DNA of 64,000 nucleotides, taken from assembly GCF_012720115.1 (NCBI RefSeq), contig NZ_VNWN01000002.1:620001-684000 (forward strand), read 5' to 3'. Made by a program: the position numbers and the translations under genes. This document shows, in pieces, positions 1 to 64,000 of the stretch (its first letter is position 1; each line of letters opens with the position of its first letter). The notes beneath the pieces were generated by a model, which saw only the letters and a program-made list of their open reading frames with translations, did no database searches and was not told the DNA's origin. The DNA comes from Sneathiella chinensis. GTDB taxonomy: Bacteria > Pseudomonadota > Alphaproteobacteria > Sneathiellales > Sneathiellaceae.

Positions 1-1002
1 CTCGATGGTGGCAAGGTCGGTGGTACCGTACATGACCGCCCCGTCTGATTTTTGCAGGATCAGCGGCGGCATTTCCTTCTTGTCGTCTTCTTCGGCGACA
101 CGAACGATGACGGCGCCGTCGGACAGCTCGGACAGGCCCTTTTCCTCCAGCCGTTTCAACATGCCTGGGATATGGTCGTTGGTATCGGCCTCGCCCTTCC
201 ATTCGGTGAAGTTGGCGCCCAACAGGTCAAAGTCGATTTTGGTCTCGGCCACGGACACGTCCAGCATATGCTGCCACAAGGCCCGGTAACCGGGGCGACC
301 CTGTTGCAGCTCAAACGTGGCGGTACGGGCGGATTCGAGGAAGGCCGGGTCTTCCTTGCTGCGCCCCGAGGCCGCCGGATAGAGGACCTGCAACTGTTCA
401 ACGGTGACCGGTGAGGTGGCCGGATAGGGGCCACTGAAATCTGCATCGAAATAGGGCAGGTCCGGCTGTTCGCGCTCGATCTCCTTGATAAGGAGGCCCA
501 TGGGCAGACCCCAGTCCCCGAAATGCACATCGCTGATCACCCGGTCGCCGAGGAAAACCCGGAGGCGCCGCAGGCTTTCACCAATGATGGTGGCGCGGAG
601 ATGACCCACATGCATGGCCTTGGCCACATTCGGCCCGCCATAGTCGAGAATCACGGTTTCCGGATCATGACCGTGCCGCGCCCCGAAATAGGGATCATCG
701 GCCAACTCATTGATATGGCCGAGCAGGAAATCATCGGACAGGCTGAGATTGATAAAGCCGGGACCGGCGAGGGACAGATCGGAGAAGTGACCGGTTTCCT
801 GCAGCTTGGCAACGATCTGATCGGCAATTTCCCGCGGGTTGCGCTTGGCCGCCTTGGCAGCGGCAAGGGCACCATTGCACTGAAACTGGCCCAGTTCTCG
901 TCGCTGCGAGACCACGACCCGGCCAAGAGAGGAATCCAGGTCGCATTGTGCAAAAGCCTGCCCGACAAGGGCGCTCAACTGATCAAGGAGTGAAACGGTC
1001 AC
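1..1002 (-). CDS. argS: arginyl-tRNA synthetase, N-terminal part (cut by window edge)
   Basis: This class I aminoacyl-tRNA synthetase charges tRNA-Arg with arginine in the cytoplasm. The 334 codons present cover the N-terminal tRNA-recognition domain and most of the Rossmann catalytic domain. The class I signature is seen as HVGH after the segment GGPNVAKAM, and the last visible residues (MYGTTDLATIE) match the second half of the catalytic fold; the KMSKS loop and anticodon-binding domain lie outside the window. The start is a GTG at 1002 (V-T-V-S-L-L), chosen because the family-typical N-terminus begins there and no in-frame ATG lies nearby. The gene is divergent from groES, and the 289 bp between them hold the CIRCE promoter region. 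The identification is firm; the exact start is moderately sure. Confidence 0.95.
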   Translation of the reverse strand, partial: MTVSLLDQLSALVGQAFAQCDLDSSLGRVVVSQRRELGQFQCNGALAAAKAAKRNPREIADQIVAKLQETGHFSDLSLAGPGFINLSLSDDFLLGHINELADDPYFGARHGHDPETVILDYGGPNVAKAMHVGHLRATIIGESLRRLRVFLGDRVISDVHFGDWGLPMGLLIKEIEREQPDLPYFDADFSGPYPATSPVTVEQLQVLYPAASGRSKEDPAFLESARTATFELQQGRPGYRALWQHMLDVSVAETKIDFDLLGANFTEWKGEADTNDHIPGMLKRLEEKGLSELSDGAVIVRVAEEDDKKEMPPLILQKSDGAVMYGTTDLATIE

Positions 1003-1173
1003 GCGTCTTTTCTTTCGAAATTACTGGTATTGATTCAGGGCTTGTTTATATAAGGGGAGAGCCCGGCCCCCACATATGGCCATCTGTCTAATGGAAAAAA
1101 CCGGCAAGGCCAAGGATTTTGCTGGAAATTATGGCCTTTCGCCAGAAAATTCCAGGAAAAATCGGCCCCTCCC

Positions 1174-1201
1174 TTGACACTCAAAACCGCATTGCATAAA
1201 T
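1174..1201 (+). promoter_or_regulatory. sigma-70-type promoter of groES-groEL
   Basis: TTGACA at 1174-1179 is followed after 16 bp by ATAAAT at 1196-1201, just upstream of the CIRCE operator. This is the expected place for the housekeeping promoter of a HrcA-controlled groESL operon. It is inferred from sequence match only. Confidence 0.6.
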
Positions 1202-1215
1202 CGGATGGGAATTCG

Positions 1216-1242
1216 TTAGCACTCTCGGTTGGTGAGTGCTAA
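1216..1242 (+). promoter_or_regulatory. CIRCE operator (HrcA binding site)
   Basis: The element reads TTAGCACTC, 9 bp spacer, GAGTGCTAA, a perfect match to the CIRCE consensus. In other bacteria the HrcA repressor binds it and releases on heat stress when GroEL is titrated away. It sits just downstream of the putative -10 of the groES promoter, so binding should block transcription. The hrcA gene itself is not in this window. Confidence 0.95.
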
Positions 1243-1291
1243 CATCCGACCAAACCAACTGTAACTGACTCTGAATTAGGGAGAGTTTTGA

Positions 1292-1579
1292 ATGTCATTT
1301 CGTCCTTTGCACGATCGCGTGCTGATCAAGCGTGTAGAAAGCGAAGAAAAAACCGCTGGCGGTATCATCCTCGTGGACAGCGCGCAGGAAAAACCGATGG
1401 AAGGCGAGGTTATCGCCGTTGGTAACGGCGCGATCAAGGAAGATGGTTCTGTCCGTGCGCTCGACGTTTCTGTTGGTGACAAGGTACTGTTCGGCAAATG
1501 GTCCGGTACCGAAATCAAGCTCAACGGCGAAGAGCTGTTGATCATGAAAGAGTCCGACATCATGGGCATCCTCGGCTAA
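1292..1579 (+). CDS. groES: co-chaperonin GroES
   Basis: This 95-residue protein is the 10-kDa lid of the GroEL chaperonin; seven copies cap the GroEL ring during ATP-driven folding. The sequence begins [16 protein letters not shown] and carries the mobile-loop segment [18 protein letters not shown] and the typical ending [15 protein letters not shown]. The length is standard. A ribosome site (AGGGAG) lies 8 bp before the ATG. It is the first gene of the groES-groEL operon, 30 bp before groEL, under a CIRCE operator. Confidence 0.98.
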
Positions 1580-1597
1580 CCACACAAACAGAATTAG

Positions 1598-3256
<1,659 letters not shown>

Positions 3257-3281
3257 GCCGATCATCCCAACCGAAAAAGAG

Positions 3282-3310
3282 AAGGGCTGCGATTTCGCAG
3301 CCCTTTTTTT
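3282..3310 (+). terminator. intrinsic terminator of groES-groEL
   Basis: The arms AAGGGCTGCGA and TCGCAGCCCTT (3282-3292 and 3295-3305) are perfectly complementary and run into a T tract ending at 3310. It lies 25 bp after the groEL stop. Confidence 0.92.
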
Positions 3311-3337
3311 GTGCTTGTTATCTGGCGGGCGGAAAAC

Positions 3338-3377
3338 CCCTGATCCTTCGGGACGGGCCCTGATCCTTCGGGACGGG
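3338..3377. repeat. 20-bp tandem direct duplication
   Basis: A 20-bp unit beginning CCCTGATCCTTCGG occurs twice head-to-tail (3338-3357 and 3358-3377) without a mismatch. The second copy also forms a hairpin with the flanking bases: CTGATCC at 3360-3366 pairs with GGATCAG at 3376-3382, which includes the stop codon of the DUF938 gene on the minus strand. It may serve as the 3' end structure of the sigma-factor operon transcript; no T tract is seen. Confidence 0.8.
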
Positions 3378-3378
3378 A

Positions 3379-4005
3379 TCAGCGTTTGACGAAAACCTGC
3401 AGGAAGTTGTTGGACGGCATGGGGCAGCTTTCGGTCAGTTCAAGCCGGTGGCGGTCCGCCTCGGCGGCAACCGCGTCAATATCCCGAACCCCGAAGCGGG
3501 GGTCCTGCGCCTGCAACCAGTGTTCAAACTGGATGTTGCTGTCGGCGGTATGCGTGCCCCCGACCTTGTAGGGACCATAGAGAAAGAGCATCCCGCCCCG
3601 GTCCAGAAGGCGTCCGGCCCCCGCCATCAACCCCTGACAAACGGCCCACGGCGAAATGTGGATCATGTTGGCGTTGAAGATGACGCGGATTGGCGCGTGC
3701 TCATAGGAGGCTGCTTCCACCGGCCAGACGGGCGCGGCGGCGTCCAGAACCAGCGGCGCGAGAAGATTATCCGCCCCGGCAAGGTCCCGCCACGCCAGAA
3801 CACTGTCATTCTGGGCGGCGTCCAGATTGCTGGGCTGCCAGTAAAGATGCGGCAATTGCGGCGCCATGAAAAAGGCATGCTCGCCCGATCCGCTGGCAAT
3901 TTCCAGCAGGGTACCGGTTTCGGGCAGGCGGGGCTTCAGGGTCTCTAAAATCGGTTCACGGTTCCGCGCGGTTGCGGGGGCAAAAATACGGTTATCCTCA
4001 GTCAT
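3379..4005 (-). CDS. DUF938 family protein, methyltransferase-like
   Basis: This 208-residue protein belongs to the DUF938 family of small predicted SAM-dependent methyltransferases of unknown substrate. The SAM-binding loop is visible as LLEIASGSGEHA (residues 33-44), followed by an acidic residue about 25 positions on (SNLDAAQ). The ATG at 4005 was chosen because the family starts with the segment DNRIFAPATARNREPIL; longer upstream reading is not conserved. It overlaps the end of the metal-sensor gene by 8 bp, which suggests translational coupling, so it is probably the last gene of the sigma-factor operon. The family link is firm, the enzyme activity unproven. Confidence 0.85.
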   Translation of the reverse strand: MTEDNRIFAPATARNREPILETLKPRLPETGTLLEIASGSGEHAFFMAPQLPHLYWQPSNLDAAQNDSVLAWRDLAGADNLLAPLVLDAAAPVWPVEAASYEHAPIRVIFNANMIHISPWAVCQGLMAGAGRLLDRGGMLFLYGPYKVGGTHTADSNIQFEHWLQAQDPRFGVRDIDAVAAEADRHRLELTESCPMPSNNFLQVFVKR

Positions 4006-4471
4006 CCCGCTGGTCCTTGTGATGGTTCCATTTCTGGCGGGCGAAGCCTTGCTGAAAAAAGGTCTGCCGCTTTTCCGGTGGCAGAGAGCGGGCCATCTCC
4101 AGAAAGGCCCCCTGCATGAGGGTGTCAATCTGCCGCCGGTATGTGGTCATTTGCTGCTGGGTTGCGCCAATGGCGGGCAGGTCCAGTTCCGGCTGGCCGA
4201 GCAGGCGGGCAAGGTCCTGCCGGGCCGTCCGGTAATCCCGGTAAATGGCCTTCATCTGGCCCCGCTTGTCGCGCCACAGGGTATCGATTGCGTCTTTTTC
4301 GCTGTCTGACAGGGTGGACAGGGCGGCATGGCGATCAAACCAGCCGCTGCCCCGGCTGTGGCCGTAACCATGCTTCATCCACTGGGTTGCGAGAAAGGCA
4401 CCCGCCGCCACATTGAGGCCAAGCGAGACGACAAAAAGGACTGTCAGGACCGTTTTTTTAGCTGCTGCCAT
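3998..4471 (-). CDS. periplasmic heavy-metal sensor-like protein
   Basis: This 157-residue protein has one N-terminal membrane segment (about residues 7-28) and a mostly helical, charged periplasmic part with an LTXXQ-like region (DAIDTLWRDKRGQMKAIYRDYRTAR). That layout matches the CnrR/ZraP-like metal-resistance sensor family (Metal_resist), which bind metal ions or misfolded proteins outside the membrane. The start at 4471 (MAAAKKTVL) directly precedes the hydrophobic segment and overlaps the anti-sigma gene by 14 bp. Histidines at 34 and 38 just outside the membrane are possible metal ligands. In such operons it likely acts upstream of the anti-sigma factor. Confidence 0.78.
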   Translation of the reverse strand: MAAAKKTVLTVLFVVSLGLNVAAGAFLATQWMKHGYGHSRGSGWFDRHAALSTLSDSEKDAIDTLWRDKRGQMKAIYRDYRTARQDLARLLGQPELDLPAIGATQQQMTTYRRQIDTLMQGAFLEMARSLPPEKRQTFFQQGFARQKWNHHKDQRDD

Positions 4472-4910
4472 TACCAAGCTCCCATTCTTGCAGGCTGTCG
4501 GACCAGGCAAGGTCGTTGAGTAGGGGTTCATCGTCCGGCACGGTCAGGTTGGGACTGAGGATGCCGACCAGTATGCCGATCATCAGGGCAAAGGCGAGCC
4601 CGCTGCCAACCCCGACAAAGGGCCGCAGCAGAAAAAGGAAGCCTTTATCTCGCGCACCGTATAGCCGGTCGGCATCGTTCAGGACCGCCCCCATCAGGTG
4701 GGAGGGGGCATGGGCTTGCTGTTCCTGTTCCTTGAACAGGCTGTCCACCGTGCGGGCTTCGGCAAGGTGGGCGGTGACTTCCGGGTCCGGCGCCGCCAAG
4801 AGCGGGGACAGGCGCTGGCGATCCTGAGGGGGCCAGCGGGCCGGGTCTGCGCCGTAAGCGTCCAGCACCCTCAGAAGGCGCTGTTTGTCGGTGTCGGTAT
4901 CATGGCTCAT
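4458..4910 (-). CDS. putative membrane anti-sigma factor
   Basis: This 150-residue protein has a soluble N-terminal part (residues 1-90), one membrane segment (about 98-119) and a short outside tail. The N-terminal segment RLLRVLDAYGADPARWP is typical of small proteins that sit directly after ECF sigma genes in alphaproteobacteria. No zinc-binding HxxxCxxC anti-sigma motif is present, so it is not a classic ZAS protein. Its start overlaps the sigma gene stop by 4 bp (ATGA). Role as anti-sigma factor is inferred from position and topology, not from a recognised domain. Confidence 0.7.
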   Translation of the reverse strand: MSHDTDTDKQRLLRVLDAYGADPARWPPQDRQRLSPLLAAPDPEVTAHLAEARTVDSLFKEQEQQAHAPSHLMGAVLNDADRLYGARDKGFLFLLRPFVGVGSGLAFALMIGILVGILSPNLTVPDDEPLLNDLAWSDSLQEWELGNGSS

Positions 4911-5476
4911 TTCCGGCCTCCTTTCCTGTTCTCAGCCGTTTGTAACAAATCCCGAAGTTTCCGGCGACCGCGGGCCAGCAGGGATTCCAGGGCGTCGGTC
5001 GAAATATCCAGAATGCCGGCAGCCTCCCGCCCGGAGCATTCTTCCAGATGGACAAGACGGATGGCAGCCTGTTGCCGGGCTGGCAATTGTTGCAGACTGT
5101 GGGTCAGGCTGTCATGCATTTGTTGTCTCTCTCTCAGCTCAAACATGGACGGGGCCGGGTCGGCCTGCTCCGGTATTTCCGCGGAACTGAACCGTTTGGA
5201 CTGGCGCAACCGATCCATGCACAGATTATAGACCACGCGATAAAGCCAGGTCTTGATCCGGGCCTGGGGCTGCCAATCCGGGGCGGCCTTCCATAGGCGC
5301 AAAAAGGCTTCCTGTGCGGTATCTTCCGCATCGCTTCGGTTGCCGAGCAGGGACAGGGCCTGCCGATAGGCGCCGTCCAGATGCTCGCGGGCCAGAAGGC
5401 GGCTGGCAGAGCCATCCCCCCGGGCGACCCGGCGCATCAAATCCGCATCACGTTCAACAGGGTCTGTTTTTCTCAT
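4907..5476 (-). CDS. ECF-type RNA polymerase sigma factor
   Basis: This 189-residue protein is an extracytoplasmic-function sigma factor that directs RNA polymerase to a stress-type regulon. Region 2 spans about residues 27-95 (with the core-binding segment DAEDTAQEAFLRLW) and region 4 about 122-178, with the helix-turn-helix SGREAAGILDISTDALESLLARGRR read in two parts. It heads a compact operon with an anti-sigma-like membrane protein, a periplasmic metal-sensor-like protein and a DUF938 protein. The arrangement resembles metal- or oxidant-responsive ECF operons of Rhodobacter and relatives. The inducing signal cannot be read from the sequence. Confidence 0.92.
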   Translation of the reverse strand: MRKTDPVERDADLMRRVARGDGSASRLLAREHLDGAYRQALSLLGNRSDAEDTAQEAFLRLWKAAPDWQPQARIKTWLYRVVYNLCMDRLRQSKRFSSAEIPEQADPAPSMFELRERQQMHDSLTHSLQQLPARQQAAIRLVHLEECSGREAAGILDISTDALESLLARGRRKLRDLLQTAENRKGGRK

Positions 5477-5694
5477 AAGCCTTTGGTTTTCATTGGTTTA
5501 CAAGGTCGGTAAATGACTTTTCCCTGGTCCCGTCCACGCTCTGTCACCCAGTATAACGGGGCAGGGGTGTTTTTCCGTCGTTGTTTGTGAAAAAAATGCG
5601 ACCCCGTGCCCGTTTTGCGCGGGCTGACTTTGTCGGACAGCAAAAGGGTGTCATGATAGGGACGATTTTTCAGGGCACCGGGAAAGGAGTCAGG

Positions 5695-6198
5695 ATGACA
5701 GTTGAAATTCGGCCGGAGCGCCCGGAAGAGGCGGCGACAATCCGGCAGGTGACAGAAGCAGCCTTTGCCCTTGCCGAGCATCGGGACGGGACGGAAGGGG
5801 CCATTATTGACGCCCTGCGCCAGCTTGGCGGATTGTCCGTTTCCCTTGTTGCCATCGAGGCAGGGGCGATTGTGGGGCATGTGGCGTTCTCGCCTGTTCT
5901 GGTGGCGGGGGAGGATCGGAACTGGTTCGGGCTTGGCCCGGTCTCGGTTTTGCCTGACAGGCAGCGGCAGGGCATTGGCGACGCCCTTGTGCGGGCCGGT
6001 CTGGCGCGGCTTGAGGGGATGGGCGCCGGGGGCTGCGTGGTGTTGGGAGACCCGGATTATTATCACCGCTTCGGGTTTCGGGCGGAAAGCGACCTGCGGT
6101 ATGAGGGGGTGCCGCCGGAATATTTCATGGCCCTGTCGTTTGGCGGCGAGACGCCTACGGGGGCGGTTATCTATCACGCGGGGTTTTCGGCGACCTGA
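5695..6198 (+). CDS. GNAT family N-acetyltransferase (YhbS-like)
   Basis: This 167-residue protein has the GNAT acetyl-CoA-binding fold. The core motif is VSVLPDRQRQGIGDALV, with the Q/RxxGxG signature, followed by VVLGDPDYYHRFGF, which is typical of the YhbS-like subgroup. The start ATG at 5695 has a clear ribosome site (GGAG, 6 bp upstream); in-frame reading extends to a TTG at 5581 but that part does not fit the family. It stands alone, convergent with the bactofilin gene. Substrate unknown. Confidence 0.88.
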   Translation: MTVEIRPERPEEAATIRQVTEAAFALAEHRDGTEGAIIDALRQLGGLSVSLVAIEAGAIVGHVAFSPVLVAGEDRNWFGLGPVSVLPDRQRQGIGDALVRAGLARLEGMGAGGCVVLGDPDYYHRFGFRAESDLRYEGVPPEYFMALSFGGETPTGAVIYHAGFSAT

Positions 6199-6204
6199 CG
6201 GGGT

Positions 6205-6232
6205 GGCAGGCTCCCGGTCGGAGGAGCCTGCC
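6205..6232. terminator. hairpin between convergent genes
   Basis: GGCAGGCTCC (6205-6214) and GGAGCCTGCC (6223-6232) are perfectly complementary with an 8-nt loop. It lies between the convergent GNAT and bactofilin genes, where a shared terminator is expected, but neither side has a T tract, so termination is inferred from stem strength and position. Confidence 0.5.
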
Positions 6233-6260
6233 TCGCGCCACAGGGGAGACGTGAGCGCGG

Positions 6261-6890
6261 TTAGTGGGTGGCGGTAATGCCGTCTTCCTTTTTGGACTTG
6301 TCCACCAGCTTGCCAGCGATGGATTCAGCCATTTCCGTCATGGTTCTTTTTTTTGAGCCGGTCTTGTGCAGGTTGCCGGAAATCTCGGCGCCGGGCTCGA
6401 TTTCAATCTCACCATATTCGATGATGCCGGAGACGCGCCCGGTCTTGCGGATGATCAGGCGGCTGCGGGCGGTCAGGGTGCCTTCGAATTCGCCAGAGAT
6501 GTCCGCCGTGTCGATGGTAACCTCGCCGTTGAACATGCCGCTTTCGGTGATCTCGATTTCCTTGGAATTCATGGAGGCCTCAACCTTGCCTTCCACAACC
6601 AGACGGTCACAGGCGGTGATTTCGCCCTTCAGATGGATGTCCTTGCCGACGTGAAGGCGGCTGGTGCTGGACTGGTCCTTGTTCTGGTCGGAGGAGGCGC
6701 GGGTGCCGCCGGTATTCAGCGGAAAGGGGGATGTGGCGGTGGCGGTGGCGTAGGGTTTGGCCTTGTCAGGATCGGAGACCGGCTTGACCCGGCTGACCGG
6801 TTGGGAGGCCTGGGATGGCTGGGTGGATGCGGACGTGTCCGCAGGTGTTTCGGCGGCGGTGGTGTCGCCCGCCTTTTTCTTGTTGAACAT
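6261..6890 (-). CDS. bactofilin (polymer-forming cytoskeletal protein)
   Basis: Bactofilins self-assemble without nucleotide into filaments that organise cell-wall synthesis, stalks or polarity. The 209 residues comprise a disordered Ser/Thr/Pro-rich head (1-78), the beta-helical bactofilin core (about 79-175, with repeated short beta stretches such as CDRLVVEGKVEAS and SRLIIRKTGRVSG) and a charged tail. The core and flanking disorder are typical of the family. It is monocistronic, with AAGGAG-like sequence before the ATG. The specific cellular role cannot be told. Confidence 0.93.
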   Translation of the reverse strand: MFNKKKAGDTTAAETPADTSASTQPSQASQPVSRVKPVSDPDKAKPYATATATSPFPLNTGGTRASSDQNKDQSSTSRLHVGKDIHLKGEITACDRLVVEGKVEASMNSKEIEITESGMFNGEVTIDTADISGEFEGTLTARSRLIIRKTGRVSGIIEYGEIEIEPGAEISGNLHKTGSKKRTMTEMAESIAGKLVDKSKKEDGITATH

Positions 6891-7076
6891 GTCCCTCTCC
6901 TTTGAATGACGGTACGAGGAGATTAAAGGCGGCCAACATGGCGCATTTGAGGAAGAAGACTGGCAAATTTATGGAGATTCTGTGGCCCGGTAGGGATAGG
7001 TCGTTGCTTTTTTCGCGTCATCCCGTAGGGTGCCCGAACAGGTCCGGTACCGGACAGGAATGAAGTGAAGGTCCCT

Positions 7077-7274
7077 ATGAAAAGTCGTAAAATTGCGGGG
7101 TTGTTGCTCCTGCTTGTTCTGCTGACAGTCTATCCGCTTGGTGTGATGTTGCTGGCCGTCAATATCCTGCCGGACAACCGGTGGGTCGAGCTGCTGTTTT
7201 ATCCGGTTGCGGGAATATTGTGGATTTTTCCAGCCATGAAAATCATCAAGTGGATGCAGTCCGGACAGGAATAA
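7077..7274 (+). CDS. DUF2842 small membrane protein
   Basis: This 65-residue protein has two hydrophobic segments (about residues 5-27 and 34-53) separated by a short loop (LPDNRW) and ends in a basic/amphipathic tail. Sequence pattern and length match DUF2842, a family seen almost only in alphaproteobacteria and without known function. The ATG at 7077 follows a purine-rich GAAGG; an in-frame GTG at 7065 would add four residues. It stands alone. Confidence 0.8.
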   Translation: MKSRKIAGLLLLLVLLTVYPLGVMLLAVNILPDNRWVELLFYPVAGILWIFPAMKIIKWMQSGQE

Positions 7275-7295
7275 TGGCGGGGATCGGTGCGGCAT

Positions 7296-7335
7296 AAAAA
7301 AAAGCCGGATCGAGAGGGGGGAGTCGACCCGGCTT
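7296..7335 (-). terminator. intrinsic terminator of the hydrolase-NUDIX operon
   Basis: On the minus strand a hairpin (arms CCGGCTT region, 7302-7313 paired with 7324-7335, one A-C mismatch) runs into a run of eight T residues (A run 7296-7303 on the plus strand). It lies 133 bp beyond the NUDIX stop. The sequence between 7336 and 7468 shows no gene. Confidence 0.8.
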
Positions 7336-7468
7336 GCTGCCTACCAGTGGGAGAGGGGAGTTTCTCACTGATGAGCAACAGAGTGTTCTGTGTATGTCAC
7401 TCTATTGCTAATATAGTACGTTCCCCAATGGTTTCCAGATGCGGAAATGCAGAAAGACAGCAAGTTTT

Positions 7469-7894
7469 TCAGAATTGTTTTCGCGAGGCCCGGATGATCT
7501 CGGCGGTTTTCTCCCATAGGCAGATTTGATCCAGATCTTCCATCCGTATCCAGCGTATTTCAAGGGCGTCATCGCCCGCCTGCGCCGTGCCGGGCAGGGC
7601 CCGGGCAACATAATTTATAAGGGTATAGTGGCATTCTGTCTGCCCCTCGGCGTTTGGCAGGATCAGGTCGGTAACGCCCGCCAGCCCCAGCAGTTCAATC
7701 CGAAGGCCGGTTTCTTCCAGAATTTCACGGTGGATCGTTTGCTCCACCGTCTCGCCAAATTCCTGTCGTCCGCCGGGCAGGCTCCACGCATGTTTAAGCG
7801 GTTCCTTGCCCCGGCGAATCAACAGGCATTCCTCGTCTCGCCAGATCGCGGCAGAGACCCCGACAACGGGATGGGCGGGAAATGTGGCGGTCAT
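7469..7894 (-). CDS. NUDIX hydrolase
   Basis: This 141-residue protein hydrolyses a nucleoside diphosphate linked to another moiety. The NUDIX box is complete at residues 42-64: G42, E48, then REILEETGL with the metal-binding glutamates E57, E60 and E61. The N-terminal segment (VVGVSAAIWRDEECLLIRRG) resembles the ADP-ribose pyrophosphatase-type NUDIX proteins. It lies 10 bp after the alpha/beta hydrolase gene and is probably co-transcribed with it. Substrate not determinable. Confidence 0.9.
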   Translation of the reverse strand: MTATFPAHPVVGVSAAIWRDEECLLIRRGKEPLKHAWSLPGGRQEFGETVEQTIHREILEETGLRIELLGLAGVTDLILPNAEGQTECHYTLINYVARALPGTAQAGDDALEIRWIRMEDLDQICLWEKTAEIIRASRKQF

Positions 7895-7904
7895 CGGGAC
7901 GGCC

Positions 7905-8687
7905 TCACAGGGTGGCCTCGACTTTCATGCACAGGCGTTCGGTCGCCATGATCAGGCGGTTCAGGTCATCGGCCTCGGACAGGCGGTGGTCGCCGTTCTT
8001 GATCAGGGTCGTCACCACATCCTCACCCTGCAGGGCGTCCTGTATCCGAAGGGCGGTTTCCCACGGCACACTGTCATCCTTCATCCCCTGCAACAGATGC
8101 ACCGGACAGGTGATGCCCAGCGGGCCGGTCATGACAAAGTTGCGCGGGCCATCCTCCAGCAACTTTCGGGTAATCACGTACGGCTCGTCAGAATATTCCG
8201 ACGGCTGCGCCCAGAAGCCCTTTTCCTCAATATCCTTCAGGCCCTCGGGCGGCATGTCTTCCTTCATGCGGGCGGTGAAATCGGGCGCGGCGGCAATGCC
8301 GATGAAGCCCTTGACCCGATCCGGACGGAGCAGGGCCATGCGAAGCCCGATCCATCCCCCCATGGAGGAGCCAACCACGATTTGCGGTCCGGCGGTGCAT
8401 TCGTCAAGCACGGCCAGTGCATCGTCCGTCCAGCGGCTGATGGTGCCGTCCTCGAAATGGCCTGTCGATTGTCCGTGCCCCAGATAGTCAAAACGTGTAT
8501 AGCTTCTTCCCAGTCCCGTCAGGGCCTGTTCGAGAATGGTTGCCTTTGTTCCCTCCATGTCCGACATGAAGCCGGAACAGAAGATGACCCCCGGTGTGGA
8601 CCCCGCTGTGTGATGGTAGGCGACGGACTGGCCATCGGGACGCGGCAGCATTTCCGGATCGGTAGACGGGCTGTTGGGAAGTGTCAT
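7905..8687 (-). CDS. alpha/beta hydrolase (ABHD10-like)
   Basis: This 260-residue serine hydrolase has the nucleophile elbow G-S-S-M-G in VVGSSMGGWIG, a likely acid residue in GMKDDSVPW and the histidine in NGDHRLS near the C-terminus. Overall pattern (FCSGFMSDMEGTKA and FDYLGHGQS) resembles the bacterial relatives of ABHD10, an acyl-protein/acyl-glucuronide esterase. The ATG at 8687 starts the conserved part; the frame stays open far upstream through the opposite-strand glycosyltransferase gene, which is not coding on this strand. It is the first gene of a two-gene operon with the NUDIX gene and is divergent from the glycosyltransferase genes. Confidence 0.88.
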   Translation of the reverse strand: MTLPNSPSTDPEMLPRPDGQSVAYHHTAGSTPGVIFCSGFMSDMEGTKATILEQALTGLGRSYTRFDYLGHGQSTGHFEDGTISRWTDDALAVLDECTAGPQIVVGSSMGGWIGLRMALLRPDRVKGFIGIAAAPDFTARMKEDMPPEGLKDIEEKGFWAQPSEYSDEPYVITRKLLEDGPRNFVMTGPLGITCPVHLLQGMKDDSVPWETALRIQDALQGEDVVTTLIKNGDHRLSEADDLNRLIMATERLCMKVEATL

Positions 8688-8711
8688 TGGTATAACCGTT
8701 TTGTGCAGTTT

Positions 8712-9914
8712 ATGAAGAATATTGAAATGCAACATAGCACCGGGAATGAGGCAAAAGAAACCCGCCGCCCCGTTGTTTTGCAAATTTTGCCAAACCTGAA
8801 CGGCGGCGGTGTGGAGCGGGGCACCATCGAGATGGCCGCCGCGTTGAAGGACGCAGGCTGGACGCCGGTGGTGGTGTCGTCTGGCGGGCGGATGGTGTAT
8901 GAACTGGACCGCATCGATGCGGTTCATGTGACCTTGCCGGTGGCGTCCAAGAACCCGTTTGTCATGCGGCGGAATGTGCGGCGCCTGCGCAAGGTGATCC
9001 GCGAGTATGGTGTCGATATTGTCCATGCCCGCAGCCGTGCCCCGGCATGGAGTGCACGGGCCGCTGCCCGCAAGGAAAAGGTGCCCTTTGTCACCACCTT
9101 CCATGCGGCCTATACGCGGGGCGGCTTCCTGAAGAATTTCTATAACGCGATCATGGCCAAGGGCGACCGGGTGATCGCGATCTCGAACTTTATCGCCGAT
9201 CATGTGCGCACCCACTACAAGGTGCCGGAAGACCGGCTGGTGACCATTCCGCGGGGCGTTGATTATCACAAGTTCAACCCCGCCGCCGTCAGTGCCGAAC
9301 GGATCATCAAGATGGCCACGGACTGGGCGCTGCCCGACGGGGTGCCGGTGGTGATGCTGCCGGGCCGACTGACGCGCCTGAAGGGGCATGTGACCCTGAT
9401 CGAGGCGCTGGCACGCATGAAAACCCGCGAGTTTCTGGCCCTGTTTGTCGGCGCGGGCGAGGGGCGCGAGGCCTATCGCCGGGAGTTGAACGACCTGATC
9501 GAACGGCACGGCCTGCAGGGACGGGTGCAGATCAAGGATTATTGCCACGATATGTCCGTCGCCATGATGCTGGCCGATGTGGTGGTGTCGGCAACGCTGG
9601 TGCCGGAAGGCTTCGGGCGGGTCTCCGTCGAGGCGCAGGCCATGGGCCGCCCGGTGGTGGCCACGGCCCACGGCGGATCGCTGGAAACGGTTCTGGACCG
9701 GGAAACCGGCTGGCTGGTCCCGGTTGATGACCCGGATGCCATGGCGGAAGCGCTGGACGAGGCGCTGGGTATGTCGCCTGAGGCACGGCAGAAAGTTGCC
9801 GCTCGCACGCGGCAATTCGTGATCGACCATTTCACGATCGAGAAAATGTGCGCCCGGACCCTTGAGGTCTACCGCGATGTGCTGGCGGCGAAGCAGGACC
9901 CGTATGACCAATAG
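8712..9914 (+). CDS. GT4 family glycosyltransferase
   Basis: This 400-residue protein has the two Rossmann-like domains of GT-B glycosyltransferases. The N-terminal domain holds the glycine loop (PNLNGGGVERGTIEMA) and the C-terminal domain the nucleotide-sugar site PEGFGRVSVEAQAMGRPVVA with the family's spaced glutamates. It most likely transfers a sugar during lipopolysaccharide or surface polysaccharide assembly. The start is uncertain between ATG 8712 and ATG 8727; neither has a strong ribosome site. It overlaps the following GT9 gene by 11 bp, so the two are co-translated. Confidence 0.88.
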   Translation: MKNIEMQHSTGNEAKETRRPVVLQILPNLNGGGVERGTIEMAAALKDAGWTPVVVSSGGRMVYELDRIDAVHVTLPVASKNPFVMRRNVRRLRKVIREYGVDIVHARSRAPAWSARAAARKEKVPFVTTFHAAYTRGGFLKNFYNAIMAKGDRVIAISNFIADHVRTHYKVPEDRLVTIPRGVDYHKFNPAAVSAERIIKMATDWALPDGVPVVMLPGRLTRLKGHVTLIEALARMKTREFLALFVGAGEGREAYRRELNDLIERHGLQGRVQIKDYCHDMSVAMMLADVVVSATLVPEGFGRVSVEAQAMGRPVVATAHGGSLETVLDRETGWLVPVDDPDAMAEALDEALGMSPEARQKVAARTRQFVIDHFTIEKMCARTLEVYRDVLAAKQDPYDQ

Positions 9915-10839
9915 GGCGCAGAATATTCTGGTGATCAAGCACGGGGCGTTCGGCGATGTGGTGCTGGCTCAGGCTTTGTTTCAGGCCATTCGCGCCCATC
10001 ATCCGGCGGCCCGGATCACCCTGCTGACAACCGCCCTGTTCAAGCCCTTTCTGGAAAAGTCCGGCCTGTTCGATGACATCTGGGTGGATGACAAGCCCAA
10101 GCTGTGGCAGGTGCGCCGCCTGCTGGCCCTGAAACGGAAACTGCGAAGCGGGAATTTCGACCGGGTCTATGACTTGCAGACATCCAGCCGGTCCAGCTCG
10201 TATCTGAAGCTGTTTCCCGCAGGGCGCCGCCCGGAATGGTCCGGGGTTGCGCCGGGATGCAGCCACCCGCACCGGAACCCGAATCGTGGCCGCCTGCATA
10301 CGGTGGAGCGTCAGTCCGAGCAACTGGCCCAAGCCGGGATTACGGATATGCCGCCCGCTGATTTCTCGTGGGCCATCAAGGCGGCCCGGGATTTCGCGCT
10401 GCCGGTCCCTTATGCCCTGCTGGTGCCGGGCGGATCGGCGCACCGGCCGGAAAAACGCTGGCCGGCCGCCTCATATGGGGCGCTGGCCGGGCATCTGGTG
10501 TCGCAAGGGGTCACCCCGGTGCTGATCGGCGGCAAGGCCGAGGCGGATGTGCTGGCGGAAATTTGCGGGATCTGTCCCGAGGCGATCGACCTGTCGTCCA
10601 AAACCAGTCTTGAGGATCTGGCCGGTCTTGGGGCAGGGGCGGCGCTGGCGGTTGGAAACGATACCGGCCCCCTGCATATGATCGCGGCGGTGGGCTGTCC
10701 GGTGACGGTTCTGTTCTCGCGGGCGTCCGACCCGTCGCGGGCCCGGCCACGGGGGCAGGCGGTGACGGTTTTGCAGCGCGATGACCTTGCCAGCCTGTCG
10801 CTGGACGCGGTAATTGCGACCCTGCCATCCGGTGCCTGA
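9904..10839 (+). CDS. GT9 family glycosyltransferase (heptosyltransferase-like)
   Basis: This 311-residue protein matches the ADP-heptose:LPS heptosyltransferase family: N-terminal ILVIKHGAFGDVVLAQALF, and the C-terminal donor-site segment GNDTGPLHMIAAVGCPV. It probably adds heptose or a similar sugar to the lipopolysaccharide core at the inner face of the membrane. ATG 9904 lies inside the end of the GT4 gene (11-bp overlap), and the family N-terminus begins right there. With its partner it forms a two-gene LPS-core-like unit. Confidence 0.9.
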   Translation: MTNRAQNILVIKHGAFGDVVLAQALFQAIRAHHPAARITLLTTALFKPFLEKSGLFDDIWVDDKPKLWQVRRLLALKRKLRSGNFDRVYDLQTSSRSSSYLKLFPAGRRPEWSGVAPGCSHPHRNPNRGRLHTVERQSEQLAQAGITDMPPADFSWAIKAARDFALPVPYALLVPGGSAHRPEKRWPAASYGALAGHLVSQGVTPVLIGGKAEADVLAEICGICPEAIDLSSKTSLEDLAGLGAGAALAVGNDTGPLHMIAAVGCPVTVLFSRASDPSRARPRGQAVTVLQRDDLASLSLDAVIATLPSGA

Positions 10840-10892
10840 GGGCCGATCTGCAACTTGTCGGGGGAAAAACCCGTAAAATCCTTGGTTTTCTG

Positions 10893-10918
10893 TGGCAATC
10901 GCTTGACATCGATTGCCA
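10893..10918. promoter_or_regulatory. 9-bp palindrome around the thrS -35 box
   Basis: TGGCAATCG (10893-10901) and CGATTGCCA (10910-10918) form a perfect inverted repeat with an 8-bp spacer. The spacer contains the TTGACA of the putative thrS promoter, so a protein bound here would cover the -35 region. No known regulator is assigned. Confidence 0.55.
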
Positions 10919-10930
10919 TATTTTTAAAGT
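10903..10930 (+). promoter_or_regulatory. putative promoter of thrS
   Basis: TTGACA at 10903-10908 is followed after 16 bp by TAAAGT at 10925-10930. It lies about 80 bp before the thrS start and is the only good sigma-70-type match in the gap after the GT9 gene. Confidence 0.55.
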
Positions 10931-11010
10931 CGCATTTCTCGAAACCAGGTTCAGTTCAGGGTATTGTTCGGAACCCAACATAGTGGTGGTATATTTTGCA
11001 AAACGGAAAA

Positions 11011-12930
11011 GTGAACATTACGCTTCCAGATGGCAGCGTTCGTGTGTTTGACGGGCCCCTGTCGGGCGAAGCGCTGGCAGCGGATATTGGGCCCGGACTG
11101 GCCAAGGCGGCAATCGCCTTGCGGATCGACGGCGAGATGAAGGATCTCAAGACCGTTCTCGATACCGACACCACCGTTGAAATTGTCACCAACCGCGAGG
11201 AAAGCGACGATGTTCTGGAACTGATCCGCCATGACGCGGCCCATGTGATGGCCGAGGCGGTGAAGGAACTGTATCCGGAAACACAGGTTACCATCGGCCC
11301 GGCCATTGAAAACGGGTTTTACTACGACTTTGCCCGCGACAAGCCGTTCACCCCGGAAGATCTGGAAAAGATCGAACAGCGGATGCACGAGATTGTCGAT
11401 CGTGACGAATCCATCGACCGCGAAGAATGGGACCGCGACGAAGCGGTGAAATTCTTTGAAGGTCAGGGCGAGAAATACAAGGCGGAAATCATCGGCTCGA
11501 TCCCGGCCGACCAGCCGATCGGCATTTACCGTCAGGGCGAATTTCAGGACCTGTGCCGGGGGCCGCACCTGCCGTCCACCAAGAAGCTGGGCCATGCGTT
11601 CAAGCTGATGAAGCTGGCCGGTGCCTACTGGCGCGGCGATTCCAAGAACGAGATGCTGCAGCGTGTGTACGGCACCGCGTGGCGGAACGAGAAGGAACTG
11701 AAAGCCCATCTGCACCGTCTGGAAGAGGCCGAACGCCGCGACCACCGCAAGCTGGGCAAGGAAATGGACCTGTTCCACATGCAGGAAGAGGCCGTCGGCA
11801 TGGTGTTCTGGCACGAACAGGGCTGGACCCTGTACCGGACCCTTGAAAACTATATCCGGCACAAGCTGGAACTGGCCGATTACAAGGAAGTGAAGACGCC
11901 GCAGCTGGTGGATCGCAAGCTGTGGGAGGATTCTGGTCACTGGGACAAGTTCCGCGAGAACATGTACACCACGGAATCAGAGGAGCGGACCTTCGCCCTC
12001 AAGCCCATGAACTGCCCCTGCCATGTGCAGATTTTCAATCAGGGCATCACCAGCTACCGCGACCTGCCGCTGCGCATGGCCGAGTTCGGCTCCTGCCACC
12101 GGTATGAGCCGTCCGGGGCGCTGCACGGTATCATGCGGGTGCGCGGTTTTACGCAGGATGATGCGCATATCTTCTGTACCGAGGACCAGATCACCTCGGA
12201 AACCGAGACTTTCTGCGAACTGCTGCTGGATATCTACAAGGATTTCGGCTTTACCGAGGTGAAGGTGAAATTCTCGGACCGTCCGGAAACCCGGGCCGGT
12301 GATGATGCCATCTGGGACAAGGCGGAAGGGTCGCTGAAAGAAGCGGTCGAAGCCACGGGGCTGTCCTATACGCTCAACCCCGGAGAGGGCGCGTTCTACG
12401 GGCCGAAACTGGAATTTGTCCTGACCGACGCCATCGGCCGGGACTGGCAGTGCGGCACCCTGCAGGTGGACTTCGTGCTGCCGGAACGCCTGAAAGCCAG
12501 CTATATCGGCGAGGATGGGGCCAAGCACCGTCCGGTCATGCTGCACCGGGCCATCTTTGGGTCCATGGAACGCTTCATCGGCATCCTGATCGAGGAATAT
12601 GCCGGACGCTTCCCGCTGTGGCTGGCGCCGACCCAGTTGGTGGTGGCGACCATTACCGACGAAGCGGACGAGTATGCCCGTGAAGTGCTGGCAAAGGCCG
12701 CCAAACTTGGCCTGCGCGGCAAGCTGGACCTTCGGAACGAGAAGATCAACTATAAGGTTCGGGAACATAGCCTTGCCAAGGTTCCGGCCCTGTTGGTTGC
12801 CGGACGCCGGGAATCGGAAGAGGGAACCATCTCTGTCCGTCGCCTTGGCGACAAGCACCAGAAGGTGATGAGCCTTGATGAGGCACTGGCGCAACTGGCC
12901 GAAGAGGCCGCCGTACCGGGTTCCCGATAA
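11011..12930 (+). CDS. thrS: threonyl-tRNA synthetase
   Basis: This class II synthetase (639 residues) charges tRNA-Thr. In order: TGS domain (residues 1-60, beginning [14 protein letters not shown]), the editing/SAD domain with [11 protein letters not shown], the catalytic core with the zinc-binding segment [10 protein letters not shown] and motif 2 [14 protein letters not shown], and the C-terminal anticodon domain. The GTG at 11011 is preferred because the family starts directly with the ITLPDGS strand; a TTG at 10996 would add five residues and has a GGTGG before it. It is the first gene of the translation cluster thrS-infC-rpmI-rplT-pheST. Confidence 0.95.
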
Positions 12931-13011
12931 CGGAGCGGAAACAGGAACAGAATATTGACGGCCTGTTGAAGGAAATTCTGGCACCGGGCCCGTAACAATG
13001 TAAAATAAGGG

Positions 13012-13037
13012 CAGGTGATGGGTGTCGCCATCACCTG
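13012..13037 (+). other. perfect 10-bp hairpin in the infC leader
   Basis: CAGGTGATGG (13012-13021) and CCATCACCTG (13028-13037) pair perfectly around a 6-nt loop, 31 bp before the infC start. No T tract follows, so it is not a simple terminator. It could stabilise the processed infC mRNA or take part in control of infC translation. Confidence 0.6.
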
Positions 13038-13055
13038 ACTTCTGTCGAAATAACG

Positions 13056-13061
13056 AAGGAG
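13056..13061 (+). promoter_or_regulatory. strong ribosome-binding site that fixes the AUA start of infC
   Basis: AAGGAG lies 7 bp before the ATA codon at 13069. An in-frame TAA (13066-13068) immediately precedes that codon, so translation cannot begin further upstream in this frame. Confidence 0.8.
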
Positions 13062-13068
13062 AAGGTAA

Positions 13069-13605
13069 ATAGCTCGTCCACAGAGAAATGCGGTTCCGGC
13101 CAAGGACGGCCCCCGCACGAACGAACAGATTGACAATGCCGAAGTACGCCTGATCACCGAGGAAGGCGACAATATCGGCGTCGTCCCTATTGAAGTGGCG
13201 GCGGGCCTGGCAGATGAAGTGGGACTGGATATTGTCGAAGTCTCCCCCGGCCAGATACCTGTCTGCAAGATCATGGACCATGGCCGCGCCAAGTTTGAGG
13301 CGCAGAAAAAAGCCGCCAAGGCCCGGAAAAAGCAGAAAACCGTCGACATCAAGGAAATCAAGATGCGGCCAAACATCGACCAGCATGACTATGACGTCAA
13401 AATGCGGGCGGTGGAAAAATTCATTGGCGGTGGTGACAAGGTCAAGCTGACCATGCGGTTCCGCGGGCGTGAAATGGCGCACCAGGAACTGGGCATGGAA
13501 CTTCTGAAGAAGGTTCAGGCCGAGACCGTGGAAATTGCCAAGGTAGAGCAGCATCCGAAGATGGAAGGTCGCCAGATGACAATGGTGATCGCGCCCGTCA
13601 AATAA
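13069..13605 (+). CDS. infC: translation initiation factor IF-3 with AUA start codon
   Basis: IF-3 binds the 30S subunit and checks the start codon and initiator tRNA. The 178 residues comprise the N-terminal domain (segment GPRTNEQIDNAEVRLITEEG read in parts, residues 15-75), a lysine-rich linker and the C-terminal 30S-binding domain (KMRPNIDQHDYDVK onward). The only start that keeps the whole N-domain is ATA at 13069, directly after an in-frame stop and 7 bp from AAGGAG. The next ordinary start, GTG 13195, would delete most of the N-domain. Rare starts (AUU in E. coli) are the known basis of infC autoregulation, because IF-3 discriminates against them. Confidence 0.93.
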   Translation: MARPQRNAVPAKDGPRTNEQIDNAEVRLITEEGDNIGVVPIEVAAGLADEVGLDIVEVSPGQIPVCKIMDHGRAKFEAQKKAAKARKKQKTVDIKEIKMRPNIDQHDYDVKMRAVEKFIGGGDKVKLTMRFRGREMAHQELGMELLKKVQAETVEIAKVEQHPKMEGRQMTMVIAPVK

Positions 13606-13625
13606 TCCGAATTCTTCCGGAAGAC

Positions 13626-13650
13626 AGGCCGATTCCCCATCGGCCTTTTC
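13626..13650 (+). terminator. intrinsic terminator after infC
   Basis: AGGCCGAT (13626-13633) pairs with ATCGGCCT (13639-13646) across a 5-nt loop, followed by TTT then C. The short T run suggests partial termination. It lies 20 bp past the infC stop. Confidence 0.65.
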
Positions 13651-13689
13651 CCTCCGGTGGTTCATCAGAAACAATTGGTGAAACAAGGC

Positions 13690-13718
13690 TTGAATAAATT
13701 CGCAAGCCTCGTTATAAC
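13690..13718 (+). promoter_or_regulatory. putative promoter of rpmI-rplT
   Basis: TTGAAT (13690-13695), 17-bp spacer, TATAAC (13713-13718), in the 195-bp gap after the infC terminator. It would start an 80-nt leader before rpmI. Sequence match only. Confidence 0.6.
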
Positions 13719-13800
13719 CCTCGTCTCGCAGAGCATTCCGGCCAATTGGGGCTGCCGAGTTTGCTCTATTGCTTCAACGGTTAATTAAAGGAAGCCAAAA

Positions 13801-13998
13801 ATGCCCAAGTTGAAAACAAAGAGTGGCGTTAAAAAACGTTTCTCTCTCACAGCCAGCGGAAAGGTCCGTGGCAACCAGGCTGGTAAACAGCACGGTATGA
13901 TCAAACGGACCAACAAACAGATTCGCAACCAGCGCGGCACGACCATTCTTGCCGACCAGGATGCCCGGATCGTCAAAAAATTTCTTCCATACGGCTAA
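13801..13998 (+). CDS. rpmI: 50S ribosomal protein L35
   Basis: This 65-residue basic protein is L35 of the large ribosomal subunit. It begins [20 protein letters not shown] and ends with KKFLPYG, the usual family ends, at standard length. It is followed after 12 bp by rplT, as in nearly all bacteria, and the pair has its own putative promoter. Confidence 0.98.
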
Positions 13999-14010
13999 GG
14001 AGAGTAAATC

Positions 14011-14373
14011 ATGGCACGTGTAAAACGCGGCGTGACTACTCACGCACGTCACAGAAAAGTTATCAAGGCAGCCAAAGGTTACTATGGTCGCCGCAAGAAC
14101 ACCTTCCGCACGGCAGTACAGGCGGTTGAAAAAGCCGGTCAGTACGCATACCGCGACCGTCGCGCCAAGAAGCGTAGCTTCCGCGCCCTGTGGATCCAGC
14201 GTATCAATGCCGCGTCCCGCGAGCTTGGTATGACATACGGCAACTTTATGCACGGCCTCAAGCTGGCCGGCATCGATCTGGACCGTAAGGTTCTTGCCGA
14301 TATTGCCGTACGCGAGCCTGAGGCCTTCAAGGCATTGGTTGAAGCTGCTGAAAAGGCATCTGCCAAAGCCTGA
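14011..14373 (+). CDS. rplT: 50S ribosomal protein L20
   Basis: L20 (120 residues) binds 23S rRNA early in 50S assembly. It begins [21 protein letters not shown] and contains the conserved segment [12 protein letters not shown] and DRKVLADIA near the C-terminus. Length is standard. The ribosome site GGAGAG lies 7 bp before ATG. In E. coli L20 also represses its own operon by binding the leader; no such leader structure is evident here. Confidence 0.98.
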
Positions 14374-14438
14374 TTTTGATCGGGCCCTCGATTAGGTTAC
14401 AAGCTTAGCTACTAGACTTATTCGACGACCACTTTATT

Positions 14439-14473
14439 AAAAGGGGGCCCACTGCAATGGGTTCCCTTTTTTA
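14439..14473 (+). terminator. terminator / possible attenuator between rplT and pheS
   Basis: A 13-bp stem (14439-14451 with 14458-14470, two G-T pairs, 6-nt loop) runs into a T6 tract, ending 14 bp before the pheS start. This is the position where E. coli has the pheM leader and pheST attenuator. A GGGCCC at 14382-14387 could pair with GGGCCC in the left arm (14445-14450) as an anti-terminator, which is speculative. No Phe-rich leader peptide was found. Confidence 0.8.
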
Positions 14474-14486
14474 TTTGCGAGTGATG

Positions 14487-15563
14487 ATGCAGGATATTGA
14501 AACGCTTGAAAGCGAGTTGCTGGGGGAGATCGGCAACGCAAAAGATCTCGACGCCCTTGAGGCAGTCCGGATTTCCGCCGTCGGCAAAAAAGGCCGTCTT
14601 AGCCTGATGATGAGGGGCCTTGGACAGATGGCCCCCGAAGAACGGCAGGCCGTTGCGCCGAAACTGAACGGTCTGAAACAGACGGTTCTTGACGCCATTG
14701 ACGCTGCCAAGTCCGACCTGAACCGGGCGGCGATGGAAGCCCGTCTGGCTTCGGAGCGGGTGGATATCAGTTTGCCCGTTCGGCCAGAAATGCAGGGCCG
14801 CATTCACCCGATCAGTCAGGTGACTGACGAAATCACGGAAATTTTCGCGGATATGGGCTTTACCATTGCGGAAGGCCCGGACATCGAGGACGATTTCCAC
14901 AACTTCACCGCGCTCAATATCCCGCCGGAACATCCGGCCCGCCAGATGCACGACACGTTCTATCTGCCGGAAAAGGCGGATGGCACCCGTCAGTTGCTGC
15001 GCACGCATACATCACCGGTGCAGATTCGCACCATGCAGAATATCGAGCCGCCGCACCGTATCGTGGTGCCGGGCCGCACGTTCCGCTGCGATTCCGACCA
15101 GACCCACACCCCCATGTTCAACCAGATTGAAGGCCTTGTCATCGACAAGACCAGCCATATGGGGCACCTGAAAGGCGTTCTGAAGGAATTCTGCCGGGCT
15201 TTCTTTGAGGTGGATGATGTGGAGATGCGGTTCCGCCCGTCCTATTTCCCGTTCACCGAACCGTCCGCTGAAATGGATATCCGCTGCACCTTTGCCGGCG
15301 ATCACATCAAGATCGGCGAGGGCGACGACTGGATGGAAATTCTGGGTTGCGGCATGGTCAACCCGAAGGTTCTGGCTCATTGCGGGTTGGACCCCAATGA
15401 ATATCAGGGCTTTGCGTGGGGTATGGGCATCGACCGGATCGCCATGCTGAAATACGGCATTCCTGACCTGCGTGCTTTCTTTGATTCCGATCTGCGCTGG
15501 TTGAAACATTACGGATTTGTTCCTTTGGATATCCCGACACTTGGGGGAGGGCTGTCACGATGA
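14487..15563 (+). CDS. pheS: phenylalanyl-tRNA synthetase alpha subunit
   Basis: PheS (358 residues) is the catalytic alpha subunit of the alpha2-beta2 enzyme that charges tRNA-Phe. The N-terminal coiled coil (residues 1-85) is followed by the class II catalytic core: [22 protein letters not shown], motif 2 region ([22 protein letters not shown] read in parts) and motif 3 ([18 protein letters not shown]). Starts GTG 14481, ATG 14484 and ATG 14487 follow each other; the last gives the family-typical M-Q-D-I-E. It overlaps pheT by 4 bp. Confidence 0.96.
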
Positions 15564-17965
15564 AATTCACTGTCTCATGGCTTCGTGAACATCTGGAATT
15601 CGACGCCTCGCTGGACGCCCTGTCCGAAAAGCTGACGGCCATCGGGCTGGAAGTTGAGGAAATCACCGACCGGGCCAAGGAACTGGAAGCCTTCCGGGTC
15701 TGTCATGTGATCAAGGCTGAACAGCATCCCGATGCGGACCGCCTGCGCGTCTGTCAGGTGGATACCGGCACGGAAGTGGTGCAGGTTGTCTGCGGTGCGC
15801 CCAACGCCCGGACCGGTATGAAGGCGGTTTTCGCCCCGTCCGGTGTCTATGTTCCGGGGACCGACCTGTTGCTGAAACCGTCCAAGATTCGCGGCGTTGA
15901 AAGCAACGGCATGCTGGTCTCCGAACGTGAAATGGGCATTTCCGACGAGCATAACGGCATTATCGACATGCCGGAAGATGCCGAGATCGGCGCCAGTTTC
16001 GCGGTTCTGGCCGGTCTGGATGACCCGATCGTGGAAATTGCCATCACACCGAACCATCAGGATGCCCTTGGCGTTTACGGGATTGCCCGTGACCTGGCGG
16101 CTGCCGGTTTCGGGACGCTGAAGCCGCTGAACACGGCTGCTGTTGAAGGGGTGTTTGACAGCCCGATTGGGATTGAGCTGAAATTCAGCGGCGAGAAACC
16201 GCTGCCCTGTTCAAAATTCCTCGGTCGCTATGTGCGCGGTGTCAAGAACGGCCCCAGCCCGAAATGGCTGCAGGATCGTCTGACCTCTATCGGATTGCGG
16301 CCGATTTCCACACTGGTGGACATCACCAATTTCTTCACGTTCGATCTGGGCCGCCCGCTTCATGTGTTCGATGCGGACAAGCTGTCCGGTAACATCCAGC
16401 CGCGCATGGCCAAGGCCGGGGAAACCCTGCTGGCGCTGGATGGGGATGAATACACCCTGTCCGCCGAGGATTGCGTGATTGCCGATGATGCCGCCCCGCA
16501 AGGTATTGGCGGGATCATTGGCGGGGAACTGAGCGGCTGTACCGACGAGACCGTGAATGTGTTTATTGAGGCTGCGCTGTTTGACCCGATCCGCATTGCG
16601 ACGACAGGCCGGACACTGGGCGTTGAATCCGATGCGCGTTACCGGTTCGAGCGGGGCGTTGACCCGGATTTCGTTGAAACCGGCATGGAAATGGCAACCC
16701 GTATGGTCATGGAACTGTGCGGCGGCGAACCCAGCCATGTTGTTTCTGACGGCACAGGCCCGGACTGGAAAAAACAGGTGACCTTGCGCAAGGCGCGGGT
16801 TCAGGAACTTGGCGGTGTCGAGGTTGCAGAAACCGAGATGGTGGCCATTCTGGACCGTCTGGGTTTCAACCCGCAAGACAAGGGCGAGACAATCGTTACG
16901 GATGTGCCGTCCTGGCGCATGGATGTGGACGGGGAGGCCGATCTGGTCGAGGAAGTCCTGCGGATCGTGGGCTACGACCACATCCCGACCGTACCGCTGC
17001 CGGCCCTGAGTGCGGTTGCCAAGCCGTCTGTCAATCTGGGGCAGCGCCGGGTTCGGATCGCCAAGCGGGCGCTGGCCGCACGCGGGATGATCGAGGCGGT
17101 GACCTATTCCTTCCTGCCGCGCGCCCATGCCGAGCTGTTCGGTGGGGTGAACGAGGATATTGTCCTGTCCAACCCGATCAGTTCCGATCTGGACGTGATG
17201 CGTCCGTCCCTGTTGCCCAACCTTGTGGCCGCAGCCGGTCGGAACCAGTCCCGTGGTTTCCATGACATCTGCCTGTTTGAGGTGGCCGGGGAATATCATT
17301 CTGACCAGCCGGACGGACAGCGCACGGTTGCCGCCGGTATTCGGACAGGCCAGACAGGGGGCCGCCACTGGGCGGGCGCGGGCCGGGCATTTGATGTGTT
17401 CGATGCCAAGGCCGACGTTCTGGACCTGCTGGAAGCGGTGGGCGGACCTGCCTCGACGGCGCAGGTGGTGACCGGGGCCCCGGAATGGTATCACCCGGGC
17501 CGGTCCGGCGTGATCCAGTTGGGGCCGAAGAACCGTCTGGCGGTCTTTGGTGAATTGCATCCGGCAGTTCTGGAAGCCATGAAGGTCAAGGGGCCGATCA
17601 TGGCGTTCGAATTGTATCTGGATGCGGTGCCCCTGCCGAAAGGGGAGCGGAAAACCGCCAAATCGCCGCTTCAGGTGTCTGACTATCAGGCCGTGGAACG
17701 GGATTTCGCCTTCCTGATGGATCAGGATGTGCCGGCCGAGAAAATCCTTCGGGCCGCCCGCGGGGCGGACAAGAAGCTGATTGCGGACGCCACGATCTTT
17801 GACATCTATGAAGGCGACAAGGTGGAAGCGGGCAAGAAGTCCGTCGCCCTGTCCGTGCGCCTTGAGCCACAGGACAAGACCCTGACCGATGAAGAGATCG
17901 ACGCGGTGTCGGCCAAGGTCGTCATGAATGTTGAAAAGACCAGCGGTGGTACTCTTCGCCGCTAG
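15560..17965 (+). CDS. pheT: phenylalanyl-tRNA synthetase beta subunit
   Basis: PheT (801 residues) is the beta subunit that carries tRNA binding and editing of mischarged Tyr. In order: an EMAP-like tRNA-binding domain (about residues 40-150, with [17 protein letters not shown]), the B3/B4 editing domain, the B5 domain, a core-like domain and the C-terminal ferredoxin-fold anticodon-binding domain (ending [11 protein letters not shown]). Length and domain order are standard. It is translationally coupled to pheS (ATGA overlap). Confidence 0.97.
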
Positions 17966-18034
17966 GGAAAACAAGAAGTGAACCGGCAAGGGGGGCGTGT
18001 AAGCGGCCCCCTTGCGTCTTTCAGGAGAACAGTT

Positions 18035-18487
18035 GTGTCACAGGTAATTCCCGCCGGGTTCGAGGCGTTTGACGGGATCAAGGGGTTTGTTGAGACAACC
18101 GGCCCCCTGTTTATGAAAACAGAAGAAGGCAAGGCCATTCTGGGCCTTCGCGTTGAGGAACGGCATTGCAATATCGCTGACATTTGCCATGGCGGCATGT
18201 TGATGACCTTTGCGGATATGCAGCTTGGTGTGGGCTCCCAGTTCGAGACGAAGGTGGGCAAGTTCCTACCGACGGTCCATATGAGCTGTGATTTCGTGGC
18301 ACCGGCGCCGCTGGGATGCTGGCTGGAGGGGCGGACAACCGTCCTGAAGCAGACCCGCAAGACGATTTTCGCGACCTGCCTTCTGACAGCAGACGGGGAA
18401 ACCGTGTTCAGCGCCAGTGGCATCATGAAGATTCCCGGTGACGGGAATGGAAAATTCAACGATATTGTGCTGCCTAGGCGCGGATAG
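18035..18487 (+). CDS. PaaI-type acyl-CoA thioesterase (hotdog fold)
   Basis: This 150-residue protein has the hotdog thioesterase pattern of the PaaI group, with the conserved HGGMLMTFADMQLG segment around residue 50 and the strand VHMSCDFVAPAPLG. Such enzymes hydrolyse aryl- or acyl-CoA thioesters. GTG 18035 with AGGAGA 6 bp upstream is preferred over GTG 17978, which lacks such a site. It lies between pheT and lepA on the same strand. Substrate unknown. Confidence 0.85.
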   Translation: MSQVIPAGFEAFDGIKGFVETTGPLFMKTEEGKAILGLRVEERHCNIADICHGGMLMTFADMQLGVGSQFETKVGKFLPTVHMSCDFVAPAPLGCWLEGRTTVLKQTRKTIFATCLLTADGETVFSASGIMKIPGDGNGKFNDIVLPRRG

Positions 18488-18559
18488 ATATTGCATCCCC
18501 TTTAAACTATGTTACTTGGAGACTAGGCGCTCCGCTTGTTTCATTTGACGGCTTGGAAG

Positions 18560-20362
18560 ATGACAGACCTCAGCAAAATCAGAAATTTCTCGATCATTGC
18601 CCATATTGACCATGGCAAGTCCACCCTGGCGGACCGGCTCATTCAGGATTGCGGCGGGCTCGACCAGCGGGAGATGCAGCAGCAGGTCCTCGATAACATG
18701 GATATCGAGCGCGAGCGGGGCATTACCATCAAGTCCCAGACCGTGCGTCTTCTCTATACCGCGAAGGACGGAGAGACCTATACGCTCAACCTGATCGACA
18801 CACCGGGCCATGTGGACTTTGCCTATGAGGTTAACCGGTCCCTGTCCGCGTGTGAAGGCTCGCTGCTGGTGGTGGATGCCAGTCAGGGCGTTGAGGCCCA
18901 GACCCTTGCCAACGTCTATCAGGCCATCGAAGTCAACCACGAGATCGTTCCGGTCCTGAACAAGGTGGACCTGCCAGCCGCCGATGTGGACCGGGTGTCC
19001 GAGCAGATTGAGGAAGTGATCGGCATCGATGCGACCGATGCCATTGCCGTATCCGCGAAAACAGGCCTTGGGATCAACGAGGTTCTGGAAGCCGTGGTCA
19101 ACCGCATGCCGGCCCCGACCGGTGATCGGGACAAGCCGCTGCAGGCGCTGCTGATCGATAGCTGGTATGACGCCTATCTGGGTGTTGTGGTCCTGTTCCG
19201 GGTGCGCGAGGGCTTTATTCGCAAGGGTCAGAAGATCCGCATGATGGAAACCGGCGCGTCCTATCTGGTGGACCGGGTGGGTGTGTTTACGCCGAAGGGC
19301 CTGATCGTCGACGAACTTGGTCCGGGCGAAATCGGCTTCATGACCGCGGCCATCAAGGAAGTGGCGGATACCAAGGTGGGTGATACCATCACCGACGACC
19401 GTAAGCCGGCCGCCGCGCCGCTGCCGGGCTTCAAGCCGAACCAGCCGGTGGTGTTCTGTGGCCTGTTCCCGGTCGATTCCGCTGATTTTACCGAACTGAA
19501 AGCCAGCCTTGGCAAGCTCCGCCTCAATGACGCCAGTTTCTCCTTCGAGGCGGAAACCTCCGCCGCGCTCGGCTTCGGGTTCCGTTGTGGCTTCCTCGGC
19601 CTGTTGCATCTGGAAATCATTCAGGAACGGCTGGAGCGGGAGTTCGATCTGGACCTGATCACCACCGCACCGTCCGTGGTCTATCACCTGTATATGACCA
19701 ATGGCGAGCGGATCGATCTTCATAACCCGGCGGATATGCCGGACATCATGAAGGTGGAGCGGATCGAGGAGCCGTGGATCAAGGCAACCATCATGGTGCC
19801 GGACGACTATCTTGGCCATGTTCTCAAGCTGTGCGAGGAAAAGCGCGGCGTCCAGTTGGACCTGACCTATACGGGCAACCGGGCGATGGTGGTCTACAAG
19901 CTGCCCCTCAACGAGGTGGTGTTCGACTTCTATGACCGCCTCAAATCCGTCAGCCGGGGCTATGCCAGCTTTGACTATGAAATGTATGCCTATGAGCAGG
20001 GCGACCTTGTGAAGCTGAGCATTCTTGTCAATGCGGAGCCGGTGGACGCGCTGGCCATGCTGGTGCACAGAAGTCAGGCGGAAAACCGGGGGCGCCAGCT
20101 GTGTGAGCGTCTGAAGACCCTCATTCCGCGCCAGCTGTTCAAGATTGCCCTGCAGGCGGCCATTGGCGGCAAGGTGATTGCCCGTGAAACCATCAGCGCC
20201 ATGCGCAAAGACGTGACCGCAAAATGTTACGGCGGTGATATCACCCGTAAGAAAAAGCTGCTGGAGAAGCAGAAGAAGGGTAAGAAGCGGATGCGCTCTG
20301 TCGGCAACGTCGACATCCCGCAGGAGGCCTTCCTGGCCGCCCTCAAGATGGGCGACGACTGA
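18560..20362 (+). CDS. lepA: elongation factor 4 (LepA)
   Basis: LepA (600 residues) is a ribosome-associated GTPase linked to back-translocation and 30S biogenesis. The G1 loop is [10 protein letters not shown] (residues 13-22), G3 is DTPGHVDF, G4 is NKVDLPAAD. Domains II, III and V follow, then the LepA-specific C-terminal domain (with [23 protein letters not shown]). It begins at ATG 18560; an in-frame TTG at 18536 is less likely. It is followed by a strong terminator. Confidence 0.98.
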
Positions 20363-20374
20363 TCGGACCTGATG

Positions 20375-20408
20375 CAGGCCCTGTCCCCGGTGGGCAGGGC
20401 CTGTTTTC
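20375..20408 (+). terminator. intrinsic terminator of lepA
   Basis: CAGGCCCTG (20375-20383) pairs with CAGGGCCTG (20395-20403) and is followed by TTTTC. It lies 12 bp after the lepA stop and touches the end of the convergent small membrane protein gene. Confidence 0.85.
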
Positions 20409-20731
20409 TATCTCAGGAACCGCTTGGGCTTGTTGCGGCGGCTCCGCCAGAGGCTGAGGGCCAGCAGCAGGCTCCCTGGCACCAGAAACACCGCCCACGC
20501 CGGCAGCAACAATACACTCAGAATGACAGGGTCCCAAAGGACCGGGTGCAGATAGCGCTGAACGACCGCCTGAAGCAGGTTGAGGCTGGACGAATCTATC
20601 ATGAACCAAAGCTGTCCCAGCAACTGGGGCGTCCATTCCCCGGCCTCCAACGACGCGACAATCTCGGCGCCGCCCAGTAACAGGGCCAAAATGATCAGGC
20701 CCCACGCAACAATCTTCAAAAACACGTGCAA
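20408..20731 (-). CDS. small predicted membrane protein
   Basis: I do not recognise this 107-residue protein. It has hydrophobic segments at about residues 5-27 (FLKIVAWGLIILALLLGGAEIV) and 66-92 (DPVILSVLLLPAWAVFLVPGSLLLALSLW, read in parts), and a strongly basic tail (WRSRRNKPKRFLR). The tail pattern suggests a cytoplasmic C-terminus. Proteins of this type occur near lepA in related bacteria, but no function is known. It is convergent with lepA and shares its terminator region. Confidence 0.7.
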   Translation of the reverse strand: MHVFLKIVAWGLIILALLLGGAEIVASLEAGEWTPQLLGQLWFMIDSSSLNLLQAVVQRYLHPVLWDPVILSVLLLPAWAVFLVPGSLLLALSLWRSRRNKPKRFLR

Positions 20732-20876
20732 CGTCCCCCCGAGGCCGTTTTGTCCGATCGCGGGAAAAATCCCCGTTTTTCGGCACTATTGCTCACTTTC
20801 GTTCCGATATTTCGGGTCAGCCTAGCCATAAACAGACAGCGGGTAAATGATTTTCAATTTTTTACGGTTTGTGGGC

Positions 20877-20904
20877 TTGCATTCTTCGTCTTGTTGGGTA
20901 TATT
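20877..20904 (+). promoter_or_regulatory. putative promoter of tRNA-Ser
   Basis: TTGCAT (20877-20882), 16-bp spacer, TATATT (20899-20904), 30 bp before the mature tRNA 5' end. A short GC-rich hairpin (CCCGGT ... ACCGGG) lies in the leader. Confidence 0.6.
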
Positions 20905-20933
20905 CCCCCGGTCCCGGTAATACCGGGCCCCGC

Positions 20934-21024
20934 GGAGGGGTGGCCGAGTGGCTGAAGGCGCACGCCTGGAAAGTGTGTATACGGCAACACCGTATCGGGG
21001 GTTCGAATCCCCCTCCCTCCGCCA
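20934..21024 (+). tRNA. tRNA-Ser (anticodon GGA)
   Basis: The 91-nt gene folds as a class II tRNA with a long variable arm. The acceptor 5' strand GGAGGGG pairs with TCCCTCC (G7-U66 wobble), the discriminator is G and CCA is encoded. The D arm is TGGCCGAGTGG, the anticodon loop CTGGAAA gives anticodon GGA (reads UCC/UCU), the variable arm is a 7-bp stem around CAACA, and the T loop is TTCGAAT. It marks the left edge of an AT-rich islet. Confidence 0.97.
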
Positions 21025-21143
21025 TTTTCTCTTTCCTGACATAGCGATATACTGTTCCGCCAAGTGGTCCTACTTGCTTTAGGTGGCTGCATATCTTGCG
21101 AAGTCGGCAGTCAATCCTGTAGCTGGGCCTTCATTTAAAGATT

Positions 21144-21266
21144 ATGGCTTTTTACAGTGTGCAGAAGCCAGGTTGGGGAGGTGAATTATGGGTTTGTAGC
21201 TTTATGATGAGCTTGTCTTTTGGCGGTGCTGTATTTTGGTTTTGCCTTGCTCTGGCTTCAGCGTGA
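21144..21266 (+). CDS. doubtful 40-residue hydrophobic peptide
   Basis: An open frame from ATG 21144 to TGA 21266 encodes 40 residues beginning MAFYSVQKPGWGGE, with a strongly hydrophobic second half (WVCSFMMSLSFGG, then AVFWFCLALASA). The hydrophobic part is long enough to cross the membrane once. The upstream AAAG is a poor ribosome site, and chance occurrence in AT-rich DNA is possible. I recognise no family. Confidence 0.25.
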   Translation: MAFYSVQKPGWGGELWVCSFMMSLSFGGAVFWFCLALASA

Positions 21267-21436
21267 GGCCTGATTATTCGCTTGAAAGTTTTAAAAAAAA
21301 CTATATCTACTAAATAAACCTTAGGTAGGTCGCATTCATTATATTAGTTGTCACATAACGATCTGGTTGTTCGTTTTAATTTGTGAAAAGCTACATTAAA
21401 AAATCTTAACCAAGTATAAATCTCAACTAGTGTAAA

Positions 21437-21466
21437 TTGACTTTACCTAGATTTTGGGCTTATTCT
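21437..21466 (+). promoter_or_regulatory. putative promoter of the islet gene pair
   Basis: TTGACT (21437-21442), 18-bp spacer, TATTCT (21461-21466), 23 bp before the 77-residue gene. The -10 match is only moderate. Confidence 0.4.
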
Positions 21467-21489
21467 GCCTTGTAAAGGGGTTGTGAGAC

Positions 21490-21723
21490 ATGTCGAAAAC
21501 AAATAAATCCAAGGGACAGGCATTCCTCTCTGGCTTTTTGCTGGGAATGAGTGCGACTGGTTTTGTTCAGGGTTCTCATACTTATGCAATGAAGCGCCAC
21601 CCAGTTGGTGGGTTGAATTCAGATTGGGTCGCTGTCGGTAGCGATATGCGTCGGGGGATGCGCAAAGTTGAACAAGAACAGTTGCGAATTGGAACGTACT
21701 TTAGAGGACGAAAATCGGCATAA
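21490..21723 (+). CDS. small protein of unknown function in AT-rich islet
   Basis: This 77-residue protein is not recognised. It has a basic start (SKTNKSKGQ), a weakly hydrophobic glycine-rich segment (AFLSGFLLGMSATGFVQG, residues 11-28) that could be a membrane segment or signal anchor, and a basic C-terminal half (DMRRGMRKVEQEQ). An AAGGGG ribosome site lies 9 bp before ATG, and codon use is AT-rich, unlike the neighbours. It is followed at once by the DUF2335 gene, so the two likely form one unit. Confidence 0.6.
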   Translation: MSKTNKSKGQAFLSGFLLGMSATGFVQGSHTYAMKRHPVGGLNSDWVAVGSDMRRGMRKVEQEQLRIGTYFRGRKSA

Positions 21724-21739
21724 TCCAGAAGCTGATGGT

Positions 21740-22240
21740 ATGACACAGCCAGATGATTATGTGACAGTTCCCGAAGAAGAAATCGAAGAAGTTGTAACTG
21801 GGTCGCTTGCTAAGGCAGTGAAGGAGGCTGGGCTTCAGAGAAAGTTGCGCAAGCAGGATTTGCAGCGGCTATCTAAGAAGATGACAGAGTTTGCTGCTGT
21901 TGGAATGTCAGCGACAGTGGTTAGATCAGGCCCTCTCCCGGCTCCTGAAGAGTTTGCCAAATACGAAGAAGTTCAGGAAGGGACTGCTGATAGAATAATT
22001 CGATTGACCGAGAAGGAGCAATCTCATAGGCATGAGATTGAGGAAAGGCAGCAATCTCAGGATTTTGTATTCTCTACTTTAGGCTTGATTTTAGGTTGGC
22101 TATCGTTTGTTACTTTGGTAGGTGGCGCAATGTATGGTGGATATATTGGCAATAAATGGCTTATTGTAAGCTGTTTATCTCTTGCCGCGCTTGGTGCTAT
22201 TGGCCAGTTTGTTAAGGCCGCAATAAAAAAGAAAAAGTAA
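21740..22240 (+). CDS. DUF2335 family membrane protein
   Basis: The 166 residues contain the DUF2335 signature: GPLPAPEEFAKYEEV (residues 64-78), then GTADRIIRLTEKEQSHRHEI, then two membrane segments (about 110-132 and 140-158) and a poly-lysine tail. DUF2335 proteins are patchily distributed and often lie in accessory DNA; function unknown. The start is unsure: ATG 21740 fits, while the frame is open back to a TTG at 21668 inside the preceding gene. AT-rich codon use and the tRNA-Ser neighbour suggest horizontal transfer. Confidence 0.75.
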   Translation: MTQPDDYVTVPEEEIEEVVTGSLAKAVKEAGLQRKLRKQDLQRLSKKMTEFAAVGMSATVVRSGPLPAPEEFAKYEEVQEGTADRIIRLTEKEQSHRHEIEERQQSQDFVFSTLGLILGWLSFVTLVGGAMYGGYIGNKWLIVSCLSLAALGAIGQFVKAAIKKKK

Positions 22241-22320
22241 TTTAAGTCACCGACTAAAGATAATTGAAAGCATTTCAAGCCTATAAGTCTCTTACTTTTT
22301 AGGTTCCAGAGAGAATTTAA

Positions 22321-22350
22321 AAAGCGAGGCACTTTGGGGTGCCTCGCTTT
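22321..22350 (-). terminator. intrinsic terminator of the TRAP transporter operon
   Basis: A perfect 12-bp stem (AAAGCGAGGCAC, 22321-22332, with GTGCCTCGCTTT, 22339-22350) and 6-nt loop. On the minus strand it runs into TTTTTAAA, so it terminates the dctP side; it may also stop the islet genes coming from the left. Confidence 0.88.
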
Positions 22351-22363
22351 GTAGGGGATCAGA

Positions 22364-23407
22364 TCAGCCGTAGCGGTAGGGGACGCCGGCTTTTTCCATG
22401 ACCTTCTGGTATTTCTTGAAGATTTCGACGACCTTGGCGGCGCGTTCGTTTTCGGAGGCGAGTTCTTCCCAGAAGCTTTCCGCATCCTTCACAACGGTTT
22501 CCCATTCCTGTGCCGGGATGGTGGTCAGTTCCAGCTTGTCGCCGTTGACGCGCAGGTCGGCTTCGCCGCCCCAGTACCAGACCTGACGGTAGTAGTGGGA
22601 CTGGTCCATGGTGATCTTGAACAGTTCCTGCAGGTGCGGCGGAACCTTGGCCCAGCTTTCGGAGTTGGCGAAGTAGGAGCCACACCATGCACCGGTGACG
22701 TTGTTGAGGAGGCCGTATTTACAGATGTCGGCCCAACCCACTTCATAGGCTTCGGTAAAGCCGCACCAGGCCACGCCGTCCAGTTCGCCGGTCTGCAGGG
22801 CCACTTCCACGTCTTCCCACGGAACCGTGACCGGGATCAGGCCATAGCGGGACAGGAAGCGACCGGCGGTCGGAACACCAAAGACGCGCAGGCCGCGCAT
22901 GTCCTCGATGGAGCGGATGGCCTTGTCCTTGGTGAAGATGTGAAGCGGATCCCAGGCGCCGGCACCCAGCCATTCAACACCTTCAATCTCGTCATAGGCG
23001 GATTTCCAGATTTCGTTCAGGCCATAGCGTTCGAACAGCACCGGCAGGTCGAGGCTGTAGCGGGTAGAGAACGGGAAGTACCCGCCAAAGGCCGCAACAT
23101 CCGCCGGGGACGCCATGGTGGCATCGTCGGACTGAACCGCATCGAGGGTACCGTTCTGCAGGGCGCGGAACAGCTCGCCGGTGGGAACCAGCTGGTCGGC
23201 GTAGAACAGCTCGATTTCCATTTCGCCGTTGGCTGCCTTGTTAAAGGCCTCGATCTGCGGCTTGATCACATGGGCGCCGAGCGGGGCACCGGAATAGGTT
23301 TGCAGGCGCCACTTGATCGGGGCCTGTGCCCGGATGATGTTCGGTGCTGCGAAGGTCGCGGCACCGGCGAGACCGGCTGTGGTCAGAAACTTTCTTCTTG
23401 TCGTCAT
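22364..23407 (-). CDS. TRAP transporter substrate-binding protein (DctP type)
   Basis: This 347-residue periplasmic protein captures the substrate of a TRAP transporter. It starts with a twin-arginine-like signal (TTRRKFLTTAG, cleavage probably after AQA near residue 29) and contains the DctP-family segments SDDATMASPADVAAFGGYFPF and GAWDPLHIFTKDKAIRSIEDM (in parts). The arginine that usually binds a carboxylate lies in GLRVFGVPTAGRFL. It is the last gene of the operon dctQ-dctM-dctP. The closest-looking group handles organic acids or sugar acids; the substrate here is open. Confidence 0.93.
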   Translation of the reverse strand: MTTRRKFLTTAGLAGAATFAAPNIIRAQAPIKWRLQTYSGAPLGAHVIKPQIEAFNKAANGEMEIELFYADQLVPTGELFRALQNGTLDAVQSDDATMASPADVAAFGGYFPFSTRYSLDLPVLFERYGLNEIWKSAYDEIEGVEWLGAGAWDPLHIFTKDKAIRSIEDMRGLRVFGVPTAGRFLSRYGLIPVTVPWEDVEVALQTGELDGVAWCGFTEAYEVGWADICKYGLLNNVTGAWCGSYFANSESWAKVPPHLQELFKITMDQSHYYRQVWYWGGEADLRVNGDKLELTTIPAQEWETVVKDAESFWEELASENERAAKVVEIFKKYQKVMEKAGVPYRYG

Positions 23408-23463
23408 TGAAACCTCCTTGTTTGCTGTTTCTTGGGTGACATTGGGTAATCAGAACTTATGGG

Positions 23464-24786
23464 TTATTTCCCGTAAACCAGATCGGGAAGCCACATGGCA
23501 ATGTTCGGGAACATCATGAGCAGGGCCAGCGCCACCACCATGACCATCACGAACGGGATGATCGATGAATAGATGTCCCGCAGCCCGATTTCCTTGGGGG
23601 CCATGGCCCGCATCAGGAACAGGTTGTAGCCGAAGGGCGGCGTCATATAGGCGATCTGGGTGGTGATGGTATAGAGAACGCCGTACCACACGAGATCGAA
23701 GCCGAGAACCTTCACCAGCGGCACATATAGCGGCGCCACAATGACCAGCATGGCCGTGTCATCGAGGAACGTGCCCATCAGCAGGAAGGAAAGCTGCATC
23801 AGGATGAGGATGGTCCACGGGGACAGGCCGAGCTGTTCGGTGAACAGGTTGTCGATGGCCTTGACCGCGCCAAGACCGTCAAAGACCGCGCCAAAGCCAA
23901 GCGCCGCCAGCACGATCCACATGAACATGCAGGAAATGGCCAGCGTGTTGCGGACCGACACCTCGAACACTTCGCGGGTCATGCGGCCCTTCAGGATGGC
24001 CGCTGCCATGGCCGCCAGCGCACCGATGGCGGAACTTTCCACCAGACTGGTCCAGCCTTTCAGGAACGGGATCATCATGGTGAAGAAGATGCCAAGCGGC
24101 AGCAGACCGGCCAGCAACAGCCGGTATTTCTCGGCCTTGGTGACGGAGCGTTCCTCTTCCTTCAGGGCCGGGCCCAGTTCCGGCTGCACCTTGCAGCGAA
24201 TATAGATATAGACAATGAACATGGCCGCCATCATCAGGCCCGGAACCACACCGGCAAGCCAGAGCTGGCCAACGGGCTGGCGGGCAATCATGGCGTAGAG
24301 CACGAGAACCACCGAGGGCGGGACCAGAATGCCGAGCGAGGACCCGGCCTGAATGACCCCGGTGACCATGCGTTTGTCATACCCCCGCCGTAAAAGTTCC
24401 GGCAGGGCGATGGTCGCCCCGATGGCCATGCCGGCAACGGACAGGCCGTTCATGGCAGAGACCAGGACCATCAGGCCGATGGTGCCAATGGCAAGGCCGC
24501 CATTGATTGGCCCCATCCATACATGGAACATCCGGTACAGGTCTTCGGCGATCTTGCTTTCAGACAGGATGTAGCCCATGAAAATGAACATGGGCAGGGT
24601 CAGCATGGGATACCATTTCATGACCTTCATGGCCGCGGCGAACGGGATGGTCGAGCCCCCCGTGCCCCACAGGGCAAGGGCCGCAAGGGCGGCGATGCCC
24701 CCGATGGCACCAAAGACCCGTTGACCGGTCATGAGCATCAGCATCATGGAGGAGAACATCAGGATGGCGATAAGCTCATAAGGCAT
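23464..24786 (-). CDS. TRAP transporter large permease (DctM type)
   Basis: This 440-residue integral membrane protein has about 12-13 hydrophobic segments and forms the sodium-coupled transport channel of the TRAP system. It carries the conserved segments FIFMGYILSESKIAEDLY (in parts) and GSSLGILVPPSVVLVLYAMIA. It overlaps the small permease by 1 bp (TAATG) and lies 56 bp before the binding protein gene. Confidence 0.95.
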   Translation of the reverse strand: MPYELIAILMFSSMMLMLMTGQRVFGAIGGIAALAALALWGTGGSTIPFAAAMKVMKWYPMLTLPMFIFMGYILSESKIAEDLYRMFHVWMGPINGGLAIGTIGLMVLVSAMNGLSVAGMAIGATIALPELLRRGYDKRMVTGVIQAGSSLGILVPPSVVLVLYAMIARQPVGQLWLAGVVPGLMMAAMFIVYIYIRCKVQPELGPALKEEERSVTKAEKYRLLLAGLLPLGIFFTMMIPFLKGWTSLVESSAIGALAAMAAAILKGRMTREVFEVSVRNTLAISCMFMWIVLAALGFGAVFDGLGAVKAIDNLFTEQLGLSPWTILILMQLSFLLMGTFLDDTAMLVIVAPLYVPLVKVLGFDLVWYGVLYTITTQIAYMTPPFGYNLFLMRAMAPKEIGLRDIYSSIIPFVMVMVVALALLMMFPNIAMWLPDLVYGK

Positions 24787-25295
24787 TACAGTTTAACTCC
24801 GCGGATTGTGGCGATGTCTTTGATGAGTTCGGAAACGGCCTGAAGCAGCATCATGGTGATGCCAAAACACATCACGACCTTGACGGGCCACATATAGGGG
24901 CGCCACAGGCTGGCGCTGCGTTCCTTGAATTCAACGGCATAAATGGTGGATTCGATGCCGCCATAAAGCAGGACGCCCAGATAGAAAATAAGAAGCAGGA
25001 CGGTGATACTGTCCACCCACGCCTTCTTGCGCACGGACCAGTTGCCATAGAACAGGTCCATGCGGACGTTGGAGCCAAGCTGGATGGAGTAGGGACCACC
25101 CACCAGATAATAGGCAACCAGCGCAAACTGCGCCAATTCCAGTGTCCAGAAGGAAGGGACGACAAAGGCGGCCTTGGAAATGGTGGACCATGCCAGAATG
25201 GCCATCAGCACGAACAGGCCATACATCATGATCCTGCCCAGGCGATAGTTAACCTTGTCGACGATTGATACGTAGTGTTTTGCGAATTGATACAT
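24786..25295 (-). CDS. TRAP transporter small permease (DctQ type)
   Basis: This 169-residue protein has four membrane segments typical of DctQ, the small subunit that pairs with the large permease. The segment SIQLGSNVRMDLFYGNWS between the second and third helices is characteristic. It is the first transporter gene after the DeoR regulator, 19 bp away. Confidence 0.9.
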   Translation of the reverse strand: MYQFAKHYVSIVDKVNYRLGRIMMYGLFVLMAILAWSTISKAAFVVPSFWTLELAQFALVAYYLVGGPYSIQLGSNVRMDLFYGNWSVRKKAWVDSITVLLLIFYLGVLLYGGIESTIYAVEFKERSASLWRPYMWPVKVVMCFGITMMLLQAVSELIKDIATIRGVKL

Positions 25296-25314
25296 CCGTG
25301 CCCCCTCCTTTTCC

Positions 25315-26097
25315 CTACTGCGCGGTAATCACGGTGACGCCGGCCGCATTCAGGGCATCCAGGAAAGCCGGGTCGGGAGTTTTGTCGAGTATGAGGCGAT
25401 CAATCTGATCCAGGCCGCATACGTGAAATGTGGATCGATGGTTGAGCTTGGAGCTGTCGGCCACCACGGTGACCTGTTCTGCCGCATCGATCATGGCGCG
25501 GGCCACCTGCGCCTCGCTTTCCGAGAAGTCGGCGGCCCCCTTGTGGTCCAGTGTTCCCACTGTCAGGACCGCATGGTCGGCCCGGAACTTGCCAACTTCG
25601 GCAATGGTGGTGGAACCCACGGTCTGGTCGTTGTCGTGGCGATACCGTCCCCCCAGCATGATGGCGTCAGACTGTCCCGGTCCCGCCGCGAAGACATGGG
25701 CAATGCGGGCGGAATTGGTGATCACCGTCAGGTTCTTGATCCGGGAGAGTGCTTCTGCGCAGATCAGGGTGGTTGATCCGGTGTCCATGAACAGGGACTG
25801 GCCGGGCGAGATGGTGCGGGCAAGCTGGTCGGCAATGATCTGTTTGGCAAGGGTATTGCGGGTCAGGCGCTCCCCGAAAGAGCCTTCATCGGAGGGGGTG
25901 ATCCTGACAACGCCGCCATGCACTTTTCGAACCTGACCGGCCTCTGCCAGTGCGTTCAGGTCACGCCGAACGGTTTCCGGGGAAGTGGAGAATTTTTCGG
26001 CAAGTTCTTCAACACTTGCCTTCCCCCGGCGTTCAACAAATTCAAAAATTGCAGCTTTTCGAGGCCCCGGCCGTAAAGCCTGTCGCCTTCCTGACAT
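25315..26097 (-). CDS. DeoR/GlpR family transcriptional repressor
   Basis: This 260-residue regulator has an N-terminal DeoR helix-turn-helix (residues 22-57, VEELAEKFSTSPETVRRDLNAL) and the C-terminal sugar-phosphate sensing domain (DeoRC) with the segment DTGSTTLICAEAL. GlpR-type relatives sense glycerol-3-phosphate or related phosphorylated sugars. It leads the minus-strand TRAP operon and is divergent from the flavoprotein/kinase operon, so it most likely controls both. The inducer may be the kinase product. Confidence 0.92.
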   Translation of the reverse strand: MSGRRQALRPGPRKAAIFEFVERRGKASVEELAEKFSTSPETVRRDLNALAEAGQVRKVHGGVVRITPSDEGSFGERLTRNTLAKQIIADQLARTISPGQSLFMDTGSTTLICAEALSRIKNLTVITNSARIAHVFAAGPGQSDAIMLGGRYRHDNDQTVGSTTIAEVGKFRADHAVLTVGTLDHKGAADFSESEAQVARAMIDAAEQVTVVADSSKLNHRSTFHVCGLDQIDRLILDKTPDPAFLDALNAAGVTVITAQ

Positions 26098-26163
26098 GTC
26101 TAAAAGCCCTCCAAAAAGTTGCTAAATAATCTATATTTTCTCGCAAATGTGTCTACCTAAAAA

Positions 26164-26177
26164 TGACCAAATGGTCA
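26164..26177. promoter_or_regulatory. palindrome TGACCA-AA-TGGTCA in the deoR / glp-like divergon
   Basis: Two perfect 6-bp arms (26164-26169 and 26172-26177) are separated by AA. A third half-site TGGTCA lies at 26246-26251. The site is in the 248-bp gap between the DeoR gene and the flavoprotein operon, where an operator is expected. Its link to this DeoR protein is inference. Confidence 0.5.
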
Positions 26178-26345
26178 CCGGCTTGTAATATTCTTTTAAA
26201 ATCAGTATTTTAGTTGTTGTCATTTTTGAATTTTTTCGTCCTGATTGGTCATCTTATGTTTTTCTACTTGTCAGGCGAGCCGGATTTTGACTACCAATAC
26301 CGAGAAATTTGATGAACTGGAAAAAACCTGTGAGACACCGACACG

Positions 26346-27740
26346 ATGGCTGAGCCGCAGACTGCATCCCGGAAATTTGACGTCGCCATCATCGGGGCGG
26401 GTGTTGTCGGCTGCGCCCTTGCCAGACGATTGACGCTGGACGGCGCCCAAGTGGTCGTTCTGGAAAAGGCGCCGGACGTTCTGGACGGCGCGTCCAAGGG
26501 CAACAGCGCCATTTTGCATACCGGTTTCGACGCCCCGCCGGGGTCGTTGGAGCAGGCCTGCATTGCACGGGGATACCGGGAATATCTGGACCTGTCCGAA
26601 GAACTGGGCCTGCCCATCCTGAAAACCGGGGCCCTTGTTCTGGCGTGGAATGACGAACAGGTGGCCAAGCTGCCCTCCCTGATGGAGAAGGCCCGTAAAA
26701 ACGGGGTTGAGGATGTGGAGGAACTGGACCGGGCTGACATCCTGAAACGGGAGCCACACCTGTCGGAAACGGTGGCGGGCGGGTTTCTGGTGCCGGGCGA
26801 GTATCTGATTGACCCGTGGACAACGGCCCATGCCTATTTGTTGCAGGCGCTGGAAAACGGGGCCGAGGTCCGGCGGGATGCCGAGGTTCTGTCCGGCAAT
26901 TTTGATGGGGCCGGATGGACCCTGTCCACCACAGCCGGGCCGGTGGAGGCCGGGCAGGTGATCAACTCTGCAGGTCTGTACGGGGATATTGTGGACCAGC
27001 GGCTTCTGGGTCAGTCCAGCTTCAAGGTGACACCGCGCAAGGGGCAGTTCGTGGTTTTCGACAAGACCGCCGCTGCGCTGGCGTCGGCCATCCTTTTGCC
27101 GGTCCCGACGGAAAAGACAAAGGGCATCGTGGTATGCCGGACCATTTTCGGCAACCTGCTGGTTGGTCCAACTGCCGAGGATCAGGAAAGCCGAACCGAT
27201 GCGTCCACGGATGCGGAAATGCTGCAAGGCCTGCGCGACCGGGGGATCGAGATGATCCCCGAACTTGAGGCGCAGGAAGTGACAACCGTTTATGCGGGAT
27301 TGCGCCCGGCAACGGAGTATCAGGATTTCCAGATACAGTATCGGGAAGATCAGGCATATGTAACGGTCGGGGGTATTCGGTCCACCGGGCTGAGTGCGGC
27401 CCTTGGAATTGCCCGGCATGTGTCGGAACTGATGGGCGCAGAGGCCCGTTTTTCCGGGCCTTTGGAGGCCCCGATCCTGCCCCGCGTGAACGCGCTGTCA
27501 AATTACCATGAGCGGGATTGGGAGCGACCGGACAATGGCGGAATTGTCTGTCACTGTGAGTTGGTGACCCGGCGGGAAATCGAGGCGGCCCTTGACGGGC
27601 CCCTGCCGCCAGCCACCCTTGCGGGCCTGAAACGACGGACGCGGGTGTGCATGGGCCGATGTCAGGGCTTCTATTGCACAGGGGAGCTGGCAAAAATCAC
27701 CGCAGGACGGTTCAAGACACCAATAGGCGATAAAAAATGA
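26346..27740 (+). CDS. GlpA-like FAD-dependent dehydrogenase with C-terminal BFD [2Fe-2S] domain
   Basis: This 464-residue flavoprotein has the dinucleotide motif IIGAGVVGCALARRL at residue 14 and a DAO-type oxidoreductase body, as in glycerol-3-phosphate dehydrogenase GlpA. The C-terminus carries a BFD-type iron-sulfur domain with C402, C404, C435 and C439 (C444 nearby). It would oxidise a polyol phosphate and pass electrons through the cluster to a partner. It overlaps the next flavoprotein gene by 4 bp; a glycerol-kinase-like enzyme follows. Activity on glycerol-3-phosphate is plausible but not shown; L-2-hydroxyglutarate oxidase is a related alternative. Confidence 0.85.
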   Translation: MAEPQTASRKFDVAIIGAGVVGCALARRLTLDGAQVVVLEKAPDVLDGASKGNSAILHTGFDAPPGSLEQACIARGYREYLDLSEELGLPILKTGALVLAWNDEQVAKLPSLMEKARKNGVEDVEELDRADILKREPHLSETVAGGFLVPGEYLIDPWTTAHAYLLQALENGAEVRRDAEVLSGNFDGAGWTLSTTAGPVEAGQVINSAGLYGDIVDQRLLGQSSFKVTPRKGQFVVFDKTAAALASAILLPVPTEKTKGIVVCRTIFGNLLVGPTAEDQESRTDASTDAEMLQGLRDRGIEMIPELEAQEVTTVYAGLRPATEYQDFQIQYREDQAYVTVGGIRSTGLSAALGIARHVSELMGAEARFSGPLEAPILPRVNALSNYHERDWERPDNGGIVCHCELVTRREIEAALDGPLPPATLAGLKRRTRVCMGRCQGFYCTGELAKITAGRFKTPIGDKK

Positions 27741-28993
27741 TGCGTCGTGACACTGATATACCCGAAACCTGTGATGTGGCCGTTGTTGGCGGCGGCACAT
27801 CGGGATTGGCCCTTGCCGCCGAATTGAAGCGGTTGGGGATCGGGTCCGTTGTGGTTCTGGAGCGCGAGCAGGACGCGGGCGGCATTCCCCGCCATTGCGG
27901 GCATTATCCCTTTGGGGTGCGGGAGTATGGACGGCTTTTGAAGGGGCCGGAATATGCCCGTCGCAATGTGGAGGCCGCGGTCAAGGCCGGGGTCGCCATT
28001 CATACGCAAACGACAGTAACAGCCCTGCATCCGGACGGGGAATTGAGCCTGTCCACACCGGCCGGGGTATGCACCTTGAAGGCGCGCCGGGTTGTCCTGT
28101 GTACGGGCGTGCGGGAAAGCAGCCGTGCCCAGCGTTTTGTGGGCGGAGAGCGTCCGCAAGGGGTGATGTCCACGGGGGCGTTGCAGTCGCTGGTCTATCT
28201 TGGCGGGATGCGGCCGTTCAGAAATCCTGTCATTCTGGGATCGGAACTGGTGTCCTTTTCCGCCATCGCCACCTGCACGCATCTTGGGATTCGGCCCGTT
28301 GCCATGATCGAGGAGGAATCGCGCATTGTCGCCCGCCCGGTTTTCAGGCCATACCTGATGATGCATCAAGTGCGTCTGTTTACCGGTGCCCGGAAAACCC
28401 GGATCATCGGTCGGGACCGGGTCGAGGCGGTGGAATTTGAAAATGCGTCCGGGGCGCTGACCCATATCGAGACGGACGGGGTGATCATTTCCGGGCGCTT
28501 CCGCCCTGAATCTGCCTTGTTGCGGGCCAGTCATCTGGAACTGGATAGGGGCAGCGGGGGACCGGCCATCGACCAGTTCGGGCAATGTTCGGACCCGGCC
28601 TATTATTCCACGGGGAACCTGCTGCGACCCGCGGAAACATCCAGTTGGTGCTGGCATGAAGGGGTGGAAACCGCCCGTAATATTGCCGAAGACCTGTCCG
28701 GGTCGGCCTGGACCGTGCGGGGATCGGTTTCCTTGACGATCAGCGATCCGGCTATCCGGTTTGTTGTTCCGCAACGCCTGACGCTGACGGATCGCCCGGG
28801 AGGTATGACACAGATGCAGGTGGGGCTGAGCGCGCCGGTGCAGGGGCGGATGAGCGCGAAAAGCGGGGACCGGGAAATCTGGTCCGCCCGTCTTCATTCC
28901 CGCCCTGTGCGCAGAATTCTTTTCCCGCTGGACCCGTTGCGGACAGCCTCTCTTGAAAAGACAATCGAACTATCCGTTTCAAGGAGGGGGTAA
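27737..28993 (+). CDS. NAD(P)/FAD-dependent oxidoreductase (partner of the GlpA-like protein)
   Basis: This 418-residue protein has an N-terminal FAD motif (VAVVGGGTSGLALAAEL, residue 13) and a second nucleotide-binding part around NPVILGSELVSFSAIAT, as in class II pyridine-nucleotide disulfide-type flavoproteins without the redox cysteines. Similar proteins follow GlpA-like dehydrogenases in operons of Thermotoga and clostridia. The last 110 residues (from WTVRGSVSLTI) are not recognised. It lies between the dehydrogenase (4-bp overlap) and the kinase (1 bp), so the three probably act together. Confidence 0.82.
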   Translation: MMRRDTDIPETCDVAVVGGGTSGLALAAELKRLGIGSVVVLEREQDAGGIPRHCGHYPFGVREYGRLLKGPEYARRNVEAAVKAGVAIHTQTTVTALHPDGELSLSTPAGVCTLKARRVVLCTGVRESSRAQRFVGGERPQGVMSTGALQSLVYLGGMRPFRNPVILGSELVSFSAIATCTHLGIRPVAMIEEESRIVARPVFRPYLMMHQVRLFTGARKTRIIGRDRVEAVEFENASGALTHIETDGVIISGRFRPESALLRASHLELDRGSGGPAIDQFGQCSDPAYYSTGNLLRPAETSSWCWHEGVETARNIAEDLSGSAWTVRGSVSLTISDPAIRFVVPQRLTLTDRPGGMTQMQVGLSAPVQGRMSAKSGDREIWSARLHSRPVRRILFPLDPLRTASLEKTIELSVSRRG

Positions 28994-28994
28994 C

Positions 28995-30419
28995 GTGAAA
29001 ATTGCCGGTATTGATCAGGGCACCACAAGCACCCGCGCCCTGTTGGTTGATTCAGATGGCCGCATCGAGGTGGTTCATTCGGTGGAGCATCACCAGCTTT
29101 ACCCCCGCGAAGGATGGGTGGAGCATGACCCTGAGGAACTGATCGCCAATATTCAGGCTTGCGTTGCGGCAGCGGGCAAGGTGGATGCCTTCGGGATCGA
29201 CAATCAGGGGGAAAGTTGCCTTGCCTGGGATGCCCGGACCAAGGAGGCGTTATCGCCGGTGATTGTCTGGCAGGATAACCGGACACTGGCGGAAATCGAG
29301 CGCCTGAGGGAAGAGGGGCGGGAGCCTGAGGTTCTGGCGCGGGCGGGATTGCCGCTGGACCCGTATTTTTCCGCCAGCAAAATGGCGTGGATCGTCCGGA
29401 ATATCCCCGAGGCGGCAGCGGCCCTGTCGCGGGGGAGCTTGCGGCTTGGGACGACGGATGCGTTTTTCCTCGACCGGTTGACGGGGCGCTTTGTCACCGA
29501 TGTGAGCACGGCCAGCCGGACATCCTTGATGAACCTTGAAACCCAGTGCTGGGACGAGACGCTGTGTGCGCTGTTCGGGGTTCCTGTTGAAACCCTGCCG
29601 GACATTGTCCCGACAACAGGGGATTTCGGGGCGCTGGACACGGAATACGGGCCTATCCCCGTGACCACCAGTGTGGTGGATCAGCAGGCCGCCCTGTACG
29701 GTTTCGGATGCCGCCAGAAAGGCGATGCCAAGATTACCTTCGGGACCGGGGCGTTTGCCCTGATGGTGACGGGGGCGGAAATTGTTCGTGACCCGGAGGC
29801 CGGACTGTTGCCGACGGTAGCATGGCAGAAATCCGGCGAGGCGCCGGTTTTCGCTGTGGATGGCGGGGTGTATACGGCCAGTGCCGCGCTGAACTGGGCA
29901 AAGGGACTGGGGCTGTTCAAGGACCTGTCGGAGATCAATTCCTTCTATACCCCGTCGGCCATCGGCACCGGGCTTGCCTTTGTTCCGGCGCTGGCCGGTC
30001 TGGGGTGCCCGTACTGGGACCCGCGGGCGCGCGGGGCATGGGTCGGGCTGTCGCTGGATCACAAGCCGCTGCAATTGGTCCAGTCCATTCTGGAAGGGGT
30101 GGCCTTTCGCGCCGCCGAGGTGATCGAGGCCATGAATGCCTGCGTCCCGGTTCGGGAGGCCCTGTCCATTGATGGCGGCATGAGCAAGAACCCCTATTTC
30201 GTGCAGTTTCTGGCCAATGTAACCGGACGGGAAATCCGCCCAGCCATCATGCCGGAACTGACCGGGCTTGGGACCGTGCAACTGGCGGCCGATTATCTCG
30301 GTTTCAAGCCGGCCACGGTGTCGCAGTTCAGCGAATGCAAGCCCGCCGCGGATGGCCGGGGTGATTTGCGGCGGTTCAAGGAAATTGTCGAGCTGTCTCG
30401 CGCTCTTGGGAAACAGTAA
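28995..30419 (+). CDS. FGGY-family carbohydrate kinase, glycerol kinase-like
   Basis: This 474-residue kinase phosphorylates a polyol or sugar with ATP. It starts MKIAGIDQGTTSTRALLVDSDG, the glycerol kinase phosphate-loop pattern, and has AFGIDNQGES, the catalytic region VWQDNRT and the C-terminal nucleotide site (SIDGGMSKNPYFVQFLANV in parts). The GTG start at 28995 has AAGGAGG upstream; the preceding gene ends 1 bp before. Length is about 20-25 residues shorter than standard GlpK. Glycerol is the likeliest substrate, but other polyols fit. Confidence 0.85.
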   Translation: MKIAGIDQGTTSTRALLVDSDGRIEVVHSVEHHQLYPREGWVEHDPEELIANIQACVAAAGKVDAFGIDNQGESCLAWDARTKEALSPVIVWQDNRTLAEIERLREEGREPEVLARAGLPLDPYFSASKMAWIVRNIPEAAAALSRGSLRLGTTDAFFLDRLTGRFVTDVSTASRTSLMNLETQCWDETLCALFGVPVETLPDIVPTTGDFGALDTEYGPIPVTTSVVDQQAALYGFGCRQKGDAKITFGTGAFALMVTGAEIVRDPEAGLLPTVAWQKSGEAPVFAVDGGVYTASAALNWAKGLGLFKDLSEINSFYTPSAIGTGLAFVPALAGLGCPYWDPRARGAWVGLSLDHKPLQLVQSILEGVAFRAAEVIEAMNACVPVREALSIDGGMSKNPYFVQFLANVTGREIRPAIMPELTGLGTVQLAADYLGFKPATVSQFSECKPAADGRGDLRRFKEIVELSRALGKQ

Positions 30420-31076
30420 TCAGGTCAGGGCCTTGCGGCGCTGCCATGCTCGTTCAAGATGGTCATGCAGCAGGCGGGATAGGGTGTCCGGCTCCTCGTG
30501 GGCAATGGCGTCAAGAATTTCCTGATGCTCCTCGTTGGCCTCGACCCGGTGGTCGGGAGACAGGTTCTTGCCCGCAAGGCTGATATGGACGCGGCGCTGC
30601 AGGTTGGTGGCGATTTCCAGCAGGGTCTTGTTGTGTGAGGCTTCCATCAGGATGCGGTGGAACTCGGTATTGGCAAGGGACCATTCAAGGGCGTCGTCCG
30701 GTCCGACACGATCCTGCATTTCCTTGTGCAGGACTTGCAGTTCGGCCATTTCCTCGAACGAAATGTTGCGGCAGGCCAGTTGCCCCAGCTTTTCCCAGAT
30801 CCAGCACATTGTGTGGACCATTTCGGTGACTTCTTCCTTGCTGGGCAGGACCACTTCGGCGCCGAAATTGGGCCGGATGCGAATAAGGCCCCGTTCGGCC
30901 AGCGTCTTGAAGGCTTCGCGCAGCGGTGTACGGGACACCCCCAGACGATTGGACAGGTCCTGTTCCCGCAGGCGGTCGCCTCCCCGTAGCTGGTTGGTGG
31001 CGATCATGTCTTCAATCACACTGACAATTTCAGCGGAATAGGACTTGGCGCGCAGTCGTTGTACAGAAGTGCTCAT
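30420..31076 (-). CDS. GntR/FadR-type (FCD) transcriptional regulator
   Basis: This 218-residue regulator has an N-terminal winged helix (residues 10-75, with REQDLSNRLGVSRTPLREAFKTL in parts) and a helical FCD ligand domain with acidic and histidine residues that bind metal and small acids (E..FH at TEFHRILMEASHN). The start ATG 31076 leads directly into the helix; a longer reading to 31136 is unlikely. It is convergent with the kinase gene and upstream of the acyl-CoA dehydrogenase on the same strand. A perfect GntR-type palindrome lies upstream of the dehydrogenase at 32480, suggesting that gene and maoC are targets. Confidence 0.88.
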   Translation of the reverse strand: MSTSVQRLRAKSYSAEIVSVIEDMIATNQLRGGDRLREQDLSNRLGVSRTPLREAFKTLAERGLIRIRPNFGAEVVLPSKEEVTEMVHTMCWIWEKLGQLACRNISFEEMAELQVLHKEMQDRVGPDDALEWSLANTEFHRILMEASHNKTLLEIATNLQRRVHISLAGKNLSPDHRVEANEEHQEILDAIAHEEPDTLSRLLHDHLERAWQRRKALT

Positions 31077-31201
31077 ATCTTCAGGACCATATTCTTGATT
31101 CGCGCCCTGTATAGCGAAAACAGGACGCGACTTCATTCTTCTTTCAGGTCAGGGGGCGGAAAACATCAGGAACTGTTGCCTTCCGCCTCCTTGATCCGCT
31201 G

Positions 31202-32407
31202 TTAGAGGCCCAGCATCTGCTTGGACAGGATGGTTCGCTGAACCTCACTGGAACCGGCATAGATGGTGGACGCCCGACCGTTCAGGTGCTTGGCGGTCAC
31301 GGCCTGTGCATATTCCGGCCCGACAAACCGCTTGTTGCTGGACGGCTCCCGGGTTTCCGGCTCGTTCGGAACGGCGTAATAGGAAATGGCATCCATTCTG
31401 AGTTCAGACAGGCGCTGCCCGATCTCGGACCCCATCAGCTTGAACATGGAGGCTTTCGGGCCGGGGTTCTGACCCTGACTGAGGGCGGACATGAACCGCT
31501 TCTCGGTATATTCGGCAGAGATGACCTCAACCTCAAGGTTGGTCAGCCGGCGACGGAAATCGTCGTCTTCCATCAGGCTGCCGCCCATGCCGTTGCGTTC
31601 CATGCTGGCGATTTTCCGGATGTCGAGGATACCGGCCTTCAGGGCCGGGGTATAGGCAACCGCGCCGCGCTCGAATTCCAGAAGATACTTGGCCACGGTC
31701 CAGCCTTCATTTTCGGCGCCAACGCGGTTGGATTTGGGAACCCGCACATCGTCGAAGAAGACCTGATTGAGGTCATGATCGCCGGACAGCATGATGATCG
31801 GCTGAACGGTCACGCCGGGGGCTTTCATGTCGATCAGCAGGAAGGAGATGCCTTCCTGTTTCTTGCCTTCGTTGGAGGTCCGGACCAGACAGAAGCACAT
31901 GTCGCCATAGTGGGCGCCGGTGGTCCAGATCTTGGTGCCATTGACGATATAGTCGTCCCCATCGCTTTTCGCCTGTGTCTGCAGGGAAGCAAGGTCGGAA
32001 CCGGAGCCCGGCTCGGAATATCCCTGACACCAGTTCAGTTCGTGACGGGCGATTCGCGGAAGATGCTCGGCCTTCTGTTCGTCGGTGCCGAACTTGTGAA
32101 TGATCGGGCCAACCATGCGGAAACCCATGCTGTTGACCAGCGGGGTACCGGCCAATGCGCATTCTGATTCGAAGATATAGCGCTGCACGCTGTTCCAGCC
32201 CGGGCCGCCCATTTCCTTCGGCCATGTATAGGCCAGCCAGCCCTTCTGACCCAGAATCCGGGCCCATTTGTCACCCGTGGCCGGGTCCGAACGGACCGCG
32301 CCGCCAAGGGCTGTGTTGTATCGAATGTCTTCTGTCAGGTTTTCTTTCAGAAAAGAGCGTACTTCCTCCTGAAAGGCCTGATCCTCTTTACTCAGTTTTA
32401 AATCCAT
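31202..32407 (-). CDS. acyl-CoA dehydrogenase
   Basis: This 401-residue flavoenzyme oxidises an acyl-CoA to the enoyl-CoA in beta-oxidation or a related pathway. The N-terminal helical domain (KLSKEDQAFQEEVRSFLKENL), the middle beta domain with CQGYSEPGSGSDLASLQT and the C-terminal domain ending STIYAGSSEVQRTILSKQMLGL are all seen. It has the two-domain layout of the family of about 400 residues. It is divergent from the MaoC hydratase gene and shares a regulatory region with two palindromes. Confidence 0.92.
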   Translation of the reverse strand: MDLKLSKEDQAFQEEVRSFLKENLTEDIRYNTALGGAVRSDPATGDKWARILGQKGWLAYTWPKEMGGPGWNSVQRYIFESECALAGTPLVNSMGFRMVGPIIHKFGTDEQKAEHLPRIARHELNWCQGYSEPGSGSDLASLQTQAKSDGDDYIVNGTKIWTTGAHYGDMCFCLVRTSNEGKKQEGISFLLIDMKAPGVTVQPIIMLSGDHDLNQVFFDDVRVPKSNRVGAENEGWTVAKYLLEFERGAVAYTPALKAGILDIRKIASMERNGMGGSLMEDDDFRRRLTNLEVEVISAEYTEKRFMSALSQGQNPGPKASMFKLMGSEIGQRLSELRMDAISYYAVPNEPETREPSSNKRFVGPEYAQAVTAKHLNGRASTIYAGSSEVQRTILSKQMLGL

Positions 32408-32447
32408 CTAACCGCTCTCTTGTTATTATTTTTCGTTTGTTTCACAA

Positions 32448-32469
32448 ATTTTGGAATTTACCAAAATTC
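32448..32469. promoter_or_regulatory. 8-bp inverted repeat in acyl-CoA dehydrogenase / maoC divergon
   Basis: AATTTTGG (32448-32455) and CCAAAATT (32462-32469) form a perfect inverted repeat with a 6-bp spacer, 41 bp before the dehydrogenase start. It may be an operator for a second regulator, or one arm set of a promoter region; no factor is assigned. The whole 302-bp gap 32408-32709 has no gene. Confidence 0.45.
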
Positions 32470-32479
32470 AATATTGCAC

Positions 32480-32491
32480 ATTGTATACAAT
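32480..32491. promoter_or_regulatory. GntR-type operator palindrome ATTGTATACAAT
   Basis: A perfect 12-bp palindrome that matches the TNGTNNNACNA pattern bound by FCD-type GntR regulators. It is the likely site of the regulator encoded at 30420-31076, in the divergon between the acyl-CoA dehydrogenase and maoC genes. Confidence 0.65.
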
Positions 32492-32709
32492 TTTGCTAGT
32501 AAGATACTCGTGACGCTCAAAAGTCCGATGAATGCAAAGAATAATAATAAAAAGGGCAATCTGACAGGTAATCCATTTCAAGTGTCATTTCGGTATCAAG
32601 CTGAACCTTCTTGCTACCTCTTCCTGGACCGGATTATCTATCAGATTCACGGAGGCTCTGGGCGTCACATCCCCAGCCTCGAATCGCCGATACAGTTCAG
32701 GAGTTTCCC

Positions 32710-33198
32710 GTGAGCAATACTGATACCGAAAATAGCTATGATCCGTTTCAGCATAAACTTGTTCCGACAAAGACATTTGATGAACTGAAGGTCGGGGATC
32801 GGTTCCCCATTCCCTCCCGGACGCTTGGCGATGCCAACTTTGCCGCGTTCCAGCTTGCCTCCGGGGACAATCACCCGATCCATTACGATGACGAATATTG
32901 CCGGAAGCTGGGCTATTCCGGTCTGCTGGCGCACGGCTTTCAGGTCCTGATCCAGACAGCCCCCGGCGCCGGTCTGTTCCCTCATGTTCTGGGGGATATC
33001 ATGATTGGCTTTATTGATCAGTCCAGCCGGTTCCTGAAACCGTTGGTCAGTGGTGACACGGTCTATCCCATGCTTGAAATTTCCGAGCTGAAACGCCAGA
33101 AAAGCACGGGGATCGTGACCTTGAAATCAACAGTTCATAATCAGAGGAATGAACTGTTGATGGAGGGAGAGCAGCGGTTCCTGGTTCGCCTAGGCTAG
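32710..33198 (+). CDS. MaoC-family enoyl-CoA hydratase / dehydratase
   Basis: This 162-residue hotdog-fold protein has the MaoC hydratase pattern ASGDNHPIHYDDEYCRKLGYSGLLAHGFQ (in parts), with the catalytic Asp and His in GDNHPIH. It would hydrate an enoyl-CoA, the next step after the acyl-CoA dehydrogenase. GTG 32710 has AGGAG 7 bp upstream. It is divergent from one acyl-CoA dehydrogenase gene and convergent with another. Confidence 0.88.
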   Translation: MSNTDTENSYDPFQHKLVPTKTFDELKVGDRFPIPSRTLGDANFAAFQLASGDNHPIHYDDEYCRKLGYSGLLAHGFQVLIQTAPGAGLFPHVLGDIMIGFIDQSSRFLKPLVSGDTVYPMLEISELKRQKSTGIVTLKSTVHNQRNELLMEGEQRFLVRLG

Positions 33199-33207
33199 GA
33201 ACTCACG

Positions 33208-34326
33208 CTAGAAATACGAGGCAATCCGCTCATTCATCATTTCGGTTGTACCATCGGTATAGGCTGAGATTTTCGCGCAGATCATATGATGACCGAGACG
33301 ATTTTCCTCCAGCAGTCCATTCGCTCCCATGGACTGAATGCACGCCGCTATTGCCGGGATCGTGACCTCCCCCGATACCTTCTTGGCGATAGCGGCGCTT
33401 CGCACGGCATCCTGTCCCGCATCAATCAGGCCCGCCGCTTTTTCCGACAGGACATCCAGAATTTCCAGTTTTGTGGCAACATCCGCAAGCGACCAGCCAA
33501 GGCCCTGATGATCGATCAGCCGGGTTCCGAAGGTGGTGCGCTCCCGTCCATAGGCGAGGGCGGTTTCAAGGGCATCCTCAACCATGCCGGCGCACATTCC
33601 CGCCACATAGGTGCGCGCGCCATTGATGCTGTTCATGGCAATCTTGAACGCCTCGCCCGGCGGGGAGAGCATGTCCTCTGCGGTTAGCCGGTAATCTTCC
33701 AGCGAGAAGGTCGCAGCGCCGATGCCCGTGCCGCCCATAACCGCATGGGGTTCGCCGCGCACAAAGCCGGGCCGGGAGGCGTCAATCAGGAAAGAGGCAA
33801 TGCCGCGCCATCCCTTTTCAGGATCGGTTTGGGCGTAAAGCATGAAGATATCCGCCTTGTCCGCATAGGTGATCCACGCCTTCGATCCATTGAGGACCCA
33901 GCCGTCGCCGTCCCGTGTGGCGGTGGTCTGGATCGCGGCAAAGTCACTGCCAGCGCTGGGCTCGGTCAGGGCGGTGCAACCGATCAACTGGCCGGAGCGC
34001 ACCTGCGGGGCAATATCCTCGCGGTGCCGGGCGACGGGGCTGCTCGCGAGGCGGGCGGCGATATTCTGGCTGTTCACAAGGGCAAAAGTGTGGGACATGG
34101 AATGGCGCGCCAACGCTCGCGACAGTTTCAGTTTTTCAGAAAAACTGGCCCCAAGGCCGCCCTGTTCCGTCGGGGTTTCAAGGGACAGGAACCCCACCTT
34201 CCCGGCCGCCTGAAAAAGAGAGCGCGGGGTCGATTTCGCCTGTTCCCATATCAGGGCGTTGGGGCGCAGAATTTCGGTTCCAAGGGTATCGGCGATATGC
34301 TGGAGATCGGGGCGGAGCGCGGTCAT
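33208..34326 (-). CDS. acyl-CoA dehydrogenase family protein (second)
   Basis: This 372-residue protein has the acyl-CoA dehydrogenase domains: TALTEPSAGSDFAAIQTTA in the middle domain, ERTTFGTRLIDHQGLGWSLADV in the C-terminal part, and a C-terminal end SAYTDGTTEMMNERIASYF. The catalytic base position cannot be fixed by eye. It ends 9 bp from the maoC stop, convergent, and likely serves the same acyl-CoA pathway. It resembles the short-chain acyl-CoA and glutaryl-CoA-like branches. Confidence 0.85.
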   Translation of the reverse strand: MTALRPDLQHIADTLGTEILRPNALIWEQAKSTPRSLFQAAGKVGFLSLETPTEQGGLGASFSEKLKLSRALARHSMSHTFALVNSQNIAARLASSPVARHREDIAPQVRSGQLIGCTALTEPSAGSDFAAIQTTATRDGDGWVLNGSKAWITYADKADIFMLYAQTDPEKGWRGIASFLIDASRPGFVRGEPHAVMGGTGIGAATFSLEDYRLTAEDMLSPPGEAFKIAMNSINGARTYVAGMCAGMVEDALETALAYGRERTTFGTRLIDHQGLGWSLADVATKLEILDVLSEKAAGLIDAGQDAVRSAAIAKKVSGEVTIPAIAACIQSMGANGLLEENRLGHHMICAKISAYTDGTTEMMNERIASYF

Positions 34327-34532
34327 TTTCTTTCCTTTTTTCCGTTCAGGGTATCAAAGCCGGACGCCAAGGCAAGCGCCTTGCCCCGCAAGTGGCGAGA
34401 TTTCCGCAATGAAGAAAAAAGCCGCCATTGCCGATTGTTCGGAAAATCAGCCATACCTTATTTTCCGGGTTTCTGTAGTATGGGCGGTCGGGTCCGGCCT
34501 GACCCGCATGAAGGATGAGAGTGGCAGGTGAC

Positions 34533-35870
34533 ATGAAAACAGCAATTCGCGGCAGTATCGTTTCTTTCCGGGATGACCCTTTTCTCGTTGGGGAAGAGGA
34601 TTTCCTCTATTACGAGCAGGATGGGCTTGTGGTGATGGAGGCCGGGAAAATCACGGCGGTCGGCCCGGCGGACAGGTTGCTGCCGACCCTAGGAGATGAT
34701 GTGCCCGTAACCCGCTATGGGGACGGGTTGATCCTGCCGGGGTTTATCGATTGTCATGTGCATTACCCGCAAACCCAGATCATTGGCGCCTATGGCAAGC
34801 AGCTTATCGACTGGCTGAACAAATACACCTTTGTGGCAGAGCAGAATTTTTCCGATCGGGATCATGCCTCGCTGGCGGCGCACCTGTTCCTGAAAGAGGC
34901 GCTGGCCAGCGGGACGACCACGGCCTCGGTTTTCTGTACGGTGGACCCCGTATCGGTGGATGCGTTCTTTGAGCAATCCGTGCGGGCCGGAATGCGCAAT
35001 ATCGCCGGTAAGGTCCTGATGGACAGACATGCCCCGGCCGCCCTTCTGGATACGGCGCAAACCGGATATGACCAGACCAAGGCGCTGATTGAAAAATGGC
35101 ACGGCAAGGGCCGGTCCCTTTACAGTGTGACGCCGCGCTTCGCCCCGACCAGCACGCCGGAACAGATGGAAATGACCGGCGCCGTCTGGAAAGAACATCC
35201 GGGCACCTATCTGCAATCCCACATTTCAGAAAACCTGAAGGAAATCGAATGGGTCAAGGAATTGTACCCGGATCAGCAGGGGTATCTGGATGTGTATGAA
35301 GCCTTTGGCCAGCTTGGCCCGCGGGCCATCTATGGCCACGGTGTCCATCTGAAGGAACGGGAATGCCAGCGCCTGCATGAAACCGGCACGGCGCTGGCCC
35401 ATTGTCCCACATCCAACATGTTTCTGGGCAGCGGCCTGTTCAGGGTTCGAAATGCCGCCAAGGCCGCACGGCCCGTTCGGGTCGGACTTGCCACGGACCT
35501 TGGCGCGGGGACCAGTTTCTCGATGCTGCGCACCATGGGGGAGGCCTATAAGGTGGCGCAACTGGGGGGCGCCAGCCTGAATGCCTTTGAGGCCTTTTAT
35601 CTGGCAACACGCGGGGCGGCGAAAGCCCTCTATCTGGAGGATACCATTGGCTCCATTGCCCCCGGCATGGAGGCGGATATGGTGGTTCTGGACCTGAAGG
35701 CGACGGAATTGCTCCGCTATCGGTTGCAGGGGGTGAACTCGCTGGAAGAACAGTTGTTCGTCCTGATGACACTGGCTGATTCGGAGATTGTCCGGGCGAC
35801 CTATGTGGCGGGGGAAGTGGCCGCCAGCCGAAATTCGGAAAGTGGGCGCGTCAGTTTTTCGAAATTGTAA
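34533..35870 (+). CDS. guaD: guanine deaminase
   Basis: GuaD (445 residues) deaminates guanine to xanthine. It is an amidohydrolase-fold zinc enzyme: metal ligands H75 and H77 in DCHVHYPQTQ, the segment SHISENLKEIEWV, GHGVHLKERE, and the last ligand in LATDLGAGTSFSML. The family-specific YPQTQIIGAYG and SNMFLGSGLF segments are present. ATG 34533 with AGGTGA upstream is the best start. It stands alone; it allows use of purines as nitrogen source. Confidence 0.95.
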   Translation: MKTAIRGSIVSFRDDPFLVGEEDFLYYEQDGLVVMEAGKITAVGPADRLLPTLGDDVPVTRYGDGLILPGFIDCHVHYPQTQIIGAYGKQLIDWLNKYTFVAEQNFSDRDHASLAAHLFLKEALASGTTTASVFCTVDPVSVDAFFEQSVRAGMRNIAGKVLMDRHAPAALLDTAQTGYDQTKALIEKWHGKGRSLYSVTPRFAPTSTPEQMEMTGAVWKEHPGTYLQSHISENLKEIEWVKELYPDQQGYLDVYEAFGQLGPRAIYGHGVHLKERECQRLHETGTALAHCPTSNMFLGSGLFRVRNAAKAARPVRVGLATDLGAGTSFSMLRTMGEAYKVAQLGGASLNAFEAFYLATRGAAKALYLEDTIGSIAPGMEADMVVLDLKATELLRYRLQGVNSLEEQLFVLMTLADSEIVRATYVAGEVAASRNSESGRVSFSKL

Positions 35871-35974
35871 CGTTTCCATTCGTTTTATAGGTGTTTGTCG
35901 GGAAAACGCCTTTTATTCCGGCATTTTGGAGTGTCACAAAGGTTTAACGGAACTCCTTTTGACAGTCTCCGGTT

Positions 35975-36023
35975 GAGAATCAATTCTCCTGATCAAATGA
36001 ATAAGTAAATCTGATCTCAGGAG
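35975..36023 (+). promoter_or_regulatory. palindrome and Shine-Dalgarno-masking hairpin upstream of the chemoreceptor
   Basis: GAGAAT-CA-ATTCTC (35975-35988) is a perfect palindrome placed where the -10 of a TTGACA promoter (-35 at 35959) would lie, so it may be an operator, perhaps for a Fur/Irr-type factor. In the transcript CTCCTGA (35986-35992) can pair with TCAGGAG (36017-36023), which contains the AGGAG ribosome site. Both readings are inference. Confidence 0.4.
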
Positions 36024-36036
36024 GCTTTTCAGTCCC

Positions 36037-38343
36037 ATGATCCAATATCTTGCGGCGCCGTTTCCCGGGCGCCGGAGTATCCAAAACCGTTTCGCCCGTC
36101 TCGCCCGCTTTTTGCCCACCCGGTTCCCATCCCTTTCCATTCGGGGAAAGCTGGCCACGTCGTTTGTCTTCATGATCTTGATGACGGTTCTGGGCACCGT
36201 GACGGGCACATCGGGCCTGAACGAATTGCGGCGTCACGCCCGTGATGTTGCCGATGTGGTGCTGCCCGCCATGATGGAGGCGCGGGAGCTGCAGGCCTCA
36301 ATCGACAAGATCAACAGTCTGGCCCCGTCCTATCAGAATCTGAGCAGCAAGGAAGAGGCCGAGGCGCTTTCCGTGCGGGTCTCAAGCCTGTTTGAGGAAG
36401 CCTTTGAGCAGTTGAACCGACTGGCCGAGACCGCCGGGGAGGGGCAGGAGGATGCCCGCGTGGCCGGATTTACAGAGAAACTGGTCGCGCTCAAGGCGGG
36501 CCAGAAGGCGATGGAGAAAGAGCTTCGGGAAAAACTTGTTCTGCAAGGCACCATCGACAGTCTGGAGGCCCGGCTTGGCAAGGCCCATGAGGCAATCAGT
36601 GCCGCCGTCCTGCCGATTACGGTCAATTCCCTGTTCGACCTGCAATCGGTGCTGAACAATCTGGCCACGGTTGACGATACGGTGGCTGTGGGGCAGGCCC
36701 TTGCCAAGAACGAGGTGAACAAGGCCTCTTTTGCGGGAACCATGCTGGCCTCGGCCAACCTTATTCTGGGCAATATACGGACCCTTCCGTCCCTTGCGGG
36801 GAAAAAGGAGATCGTTCCCCTGATGCGCCAGAATGCACGGGAGGCCGGCCGGCTTGAAAGCGCCTATCGCGGTTTTGTGGGGACACCGGAATATGACATC
36901 CTGAAGCAGCCGGTCAGTGATTTTCTGGAGTTCGGGAAGCGCAATTCGGAAAACAACCTGTTCCTGAGATATATGGAACTGGCCGAGTTTGACGCCCGTC
37001 TTGCAACTCTGGCCACCCGGCAACGGGAGGGGATGGCCGAGGTGAACGGCTTGATCCAGGCCTTTGCCGAAAAGAATGGCCAACAGGTTCGCGGGGCCAT
37101 GCAGGCCGTCCAGTCGGAAGCGGCTGCCAGAATGCAGGAGATGCTGGTTCTGCTGGGGGCCATCATTCTGCTGGCCGCCGGGGTCATGTATTTTGTCGTT
37201 CACCGCAATATCATTCAGCGCCTGACCGGCCTTGCCGCCAGTATGGCGAGGCTGGCGGCGGGCAATACGGCGGACCCGGTTCACATGAACGGGCAGGACG
37301 AGATTGCCCGGATGGCCGCACAGGTGGAAACCTTCCGCCTGACAGCGGTCGAGCGGGAGGCCCTGAACGCCGAGGCGGCCCGCCGGGCAGAGGAAGACAA
37401 GCAGCGGGAACGCCGTCAGGCAGAACAGGCCCGTGCCGATGCCGAGCGGGACGCACAGCAGCGCGACGAACAGCAACGCGCCATGGAGGAAATGCGGCTG
37501 GCCACCCTGAACAGTATGGCCGAACAGTTTGAGGGGGCGACCTCGGAAATTCTGGCCGGTGTGGTGGCGTCCGCCGCCGGGCTGCAACGGACGGCGGAAC
37601 AGCTTGCCAATACGGCGACCGATACGGTTGGCAAGGCGGGCGACGTGCGATCCCTTGCGACAAAGGGGGCCGAAAACATGCAGGATGTGTCCCGGTCCAG
37701 TCTGGAGCTTCTGGACAGCATGAAGCGGATTTCCGGTCTGGTCGAGAAATCCCGCAGCGCGTCGGACAGTGCCTGTCTGGATGCCAGCAGCGCTTCTGCC
37801 GGGATGCGGCAACTGGGCGTTGCCATTACGGAAATCGACAAAAGCGTCACCCTGATCGAGGATATTGCCCGTCAGACCCACCTTCTGGCCCTCAACGCCT
37901 CGATCGAGGCAAGCCGGTCCGGTGAGGCGGGCAAGGGGTTTGCGGTTGTGGCATCAGAGGTCAAGAAGTTGGCCAGCCAGACGGCCCATGTCACCAGTGA
38001 AATTTCCGAACAGATTCGGGATATCCAGACAGAAAGCCGGGAAGCCGGACGGGCCACGGAAACGGTTCATGAAACGGTCACAGGGATGAACGATATTGTG
38101 CGCGAAATTACCCGGACAATCGGGGAGCAGCAGATGTCGGTGACCGGAATTGCCGATGCGATCGGCGGCGCCGCCGCAGAGGCCGAACAAATCCGCTGCC
38201 ATGCCCGGGATGTGGATGCGTTCGCGCAAGAGTCTCGTGACGGGGTCGAGGAGGCACGGGCGGACACAACGGTTCTGAGTACCCGCGCCCAGGAACTGGC
38301 AGGGGAGATCGACACGTTTCTTTCCCGAATCTGTAACGGCTGA
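36037..38343 (+). CDS. methyl-accepting chemotaxis protein
   Basis: This 768-residue chemoreceptor has a membrane segment at about 41-60, a large helical periplasmic domain (60-368), a second membrane segment (about 369-389), a HAMP domain, a charged coiled coil rich in Glu/Arg (about 440-490) and the cytoplasmic signalling tip ([33 protein letters not shown], in parts). No C-terminal CheR-binding pentapeptide is seen. The long helical sensor domain suggests a TarH-like or helical-bimodular ligand domain. The start ATG 36037 is 12 bp after AGGAGG. It is followed after 47 bp by a histidine kinase gene. Confidence 0.94.
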
Positions 38344-38390
38344 CCCTGTCGGGGTACGGCTTTCAAGAGGGAAGGAAAGGGGCAGGAGTG

Positions 38391-39590
38391 ATGATGTTGC
38401 AGCTTGAAAACAAACAGGGTCAAACCCCGACCATGGCCTGCATCCTGGAGTATGTGCCGGCCATTTGCGAGGAAACCCGGTGCGAGGATGTGGCGGAGAT
38501 GTTCCGCAAGTTTGAGGGGGTTCACGGGTTTGCCATTGTGAGAGGAGATCGGCCGGTGGGGTTGATCGCCCGGGAGACCCTGACCATTCGGCTGGCAACC
38601 CAGTTTGGCCATGCCATCTATGCCAAGCGGCCGGTATGGGAACTGATGGAGGAGGCCCCCCTGATCGTTGAGCTTTGCGAGGATATTGACGCGGTGGAGC
38701 GGATGATCACCGATGGGTATCATCACGCCTTGTCCTCCGGCTTTATTATCGTGCAGGATGGGGCCTACCGGGGGATGGGGACGGCCCTGTCCCTGATGCG
38801 AAAAAGCGTGGAGCGGACCCGCATTCGCAATGCCCAGCTTGAAATCAGTAATGAGCGTGCCGAACATGCGGCCCGTGTAAAGTCGCAATTTCTGGCCAAT
38901 ATGAGCCATGAGTTGCGCACCCCGCTGAACGCGGTTATCGGCTTTTCAGAACTGATCGTGTCCAAGGCGTTCGGCGAGATTGAGCCGCCCCGCTATGGCC
39001 AATATGTGGTTGATATTCTGGAAAGCGGTCGGCACCTTCTGTCCATGATCAACGATATTCTGGATATGTCGAAAATCGAGGCCGGGCGCTACACCGTTGA
39101 TGAGCGGCAGATCGATCTTTGTCATGTGATCAGGACCGTTTGCAAGATGTGCGGCGTTCTGGCCTCAAGAAAAGGGGTGCAGATCCAGTGCGACATGCCC
39201 GCCGAAGGCCCGATCCTGATCGGGGACGAGCGGGCCATCAAGCAGATGCTTCTGAATCTGGTGTCCAACGGTGTCAAATATACCGAACGGGGCGGGGCGG
39301 TAACCTTGCGGGGGCACAGCCAGCCCGATGGCAGTGTGTCGCTGGAGATTATTGATACGGGGATCGGCATTCCGGAAGAGGAACTGCCGGGGATCATGGA
39401 GCCTTTCGTTCAGGCGGGCAACAACCGGACCAGCAAGGACGAGGGAACCGGGTTGGGGCTGGCAATCGTCAAGGCGCTGGCAGACCTGCATGACACAAGA
39501 ATTGACATGAAAAGCGCGGTCGGGGTCGGGACCACCGTGATCCTGACATTCCCGGCGGCCCGAAATTTCAGCCTTCGTCCGGCGGCGTGA
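38391..39590 (+). CDS. soluble sensor histidine kinase with N-terminal CBS-like pair
   Basis: This 399-residue protein has no membrane segment. The N-terminal part (about residues 15-140) resembles a CBS-domain pair (HGFAIVRGDRPVGLIARETL and SGFIIVQDGAYRGMGT), then a short coiled coil, the HisKA dimer domain with the phospho-acceptor H173 in FLANMSHELRTPLN, and the HATPase domain (N-box LLNLVSNGVKYT, G boxes DTGIGIP and GTGLGLAI). No receiver or partner response regulator adjoins. Likely input is a small molecule bound by the CBS-like domains; position suggests a link with the chemoreceptor. Confidence 0.88.
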   Translation: MMLQLENKQGQTPTMACILEYVPAICEETRCEDVAEMFRKFEGVHGFAIVRGDRPVGLIARETLTIRLATQFGHAIYAKRPVWELMEEAPLIVELCEDIDAVERMITDGYHHALSSGFIIVQDGAYRGMGTALSLMRKSVERTRIRNAQLEISNERAEHAARVKSQFLANMSHELRTPLNAVIGFSELIVSKAFGEIEPPRYGQYVVDILESGRHLLSMINDILDMSKIEAGRYTVDERQIDLCHVIRTVCKMCGVLASRKGVQIQCDMPAEGPILIGDERAIKQMLLNLVSNGVKYTERGGAVTLRGHSQPDGSVSLEIIDTGIGIPEEELPGIMEPFVQAGNNRTSKDEGTGLGLAIVKALADLHDTRIDMKSAVGVGTTVILTFPAARNFSLRPAA

Positions 39591-39593
39591 CGC

Positions 39594-40415
39594 TCAGGCC
39601 CCTTTCGGGGGCTGGCCACCAAGGGCGGTGGTAATCTCACCTGCGAAAAAGCGGGTCGTTTCGCCAATTTCCTGAAGCTGGGCGGTGGAAATGCGGGCGG
39701 CCGGGCCCGAGATGGAAACCGCCGCCATGGGTTCGGCATATTCGTCATAGATAACACTGGCCACACAGCGAAGACCGACGGCGTGTTCCTCGTCATCAAG
39801 GGCGAAGCCAAGCGGGCGGCAACCGGCCAGATGCTGTTTCAGTTGGTCCGGGTCGGTAATGGTCTTGTCTGTCAGTCTGGCAAGTCCTTCGGTTGAAGCA
39901 ATCCGGTCAATATCGGCGTCGGTCATGGTCATCAGGATGGCCTTGCCCACCCCCGAGCAATGCAGGGGAACCCGCTTGCCGGGCTTGGAGTAGACCCGCA
40001 TCATTTCCCGGCTTTCCACTTGCGCCAGATAGATCACATGGTCCCCGTCCGGAATGGCAAGATTGATGGTCTCGCCGCTTTTTTCCATCATGCGCCGCAT
40101 GAACGGGCGGGCAACGGACACCAGATCGCGGGAGGACAGAAACCCGTTGCCAGCGACAAAGGCCTGAAGGCCGATCTGCCAGTGGCTGCTGTCCCGGTCA
40201 TACTGAACGTATCGTTCCTCCTGCAGGGTGGTCAGCAGCCGGTGGGTGGTGGACGGGGCCAGCCCCAGCTTGCGGGCGATGCCGGTCAGGGTCAGACCCG
40301 GCGAGTTGTCCGCGATTACATTGAGAACGGAAAGGGCGCGGGTCAGGGACTGGACCTGTCCGCTGCGGGATTTGGGGGCGTCGGGCGCGGTGGTCATTTG
40401 GCTATTCATTTCCAT
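39594..40415 (-). CDS. IclR-family transcriptional regulator
   Basis: This 273-residue regulator has an N-terminal winged helix (LTGIARKLGLAPSTTHRLLTTL) and the C-terminal IclR effector domain (SGVGKAILMTMTD, DEYAEPMAAVSISGPAARI). It is divergent from malate synthase G, and a palindrome-like site TGTGAAAACGTTTCCA lies at 40418-40433 between them. IclR and BhcR relatives bind glyoxylate or pyruvate. It therefore probably controls glcB and the glyoxylate supply. ATG 40415 is the first good start after an open frame. Confidence 0.9.
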   Translation of the reverse strand: MEMNSQMTTAPDAPKSRSGQVQSLTRALSVLNVIADNSPGLTLTGIARKLGLAPSTTHRLLTTLQEERYVQYDRDSSHWQIGLQAFVAGNGFLSSRDLVSVARPFMRRMMEKSGETINLAIPDGDHVIYLAQVESREMMRVYSKPGKRVPLHCSGVGKAILMTMTDADIDRIASTEGLARLTDKTITDPDQLKQHLAGCRPLGFALDDEEHAVGLRCVASVIYDEYAEPMAAVSISGPAARISTAQLQEIGETTRFFAGEITTALGGQPPKGA

Positions 40416-40417
40416 AT

Positions 40418-40433
40418 TGTGAAAACGTTTCCA
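40418..40433. promoter_or_regulatory. putative IclR operator
   Basis: The site reads TGTGAAAACGTTTCCA, an imperfect palindrome around ACGT that resembles the TGGAAA..TTTCCA pattern of IclR-type operators. It touches the iclR start and lies 100 bp from the glcB start, so it could serve autoregulation and glcB control. Confidence 0.5.
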
Positions 40434-40533
40434 AATAATATTCCATCCCTGTCGCCGACCTGTCAATATGACAACAGGAAAATGCCGGTCCGCCCGGTGC
40501 GGGGCCGCAATATGAGGCAGAAGAGGTATTGGA

Positions 40534-42708
40534 ATGTCTGATCGTGTGACTATTGGAAATCTTCAGGTTGCCCGGCCGCTGTTCGATCTGGTGGAAAATG
40601 AAATTCTGCCCGGGCTGGATGTGGCGCCGGATACGGTTTGGGGAACGCTTGAGCGGATCGTAGGGACTTTCGGCCCCCGCAACCGCGCCCTTCTGGAAAA
40701 GCGCGAGGATTTGCAGGCGCAAATTGATCAATGGCACCGGGACCGCAAGGGCCAGGCCCATGATCCGGTTGCCTATAAGACATTTTTGACAGAGATCGGT
40801 TATCTGGTGCCGGAAGGCGACCCGTTCACCGTGACCACGGACAAGGTGGACCCGGAAATCGGCCGGGTCGCGGGGCCGCAACTGGTGGTGCCTGTCATGA
40901 ATGCCCGCTACGCCCTGAACGCCGCCAATGCCCGGTGGGGCAGCCTGTATGATGCCCTGTACGGAACGGATGTGATCCCGGACGAGGGCGGGGCCGAAGC
41001 CGGCGGTGCCTACAACCCGGTGCGGGGGGCGAAAGTTGTTCGCTATGCGGCTGAATTCCTTGATCGCACGGCACCCCTTGCCAACGGATCGCACGCGGAT
41101 GCCGCCCGGTATGCGCTGGATGGTCAATCCTTGCAGGTCACCCTGACCAACGGGACCGTTACCGGGCTTGCAAAACCGGAACAGTTCGCCGGGTATCGGG
41201 GCACAGACAGCCTGACATCGGTGTTGCTGGTGAATAACGGCCTGCATCTTGAAATCCAGATTGACCCGGACCATCCGATCGGGCGGGACCACCCTGCCGG
41301 GGTCAAGGATGTGCTGATGGAAGCGGCCCTGTCCACCATTCAGGATTGCGAGGATTCCGTTGCTGCCGTGGATGCGGACGACAAGGTGACCGTCTATCGC
41401 AACTGGCTGGGCCTTATGAAGGGGGATCTTGCCGACAGCTTTGATAAGGGGGGCGCGCTGGTAACCCGCCGTCTGAACGGAGACCGGGCTTATACGGCGC
41501 CGGACGGATCGGACCTGTCCCTGCATGGGCGCAGCCTGCTGCTGGTGCGGAATGTGGGGCATCTGATGACCACGCCGGCCGTTCTGGAGGGGGATGGCCG
41601 GGAAATCCCGGAAGGCATTCTGGACGCGGTGATGACAAGCCTTTGTGCGGTGCATGACCTGAAGGGCAATGGTCCCTATCGGAACAGCCGTGCCGGCAGT
41701 GTTTATATTGTCAAACCCAAGATGCATGGCCCGGAAGAGGCGGCCTTCACCAATGACCTGTTTAACGCGGTCGAGGACGGGCTGGGACTGGCCAGAAATA
41801 CCCTGAAGGTCGGCGTCATGGACGAGGAACGGCGGACAACGGTCAACCTGAAGGAATGTATCCGGGCGGTATCAGAACGGATTTTCTTCATCAATACGGG
41901 CTTTTTGGACCGGACCGGCGACGAGATTCATACCAGCATGGAAATGGGCCCCTTCATGCGCAAGGACGATGCCAAGGGCGAACCATGGATTGCGGCCTAT
42001 GAGGACTGGAATGTGGATATCGGCCTTGAGGTCGGCCTGCCCGGTCATGCCCAGATCGGCAAGGGGATGTGGGCCAAGCCCGATGAAATGGCAGAGATGA
42101 TGAGTGCGAAAATCGGGCATCCCATGGCCGGGGCCAACTGTGCCTGGGTGCCGTCGCCAACCGCGGCCACCTTGCATGCCATGCATTATCACGGGGTTTC
42201 CGTGCGGGCACGGCAGGAAGATTTGAAATCCCGTCCGCGGGCCAGCCTTGATGACATCCTGACCCCGCCGCTGCTGGCCGGGGAAAATCTGGCGCCGGAG
42301 GATATTCTGGCCGAGATTGAGAATAACGCCCAAGGGATTCTTGGCTATGTGGTGCGCTGGATCGATCAGGGGGTTGGCTGTTCCAAGGTCCCGGATATCA
42401 ACAATGTGGGCCTGATGGAGGATCGGGCGACCTTGCGGATTTCCAGCCAGCATATCGCCAACTGGCTGCATCATGGCATTTGCAGTGAAGATCAGGTGAT
42501 GACGATCATGAAGCGCATGGCCGCCGTGGTGGATGACCAGAATGCCGGTGATCCGCTCTATCGGAACATGGCCGATGATTTTGCCGGGTCCGTTGCGTTT
42601 CAGGCGGCCTGTGATCTGGTGTTCAAGGGACGGGTCCAGCCCAGCGGCTATACGGAACCTGTCCTGCATGCCCGCCGGATTGAAGCCAAGGCCCGTTCAG
42701 CCGGATAA
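40534..42708 (+). CDS. glcB: malate synthase G
   Basis: GlcB (724 residues) condenses glyoxylate with acetyl-CoA to malate. The N-terminal part ([19 protein letters not shown]), the catalytic-barrel segment ([28 protein letters not shown] in parts) and [22 protein letters not shown] are typical of the G isoform, which is longer than malate synthase A. It lies divergent from an IclR regulator. Isocitrate lyase is not in this window, so glyoxylate may come from glycolate, purine or amino acid breakdown. Confidence 0.97.
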
Positions 42709-42714
42709 AGAAGA

Positions 42715-42757
42715 CCCTGCAAGGGCAGGGGCGGCACTTTTCGTGTGGTCGCCGCCC
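42715..42757 (+). terminator. overlapping hairpins after glcB
   Basis: CCCTGC (42715-42720) pairs with GCAGGG (42725-42730), and GGGCGGC (42729-42735) with GCCGCCC (42751-42757). The two stems share bases and exclude each other; a TTTT run lies inside the second loop. It may terminate glcB, but no T tract follows the second stem. Confidence 0.4.
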
Positions 42758-42966
42758 TCCCTTGAAGTGGAAGTGTCAGGTTATCGCCCTTGATCAGTAT
42801 TGCAAATACACCTAAAAGATGTTCAATATTTGGTTGAGGGGCTGTCAGGGTTGCGTATGGTGATCCACACTCACCTGCCGCGCCCTGTTTGTGGTCGCCG
42901 TGCAAGCCTGCAAGACAACAGGCTTGTCTGGTTCCGGCATTGGGAAAAGTCCATTAGGGGAAGATA

Positions 42967-43437
42967 TTGAGCGAAAAAAACAAACCCAAAAATGCGGTCG
43001 AGGGTGACATGGATATGGACCTTGGCGCATTGGACAACAATGTCGGTTACCACATGCGAAAAGCGGTCCTTGCGTCGCAGGGCTCCTTTCTCAGGGAAAC
43101 CGGTGTCAAACTGCTGACCGGGCAATATTCGGTCATGGAAATCATTGCCCAAAATCCGGGCCGAACCCAATCCGCCATCGCCCATGCGGCCGGTCTGGAC
43201 CGCTCGTCGCTGGTGCCGATCCTCAACCAGTTTCAGAAAAATGACCTGATCGTTCGCGAACCCGTCGAGAATGACAAGCGGGCCTATGCGGTTTCGCTGA
43301 CGGAGAAGGGCCAGAAGGAGCTGGAGGACCTGCGGGAAAAGGTCACCCGGATGGAACAGCGGTTCATCACCGGCCTTGGTGTTCGCAACCACAAGCAACT
43401 GATCACGCTGCTCAAAAAATTCCTGGACGTGCTCTAG
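42967..43437 (+). CDS. MarR-family transcriptional regulator
   Basis: This 156-residue protein has the MarR winged helix: AIAHAAGLDRSSLVPILNQFQKNDLIVRE (in parts) with the wing NDKRAYAVSLTEKG. The start is a TTG at 42967 with AGGGGA 5 bp upstream; an in-frame ATG at 43009 would shorten a non-conserved head. MarR proteins bind aromatic or lipid-like ligands and usually repress neighbours, but here the adjacent gene is convergent, so its target is not evident. Confidence 0.88.
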   Translation: MSEKNKPKNAVEGDMDMDLGALDNNVGYHMRKAVLASQGSFLRETGVKLLTGQYSVMEIIAQNPGRTQSAIAHAAGLDRSSLVPILNQFQKNDLIVREPVENDKRAYAVSLTEKGQKELEDLREKVTRMEQRFITGLGVRNHKQLITLLKKFLDVL

Positions 43438-43506
43438 CGTCCGAGGGGGGTAAAGTGTTCAAACCGGGCCACCTCCACCACAGGCGGAGGCAGCCGGGCT
43501 TGTCGA

Positions 43507-44544
43507 TCAGGAATGTTCCAGAGTGAGACGGGTGCGTCTCAGGAATTCCGGTGGGTTGGAGAGTTCCGGGTTTGGCCGAATTCCGATGAACCCACCTTTC
43601 TGGAACAGCCTGACAGGCCGGTCCATCCGGGTTTCCAGACTGATTTCGCCGCCTTCCATCAGGAACGATTTCCATTCTTCCGAAACGCTTTCGGCGACAG
43701 ACGGACGGATACTTCCCTTCTCAAGAACCGTGAGCATATGGCCCTGTGCGGTCGTCGCAAGCTGCTCCCGGAAATCGTCCGGCTCGGCCGGGGTGAGCAG
43801 GTCCAGTTCCTTGCTGGCAAAAACCCTGTCCAGTAGGCCGTCATCGGTGAAGGAGGCCTCAAGATGGGCCAACTCCACAATGCGGGTGCTGTCGATAACG
43901 GCCTGCAGGTCTTTCATGTTGCCCCGAAACAGGGTTTGAAGAATATTGCCATCCTGTATCAGATTGGCGGCAAGGGGGGCGCCAGTTTCCCACAGCCGTG
44001 CGGCATCGGTCCGTTCAAGGGCGACCTTCATGGCGATGTCCCCAAACTCGGGCGCCTCACCGGTCAATGCCAGATCAACGCTGGAGGCTTCCAGGTCAGC
44101 CGTGAACGACACCGACAGGTCAACTGTCAGGTTCTGGTATCCGGCATAGAGGATATAATTTGACCAGTACCGTGCGGGACAGCGGATGCTTGAACATTTT
44201 CGGGCAACGTCCAGGACCGGTAGTGTCGCGGATGATAATTGGACCGTTGCTTCGGTCAGAAACTCATCCTCAAATGCAAGGCCAGTGAGCCGGGCGCTTT
44301 CAATATCGACGGGAACTTGCCCGAAAGCATCGTGATACAGGGTCACATCCGACAGGGTTGTGGCGCCTGTTAGGACATTGTGGGACACCGTTTCATATCG
44401 GATATAGGTGTCCAGTTTCCATTGGTACAGCGCGTCTTCCACCGCCCGTTTTGCCTGACCCGAGGCATAGTGGTTCAGGCCGGTAATGCCCGCGATCAGC
44501 AGGCCGGAGATACCAAGACCGGCAAAGAGGAATTTTTTGTTCAT
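43507..44544 (-). CDS. membrane-anchored periplasmic protein of unknown function
   Basis: I do not recognise this 345-residue protein with certainty. It has an N-terminal membrane anchor (residues 5-25) and a long beta-rich part; the segment YETVSHNVLTGATTLSDVTLYH resembles the DUF945/AsmA-like envelope proteins. Two cysteines, C117 and C122, sit in KCSSIRC and could form a disulfide in the periplasm. It is the last gene of a three-gene operon, overlapping the preceding gene by 4 bp. Translation coupling suggests a shared job in the cell envelope. Confidence 0.75.
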   Translation of the reverse strand: MNKKFLFAGLGISGLLIAGITGLNHYASGQAKRAVEDALYQWKLDTYIRYETVSHNVLTGATTLSDVTLYHDAFGQVPVDIESARLTGLAFEDEFLTEATVQLSSATLPVLDVARKCSSIRCPARYWSNYILYAGYQNLTVDLSVSFTADLEASSVDLALTGEAPEFGDIAMKVALERTDAARLWETGAPLAANLIQDGNILQTLFRGNMKDLQAVIDSTRIVELAHLEASFTDDGLLDRVFASKELDLLTPAEPDDFREQLATTAQGHMLTVLEKGSIRPSVAESVSEEWKSFLMEGGEISLETRMDRPVRLFQKGGFIGIRPNPELSNPPEFLRRTRLTLEHS

Positions 44545-46379
44545 TGGTCAGTCTTCGAAGGGGCCTGGATCGGTGTGTCGATCAATTCCGGATAGGCATG
44601 GTCCATAAGGTATTGCAGGTCTTCCGCCTCCCGGCAGCGTTCTTGCGTGCAGATAACGACCGTGTCAGCCTCTACCGCCACATCAAGGGCAAGGTCCAGA
44701 TCGGCTTTCGGGGCTGTATTCGTGGTTTCCAGATTTCCCTTAATCAGCATCCAGTCTCCCTTTTTGGGTGCCTCTGGCAGTCCCTCCGGCAGGGTGATGG
44801 TTATGGGGCGGGGCCAGTTGGCTGTGGCAATCGGTCCGTCCATATCCGAAAGACGAACCATCAGTTTGGTCTGCCGCGTCCCGTCATCGACCAAGCTGTG
44901 CGAGATTGTCTCTGACAGGGAAGGCATGTGGAAAGAGCGGTCAAGATAGAAGGCCAGACGGGCCGGATAGCCACCAAGTTCGAGCCTGTTGCTCAATGTG
45001 TCTTGCAGTTCTCGTAAGGCCGCCAGCTCCTTTTCCTTTTGTACTTTTTCCTGCTGAGCCCGTTCCTCTTCTGCAGCTTTTTCCCTCGCGATCCGCTCTT
45101 GTTCCTCGCGCAGGCGGATGGCCACAACCCTGCTGTTGATGTCTTCTTCCGTAAAGGTGTGGAGGAGTTGTTTGCGACCCTCATCCGCATAGACCTTCAG
45201 TTCCAGAATTTTGAGGTCCAACTTGCCGTATCCATGACGATAGTTATAGTGAGCCCGCGAATTTGCTTCTACAAGGTCAATTCTGTCAATTCTGACAAGA
45301 TAATGGGTATAGACTTTTCTCCCATACTTTTTCTGCGCGACCAGCGTCTCGGCCTTTTGCCGGGACAGGGGAAGTTCTGTGATAATGGGCGAAGGAAGGG
45401 CATCCTGCCTGAAAATCTGAGGATATGTACCAGAGGACGCGTTAATATTGCATGCTAGTCTTGGGGGGGCATACTGCGCAGAAAATTGGCCTCCGAATGA
45501 CACGGGAAAAACTTCTTTTCCAAAGTCGTAGGACTTAAATTTTTCAGAATAGAAATAGGTTGCATAGATCGGGGTTGAGATCAGGTTTTCCTGTAAATCT
45601 GCCTTTGCCGCGTCCAGATACGCCCGAAGATCAAACTCGTTATCTTTTGTCTTACGATAGCGGCCGCAGTTCCACTGTCTTGCATAGTTCCGGATATCCC
45701 CGTCATTTGCCAGCAGGGCCGGGTTGTCGCCAAAGAATTTACGCACCAGTTTCAGGGTTTTGATCGGCTCAGCCGTATTCCAAAAGTTTTCAATCTCCCG
45801 CTGCCGGGGGGAGAGGGCGGCCATTGTCGGGCTGTCCTGATCGTTTTCAGATGTGCCTGATGCCTCGGCTGTGCTGGCAGGGTCAGCGATTGCTGTGGTA
45901 GCGGGGGCAGGGCTCTCGGACGCTTTGGGAGTGTCAGACGTGTCGGGGGTGGCAGTCACGGTGGGGGTGCCTGATGCCTTGGCCATGTTGGCGGGGGCAT
46001 CGGCGGTGGCGGCAGGTTTCCAGCCATCGGCGGCCTTGGCATTCCCCTGAAAGAGGGGCTGTGCCATATTTTCTGCAAGACCGGTGACCGTGGCCGTTTC
46101 CGCGTCGGGGCATTCCCGATCGATGATCTGTCCGACCTTCGGCAGGAAGGATGGGAAGGTCTCCCCTTCAAAGAAGGTGGGGTCCTTGGCGCGGACTGTG
46201 ACTGACAGGTCTTTTCGGCACCATTGCCCGTCCCGGACATCCATTTCGATGGAGACACCCAGTTTGGATGACTTGGCAAAGACATGTGTGGGGGGCGTAT
46301 CGGCGGAGGCCGCCGGGGACACCAGCCCTCCGAAGAGGGCGAGTGTCACGCCAAGGGCGCGAAGAGGGGGCCTGGTCAT
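44541..46379 (-). CDS. large exported protein of unknown function with Thr/Ala/Pro-rich region and coiled coil
   Basis: This 612-residue protein is not recognised. It has a signal peptide (cleavage probably after ASA near residue 26), a folded N-terminal part, a low-complexity Ala/Thr/Pro-rich stretch (about residues 120-185), a middle domain, a charged coiled coil (about 400-455, REEQERIAREKAAEEE and on) and a C-terminal beta-rich domain. Its start overlaps the lipoprotein gene stop by 1 bp and its stop overlaps the next start by 4 bp. The tight packing with a lipoprotein and an anchored protein suggests an envelope-spanning assembly. Confidence 0.75.
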   Translation of the reverse strand: MTRPPLRALGVTLALFGGLVSPAASADTPPTHVFAKSSKLGVSIEMDVRDGQWCRKDLSVTVRAKDPTFFEGETFPSFLPKVGQIIDRECPDAETATVTGLAENMAQPLFQGNAKAADGWKPAATADAPANMAKASGTPTVTATPDTSDTPKASESPAPATTAIADPASTAEASGTSENDQDSPTMAALSPRQREIENFWNTAEPIKTLKLVRKFFGDNPALLANDGDIRNYARQWNCGRYRKTKDNEFDLRAYLDAAKADLQENLISTPIYATYFYSEKFKSYDFGKEVFPVSFGGQFSAQYAPPRLACNINASSGTYPQIFRQDALPSPIITELPLSRQKAETLVAQKKYGRKVYTHYLVRIDRIDLVEANSRAHYNYRHGYGKLDLKILELKVYADEGRKQLLHTFTEEDINSRVVAIRLREEQERIAREKAAEEERAQQEKVQKEKELAALRELQDTLSNRLELGGYPARLAFYLDRSFHMPSLSETISHSLVDDGTRQTKLMVRLSDMDGPIATANWPRPITITLPEGLPEAPKKGDWMLIKGNLETTNTAPKADLDLALDVAVEADTVVICTQERCREAEDLQYLMDHAYPELIDTPIQAPSKTDQ

Positions 46380-47263
46380 TACAGAATCTCCCAGGCACCA
46401 TCCGTTGCTTTACAGGCGGTGAAGCTGTCTTGCCCCTGTTTGTCGCCCTTTTTGGAGGTAACCTCAAGGTCCCGGCATGTGGTGGCAACCTGAACCTCTT
46501 CGGCAATCAGGCCCTCGGCATCCAGATCAATGGGCTCACCAAGGCTGTCCTGACCTTTGCCTTCTTTCTCCAGCTTGGCGGCATTTTCTGCGAAGGTTGA
46601 CTGGTTACGAATTGCCGGTGTGGGCGCAGCCTCGGCGACGGTTGCAGCCGCGGGAGCTTTCTCCACAAGGGGCTCATAGACAAAGCCGACGGTCCGGTTG
46701 TTTTTGGCAACGACAATCCACGGCTTGCCCTCGACCCGGCCAACCGCATTGAAGCGTTCCTGCTCTTGCAGGCTGCCGACAATTTCGGCGTCGGTTGACG
46801 GAGATTTACGGATGTTCGAACTTTTCAGGGAGTGATATTCTTCGCCCAGCAGGGTCAGCGGGGGCATTTCGGAAATCCGCCGGTCGCGATAAAGGGTGAC
46901 TGTCTTCGTTTCTTGGCGTGTATTGACGGTCTGAATTTCGGCTTCAGCGCCTGTTTTCGGGCTGTTCCAGACGATCTTCTGGCCGTCCTCGCTCTTCTCA
47001 AGGGCGGTTGCGGTTTCAGCTTCGACGGCGGCCTGTTCCTGCTCATCAAGGATCTTGCCAAGCTGGTTGCCGATATAGGCGCCGGCAAGGGTCCCGATGG
47101 CCGTGCCCACCAGTTGCCCGGCGCCTTTTCCAAATTGCGCCCCGATGATGGCCCCGCCTACGGCGCCGAGAACAGTTCCGAATGTTTCGCCGGAATTGGT
47201 TGTCTGGCAGCCAGACAAGACCGCAGTTGAAATCAGGAGGGCGGCAACAGCTTTTTTCGACAT
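46379..47263 (-). CDS. lipoprotein with glycine-zipper and SH3-like domains
   Basis: This 294-residue protein starts with a lipoprotein signal whose lipobox is LSGC (Cys19). A glycine-zipper segment follows (about 28-66, FGTVLGAVGGAIIGAQFGKGAGQLVG in parts), as in outer-membrane 17-kDa antigen-type proteins, then a charged linker, a bacterial SH3-like domain (about 148-200, NIRKSPSTDAEIVGSLQE) and a C-terminal domain with two cysteines. ATG 47263 has AAGGAAA upstream. It leads the three-gene envelope operon. SH3 domains of this type bind peptidoglycan, so it may tie the outer membrane to the wall. Confidence 0.82.
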   Translation of the reverse strand: MSKKAVAALLISTAVLSGCQTTNSGETFGTVLGAVGGAIIGAQFGKGAGQLVGTAIGTLAGAYIGNQLGKILDEQEQAAVEAETATALEKSEDGQKIVWNSPKTGAEAEIQTVNTRQETKTVTLYRDRRISEMPPLTLLGEEYHSLKSSNIRKSPSTDAEIVGSLQEQERFNAVGRVEGKPWIVVAKNNRTVGFVYEPLVEKAPAAATVAEAAPTPAIRNQSTFAENAAKLEKEGKGQDSLGEPIDLDAEGLIAEEVQVATTCRDLEVTSKKGDKQGQDSFTACKATDGAWEIL

Positions 47264-47658
47264 GCTTTTTCCTTGCTTACCGGTTAGGAATTGAATTTTC
47301 TTCACTAATAATCCAAATAGTTGAAATTAAACAATAAATTTAATTTATCTAAAATTTTACAGACAGGGGCGCGAGGGAGCGGGGAAAGGCGGAGGGGAGC
47401 GGTCCGGCGGTGTTGATTCGGGCTTTTTTGGCTGCCGCATAGGTTGTGGATGTGTTTATTTAACATTTACCTAAAATTGTATTATTTAATAAAATCAATA
47501 TTTAGTAGTGCGGATGTTTGCTTTACACACGTTATAGTAATTTAATCGCTAAAGCTGTTGTTTTGTAAATTTTAACAACTTTAACGCTTGTTTTTCGGTG
47601 CCGATTTTGGAATGTTTTTCAGGACGAGCAGGGATCGAATGATAAAAGGGGAGTTGAT
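47264..47658. other. AT-rich intergenic region with a G-rich core
   Basis: This 395-bp gap contains the promoter side of the envelope operon. It is AT-rich except for a G-rich stretch at about 47362-47415. I see no gene, repeat or clear promoter match in it. Confidence 0.8.
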
Positions 47659-47838
47659 ATGCAGTTGATGTTTAATGAATTGGGCCGCTTTATTTCTGTA
47701 AAATCTCACTATTCAAGTTTTGTTTTTACATATTCTTTAATTCTTCTTGTTTCCATCCTGTCTGTCTTCCTTTTCCTTGCTGAAGCGGATGCCCCGGACC
47801 TTGATGGACAGGTGGCCGTTTTTTCCGATATCCGCTAA
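47659..47838 (+). CDS. 59-residue membrane peptide, unannotated size class
   Basis: A frame from ATG 47659 to TAA 47838 encodes 59 residues beginning MQLMFNELGRFISVKS, with one strong membrane segment at about 21-42 (SFVFTYSLILLVSILSVFLF) followed by a short acidic tail (AEADAPDLDGQ). A good ribosome site, AGGGGAG, lies 5 bp before ATG. The peptide is not recognised. The topology (basic/amphipathic head, one membrane span, acidic outside tail) is that of a small regulatory membrane protein. The frame and ribosome site together make a real gene more likely than chance. Confidence 0.55.
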   Translation: MQLMFNELGRFISVKSHYSSFVFTYSLILLVSILSVFLFLAEADAPDLDGQVAVFSDIR

Positions 47839-48032
47839 AGGATTGATTGCGGTGCTGACCGGTCTTTTGTGCTTCACATTTTCCTGAATAGAGAGAGGCA
47901 CACACTTAATTAAGATATGGGGATTTATGCTGTCCGTCCGAAGAGCCGGTTTATTCCGGTCAGGCCGGCGCCTGCTGGAAGGCGGCGCGGGAATGGGTAC
48001 AAGGTTAAGGAAGACTGTCACCGACAGCGGGC

Positions 48033-48626
48033 ATGATGACGGACACAGCGGACAGGTTAGAGATATACAGGGCACGGGCCGTTGGAACGAACGTCAATGA
48101 ACGATCGCTATTGGCGACCGATTACCTGAACCATTTCAACGAAGCCCTGATGCTGGCCGAACTGGTTCTGGACATGCCGGATATGATCGATGAATTTCAG
48201 GAATGGCAGCCGCGCCCCTATAAGGAACATTTCAGGGGCAGCGGCATCGCGGACAGGGAATTGGCGATTGAAGCCTATGACATTTCCCCGCCGGAATACC
48301 GGCAGGCATTTGACACCATTGTCAAAATGTTGAATAAGCAGATACTGTATTTGCAAAGACTGTTTAAGGAAGAGCGTGCCGCGTTGGAGGCCGGGAAACC
48401 GGTGGCGTTGTTACCGGCAAAATGCGCCCTGATCCGGCAACTGATTGACCGGGCGGCTGCGGTGATCAACGGTCATGTGAAAGAGGTCGCCCCGATTGCC
48501 GGAGGGCAGGACGCACCGAACGGGGAAGCAAGGGTGGGCGCGGAGGCGCCTCGGAACACATCCCGGCACGTCGCAGCGGAAGGAGAGACGCTGGATCAGT
48601 CGGATATTGACGCCTTGTTCAGTTGA
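48033..48626 (+). CDS. helical protein with C-terminal FliM-like DIDALF tail
   Basis: This 197-residue protein has a helical main part (residues 1-150; conserved-looking LLATDYLNHFNEALMLAELV and SPPEYRQAFDTIVKML), a flexible Ala/Gly-rich linker, and the last residues LDQSDIDALFS (187-197). That tail resembles the FliM N-terminal peptide that binds CheY-P, and similar tails end some CheZ-like proteins of alphaproteobacteria. I do not recognise the main part. It heads a co-directional cluster with DUF922, PilZ and receiver proteins, so a role in motor or chemotaxis control is inferred. ATG 48033 and ATG 48036 are both possible starts. Confidence 0.7.
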   Translation: MMTDTADRLEIYRARAVGTNVNERSLLATDYLNHFNEALMLAELVLDMPDMIDEFQEWQPRPYKEHFRGSGIADRELAIEAYDISPPEYRQAFDTIVKMLNKQILYLQRLFKEERAALEAGKPVALLPAKCALIRQLIDRAAAVINGHVKEVAPIAGGQDAPNGEARVGAEAPRNTSRHVAAEGETLDQSDIDALFS

Positions 48627-48654
48627 GCAGGGAAAGAGGAAAGGGGCGATCCGC

Positions 48655-49371
48655 ATGCTGCGAGCGCCGAGAGGAACGGGGACAATAACAGCGGGACTTT
48701 TGGCCGGGATGATGGTTCTGGGCGGGGGGACGTTGGCGCAGGCTTCCACGGCGGCCTTTGGCAACACGGACCGGGCGTGTCTTGCCTCCTTTCAGAAGCC
48801 GGAGACAGGGCTGGCCCGAAAATCGGTTGAAACCACCATCAATAACAAAAAAAGTTCTTCGGAAATAAAGACCTTTGCCCGCAGCGTTGATGGCTTCAAG
48901 CCGTCCGCCAAGGGCCGGCAACTGGGGCTGGCGCATTCGCGTTTCGCCTATAATCTCAGAATTCAACTGGCCTCGAAACGGATTGAAGGCAGACGCTGTT
49001 TCGGGGTCCGCAAGGTGGGCGTTGAACTGGCCCTCGTCCGCTCTGAAATCTTCATCGACAAGAAATACCGACCGGGCAGTTGTGCCTATAAGGCAATTCT
49101 GGCCCATGAGCGGGAACATGTGGCGATCAATGAGCGGGTCTGGGACCAGTATAGCAAACATATCGAGGCGGAGGTGGCCCGGTTGGCGGCGGACATCAAG
49201 CCGTTCTATGGCAGCCGGTCCGACAAGGCATCGAAAATGGTATCGGAACGGCTGTCCCGGGAATTGAAACCCTTGCTGGATCAGGTCAACGAAACGCGTG
49301 CCGAGGAAAACAGCCGGATCGACAGCGAAAAAAGCTATCGGGAGGTCCGCGCCCGATGTGTGCACTGGTAA
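48655..49371 (+). CDS. DUF922 family secreted protein with HExxH motif
   Basis: This 238-residue protein has a signal peptide (hydrophobic at about 13-28, cleavage near AQA/STA at residue 30) and the DUF922 pattern of predicted zinc-dependent proteases. The HExxH motif is at residues 151-155 (AHEREHVAIN) with a following glutamate at 160. C143 lies just before it. The start ATG 48655 has AGGAAAGG upstream. It is 28 bp after the FliM-tail gene. Activity is unproven for the family as a whole. Confidence 0.82.
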   Translation: MLRAPRGTGTITAGLLAGMMVLGGGTLAQASTAAFGNTDRACLASFQKPETGLARKSVETTINNKKSSSEIKTFARSVDGFKPSAKGRQLGLAHSRFAYNLRIQLASKRIEGRRCFGVRKVGVELALVRSEIFIDKKYRPGSCAYKAILAHEREHVAINERVWDQYSKHIEAEVARLAADIKPFYGSRSDKASKMVSERLSRELKPLLDQVNETRAEENSRIDSEKSYREVRARCVHW

Positions 49372-49468
49372 TCAGGGCAACCGGGAGTTTACAATTCTTT
49401 TAGGGTATTGCCTGTATGATTGCCAAAGTGGGGCCGGCGAAGGCCTCGTCGGAGAGTGGGAAAAGCCT

Positions 49469-49876
49469 ATGACGATCGGTCCGGATATCAAGGGATTGTT
49501 GGATGAACTGGAGGCGCGGCAGGCGGCGGTGGAAGCCGCAGCCACAGACACTGCGCCCTATTCGGAAAACAGACGCTATCGCAGGAGCCGGGTTGTCTGG
49601 GAGGCCCGCCTGAAAATGTCCTTGCAGGACGTGACATTGCGCAGCAGGATCACCGAGGTGAAAGGGGTTGTGCGGGATGTGTCGGCCAACGGCGCCCGTG
49701 TGGACCTGTTTGGCGAACTGGATCTGGAGGCGGACCTGGAAATGATCCTGCCCAGTATTGCCACGTTCCCGTGCAAGGCTGTCTGGGCAAAGGGGCAACA
49801 GGTCGGGCTTCAGTTCAAGGACAGCCCGGATCAGGTCTATCAGGCGATTTCAAGAGTGTTTACCGGTTTCAAGTGA
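49469..49876 (+). CDS. PilZ-domain protein (c-di-GMP binding)
   Basis: This 135-residue protein has a PilZ domain at about residues 33-130. The c-di-GMP contact residues are present: the arginine-rich RxxxR part (R35/R36 to R39 in NRRYRRSR) and D70-x-S72-x-x-G75 in DVSANGA. An N-terminal 30-residue helix precedes it. PilZ proteins of this kind change motor speed or cellulose synthesis on c-di-GMP binding. It lies between DUF922 and receiver genes, 9 bp before the latter. Confidence 0.88.
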   Translation: MTIGPDIKGLLDELEARQAAVEAAATDTAPYSENRRYRRSRVVWEARLKMSLQDVTLRSRITEVKGVVRDVSANGARVDLFGELDLEADLEMILPSIATFPCKAVWAKGQQVGLQFKDSPDQVYQAISRVFTGFK

Positions 49877-49885
49877 TGACGTGAG

Positions 49886-50887
49886 ATGGAAGACAGGCGA
49901 TTTCAAAAAGCCTCTGTGCTGCTGTATGATCCTCAGTCGACCATGCGTTACAATACCCGTGTCGCGTTACTGCATATGGGCTTTGGGGATGTGGAAGCGG
50001 TCAGTGACTTCAACGAGTTTCTGCACAAGGCCAGCACCGGCAGTTATGATCTGATCATCGGCGATACCCGGGAAGGCGGCGGAGATACCTGCAGCATTGT
50101 CCGCGATATCCGGCAGAGCCAGGTTGGCAAGAACCCGTTCGTCAATGTGATTGTCACCCTTTGGGATACCAGCCCGGACCTTGTCAACGAGGTGATCGGG
50201 TGCGGTGCGGATGACCTGATCAGCCGCCCCATGTCGGAAGCCCAGTTGCGGGACCGGATTTCCGGCCTGATAACGGCCCGCAAACCCTTCATCGTGACCA
50301 AGGATTATATTGGCCCGGAGCGGCGTCAGATTGTCCGGGGGTTGTCCTCGACCCCGCCCATGGTGGTCCCCAACTCCCTTCAGGCCAAAGCCGAGAACCG
50401 GCCCGAGATGGATGCCACGCCGGACAATATCAAGCTGGCCCTTGAGGCGGTCAACGAGCGGAAAATCTCCATTTACACGGAACAGTTCCTGCGGGGATCG
50501 GCCCGTATTCTCAACCTGCCGGAAACGCTGGAAGGGCTGGATGAACGCCAGATACTGGTGCGGGACATGTTGAAAATGAACGAGGATCTGGCGGAACGCT
50601 TAAGCGGCGATGCGTTCGCCCATGTTGTGGTGCTGTGTGATGCCATGCGGGACTTGTTGCGGCGTATTCTGGGATCGGCCAGTCCGTTGCAGGAAATGCA
50701 GAAGGAGTTGCTGCTGCAAATCCCGTTTGCCATTCACAAGGCCTGTAAGGATGCGCGGGAGTCGGCGGAAATGGCGTTTGATATCGGGGCACTGTCGGAA
50801 CAGTTGAGGGAGGCGGGCTCCCTTGAGGGTAAAAAGAGGACCGGGGCGGATCGTCGCCAGTCTTCGGATGCGGATGAGGTTGTTTGA
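49886..50887 (+). CDS. atypical response regulator with C-terminal helical domain
   Basis: This 333-residue protein has a receiver domain (residues 10-130) with phospho-acceptor D60 (LIIGDTRE), switch T91 (VTLWDT) and a C-terminal helical region (about 180-310). The receiver is degenerate: only one acidic residue follows strand 1 (D15, then Pro), and the usual lysine is R114 (ISRPMS). The segment KPFIVTKDYIGPERRQ between the domains recurs in related alphaproteobacterial receivers. No DNA-binding domain is seen. It is 9 bp after PilZ and likely acts with it. Confidence 0.85.
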   Translation: MEDRRFQKASVLLYDPQSTMRYNTRVALLHMGFGDVEAVSDFNEFLHKASTGSYDLIIGDTREGGGDTCSIVRDIRQSQVGKNPFVNVIVTLWDTSPDLVNEVIGCGADDLISRPMSEAQLRDRISGLITARKPFIVTKDYIGPERRQIVRGLSSTPPMVVPNSLQAKAENRPEMDATPDNIKLALEAVNERKISIYTEQFLRGSARILNLPETLEGLDERQILVRDMLKMNEDLAERLSGDAFAHVVVLCDAMRDLLRRILGSASPLQEMQKELLLQIPFAIHKACKDARESAEMAFDIGALSEQLREAGSLEGKKRTGADRRQSSDADEVV

Positions 50888-51027
50888 CGCAAGGGACAAC
50901 TTGTGTTCTGTTGGGGTAACGAGTGGCGCCAGCCTGTACGGTGATCATTCGATCGACATAATTATTTGATAGGCAAAACCTGTTGGCTGGGAACGCAACG
51001 GGTTACGGGAAAGTCAGGGGTAGTAGA

Positions 51028-52053
51028 ATGTTTTTTCAAGGGTTTCAAAAGCGGACAGGAAGTCTCCTTCTTTCCCTGCTGGTGCTGTTGTTTTCCCAGT
51101 CCCTTGTTTTCGCCCAGGATGTTACCTTCTTTCGGATCGGAACCGGATCCACATCGGGAACCTATTTCCCCATCGGAACGCTGATCGGGGCGACCATCAC
51201 AGGCCCGCCCGGCAGTCGCCCCTGCGAGGATGGCGGGTCCTGCGGTGTACCGGGCCTGATTGCGGCGGCCCAAACCACGCGGGGGTCTGTCTCGAATATT
51301 CTCGGGGTTCTGGATGGCAGTCTGGAAAGTGGTCTGGCGCAGTCCGATCTTGTCTATGCCGCCTATCACGGCGAGGGGGTCTTCAAGGACAACAATGCTG
51401 CCCGGGATCATTTGCGGGTGATCGCCAACCTGTATCCTGAGGATGTACATCTTGTGGTGCGGAAAGACAGCGGCATCAAGACAATCGCCGGGCTGAAGGG
51501 CAAGCGCATTTCCATCGATCTGGCCGGATCGGGAACCCGCGAAAATGCCAGGGCCATCCTGTCGACCTCCGGCATTTCCGAGGCAGACTACACAGCGGTG
51601 GAAACCAACCCGGACAAATCCGTGGACATGTTGCTGAACGCGGAACTGGACGCCTTTTTCTTTGTTGCCGGCTATCCTGTATCGGCCATCGAAGAGCTTG
51701 CGGAAATCGGGGCCATCGACCTGTTGCCGCTGGAAGGGGTCAGTGCCGACAAAATCCTGAAAAAGTACCGGTTCTTCTCGAAAAGCACGATCCCCGAGGG
51801 GATCTATCCGGGCATTGGCAGGCGGAACACCCTTGCGGTCAGTACCCAATGGGTGGTGAACGCCGATATGGATGATGAACTGGTCTATGGGTTGACCAAG
51901 GCTCTGTGGCACCCAAGAAACCGGGTGCTGCTGGATAGTGGCCATGCCAAGGGAAAGCTGATTCACTATGAAACCGCCCTTGACGGGATTGCAACGCCGC
52001 TGCATCCCGGCGCCAAGCGCTATTATGATGAGCATCCCCTAGACGGTCAGTGA
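51028..52053 (+). CDS. TAXI-family TRAP substrate-binding protein
   Basis: This 341-residue protein has a signal peptide (hydrophobic 11-28, VFAQ end) and the TAXI pattern: FFRIGTGSTSGTYFPIGTLIG, then LKGKRISIDLAGSGTRENARAIL. TAXI proteins feed TRAP transporters fused to a 4TM-12TM permease; no such permease gene lies near. It may work with a remote permease or as a sensor. ATG 51028 has AGGGG upstream. Substrate is unknown, glutamate-like acids being typical. Confidence 0.88.
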   Translation: MFFQGFQKRTGSLLLSLLVLLFSQSLVFAQDVTFFRIGTGSTSGTYFPIGTLIGATITGPPGSRPCEDGGSCGVPGLIAAAQTTRGSVSNILGVLDGSLESGLAQSDLVYAAYHGEGVFKDNNAARDHLRVIANLYPEDVHLVVRKDSGIKTIAGLKGKRISIDLAGSGTRENARAILSTSGISEADYTAVETNPDKSVDMLLNAELDAFFFVAGYPVSAIEELAEIGAIDLLPLEGVSADKILKKYRFFSKSTIPEGIYPGIGRRNTLAVSTQWVVNADMDDELVYGLTKALWHPRNRVLLDSGHAKGKLIHYETALDGIATPLHPGAKRYYDEHPLDGQ

Positions 52054-52234
52054 GGGTATGGAGCGGTTGTGGCTGTGCTTTTCGCAGCCTGTCCGCCCGA
52101 AATGATCTGAGGGCGGGCCGTGTCGGTTTAGCCTGTGCGAGAGGGGATCGGGTAAAAAAAGCGCCTGCCGAACGGGCTCATACTCTAATTGGTTGTCCGT
52201 TCGCCCGGCCTTTGATAGTTTTTTAAAAAACGCC

Positions 52235-53629
52235 ATGGAGACACCCGTGATCCCTTTTATTTCGCAATTTGATGATATTTCTACTGTTCCGATTTCCATC
52301 GTTCAGGCGGATGCCTTTGATGCCTGGCGGGAGGGGCAAAGCGAGCGTGACAAAAACTGGATCGCCGCCAACCGGTTCGAGGGGAAGGCCGGGACCCAGT
52401 TGTGCCTGCCGGGGGATGATGGCAGTGTGGCCAGTGTTGTCTGTATCCGGGACAAGGACACATGGGATATCTGGTCGTTGGCGGACCTGCCCGCCAACCT
52501 GCCGCCGGATGTCTATCATCTGGATGTGTCCCTGACCGATGAGGAAGCAACCAATGTGGCCATTGGCTGGTCACTGGCGACCTATGTGTTTGATCGGTAC
52601 AAGGCGGCACCGAAACGCTTCGCCACCTTGCGCCTGCCGCTGAACGCCGATGCGGATCAGGTGGCGCGGACGGTCTTTGCCACCAATCTTGCCCGTGATC
52701 TTGTCAATATCCCGACCGGGGATATGGGGCCGAAGGCTCTTGAATCCGCCGCGTCCCAGATTGCCGCCGAATTCGAGGCCCGTCAGATCAACGTGGTGGG
52801 CGATGACCTGCTGACCTATCACTATCCCATGGTGCATGCCGTGGGCCGGGCAGCCGATCAGGCGCCCCGCCTGATTGACATGGTTTGGGGCGATGCGGAT
52901 GCGCCGAAGGTGACACTGGTTGGCAAGGGTGTCTGTTTCGATACGGGCGGGCTGGACCTGAAACCGTCCTCGGCCATGTTGCTGATGAAGAAGGATATGG
53001 GCGGGGCGGCCATGGCGCTGGGCCTTGCCTACATGATCATGGATGCGGGACTGCCCGTGCGCTTGCGGGTCCTGATCCCGGCAGTTGAAAATTCGGTGTC
53101 GTCCAATTCCTATCGGCCCGGTGATGTGCTGACCAGCCGGTCCGGCAAAACCGTCGAGATCGGCAATACGGATGCGGAAGGGCGGCTTGTTCTGGCCGAT
53201 GCACTGACCGCCGCCGGCGAGGAAGAGCCGGACCTGCTGATTGATTTCGCCACCCTGACCGGGGCTGCCCGTGTGGCCGTTGGCGAGGAAATCGCCGCCA
53301 CCTTTACGGATGATGAGGACCTTTTTGACGCCATCCGACGCCACGCAGAGACGGAAAAGGATCCGGTCTGGCGGCTGCCTTTGTGGTCTGAATATCGGTC
53401 CATGATCGACAGTCCCATTGCGGACCTCAACAATTCCGGCAGCAGCCCCATGGGCGGTGCCATTACCGCGGCCCTGTTCCTGAAGGAATTTACGGCAAAG
53501 GCGAAGTCATGGGTTCATTTCGACATCATGGCCTATAACAAGCGGGCCCGTCCGGGCCGCCCCGTCGGCGGGGAGGCCTTTGCCATCCGCGCCATGTTCG
53601 CCCTGCTGCGCGAGCGTTACGGACGATAG
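52235..53629 (+). CDS. M17 leucyl aminopeptidase family protein
   Basis: This 464-residue zinc aminopeptidase removes N-terminal residues from peptides. The metal- and active-site segments are LVGKGVCFDTGGLDLKP (about residue 228), KKDMGGAAMALGLAYMI, and the signature NTDAEGRL (311-318). It looks like the shorter PepA-like paralogue found in many alphaproteobacteria. The start is unsure: ATG 52235, or an in-frame TTG at 52193. It has its own terminator and stands near ghrA. Confidence 0.9.
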   Translation: METPVIPFISQFDDISTVPISIVQADAFDAWREGQSERDKNWIAANRFEGKAGTQLCLPGDDGSVASVVCIRDKDTWDIWSLADLPANLPPDVYHLDVSLTDEEATNVAIGWSLATYVFDRYKAAPKRFATLRLPLNADADQVARTVFATNLARDLVNIPTGDMGPKALESAASQIAAEFEARQINVVGDDLLTYHYPMVHAVGRAADQAPRLIDMVWGDADAPKVTLVGKGVCFDTGGLDLKPSSAMLLMKKDMGGAAMALGLAYMIMDAGLPVRLRVLIPAVENSVSSNSYRPGDVLTSRSGKTVEIGNTDAEGRLVLADALTAAGEEEPDLLIDFATLTGAARVAVGEEIAATFTDDEDLFDAIRRHAETEKDPVWRLPLWSEYRSMIDSPIADLNNSGSSPMGGAITAALFLKEFTAKAKSWVHFDIMAYNKRARPGRPVGGEAFAIRAMFALLRERYGR

Positions 53630-53638
53630 GGAAAGCCG

Positions 53639-53667
53639 CCCGCCCTTGACCAAAAGGGCGGGTTTTC
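53639..53667 (+). terminator. intrinsic terminator of the aminopeptidase gene
   Basis: CCCGCCCTT (53639-53647) pairs with AAGGGCGGG (53654-53662), 6-nt loop, then TTTTC. It lies 10 bp past the stop. Confidence 0.92.
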
Positions 53668-53754
53668 TCTCTGGCCGTCTTTCGGCGTGCGCGGGGGAGG
53701 ACGCGGATACCGTTCCGCTTGCGGAATGGGTTGGCCTGTGCCACACTCCCGCCC

Positions 53755-54105
53755 ATGGACGGACAAAACACAACCCAGGCCATTCTGAAACTGTGGCAAC
53801 AATCCCTGAATGAAATGGTGCGCCGTTCCGGCCCGGACCTGTCGTCCCGGCAGATGGCGATCATGCTGATGGTGTATCTGGATGAGCCGCCGCATACGGT
53901 GCGGGGCATTGCCAGCCAGTTGAATATTTCCAAGCCGGCAGTGACACGGGCGCTGGATGCGCTTGGCAAGATGGATCTTCTGCGCCGCAAGCCGGATGAC
54001 AAGGACAAACGGTCCATCAATGTGGTGCGGACGGTCAAGGGGTCGGTCTTCCTGAGCGAGTTTTCCGAGATTATTGAAAAATCAGCCTGGAAAAATCTGA
54101 CCTGA
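53755..54105 (+). CDS. MarR-family transcriptional regulator (short)
   Basis: This 116-residue protein has a MarR/winged-helix core (GIASQLNISKPAVTRALDALGKMDLLRRK with wing DDKDKRSINVVRT). It is shorter than usual MarR proteins because the N- and C-terminal dimerisation helices are trimmed. ATG 53755 starts the conserved part. It is convergent with ghrA; the target is not evident. Confidence 0.85.
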   Translation: MDGQNTTQAILKLWQQSLNEMVRRSGPDLSSRQMAIMLMVYLDEPPHTVRGIASQLNISKPAVTRALDALGKMDLLRRKPDDKDKRSINVVRTVKGSVFLSEFSEIIEKSAWKNLT

Positions 54106-54136
54106 CCCCTTGCCTGTTCAGGGATGGAGACGCGGC

Positions 54137-55066
54137 TTAGTAGCCGCGTTCCGCGTCCACGGCGTTCAGCAATGGCTCACCGTTTTCAAGACGTTTGATA
54201 TTGGTTCCCACAAGCGCGGCAACCCGTTCCGGCAGAGCAATACTGGCCACATGCGGGGTGATCCGTACCTTCGGATGGTTCCAGAGCGGATTATCCGCCG
54301 GCAGCGGTTCCGTCCGAAAAACATCCAGCGTGGCAGCAGACAGGTGACCGCTGTCAAGGGCGGCCATCAGGTCTTCTTCCACCAGATGCTGGCCCCGTCC
54401 GGGGTTGATCAGGGCTGCGCCCTCCGGCAGGGCGGCGAACAGGTCCGCGTTCAGGATATTCTCCGTCTGTTCCGTCAGCGGCAGCAGGCAAACAAGGATT
54501 TCGGTTCGGGCCAGAAAATCCTTGAGCTGATCCGGGCCATGAAAGCCGGTAACGCCTTCCACATCCTTGGGGCTGCGGGTCCAGCCGGCCACGTCAAAGC
54601 CAAGATAGTTCAGGGCCTTGGCCGCACCGGTGCCAAGGGCCCCCATGCCAAGGATACCGACCTTGCGTTCAGACGACGGCGGCGCAAAGCGCTCCTTCCA
54701 TTCGTTCTGGCGCTGCTGGGCGTCATATTCCATCTGGTAGCGGTGATGGTTCAGGACATGCTGGACCACATATTCGGTCATGCGGCTGGTGACTTCCGGG
54801 TCAACCACGCGAGAGAAAGGCAGGTGGCGCGGGAAATCCGGGTCGGCCAGCAGGTGGTCGACGCCAGCACCCAGTGAAAAAATGGCCTTCAGGTTCTTGA
54901 ATTTCGCCAACTCCCCGTGGGGCATGGCAAAACACAGGGCATATTCAATCTCGTCAGGGTTGCCGACTTCTGGCCAGAAGCGAACCTCCATGCCCGGCAC
55001 TTCCTTGTCGAGCACTTTCCGCCACCAGTCGTCTCGTTTCAGTTTGCTATGGAACAGCAAGGCCAT
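54137..55066 (-). CDS. ghrA: glyoxylate/hydroxypyruvate reductase A
   Basis: This 309-residue D-2-hydroxyacid dehydrogenase reduces glyoxylate and hydroxypyruvate with NADPH. The nucleotide site is KVGILGMGALGTGAAKAL, and the catalytic Arg, Glu and His fit INPGRGQHLVEEDLMAAL and RITPHVASIALPERV. The N-terminal pattern (LLFHSKLKRDDWWRKVL) is typical of the GhrA subfamily. It fits with malate synthase G in glyoxylate handling. Confidence 0.9.
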   Translation of the reverse strand: MALLFHSKLKRDDWWRKVLDKEVPGMEVRFWPEVGNPDEIEYALCFAMPHGELAKFKNLKAIFSLGAGVDHLLADPDFPRHLPFSRVVDPEVTSRMTEYVVQHVLNHHRYQMEYDAQQRQNEWKERFAPPSSERKVGILGMGALGTGAAKALNYLGFDVAGWTRSPKDVEGVTGFHGPDQLKDFLARTEILVCLLPLTEQTENILNADLFAALPEGAALINPGRGQHLVEEDLMAALDSGHLSAATLDVFRTEPLPADNPLWNHPKVRITPHVASIALPERVAALVGTNIKRLENGEPLLNAVDAERGY

Positions 55067-55096
55067 TGTTATTCTCCAGTTTATTGATTGGCCGGA

Positions 55097-56707
55097 TCAG
55101 TGATCCAGTGTTTCGAGATTAAACGCCGCCTTCATCAGGGCTTGGGTGTAGAGGGTTTGCGGATTGTCGAAGATCTGGTCCGCATCGCCCTGTTCGACGA
55201 CTTTTCCTTTTTGCATCACTATGACCTCGTCCGCAAGGGCGCGCACAACTTTCAGATCATGGCTGATAAAAAGATAGGCAAGATTATAAGTTTGCTGCAA
55301 GTCCCGCAAGAGGTCGACGATCTGTGCCTGAACGGACATGTCGAGCGCCGAGGTGGGCTCGTCCAGAACCATGAAGCGGGGCTTCAGGATCAGGGCGCGG
55401 GCAATGGAAATCCGCTGCCGCTGGCCGCCGGAAAACTCGTGGGGGTAGCGGTCCTGCGCATCGCGGGGAATGCCGACTTCCTCTAGCGTATCCCCGATCA
55501 GCTTGCGGCGGGCGGCGGGATCACCGCGCCCCTGATGCACCAGCAACCCTTCCTCGATGATCTGGCCGACGGACAGGCGCGGGCTCAGGCTTGAATAGGG
55601 GTCCTGAAACACAATCTGCATCTCCGCCCGGAGGGGGCGGAGTTCCTTCCAGTTTTTTCCCTGAAGGGGGGCGCCTTCAAACAGAATATCGCCTTTGGAG
55701 CGAAGCAGCCGCAAAAGCGCAAGCCCCAGCGTTGACTTGCCAGAGCCGCTTTCGCCCACAATGCCGACCGTCTGTCCGGCCCGGACGGAGACGGAAATGT
55801 CATCCACCGCCTTGACGTAATCGACGGTGCGCTTGAAGAAGCCTTTCTTGATCGGGAACCAGACCCGGATATTGTCGCCGCGCATGATCTCGGGCGCGGA
55901 CAGGTCCTTTTCGGGCGGGCGTCCCTTGGGTTCAGCCGCCAGCAGCATTTTCGTATAGTCATGCTGCGGATGTGCAAACAGATCGGGGCAGGGGGCAGCC
56001 TCGACAATCTCGCCCTTTGTCATGACGCAGACCTTCTGGGCCATCTTGCGGACAATCCCAAGGTCATGGGTGATCAGCAGGATCGCCATGCCAAGACGCT
56101 TTTGCAGGTCCTGCAGCAGTTCCAGAATTTGCGCCTGAATGGTGACATCCAGGGCGGTTGTCGGCTCGTCGGCAATCAGCAGGTCCGGCTCGTTGGCGAG
56201 GGCCATGGCAATGATCACACGCTGTCTTTGCCCGCCAGAAAGCTGATGGGGGTAACTGTTCAGTCGTTCCTCGGTGGCTTCAAGGCCGACGAGTTCCAGC
56301 AGTTCCCGAACCCGGCTGGCGGCATCCTTCTTGTTCATCCCCTTATGGACCAGCAGGGTTTCATTGATCTGCTTTTCAATGGTGTGAAGGGGATTGAGGG
56401 CGGTCATGGGCTCCTGAAAAATCATGGAGACCTTGTTGCCGCGCATCCGGTGCATACGGGACTGGGGCGCGCCAACCACATTTTCCCCCTCCACCAGAAT
56501 GCGTCCATGCGGGTGGGACGCCAGTGGATAGGGCAGCAGTTGCAGGATGCTGAGCGCGGTAATGGATTTACCCGATCCGCTTTCCCCCACAAGGGCGACG
56601 GTTTCCCCCTTGTTGATGGAAAAGGACACGCCTTTCACGGCAGGGACATCCTGTCCCTTGACGCGGAAATTGATCCACAGGTTATCGATTTCGACAAGGG
56701 CGGTCAT
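55097..56707 (-). CDS. yejF: peptide ABC transporter ATP-binding protein (YejF-like)
   Basis: YejF (536 residues) is a fused double ABC ATPase that powers the Yej peptide importer. Each half has a Walker A (GESGSGKS at 41-48, and again near residue 325), a signature (LSGGQRQRV, and [12 protein letters not shown]) and a Walker B. It overlaps the permease gene yejE by 4 bp. In other bacteria YejABEF imports microcin C-type peptides and helps resist host antimicrobial peptides. Confidence 0.95.
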
Positions 56708-57735
56708 TGCTGGAACGTCTTTCTGGGATCAAAGGCATCGCGGATGCCTTCCTGCATGAAAAAGGCGAGGGTCAACATGACGGACAGCACCATGAAGGCG
56801 GTAATGCCAAGCCACGGGGCCTGAAGGTTGGCCTTGCCCTGCGCCAACAGCTCGCCCAGTGACGGGGAACCGGGCGGCATGCCAAGACCAAGGAAGTCGA
56901 GAGAGGTCAGGCTGACGATGGACCCTGTCAGGATAAAGGGCAGGAAGGTCAGCGCAGAGACCATGGAGTTGGGCAGAAGGTGCTTGTACATGATCACGGA
57001 ATCCCGGACCCCAAGCGCCCGCGCCGCCCGGACATAGTCAAAATTCCGGGAGCGGAGGAATTCCGCCCGCACCACGCCCACAAGGCTGGGCCAACTGAAC
57101 AGCAGCAGCAGAACCAGCAGGATCGTGAAGGTGGGTTCAATCATGGCCGCCAGAATGATCAGGATATAGAGGCTGGGCATACCGCCCCAGATTTCCAGAA
57201 ACCGCTGAAAAAACAGGTCGGTCATGCCGCCGAAATATCCCTGCACGGCCCCGGCGGCAATCCCGATGATGGAACTGAGGATGGTCAGGATCAGACCGAA
57301 CGCCACCGAAATGCGATAGCCATAGATCACCCGGGCCAGCACATCCCGGCCCTGATCATCGGTTCCCAGCCAGTTTTCACTGTCCGGTGGGCTGGGTGCG
57401 GGGCTTTTCAGGTCATAATTGATGGTGCTGTAACTGTAGCGGATCAGTGGCCAGAGCATCCAGCCGCCGTCCTCTTCGATCAGTTCCGCAACAAACGGGT
57501 CGCGGTAATCGGCCTCGGTCTCGAAATCCCCGCCAAAGGTTGTCTCGGGATAGCTGACCAGAAAGGGCGTGTAAAACTCGTCCTTGTAGGAGATCAGAAG
57601 CGGTTTGTCGTTGGCGATCAGTTCGGCGAACAGGGACAGGATGAACAGGCTGAAAAACAGCACCATGGACCAGTATCCACGGCGGTTCGAACGGAAGTTT
57701 TCCAGTCGGCGCTGGTTGATAGCAGAAAGAGCCAT
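56704..57735 (-). CDS. yejE: peptide ABC transporter permease (YejE-like)
   Basis: YejE (343 residues) is one of two permeases. It has an N-terminal membrane segment, a large periplasmic loop (with SYKDEFYTPFLVSYPETTFGGDF in parts) and five more membrane segments with the EAA-type loop (RAARALGVRDSVIMYKHLLPN). The large loop is typical of YejE. It lies 2 bp from yejB and 4 bp overlapped with yejF. Confidence 0.94.
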   Translation of the reverse strand: MALSAINQRRLENFRSNRRGYWSMVLFFSLFILSLFAELIANDKPLLISYKDEFYTPFLVSYPETTFGGDFETEADYRDPFVAELIEEDGGWMLWPLIRYSYSTINYDLKSPAPSPPDSENWLGTDDQGRDVLARVIYGYRISVAFGLILTILSSIIGIAAGAVQGYFGGMTDLFFQRFLEIWGGMPSLYILIILAAMIEPTFTILLVLLLLFSWPSLVGVVRAEFLRSRNFDYVRAARALGVRDSVIMYKHLLPNSMVSALTFLPFILTGSIVSLTSLDFLGLGMPPGSPSLGELLAQGKANLQAPWLGITAFMVLSVMLTLAFFMQEGIRDAFDPRKTFQQ

Positions 57736-57737
57736 GC

Positions 57738-58850
57738 TTATGCCTCCCGCGCTTCGAAATCGATGCGGGGATCAATCAGCGTATAGGTCAGGTCCCCCAC
57801 AAGGTTCATGATCAGGCCCAGCAGGGCAAACACATAGACGGTTGCGAAAATCACCGGATAGTCCCGATTGATGGCCGCCTCAAAGCCGAGAAGACCGAGG
57901 CCATCAAGGCTGAAGATCACCTCGATCAGCAGGGAGCCTGTGAACAGGATGCCGATAAAGGCGCTGGGAAAACCGGCAATAACGATCAACATGGCATTGC
58001 GGAAAACATGGCCATAGAGAACCCGCTTTTCCGTCAGGCCCTTGGCGCGGGCGGTCAGGACATATTGCTGGCCGATCTGATCCAGAAACGAGTTTTTGGT
58101 CAATTGGGTCAGGGCGGCAAACCCGCCAATGACCATGGCCAGAACCGGCAGGGTGATATGCCAGAAATAGTCGGCAACCTTGCCGAGCAGGCTGAGGTCG
58201 TCAAAATTCTCGGAGGTCAGGCCGCGCAGCGGGAACCAGTCCAGATAGGAGCCGCCCGCGAACAGGACGATCAGGGCCACAGCGAACAGGAAGCTGGGTA
58301 TGGCGTTGCCGATGATCACCAGGCTGCTGGTCCAGAGGTCAAACCGGGTTCCGTCCCGAACCGCCTTCTTGATCCCGAGGGGGATGGAAATGAGATAGAC
58401 AAGCAGTGTGGTCCAAAGGCCAAGGGAAATGGAGACCGGCAGTTTTTCAATGACCAGATTGATAACGGTTTCGTCCCGGAAATAGCTGGTCCCGAAATCG
58501 AACACCAGATAGTTCTTCATCATCAGGAAAAACCGTTCATGGGCCGGTTTGTCAAAGCCGAACTGCTTTTCCAATTCCTTGATAAATTCCGGGTCAAGGC
58601 CCTGTGCCCCGCGATAGCTGCCCTGATCCCCGGACGCGGCGGTGCCCCCGCCGGTAGAGCCCGCAGATACATCCCCCGCCCCGCTGCCGCCGATGCGGGA
58701 GGTGGCGCCAACGGCGGTGCCTTGAATTTCGGCAATGATTTGTTCAATGGGTCCGCCGGGTGCGAACTGGATCACGGCGAAGTTCAGAACCATGATCCCG
58801 AACAAGGTCGGGATCATCAAGAGAAGCCGCCTTAGAATATAGGCATACAC
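57738..58850 (-). CDS. yejB: peptide ABC transporter permease (YejB-like)
   Basis: YejB (370 residues) is the second permease. The Opp-type start [21 protein letters not shown] is followed by a Gly-rich periplasmic insert ([13 protein letters not shown]) and six membrane segments; the EAA loop is [19 protein letters not shown]. It follows the two binding proteins and precedes yejE and yejF. Confidence 0.95.
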
Positions 58851-58864
58851 TGCCGTCTCCCCCT

Positions 58865-60763
58865 TTATTGACTCTTTACTGTGTGCAGGCGTGCCGCCTT
58901 GTTCCCGTCATACCACCATGTCATCAAGGCAGAACGATGGTATCCCGGTTTTGGTTTGTCCGGCCTGCCAAATTTGTCCCAATAGGCAATGAAATGGGTC
59001 GGTTTATACCATTGCGGGATCACATAATGCCCCCACATCAGGACCCGATCAAGGGACCGCGCTGCTGTTTTGAGGCTGTCCCGGTCCCCGGCTTGAACGA
59101 CGGCCTCGATCAGGGCGTCAACGGCCGGGCTTTTGATCCCCGGCAGGTTCAGGCCGCCTTGAATATCCGCCGCGTCAGACCCCCACCAGTCCCTGAGCTC
59201 CACTCCGGGATAGGCAGCCTGTCCAAGGCGGCGAACGATGATGTCGAAATCAAAATCCTGCATCCGGTTTTGCCAACTGGCCACGTCAATCACGCGGATG
59301 CTGGCCTTGATGCCGGCCCGTTCCAGATTGCGGATAAACGGGTTGATGATCCGGGTGAAGGCATTTTCATAGAGCAGGAACTCAATGGTCATTTGCTCGC
59401 CCTCAGCGTTCAGCAACTTGCGATCCCGAACGGTCCAACCCGCATCCTGAAAATCCTTGAGGGAGGCGCGAAGCTGGGTTCGGATATTGCCGCTGCCATC
59501 GGTGAGGGGGGGCTGGAAGGCCGGGCCAAAGACCGTGTCCGGCATCTGTCCCCGCCACAGGGTGAGCAGGGCCAGTTCACCCGGGCCGGGTTCACCGGTT
59601 GCCTTCATGTCCGAATTTTCAAACACCGACCCAAGCCGCTTGTAGGAACCATAGAACAGGTTCTTGTTGGTCCATTCAAAATCGAACAGGCGGGCGATGC
59701 CCCGCCGCACCCGGATATCCCGGAACTGGTCCCGCCGGGTGTTGAAAAAGAATGCCTGAAAACCGGTGAGGGAGGCATCGGGCAGAACATCCTGCTTGAT
59801 CAGTCCCTGATCCACAGGGGTCTTGCCCGCATATTCCGTGGCCCAGCTTCGGGCGGTGAATTCTTCGCGAAAATCATACTCACCGGCAAAGAAGGCCTCG
59901 GTGGCGATGGTCCTGTCCCGGTAATAGTCAACCCGAATGGTGTCGAAGTTATACCGGCCCCGCTGCACCGGAAGGTCTTCGGCCCAGTGGTTCCTGATCC
60001 GCTCATAGGTGACGGACCGGCCGGGATCGACCTTGGCCATCTTGTAGGGGCCGGACCCCAGCAGCGGCGTCAGGGTCGTTTCCTTGAACGGGCGGTCTGC
60101 AAAGGATTTCCGGGATAAAATGGGCATTTCCGCCACAAGGACAGGCAGGCCCCGCGTAAAGGCGCCTTCCCGGAACGGGAAGCGGATGCGATTGTCGCCG
60201 GTTATGACGGGGGTCTCAATATCCCGATAGCGTTGCCGATAGCGGGGGTGACCGTCCTCTTTCAGGGTGGTGAAGCTGAACAGGATGTCATCAGGCGTGA
60301 TGGGGGTGCCATCATGAAAGCGGGCCGTATCCCGCAGGATAAATTCCACCCAGTGACCATCCTCGTCCAGCAGGGCCTTTTCCGCCACCAGCGGGTAAAC
60401 CGCATCCGGTTCGTCGAACGAGCGGGTCATCAGGGTGGCATAGGTGAAGGACAGGTCCCCGCCCCGGTCACCGTTCAGGATCTCGGTGGTTCCCTTCAGG
60501 ATGAACGGGTTGACGCTGTCAAAGCTGTTCAGGTTGCGAAGGGTGATCTGCCCGCCCTTGGGGGCTTCTGGATTGACATAGTCGAAATGCTGGAAACCCG
60601 CCGGGTATTTCAGGTCCCCGAAGCTGGAAAGGCCATGCACCTCAATCCCGGCGGCAGCGGCAGCGGCGGGGGCGAGGGTCAGGGGTGCCGCCGTCAACAG
60701 GCACACCGCGACCGCCAGAGACCCAAGCCAACGGGTGTTTTTCAGCCTTTTGGAAAGCCGCAT
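58865..60763 (-). CDS. extracellular peptide-binding protein (YejA-like, second copy)
   Basis: This 632-residue periplasmic protein belongs to the SBP family 5 of YejA type. A signal peptide is seen (hydrophobic 15-30, AAAAA end); the SBP_5 body holds [24 protein letters not shown] and the family-typical [24 protein letters not shown]. It overlaps the stop of the preceding binding protein gene by 3 bp (TGATG). Together the two YejA proteins show about 40% similar patterns by eye. They probably share permeases and widen the peptide range. Confidence 0.92.
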
Positions 60764-62619
60764 CAGTCCGACTTTTCCTTGAGGGATTCCAGCCCGGATT
60801 TCAAGGCTGTTTCCTTATCAGGGGAAACCCACCATGACAGCAGGTCCGGCCCTTGTGACGGGTTGATGTCCGTCTTGCCGAACTTGTTCCAGTAAGCGAT
60901 GCGGTCATAGGCGGCGGTGAACTGGGGAATGACATAGAAGTTCCAGGTTAGCACCCGGTCCAGTGCCCGGACAATGGGGATCAGGCTTTCATAGTCGGGG
61001 GCGGCCACAATCTGTTCAATCAGGTCATCCACAACCGGATTGTCGATCCCCATGAGGTTTCGACTGCCGGGGCGCTTTCCGGCGGCACTGCCCCAGAATT
61101 CCCGTTGCTCGTTACCGGGGCTGACGCTTTGCCAGAAGCCGCTGGTGACAATGTCGAAATCGTAGTTGCGCACCCGTTCCGTATATTGGGCACTGTCCAC
61201 GATCCGGGTGTTGGCCGTGATACCCAGTTTTTTCAGGTTGTTGATGAACGGCCCGATAATACGCTGGCTGTTCTGGTCAAAAATCAGGAACTCGATTTCA
61301 AGCGGCTGACCGGTGTTCGGATTGATCAGCGCCCCGTCCTTCACATGCCATCCGGCACCTTCCAGAAGGGCACGGGCCTTGCGGAGGGGCTTGCGGTCCC
61401 GACCGCTGCCATCCGTGACAGGGGCCTGATAGGCCGGTCCGAACACACGGGGGGGAAGCTGGTCCCGGAATGGCTCCAGTATGGCCAGTTCCTCAGGCGA
61501 AGGCTCTCCTTCCGCATTCATAACCGAATTATGGAAGAAGCTGTCCGTGCGCTCATACTGATCATAAAAGATGTTCTTGTTCAGCCATTCAAAATCGAAG
61601 GCATAATTCAGGGCCTCGCGAAGTGCCGGGTCCTTGAACTTGTCGCGGCGCAGGTTGAAGACAAAGGCCTGCTGTCCGGCGGGAACCTTGCTGGGGATTT
61701 CCTCCTTGACCACCAGTCCCTTTTGCAGGGCGGGGAAATCATAGCCCGTGGCCCAGTTCTTGGCGCTGTTCTCGGCCCGGTAATCATATTCACCGGCCTT
61801 GAATGCCTCCAGCAGGACGCTTGTATCCCGGTAATAGTCGTAGCGGACCGTATCAAAGTTGTAGCGTCCCTTGTTAAGGGGAAGGTCGGCGCCCCAGTAG
61901 TCGCGGACCCGTTCATACACGACAAAGCGGTTGGCCTCGAACTCTCGCACCCGGTAGGGGCCGGAGCCCAGAACCGGTGTCAGGGTTGTTTCATCAAAGA
62001 CCCGGTTCTGAAAATGGGCCTTCGAGATCACCGGCAGCATCTGTCCGACAATTTGCGGCAATTCCCGGTTGGGCGGGCCGGAGAAATGGAACTTGATCCG
62101 CTGCGGTGACAGGATTTCGCCCCGCTCCACGTTGGCGTAGTAATAGCGGAACAGGGGCGCGCCTTTTTCCTTTACGGTTTCAAGGCTGAAGGCCAGATCT
62201 TCGGCCGTGACAGGGGTGCCATCCTGAAAGCGGGCTTCGGGCCGGATGTTGAAAATGGCATAGCTGAGATCGGCGGGGACCTCCACGCTTTCCGCAACCA
62301 GACCATATTCCTGACTGGCCGTGTCATTGGGCTGGGCCATCAGGGTATCGAAGGTCAGGCCAAGGCCGCTGGCCGACTGGCCGCGGGAAATGAACGGGTT
62401 CAGGTTGTCAAATCCGCCAAGCGCGGACAGCTTCAAACTGCCGCCTTTGGGGGCGTCGGGGTTGGCATAATCCAGATGGGTAAAGTCGGGGCCGTATTTC
62501 AGCGGTCCGGCGAGGGACAGGCCATGACTTTTCGTCACCGGGACGTCGTTTGCGAAGGAGAGGGAGGCCGCCATCATGAAAGCCGTCCCCAGTACAATCG
62601 ATGCCTTTAGCGTGCGCAT
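60763..62619 (-). CDS. yejA: extracellular peptide-binding protein (YejA-like, first copy)
   Basis: This 618-residue protein is a YejA-type SBP_5 protein with a signal peptide (MRTLKASIVLGTAFMMAASLSFA read in parts, cleavage near residue 23). The body begins SHGLSLAGPLKYGPDFTHLDYANPDAPKGG in parts, exactly as in YejA. ATG 62619 has AGGGG upstream; the frame is open to 62649. It leads the operon yejA-yejA-yejB-yejE-yejF. Confidence 0.93.
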   Translation of the reverse strand: MRTLKASIVLGTAFMMAASLSFANDVPVTKSHGLSLAGPLKYGPDFTHLDYANPDAPKGGSLKLSALGGFDNLNPFISRGQSASGLGLTFDTLMAQPNDTASQEYGLVAESVEVPADLSYAIFNIRPEARFQDGTPVTAEDLAFSLETVKEKGAPLFRYYYANVERGEILSPQRIKFHFSGPPNRELPQIVGQMLPVISKAHFQNRVFDETTLTPVLGSGPYRVREFEANRFVVYERVRDYWGADLPLNKGRYNFDTVRYDYYRDTSVLLEAFKAGEYDYRAENSAKNWATGYDFPALQKGLVVKEEIPSKVPAGQQAFVFNLRRDKFKDPALREALNYAFDFEWLNKNIFYDQYERTDSFFHNSVMNAEGEPSPEELAILEPFRDQLPPRVFGPAYQAPVTDGSGRDRKPLRKARALLEGAGWHVKDGALINPNTGQPLEIEFLIFDQNSQRIIGPFINNLKKLGITANTRIVDSAQYTERVRNYDFDIVTSGFWQSVSPGNEQREFWGSAAGKRPGSRNLMGIDNPVVDDLIEQIVAAPDYESLIPIVRALDRVLTWNFYVIPQFTAAYDRIAYWNKFGKTDINPSQGPDLLSWWVSPDKETALKSGLESLKEKSD

Positions 62620-62703
62620 TTTACCCCTGTTGGTTGCGTATTTTGACATACGTCAACATGGGACCAAACGGCCAAGACATCAAGATTAAAAGACTTTTTT
62701 CCG

Positions 62704-63486
62704 TTAGTCCCGGGACAGCAGGGCGAGGGCCTGCTGGTGCAGGGCTTCATTGCCGGACGCCAGAACATAACCCGGCGTGGTCAGGGTCAGGGGATTGCCA
62801 TCCCAATCGGACATGACACCCCCGGCATTCTCGACGATGGGGACGAGGGCGCAATAATCAAATGGCTTCATGTCGAAGTCGGCAACCAGATCGACAAAAC
62901 CGTGTGCCAGCAGGCCATAGGCGTAACTGTCGTAACCGAAGCGTTTACGGGCGGCTGAGGTGCAAAGGCGCTCGTATTCCGGGCCGCGGTCACTCTTGAA
63001 CAGTTCGACCCCCCATGAGAAGAGGGAGGCCTGCTCTACCGTGTTGATGGCATCACGGGTCTGGATGGGAACATCATTGAGGGTGGTGACGCCATTGGCG
63101 CCAACCCAGCGTTCCCCGGAAATGGGCTGGTACATCAATCCCATCACCGGTGCCCCGTTTCTGACCAGCCCGATCAGGCAGGTAAAGGTCGGGGACCCGG
63201 AAATAAAGGAATGGGTGCCATCAATGGGGTCCAGAACCCAGACATATTCCGCATCGGTGCGAACCTGTCCGTGTTCCTCTCCGTAAATCCCGTGATCGGG
63301 AAATTCGGCCTCGATGATTTTTCGCATGGCCATTTCGGCGTTCCTGTCAGCGATGGTGACAGGGCTGGCATCTTCCTTGCTGATGATGTCCAGCTTTTGC
63401 CGGTAAAGAGGGCGGATCACCTCACCCGCAGCGTCGGCAAGACGGTGGGCGAGGTCAATAAAGCTCCGAGGGCACTCTTTTGTCAT
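62704..63486 (-). CDS. hisN: inositol monophosphatase family protein, probable histidinol-phosphatase
   Basis: This 260-residue phosphatase of the IMPase superfamily most resembles HisN, the histidinol-phosphate phosphatase of alphaproteobacteria and actinobacteria. Metal ligands are in GIYGEEHG, DPIDGTHSFISG and FDMKPFDYCALVPIVENAGG. The length fits. It lies between yejA and cycM, divergent from neither, with its own start (ATG 63486). Inositol- or CysQ-type activity cannot be excluded. Confidence 0.85.
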   Translation of the reverse strand: MTKECPRSFIDLAHRLADAAGEVIRPLYRQKLDIISKEDASPVTIADRNAEMAMRKIIEAEFPDHGIYGEEHGQVRTDAEYVWVLDPIDGTHSFISGSPTFTCLIGLVRNGAPVMGLMYQPISGERWVGANGVTTLNDVPIQTRDAINTVEQASLFSWGVELFKSDRGPEYERLCTSAARKRFGYDSYAYGLLAHGFVDLVADFDMKPFDYCALVPIVENAGGVMSDWDGNPLTLTTPGYVLASGNEALHQQALALLSRD

Positions 63487-63507
63487 GCGAAAAGCCGATC
63501 AGGTTGC

Positions 63508-64000
63508 TTATTCAGCAGCCGGAAGAGGGGTGGACTCGGTTCCCAGTGTCCGAAGATAGGCGATCAGGTCCGCGCGATCGTCAGCCTTTTTCAGGCCAGC
63601 GAAGGACATTTTCGTACCGTTGATGAAATCTTTCGGTTTTTTCAGGAAAGCATCCAGATCCTCATAGGTCCAGGTGCCGCCGTGGGAAACCATGGCATCA
63701 GAGTAGGAGAACCCTGCGTGGGATGCCTTGGCGCGATCCAGAACAGCATAGAGGTTCGGGCCGATCTTGTTGGCTCCGCCTTCCTCGGTTGTGTGGCAGG
63801 CGCTACACTTTTTGAAAACTTTTTCACCCTTGGCCACATCGGCAGAGGCCAACAGGGCACCCAGTGACGGGCCTTCTTCCTTGACTTCTGCAGCGGCTGA
63901 GCTATCCCCACCCGTACTTGCGACCTCAATTGCGTAGGCGTTCTGTTCCGGGAAAGTAGGGGAAACCGCGATGTTGGCGATCTCGCTGATAGCGACAACT
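63508..64000 (-). CDS. cycM: membrane-anchored cytochrome c (CycM-like), C-terminal part (cut by window edge)
   Basis: The 163 codons present contain a class I cytochrome c domain: heme site CSACH, axial Met in NGTKMSFAGLKK, and the C-terminal helix RADLIAYLRTLG. The N-terminal linker (PTFPEQNAYAIEVAS, then acidic and Ser/Ala-rich) matches CycM, a cytochrome c anchored by an N-terminal helix that links the bc1 complex to aa3 oxidase. The anchor and start lie beyond position 64000, at the window edge. It is co-directional with hisN, 21 bp away. Confidence 0.9.
   Translation of the reverse strand, partial: VVAISEIANIAVSPTFPEQNAYAIEVASTGGDSSAAAEVKEEGPSLGALLASADVAKGEKVFKKCSACHTTEEGGANKIGPNLYAVLDRAKASHAGFSYSDAMVSHGGTWTYEDLDAFLKKPKDFINGTKMSFAGLKKADDRADLIAYLRTLGTESTPLPAAE

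Follow-up and report, generated by a model that had tools for sequence, protein, structure and literature searches.

The locus studied here raises the question of whether a protein that ends like the CheY-binding tip of FliM, encoded in a row with a PilZ-domain protein and a degenerate receiver, acts on the flagellar motor or on chemotaxis and, if so, by what means. The row, here called P1 to P4, lies in the window, the whole stretch of 64,000 nucleotides of Sneathiella chinensis DNA that was analysed, and a first-pass annotation had described it as four co-directional genes forming a possible motor-control module. The four open reading frames are indeed present on the forward strand (Table 1), with gaps of 28 bases between P1 and P2, 97 between P2 and P3 and 9 between P3 and P4, and they may be transcribed jointly. 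The source assembly (3.55 Mb) is 99% complete, and 23 other Sneathiella genomes were available.

Table 1. Features of the locus and CheZ homologues of the same genome. Positions are those of the window unless a handle precedes them; P1 residues are numbered from the second Met (48036).
Feature	Coordinates	Strand	Description
Divergent pair upstream of P1	44541-47305	-	Glycine-zipper/SH3 lipoprotein-like gene (46379-47305) and DUF4852-containing protein (44541-46379)
P1	48033-48626	+	ORF, 197 aa; helical protein with putative C-terminal CheY-docking tail
P1 signature LATDYLNHFNE	48111-48143	+	D29 (48120-48122) and N32 (48129-48131), candidate D-x-x-N phosphatase pair; helix 28-46 of the AF2 model
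P1 tail LDQSDIDALFS	48591-48623	+	Putative CheY/receiver docking motif; genome-wide pattern; Q188 kept in relatives
P2	48655-49371	+	ORF; signal-peptide-like start; HEREH at 49105-49119
P3	49469-49876	+	ORF; PilZ-domain protein
P3 PilZ motifs RxxxR and DxSxxG	49571-49585 and 49676-49693	+	Both invariant in 11 orthologues
P4	49886-50887	+	ORF; degenerate receiver and predicted four-helix domain
P4 linker RKPFIVTKDYIGPERR	50279-50326	+	Single [Y/F]xGP[D/E][R/K]R motif of the Cle type, with an upstream Arg
TAXI-type solute-binding protein and M17 aminopeptidase	50983-53629	+	3' of P4, order conserved
CheZ homologue	L195:7590-8243		FQDITGQ and docking tail
CheZ homologue	L194:9742-10410		FQDITGQ and docking tail
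CheZ homologue	L196:4847-5608		FQDITGQ and docking tail

The whole 3.55-Mb genome was searched for the tail pattern Q-x-[DE]-I-D-x-[LF]-[LF], written as degenerate DNA, with the reversed pattern as a control. The pattern occurred at 6 sites, as against 0 for the reversed control, and these corresponded to P1, FliM, three CheZ homologues and one antisense site; within the window, the strict motif occurred once in six frames, in P1. The sixth site was rejected as a docking motif, its frame running antisense to a synthase-like open reading frame of >1000 aa. The FliM of this genome carries LNQDEIDSLLG and its three CheZ proteins end in SQDDIDALLASFD, IDQDDIDALFS and ISQAEIDALFD, so the resemblance to the FliM tip that had first drawn attention to P1 is a motif common to its own FliM and all three CheZ homologues. 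Because the sites other than the antisense one are FliM, CheZ and P1, the motif appears to mark CheY partners in the Sneathiella genome. This genome-wide pattern is the strongest single result of the analysis, and on sequence grounds the tail of P1 is not a product of chance. One of the CheZ homologues (L195) has two tail-like segments, DQNFVDEMF and DQDDIDALF.

A scan of genome contigs with the single P1 sequence found no relative, whereas a profile scan with the Sneathiella alignment found at least 581 P1-related stretches, the best 80 of which include Azospirillum, Magnetospirillum, Thalassospira, Kiloniella, Nisaea and Terasakiella. Across 119 non-redundant members, D29, Y30, N32, W57 and Y62 are invariant (119/119) and P59, H65 and F66 nearly so. 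Conservation of the tail in orthologues, on which the earlier reading depended, was borne out: its Gln is identical in 116 members, its Ile is I or V in 118 and its Asp is D or N in 116. The 116 of 119 for Q188 is an alignment figure, while a loose pattern, which also accepts the doubtful tail of genome G089, recovered 115 of the 119 tails. Among 39 members (P1 and 38 relatives), we found no curated Pfam or NCBIfam family, only scattered weak matches; only one of eleven Azospirillum plasmid records with a P1 gene annotates it, as a hypothetical protein, and no description of the family was found among the titles and abstracts listed from an open-access library. Some relatives have two docking motifs at the C-terminus (GQDEIDTLL and SQADIDALF in L145, AQSEIDDIL and SQADIDALF in L069, DQAEIDDIM and DQSAIDSLF in L070), and a 125-aa open frame of the family in G283 (L173, TVDQESVDALLDL) seemingly lacks the C-terminal part of the core and keeps the docking tail.

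The AF2 model of P1 consists of a confident helical core at residues 1-149 (block means 85-98, with 142 residues of the model at pLDDT >= 90), a disordered linker and a tail that forms a short helix, and a helical wheel places D29, N32, H33 and E36 on one helix face. Comparison of the model with the PDB by Foldseek and VIA-align returned generic helical bundles only, none of them a confident match (best Z 8.4, rmsd 4.0 over 109 residues), and the absence of CheZ from the structural matches listed is uninformative about a shared CheZ fold. Searching PDB sequences with the profile of P1 likewise gave only unrelated helical proteins, the best being a designed bundle (E 0.0017). By hhalign, P1 showed no homology to the helical domain of P4 (probability 0.1).

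Outside the four-gene row, the host genome encodes three CheZ homologues, five CheW matches and FliM, and since CheZ is already present three times, P1 would be an additional protein in this host. Neither P1 nor any of the 38 relatives matched PF04344 (CheZ), and a scan of the genome with the CheZ model at E<=1 recovered the CheZ genes, three in number, along with weak stretches at other sites, with P1 not among the matches. When the P1 and CheZ profiles were aligned by hhalign, only the C-terminal end matched (IIHG...QxEIDxL against LLNGP...QDDIDxL, probability 83). Thus, P1 appears to share with CheZ the docking module and not the catalytic core. The CheZ-type C-terminal CheY-docking peptide is present in P1 at the sequence level; the catalytic D-x-x-x-Q motif (D143 and Q147 in E. 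coli), found as FQDITGQ in the three host CheZ proteins, is absent from it, and by these comparisons P1 is not a CheZ.

Both CheZ and CheC/CheX act on the receiver by placing an acidic side chain, together with Gln or Asn, in its active site (PMC3035606), and the invariant D29-x-x-N32 on a helix of P1 would, by analogy, fit this acid-amide chemistry. We tentatively suggest, at less than even odds, that P1 represents an additional structural type of phosphatase acting on receiver aspartyl phosphate, a D-x-x-N helical bundle that would be widespread in Alphaproteobacteria beside CheZ, have only the docking tail in common with it and be connected to c-di-GMP in Sneathiella by the PilZ protein P3 and the Cle-like receiver P4. 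The same tail and conservation data apply to a P1 that is not an enzyme, whose tail would sequester or tether CheY or Cle, lowering the pool of free active receivers or placing them at a site, with D29, N32, W57 and Y62 as a pocket for another partner. That the host already has CheZ enzymes, that the invariant W57 and Y62 and the nearly invariant P59, H65 and F66 are as binding-site-like as active-site-like, and that some relatives have two tail copies all agree with such a protein. However, an invariant helical D-x-x-N followed by a docking tail exceeds what a simple sponge would need, and we consider this alternative unlikely.

Of the 23 other Sneathiella genomes, 19 gave a P1 match and the remaining 4 are 56-86% complete; in all 19, P1 is followed contiguously by P2, P3 and P4 in the same order, one of these loci being on a short contig. 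On contigs that extend far enough, genes for the TAXI protein and M17 peptidase come next, and these probably have functions separate from those of P1-P4. By tblastn, neither gene of the divergent pair upstream of P1 was matched in the Sneathiella loci retrieved for P1. Neighbourhoods of P1 and P4 relatives were read with a codon-bias filter on open reading frames. Outside Sneathiella, P1 loci gave no match to window P2-P6, except for one distant receiver-domain match in L044; the neighbours of P1 there are housekeeping or sensor-kinase/cyclase genes, and no che or fli genes adjoining P1 were seen in the loci read. Conservation of all four genes across Alphaproteobacteria, a possibility raised in the first-pass annotation, is therefore not supported: they were seen together in Sneathiella only, and elsewhere P1 is found without P2-P4. 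Some P1 genes outside the genus have a signalling gene, histidine-kinase-like or containing GAF, nearby (L072, L107 and L122; clusters of 15 and 12 among 80 loci). P4 relatives in other families have assorted neighbours and occur alone or in tandem pairs; adjacent pairs of P4-like receivers with YxGPxRR were seen in alphaproteobacteria of different families (L209, L214 and L221).

Co-occurrence was examined in 289 alphaproteobacterial genomes, 57 with P1 and 232 without. CheZ was found in 52 of the 57 genomes with P1 compared with 63 of the 232 without it, CheW in 52 compared with 93, and FliM in 50 compared with 118. By family, CheZ was found in 32 of 35 P1 families and in 40 of ~115 others (150 families in all), a control for phylogeny that is partial, being at the family level and for CheZ only. 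Seven P1 genomes have no FliM match. One of them (G067) has FliG, so FliM is probably absent from the assembly. Without FliM and FliG, the P1 tail is lost in G168 and degenerate in G208 and G089, and it is kept in G283, a congener of G208 that has both; G137 and G294, in which FliM/FliG are missing and CheW and CheZ are present, also keep it. The main exception is G127, where P1 and its tail are kept and none of FliM, FliG, CheW and CheZ was detected. This genome would be accounted for if P1 docked a non-flagellar receiver, such as a DivK-like or other single-domain regulator, with the flagellar association a lineage effect, and the housekeeping or sensor-kinase/cyclase surroundings of P1 outside Sneathiella also agree with such a partner. 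Nevertheless, the P1 tail is of the same kind as those of its own FliM and CheZ, the association with CheZ is strong even at the family level, and the tail was lost or decayed in G168, G208 and G089, all three of which lack FliM and FliG; we regard a non-flagellar partner as distinctly improbable. Control of the motor or chemotaxis, as first proposed for the row, is a well-motivated hypothesis, given the tail motif, the way P1 tracks CheZ, CheW and FliM across the class, an intact PilZ domain and a Cle-like half-motif in P4; any physical link between the parts is one that we infer.

The other members of the row bear on how such control might be exerted. P2 is probably secreted, and its HExxH motif is invariant in 11 orthologues; its earlier assignment to DUF922 did not hold, since P2 itself had no PF06037 match at E<=1 and only 3 of the 11 orthologues matched, below the curated cut-off (best E 0.03), which makes it DUF922-like at best. 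The PilZ domain of P3 proved intact as described (PF07238, E 8e-9, with both motifs conserved), and the description of P4 as an atypical receiver with a helical effector domain also agrees with our results: the receiver matched PF00072 (E 1.5e-9), its model superposed on CheY structures (best Z 17.9, rmsd 2.1 over 120 residues), and four helices are predicted, with moderate confidence, at residues 179-297. In ten aligned Sneathiella sequences (the window and nine congeners), Arg replaces the conserved Lys throughout and the acceptor Asp, kept in the window, is Glu in five, so control by phosphorylation is questionable for some of the genus. Caulobacter Cle proteins bind c-di-GMP via a tandem [Y/F]xGP[D/E][R/K]R motif with flanking Arg, and they bind the LSQxEIDxLL motif of FliM, its CheY site, with no requirement for phosphorylation (PMC5677366). 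P4 resembles them in a respect unremarked in the first-pass annotation, as its linker seems to carry half of the Cle c-di-GMP motif: the Cle-type tandem is flanked by Arg and Asp, and P4 has one copy only, plus the upstream Arg. The least variable stretch of P4 among 32 relatives from many families is RKxFxVTxxYxGPxRR...PN, with R132, F135, Y141, G143, P144, R146, R147, P162 and N163 identical in all 32. P3 and P4 are both likely, from their motifs, to be sensors of c-di-GMP.

One explanation for the constant gene order is that P1-P4 are functionally unrelated and stay together through low rearrangement in one genus, which is compatible with any reading of P1. The TAXI and M17 peptidase genes likewise keep their order, relatives of P1 and P4 live apart elsewhere, and P2 would leave the cytoplasm by secretion. 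On the other hand, P1-P2 and P3-P4 lie close together on one strand, the gene order is retained even where P1 has diverged to 45-50% identity, and P1, P3 and P4 all suggest a common theme (c-di-GMP, CheY and the FliM motif). We give unrelated neighbours an appreciable chance, though one short of even.

Considered as a whole, the locus would be best explained, with a probability of roughly 0.5, by a CheZ-like P1 in a row modulated by c-di-GMP. P1 would be an auxiliary chemotaxis or motility protein, CheZ-like in action, whose C-terminal helix docks a CheY-type receiver on the face that binds FliM and whose helical bundle acts on the docked receiver, most likely by removing the phosphoryl group with the acid-amide pair D29 and N32. 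Docking of CheY-type receivers is the most likely part of this proposal, and their dephosphorylation is put forward with less certainty. In Sneathiella, P3 and the Cle-like P4 would provide two likely c-di-GMP inputs beside P1; P4, whose type is known for competition with CheY over this motif, could compete with CheY for the P1 tail and for FliM, so that c-di-GMP would modulate motor switching. Because it combines a putative CheY-docking tail with a conserved row containing two likely c-di-GMP sensors, P1 probably tunes swimming behaviour. P1 is a protein without a family name in hundreds of alphaproteobacterial genomes, including that of the plant-growth-promoting Azospirillum brasilense. If it binds or dephosphorylates CheY, chemotaxis models for alphaproteobacteria with multiple CheY proteins lack one of the components, and in Sneathiella c-di-GMP and CheY signalling would come together in one compact row of genes.

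Among known systems, CheZ (PF04344) has, like P1, a helical build, a flexible linker and a docking peptide, Q-x-(D/E)-I-D-x-L-(L/F), at its C-terminus, and the two keep the same genomic company; however, CheZ has F-Q-D-x-x-x-Q where P1 has D-x-x-N, and the P1 core cannot be aligned with that of CheZ. The CheC/CheX/FliY phosphatases use an acid and Asn pair, as proposed for catalysis by P1, although P1 is predicted to be all-helical and no sequence relation to them was found. The peptide pattern of the FliM CheY-binding motif (LSQxEIDxLL) is common to P1 and FliM, but in FliM it is N-terminal, whereas in P1 it stands at the C-terminus of a protein that is not FliM, a position closer to that of the CheZ docking peptide. 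As in Cle of Caulobacter (CheY-like, with a C-terminal ARR), a receiver in P4 is followed by R...YxGP(E/D)RR, and its degenerate phosphorylation site would fit Cle-like, phosphorylation-independent action. Cle has a tandem motif pair, in contrast to the single copy and extra four-helix domain of ~120 aa in P4, and for this reason we describe P4 as Cle-like rather than as a proven Cle.
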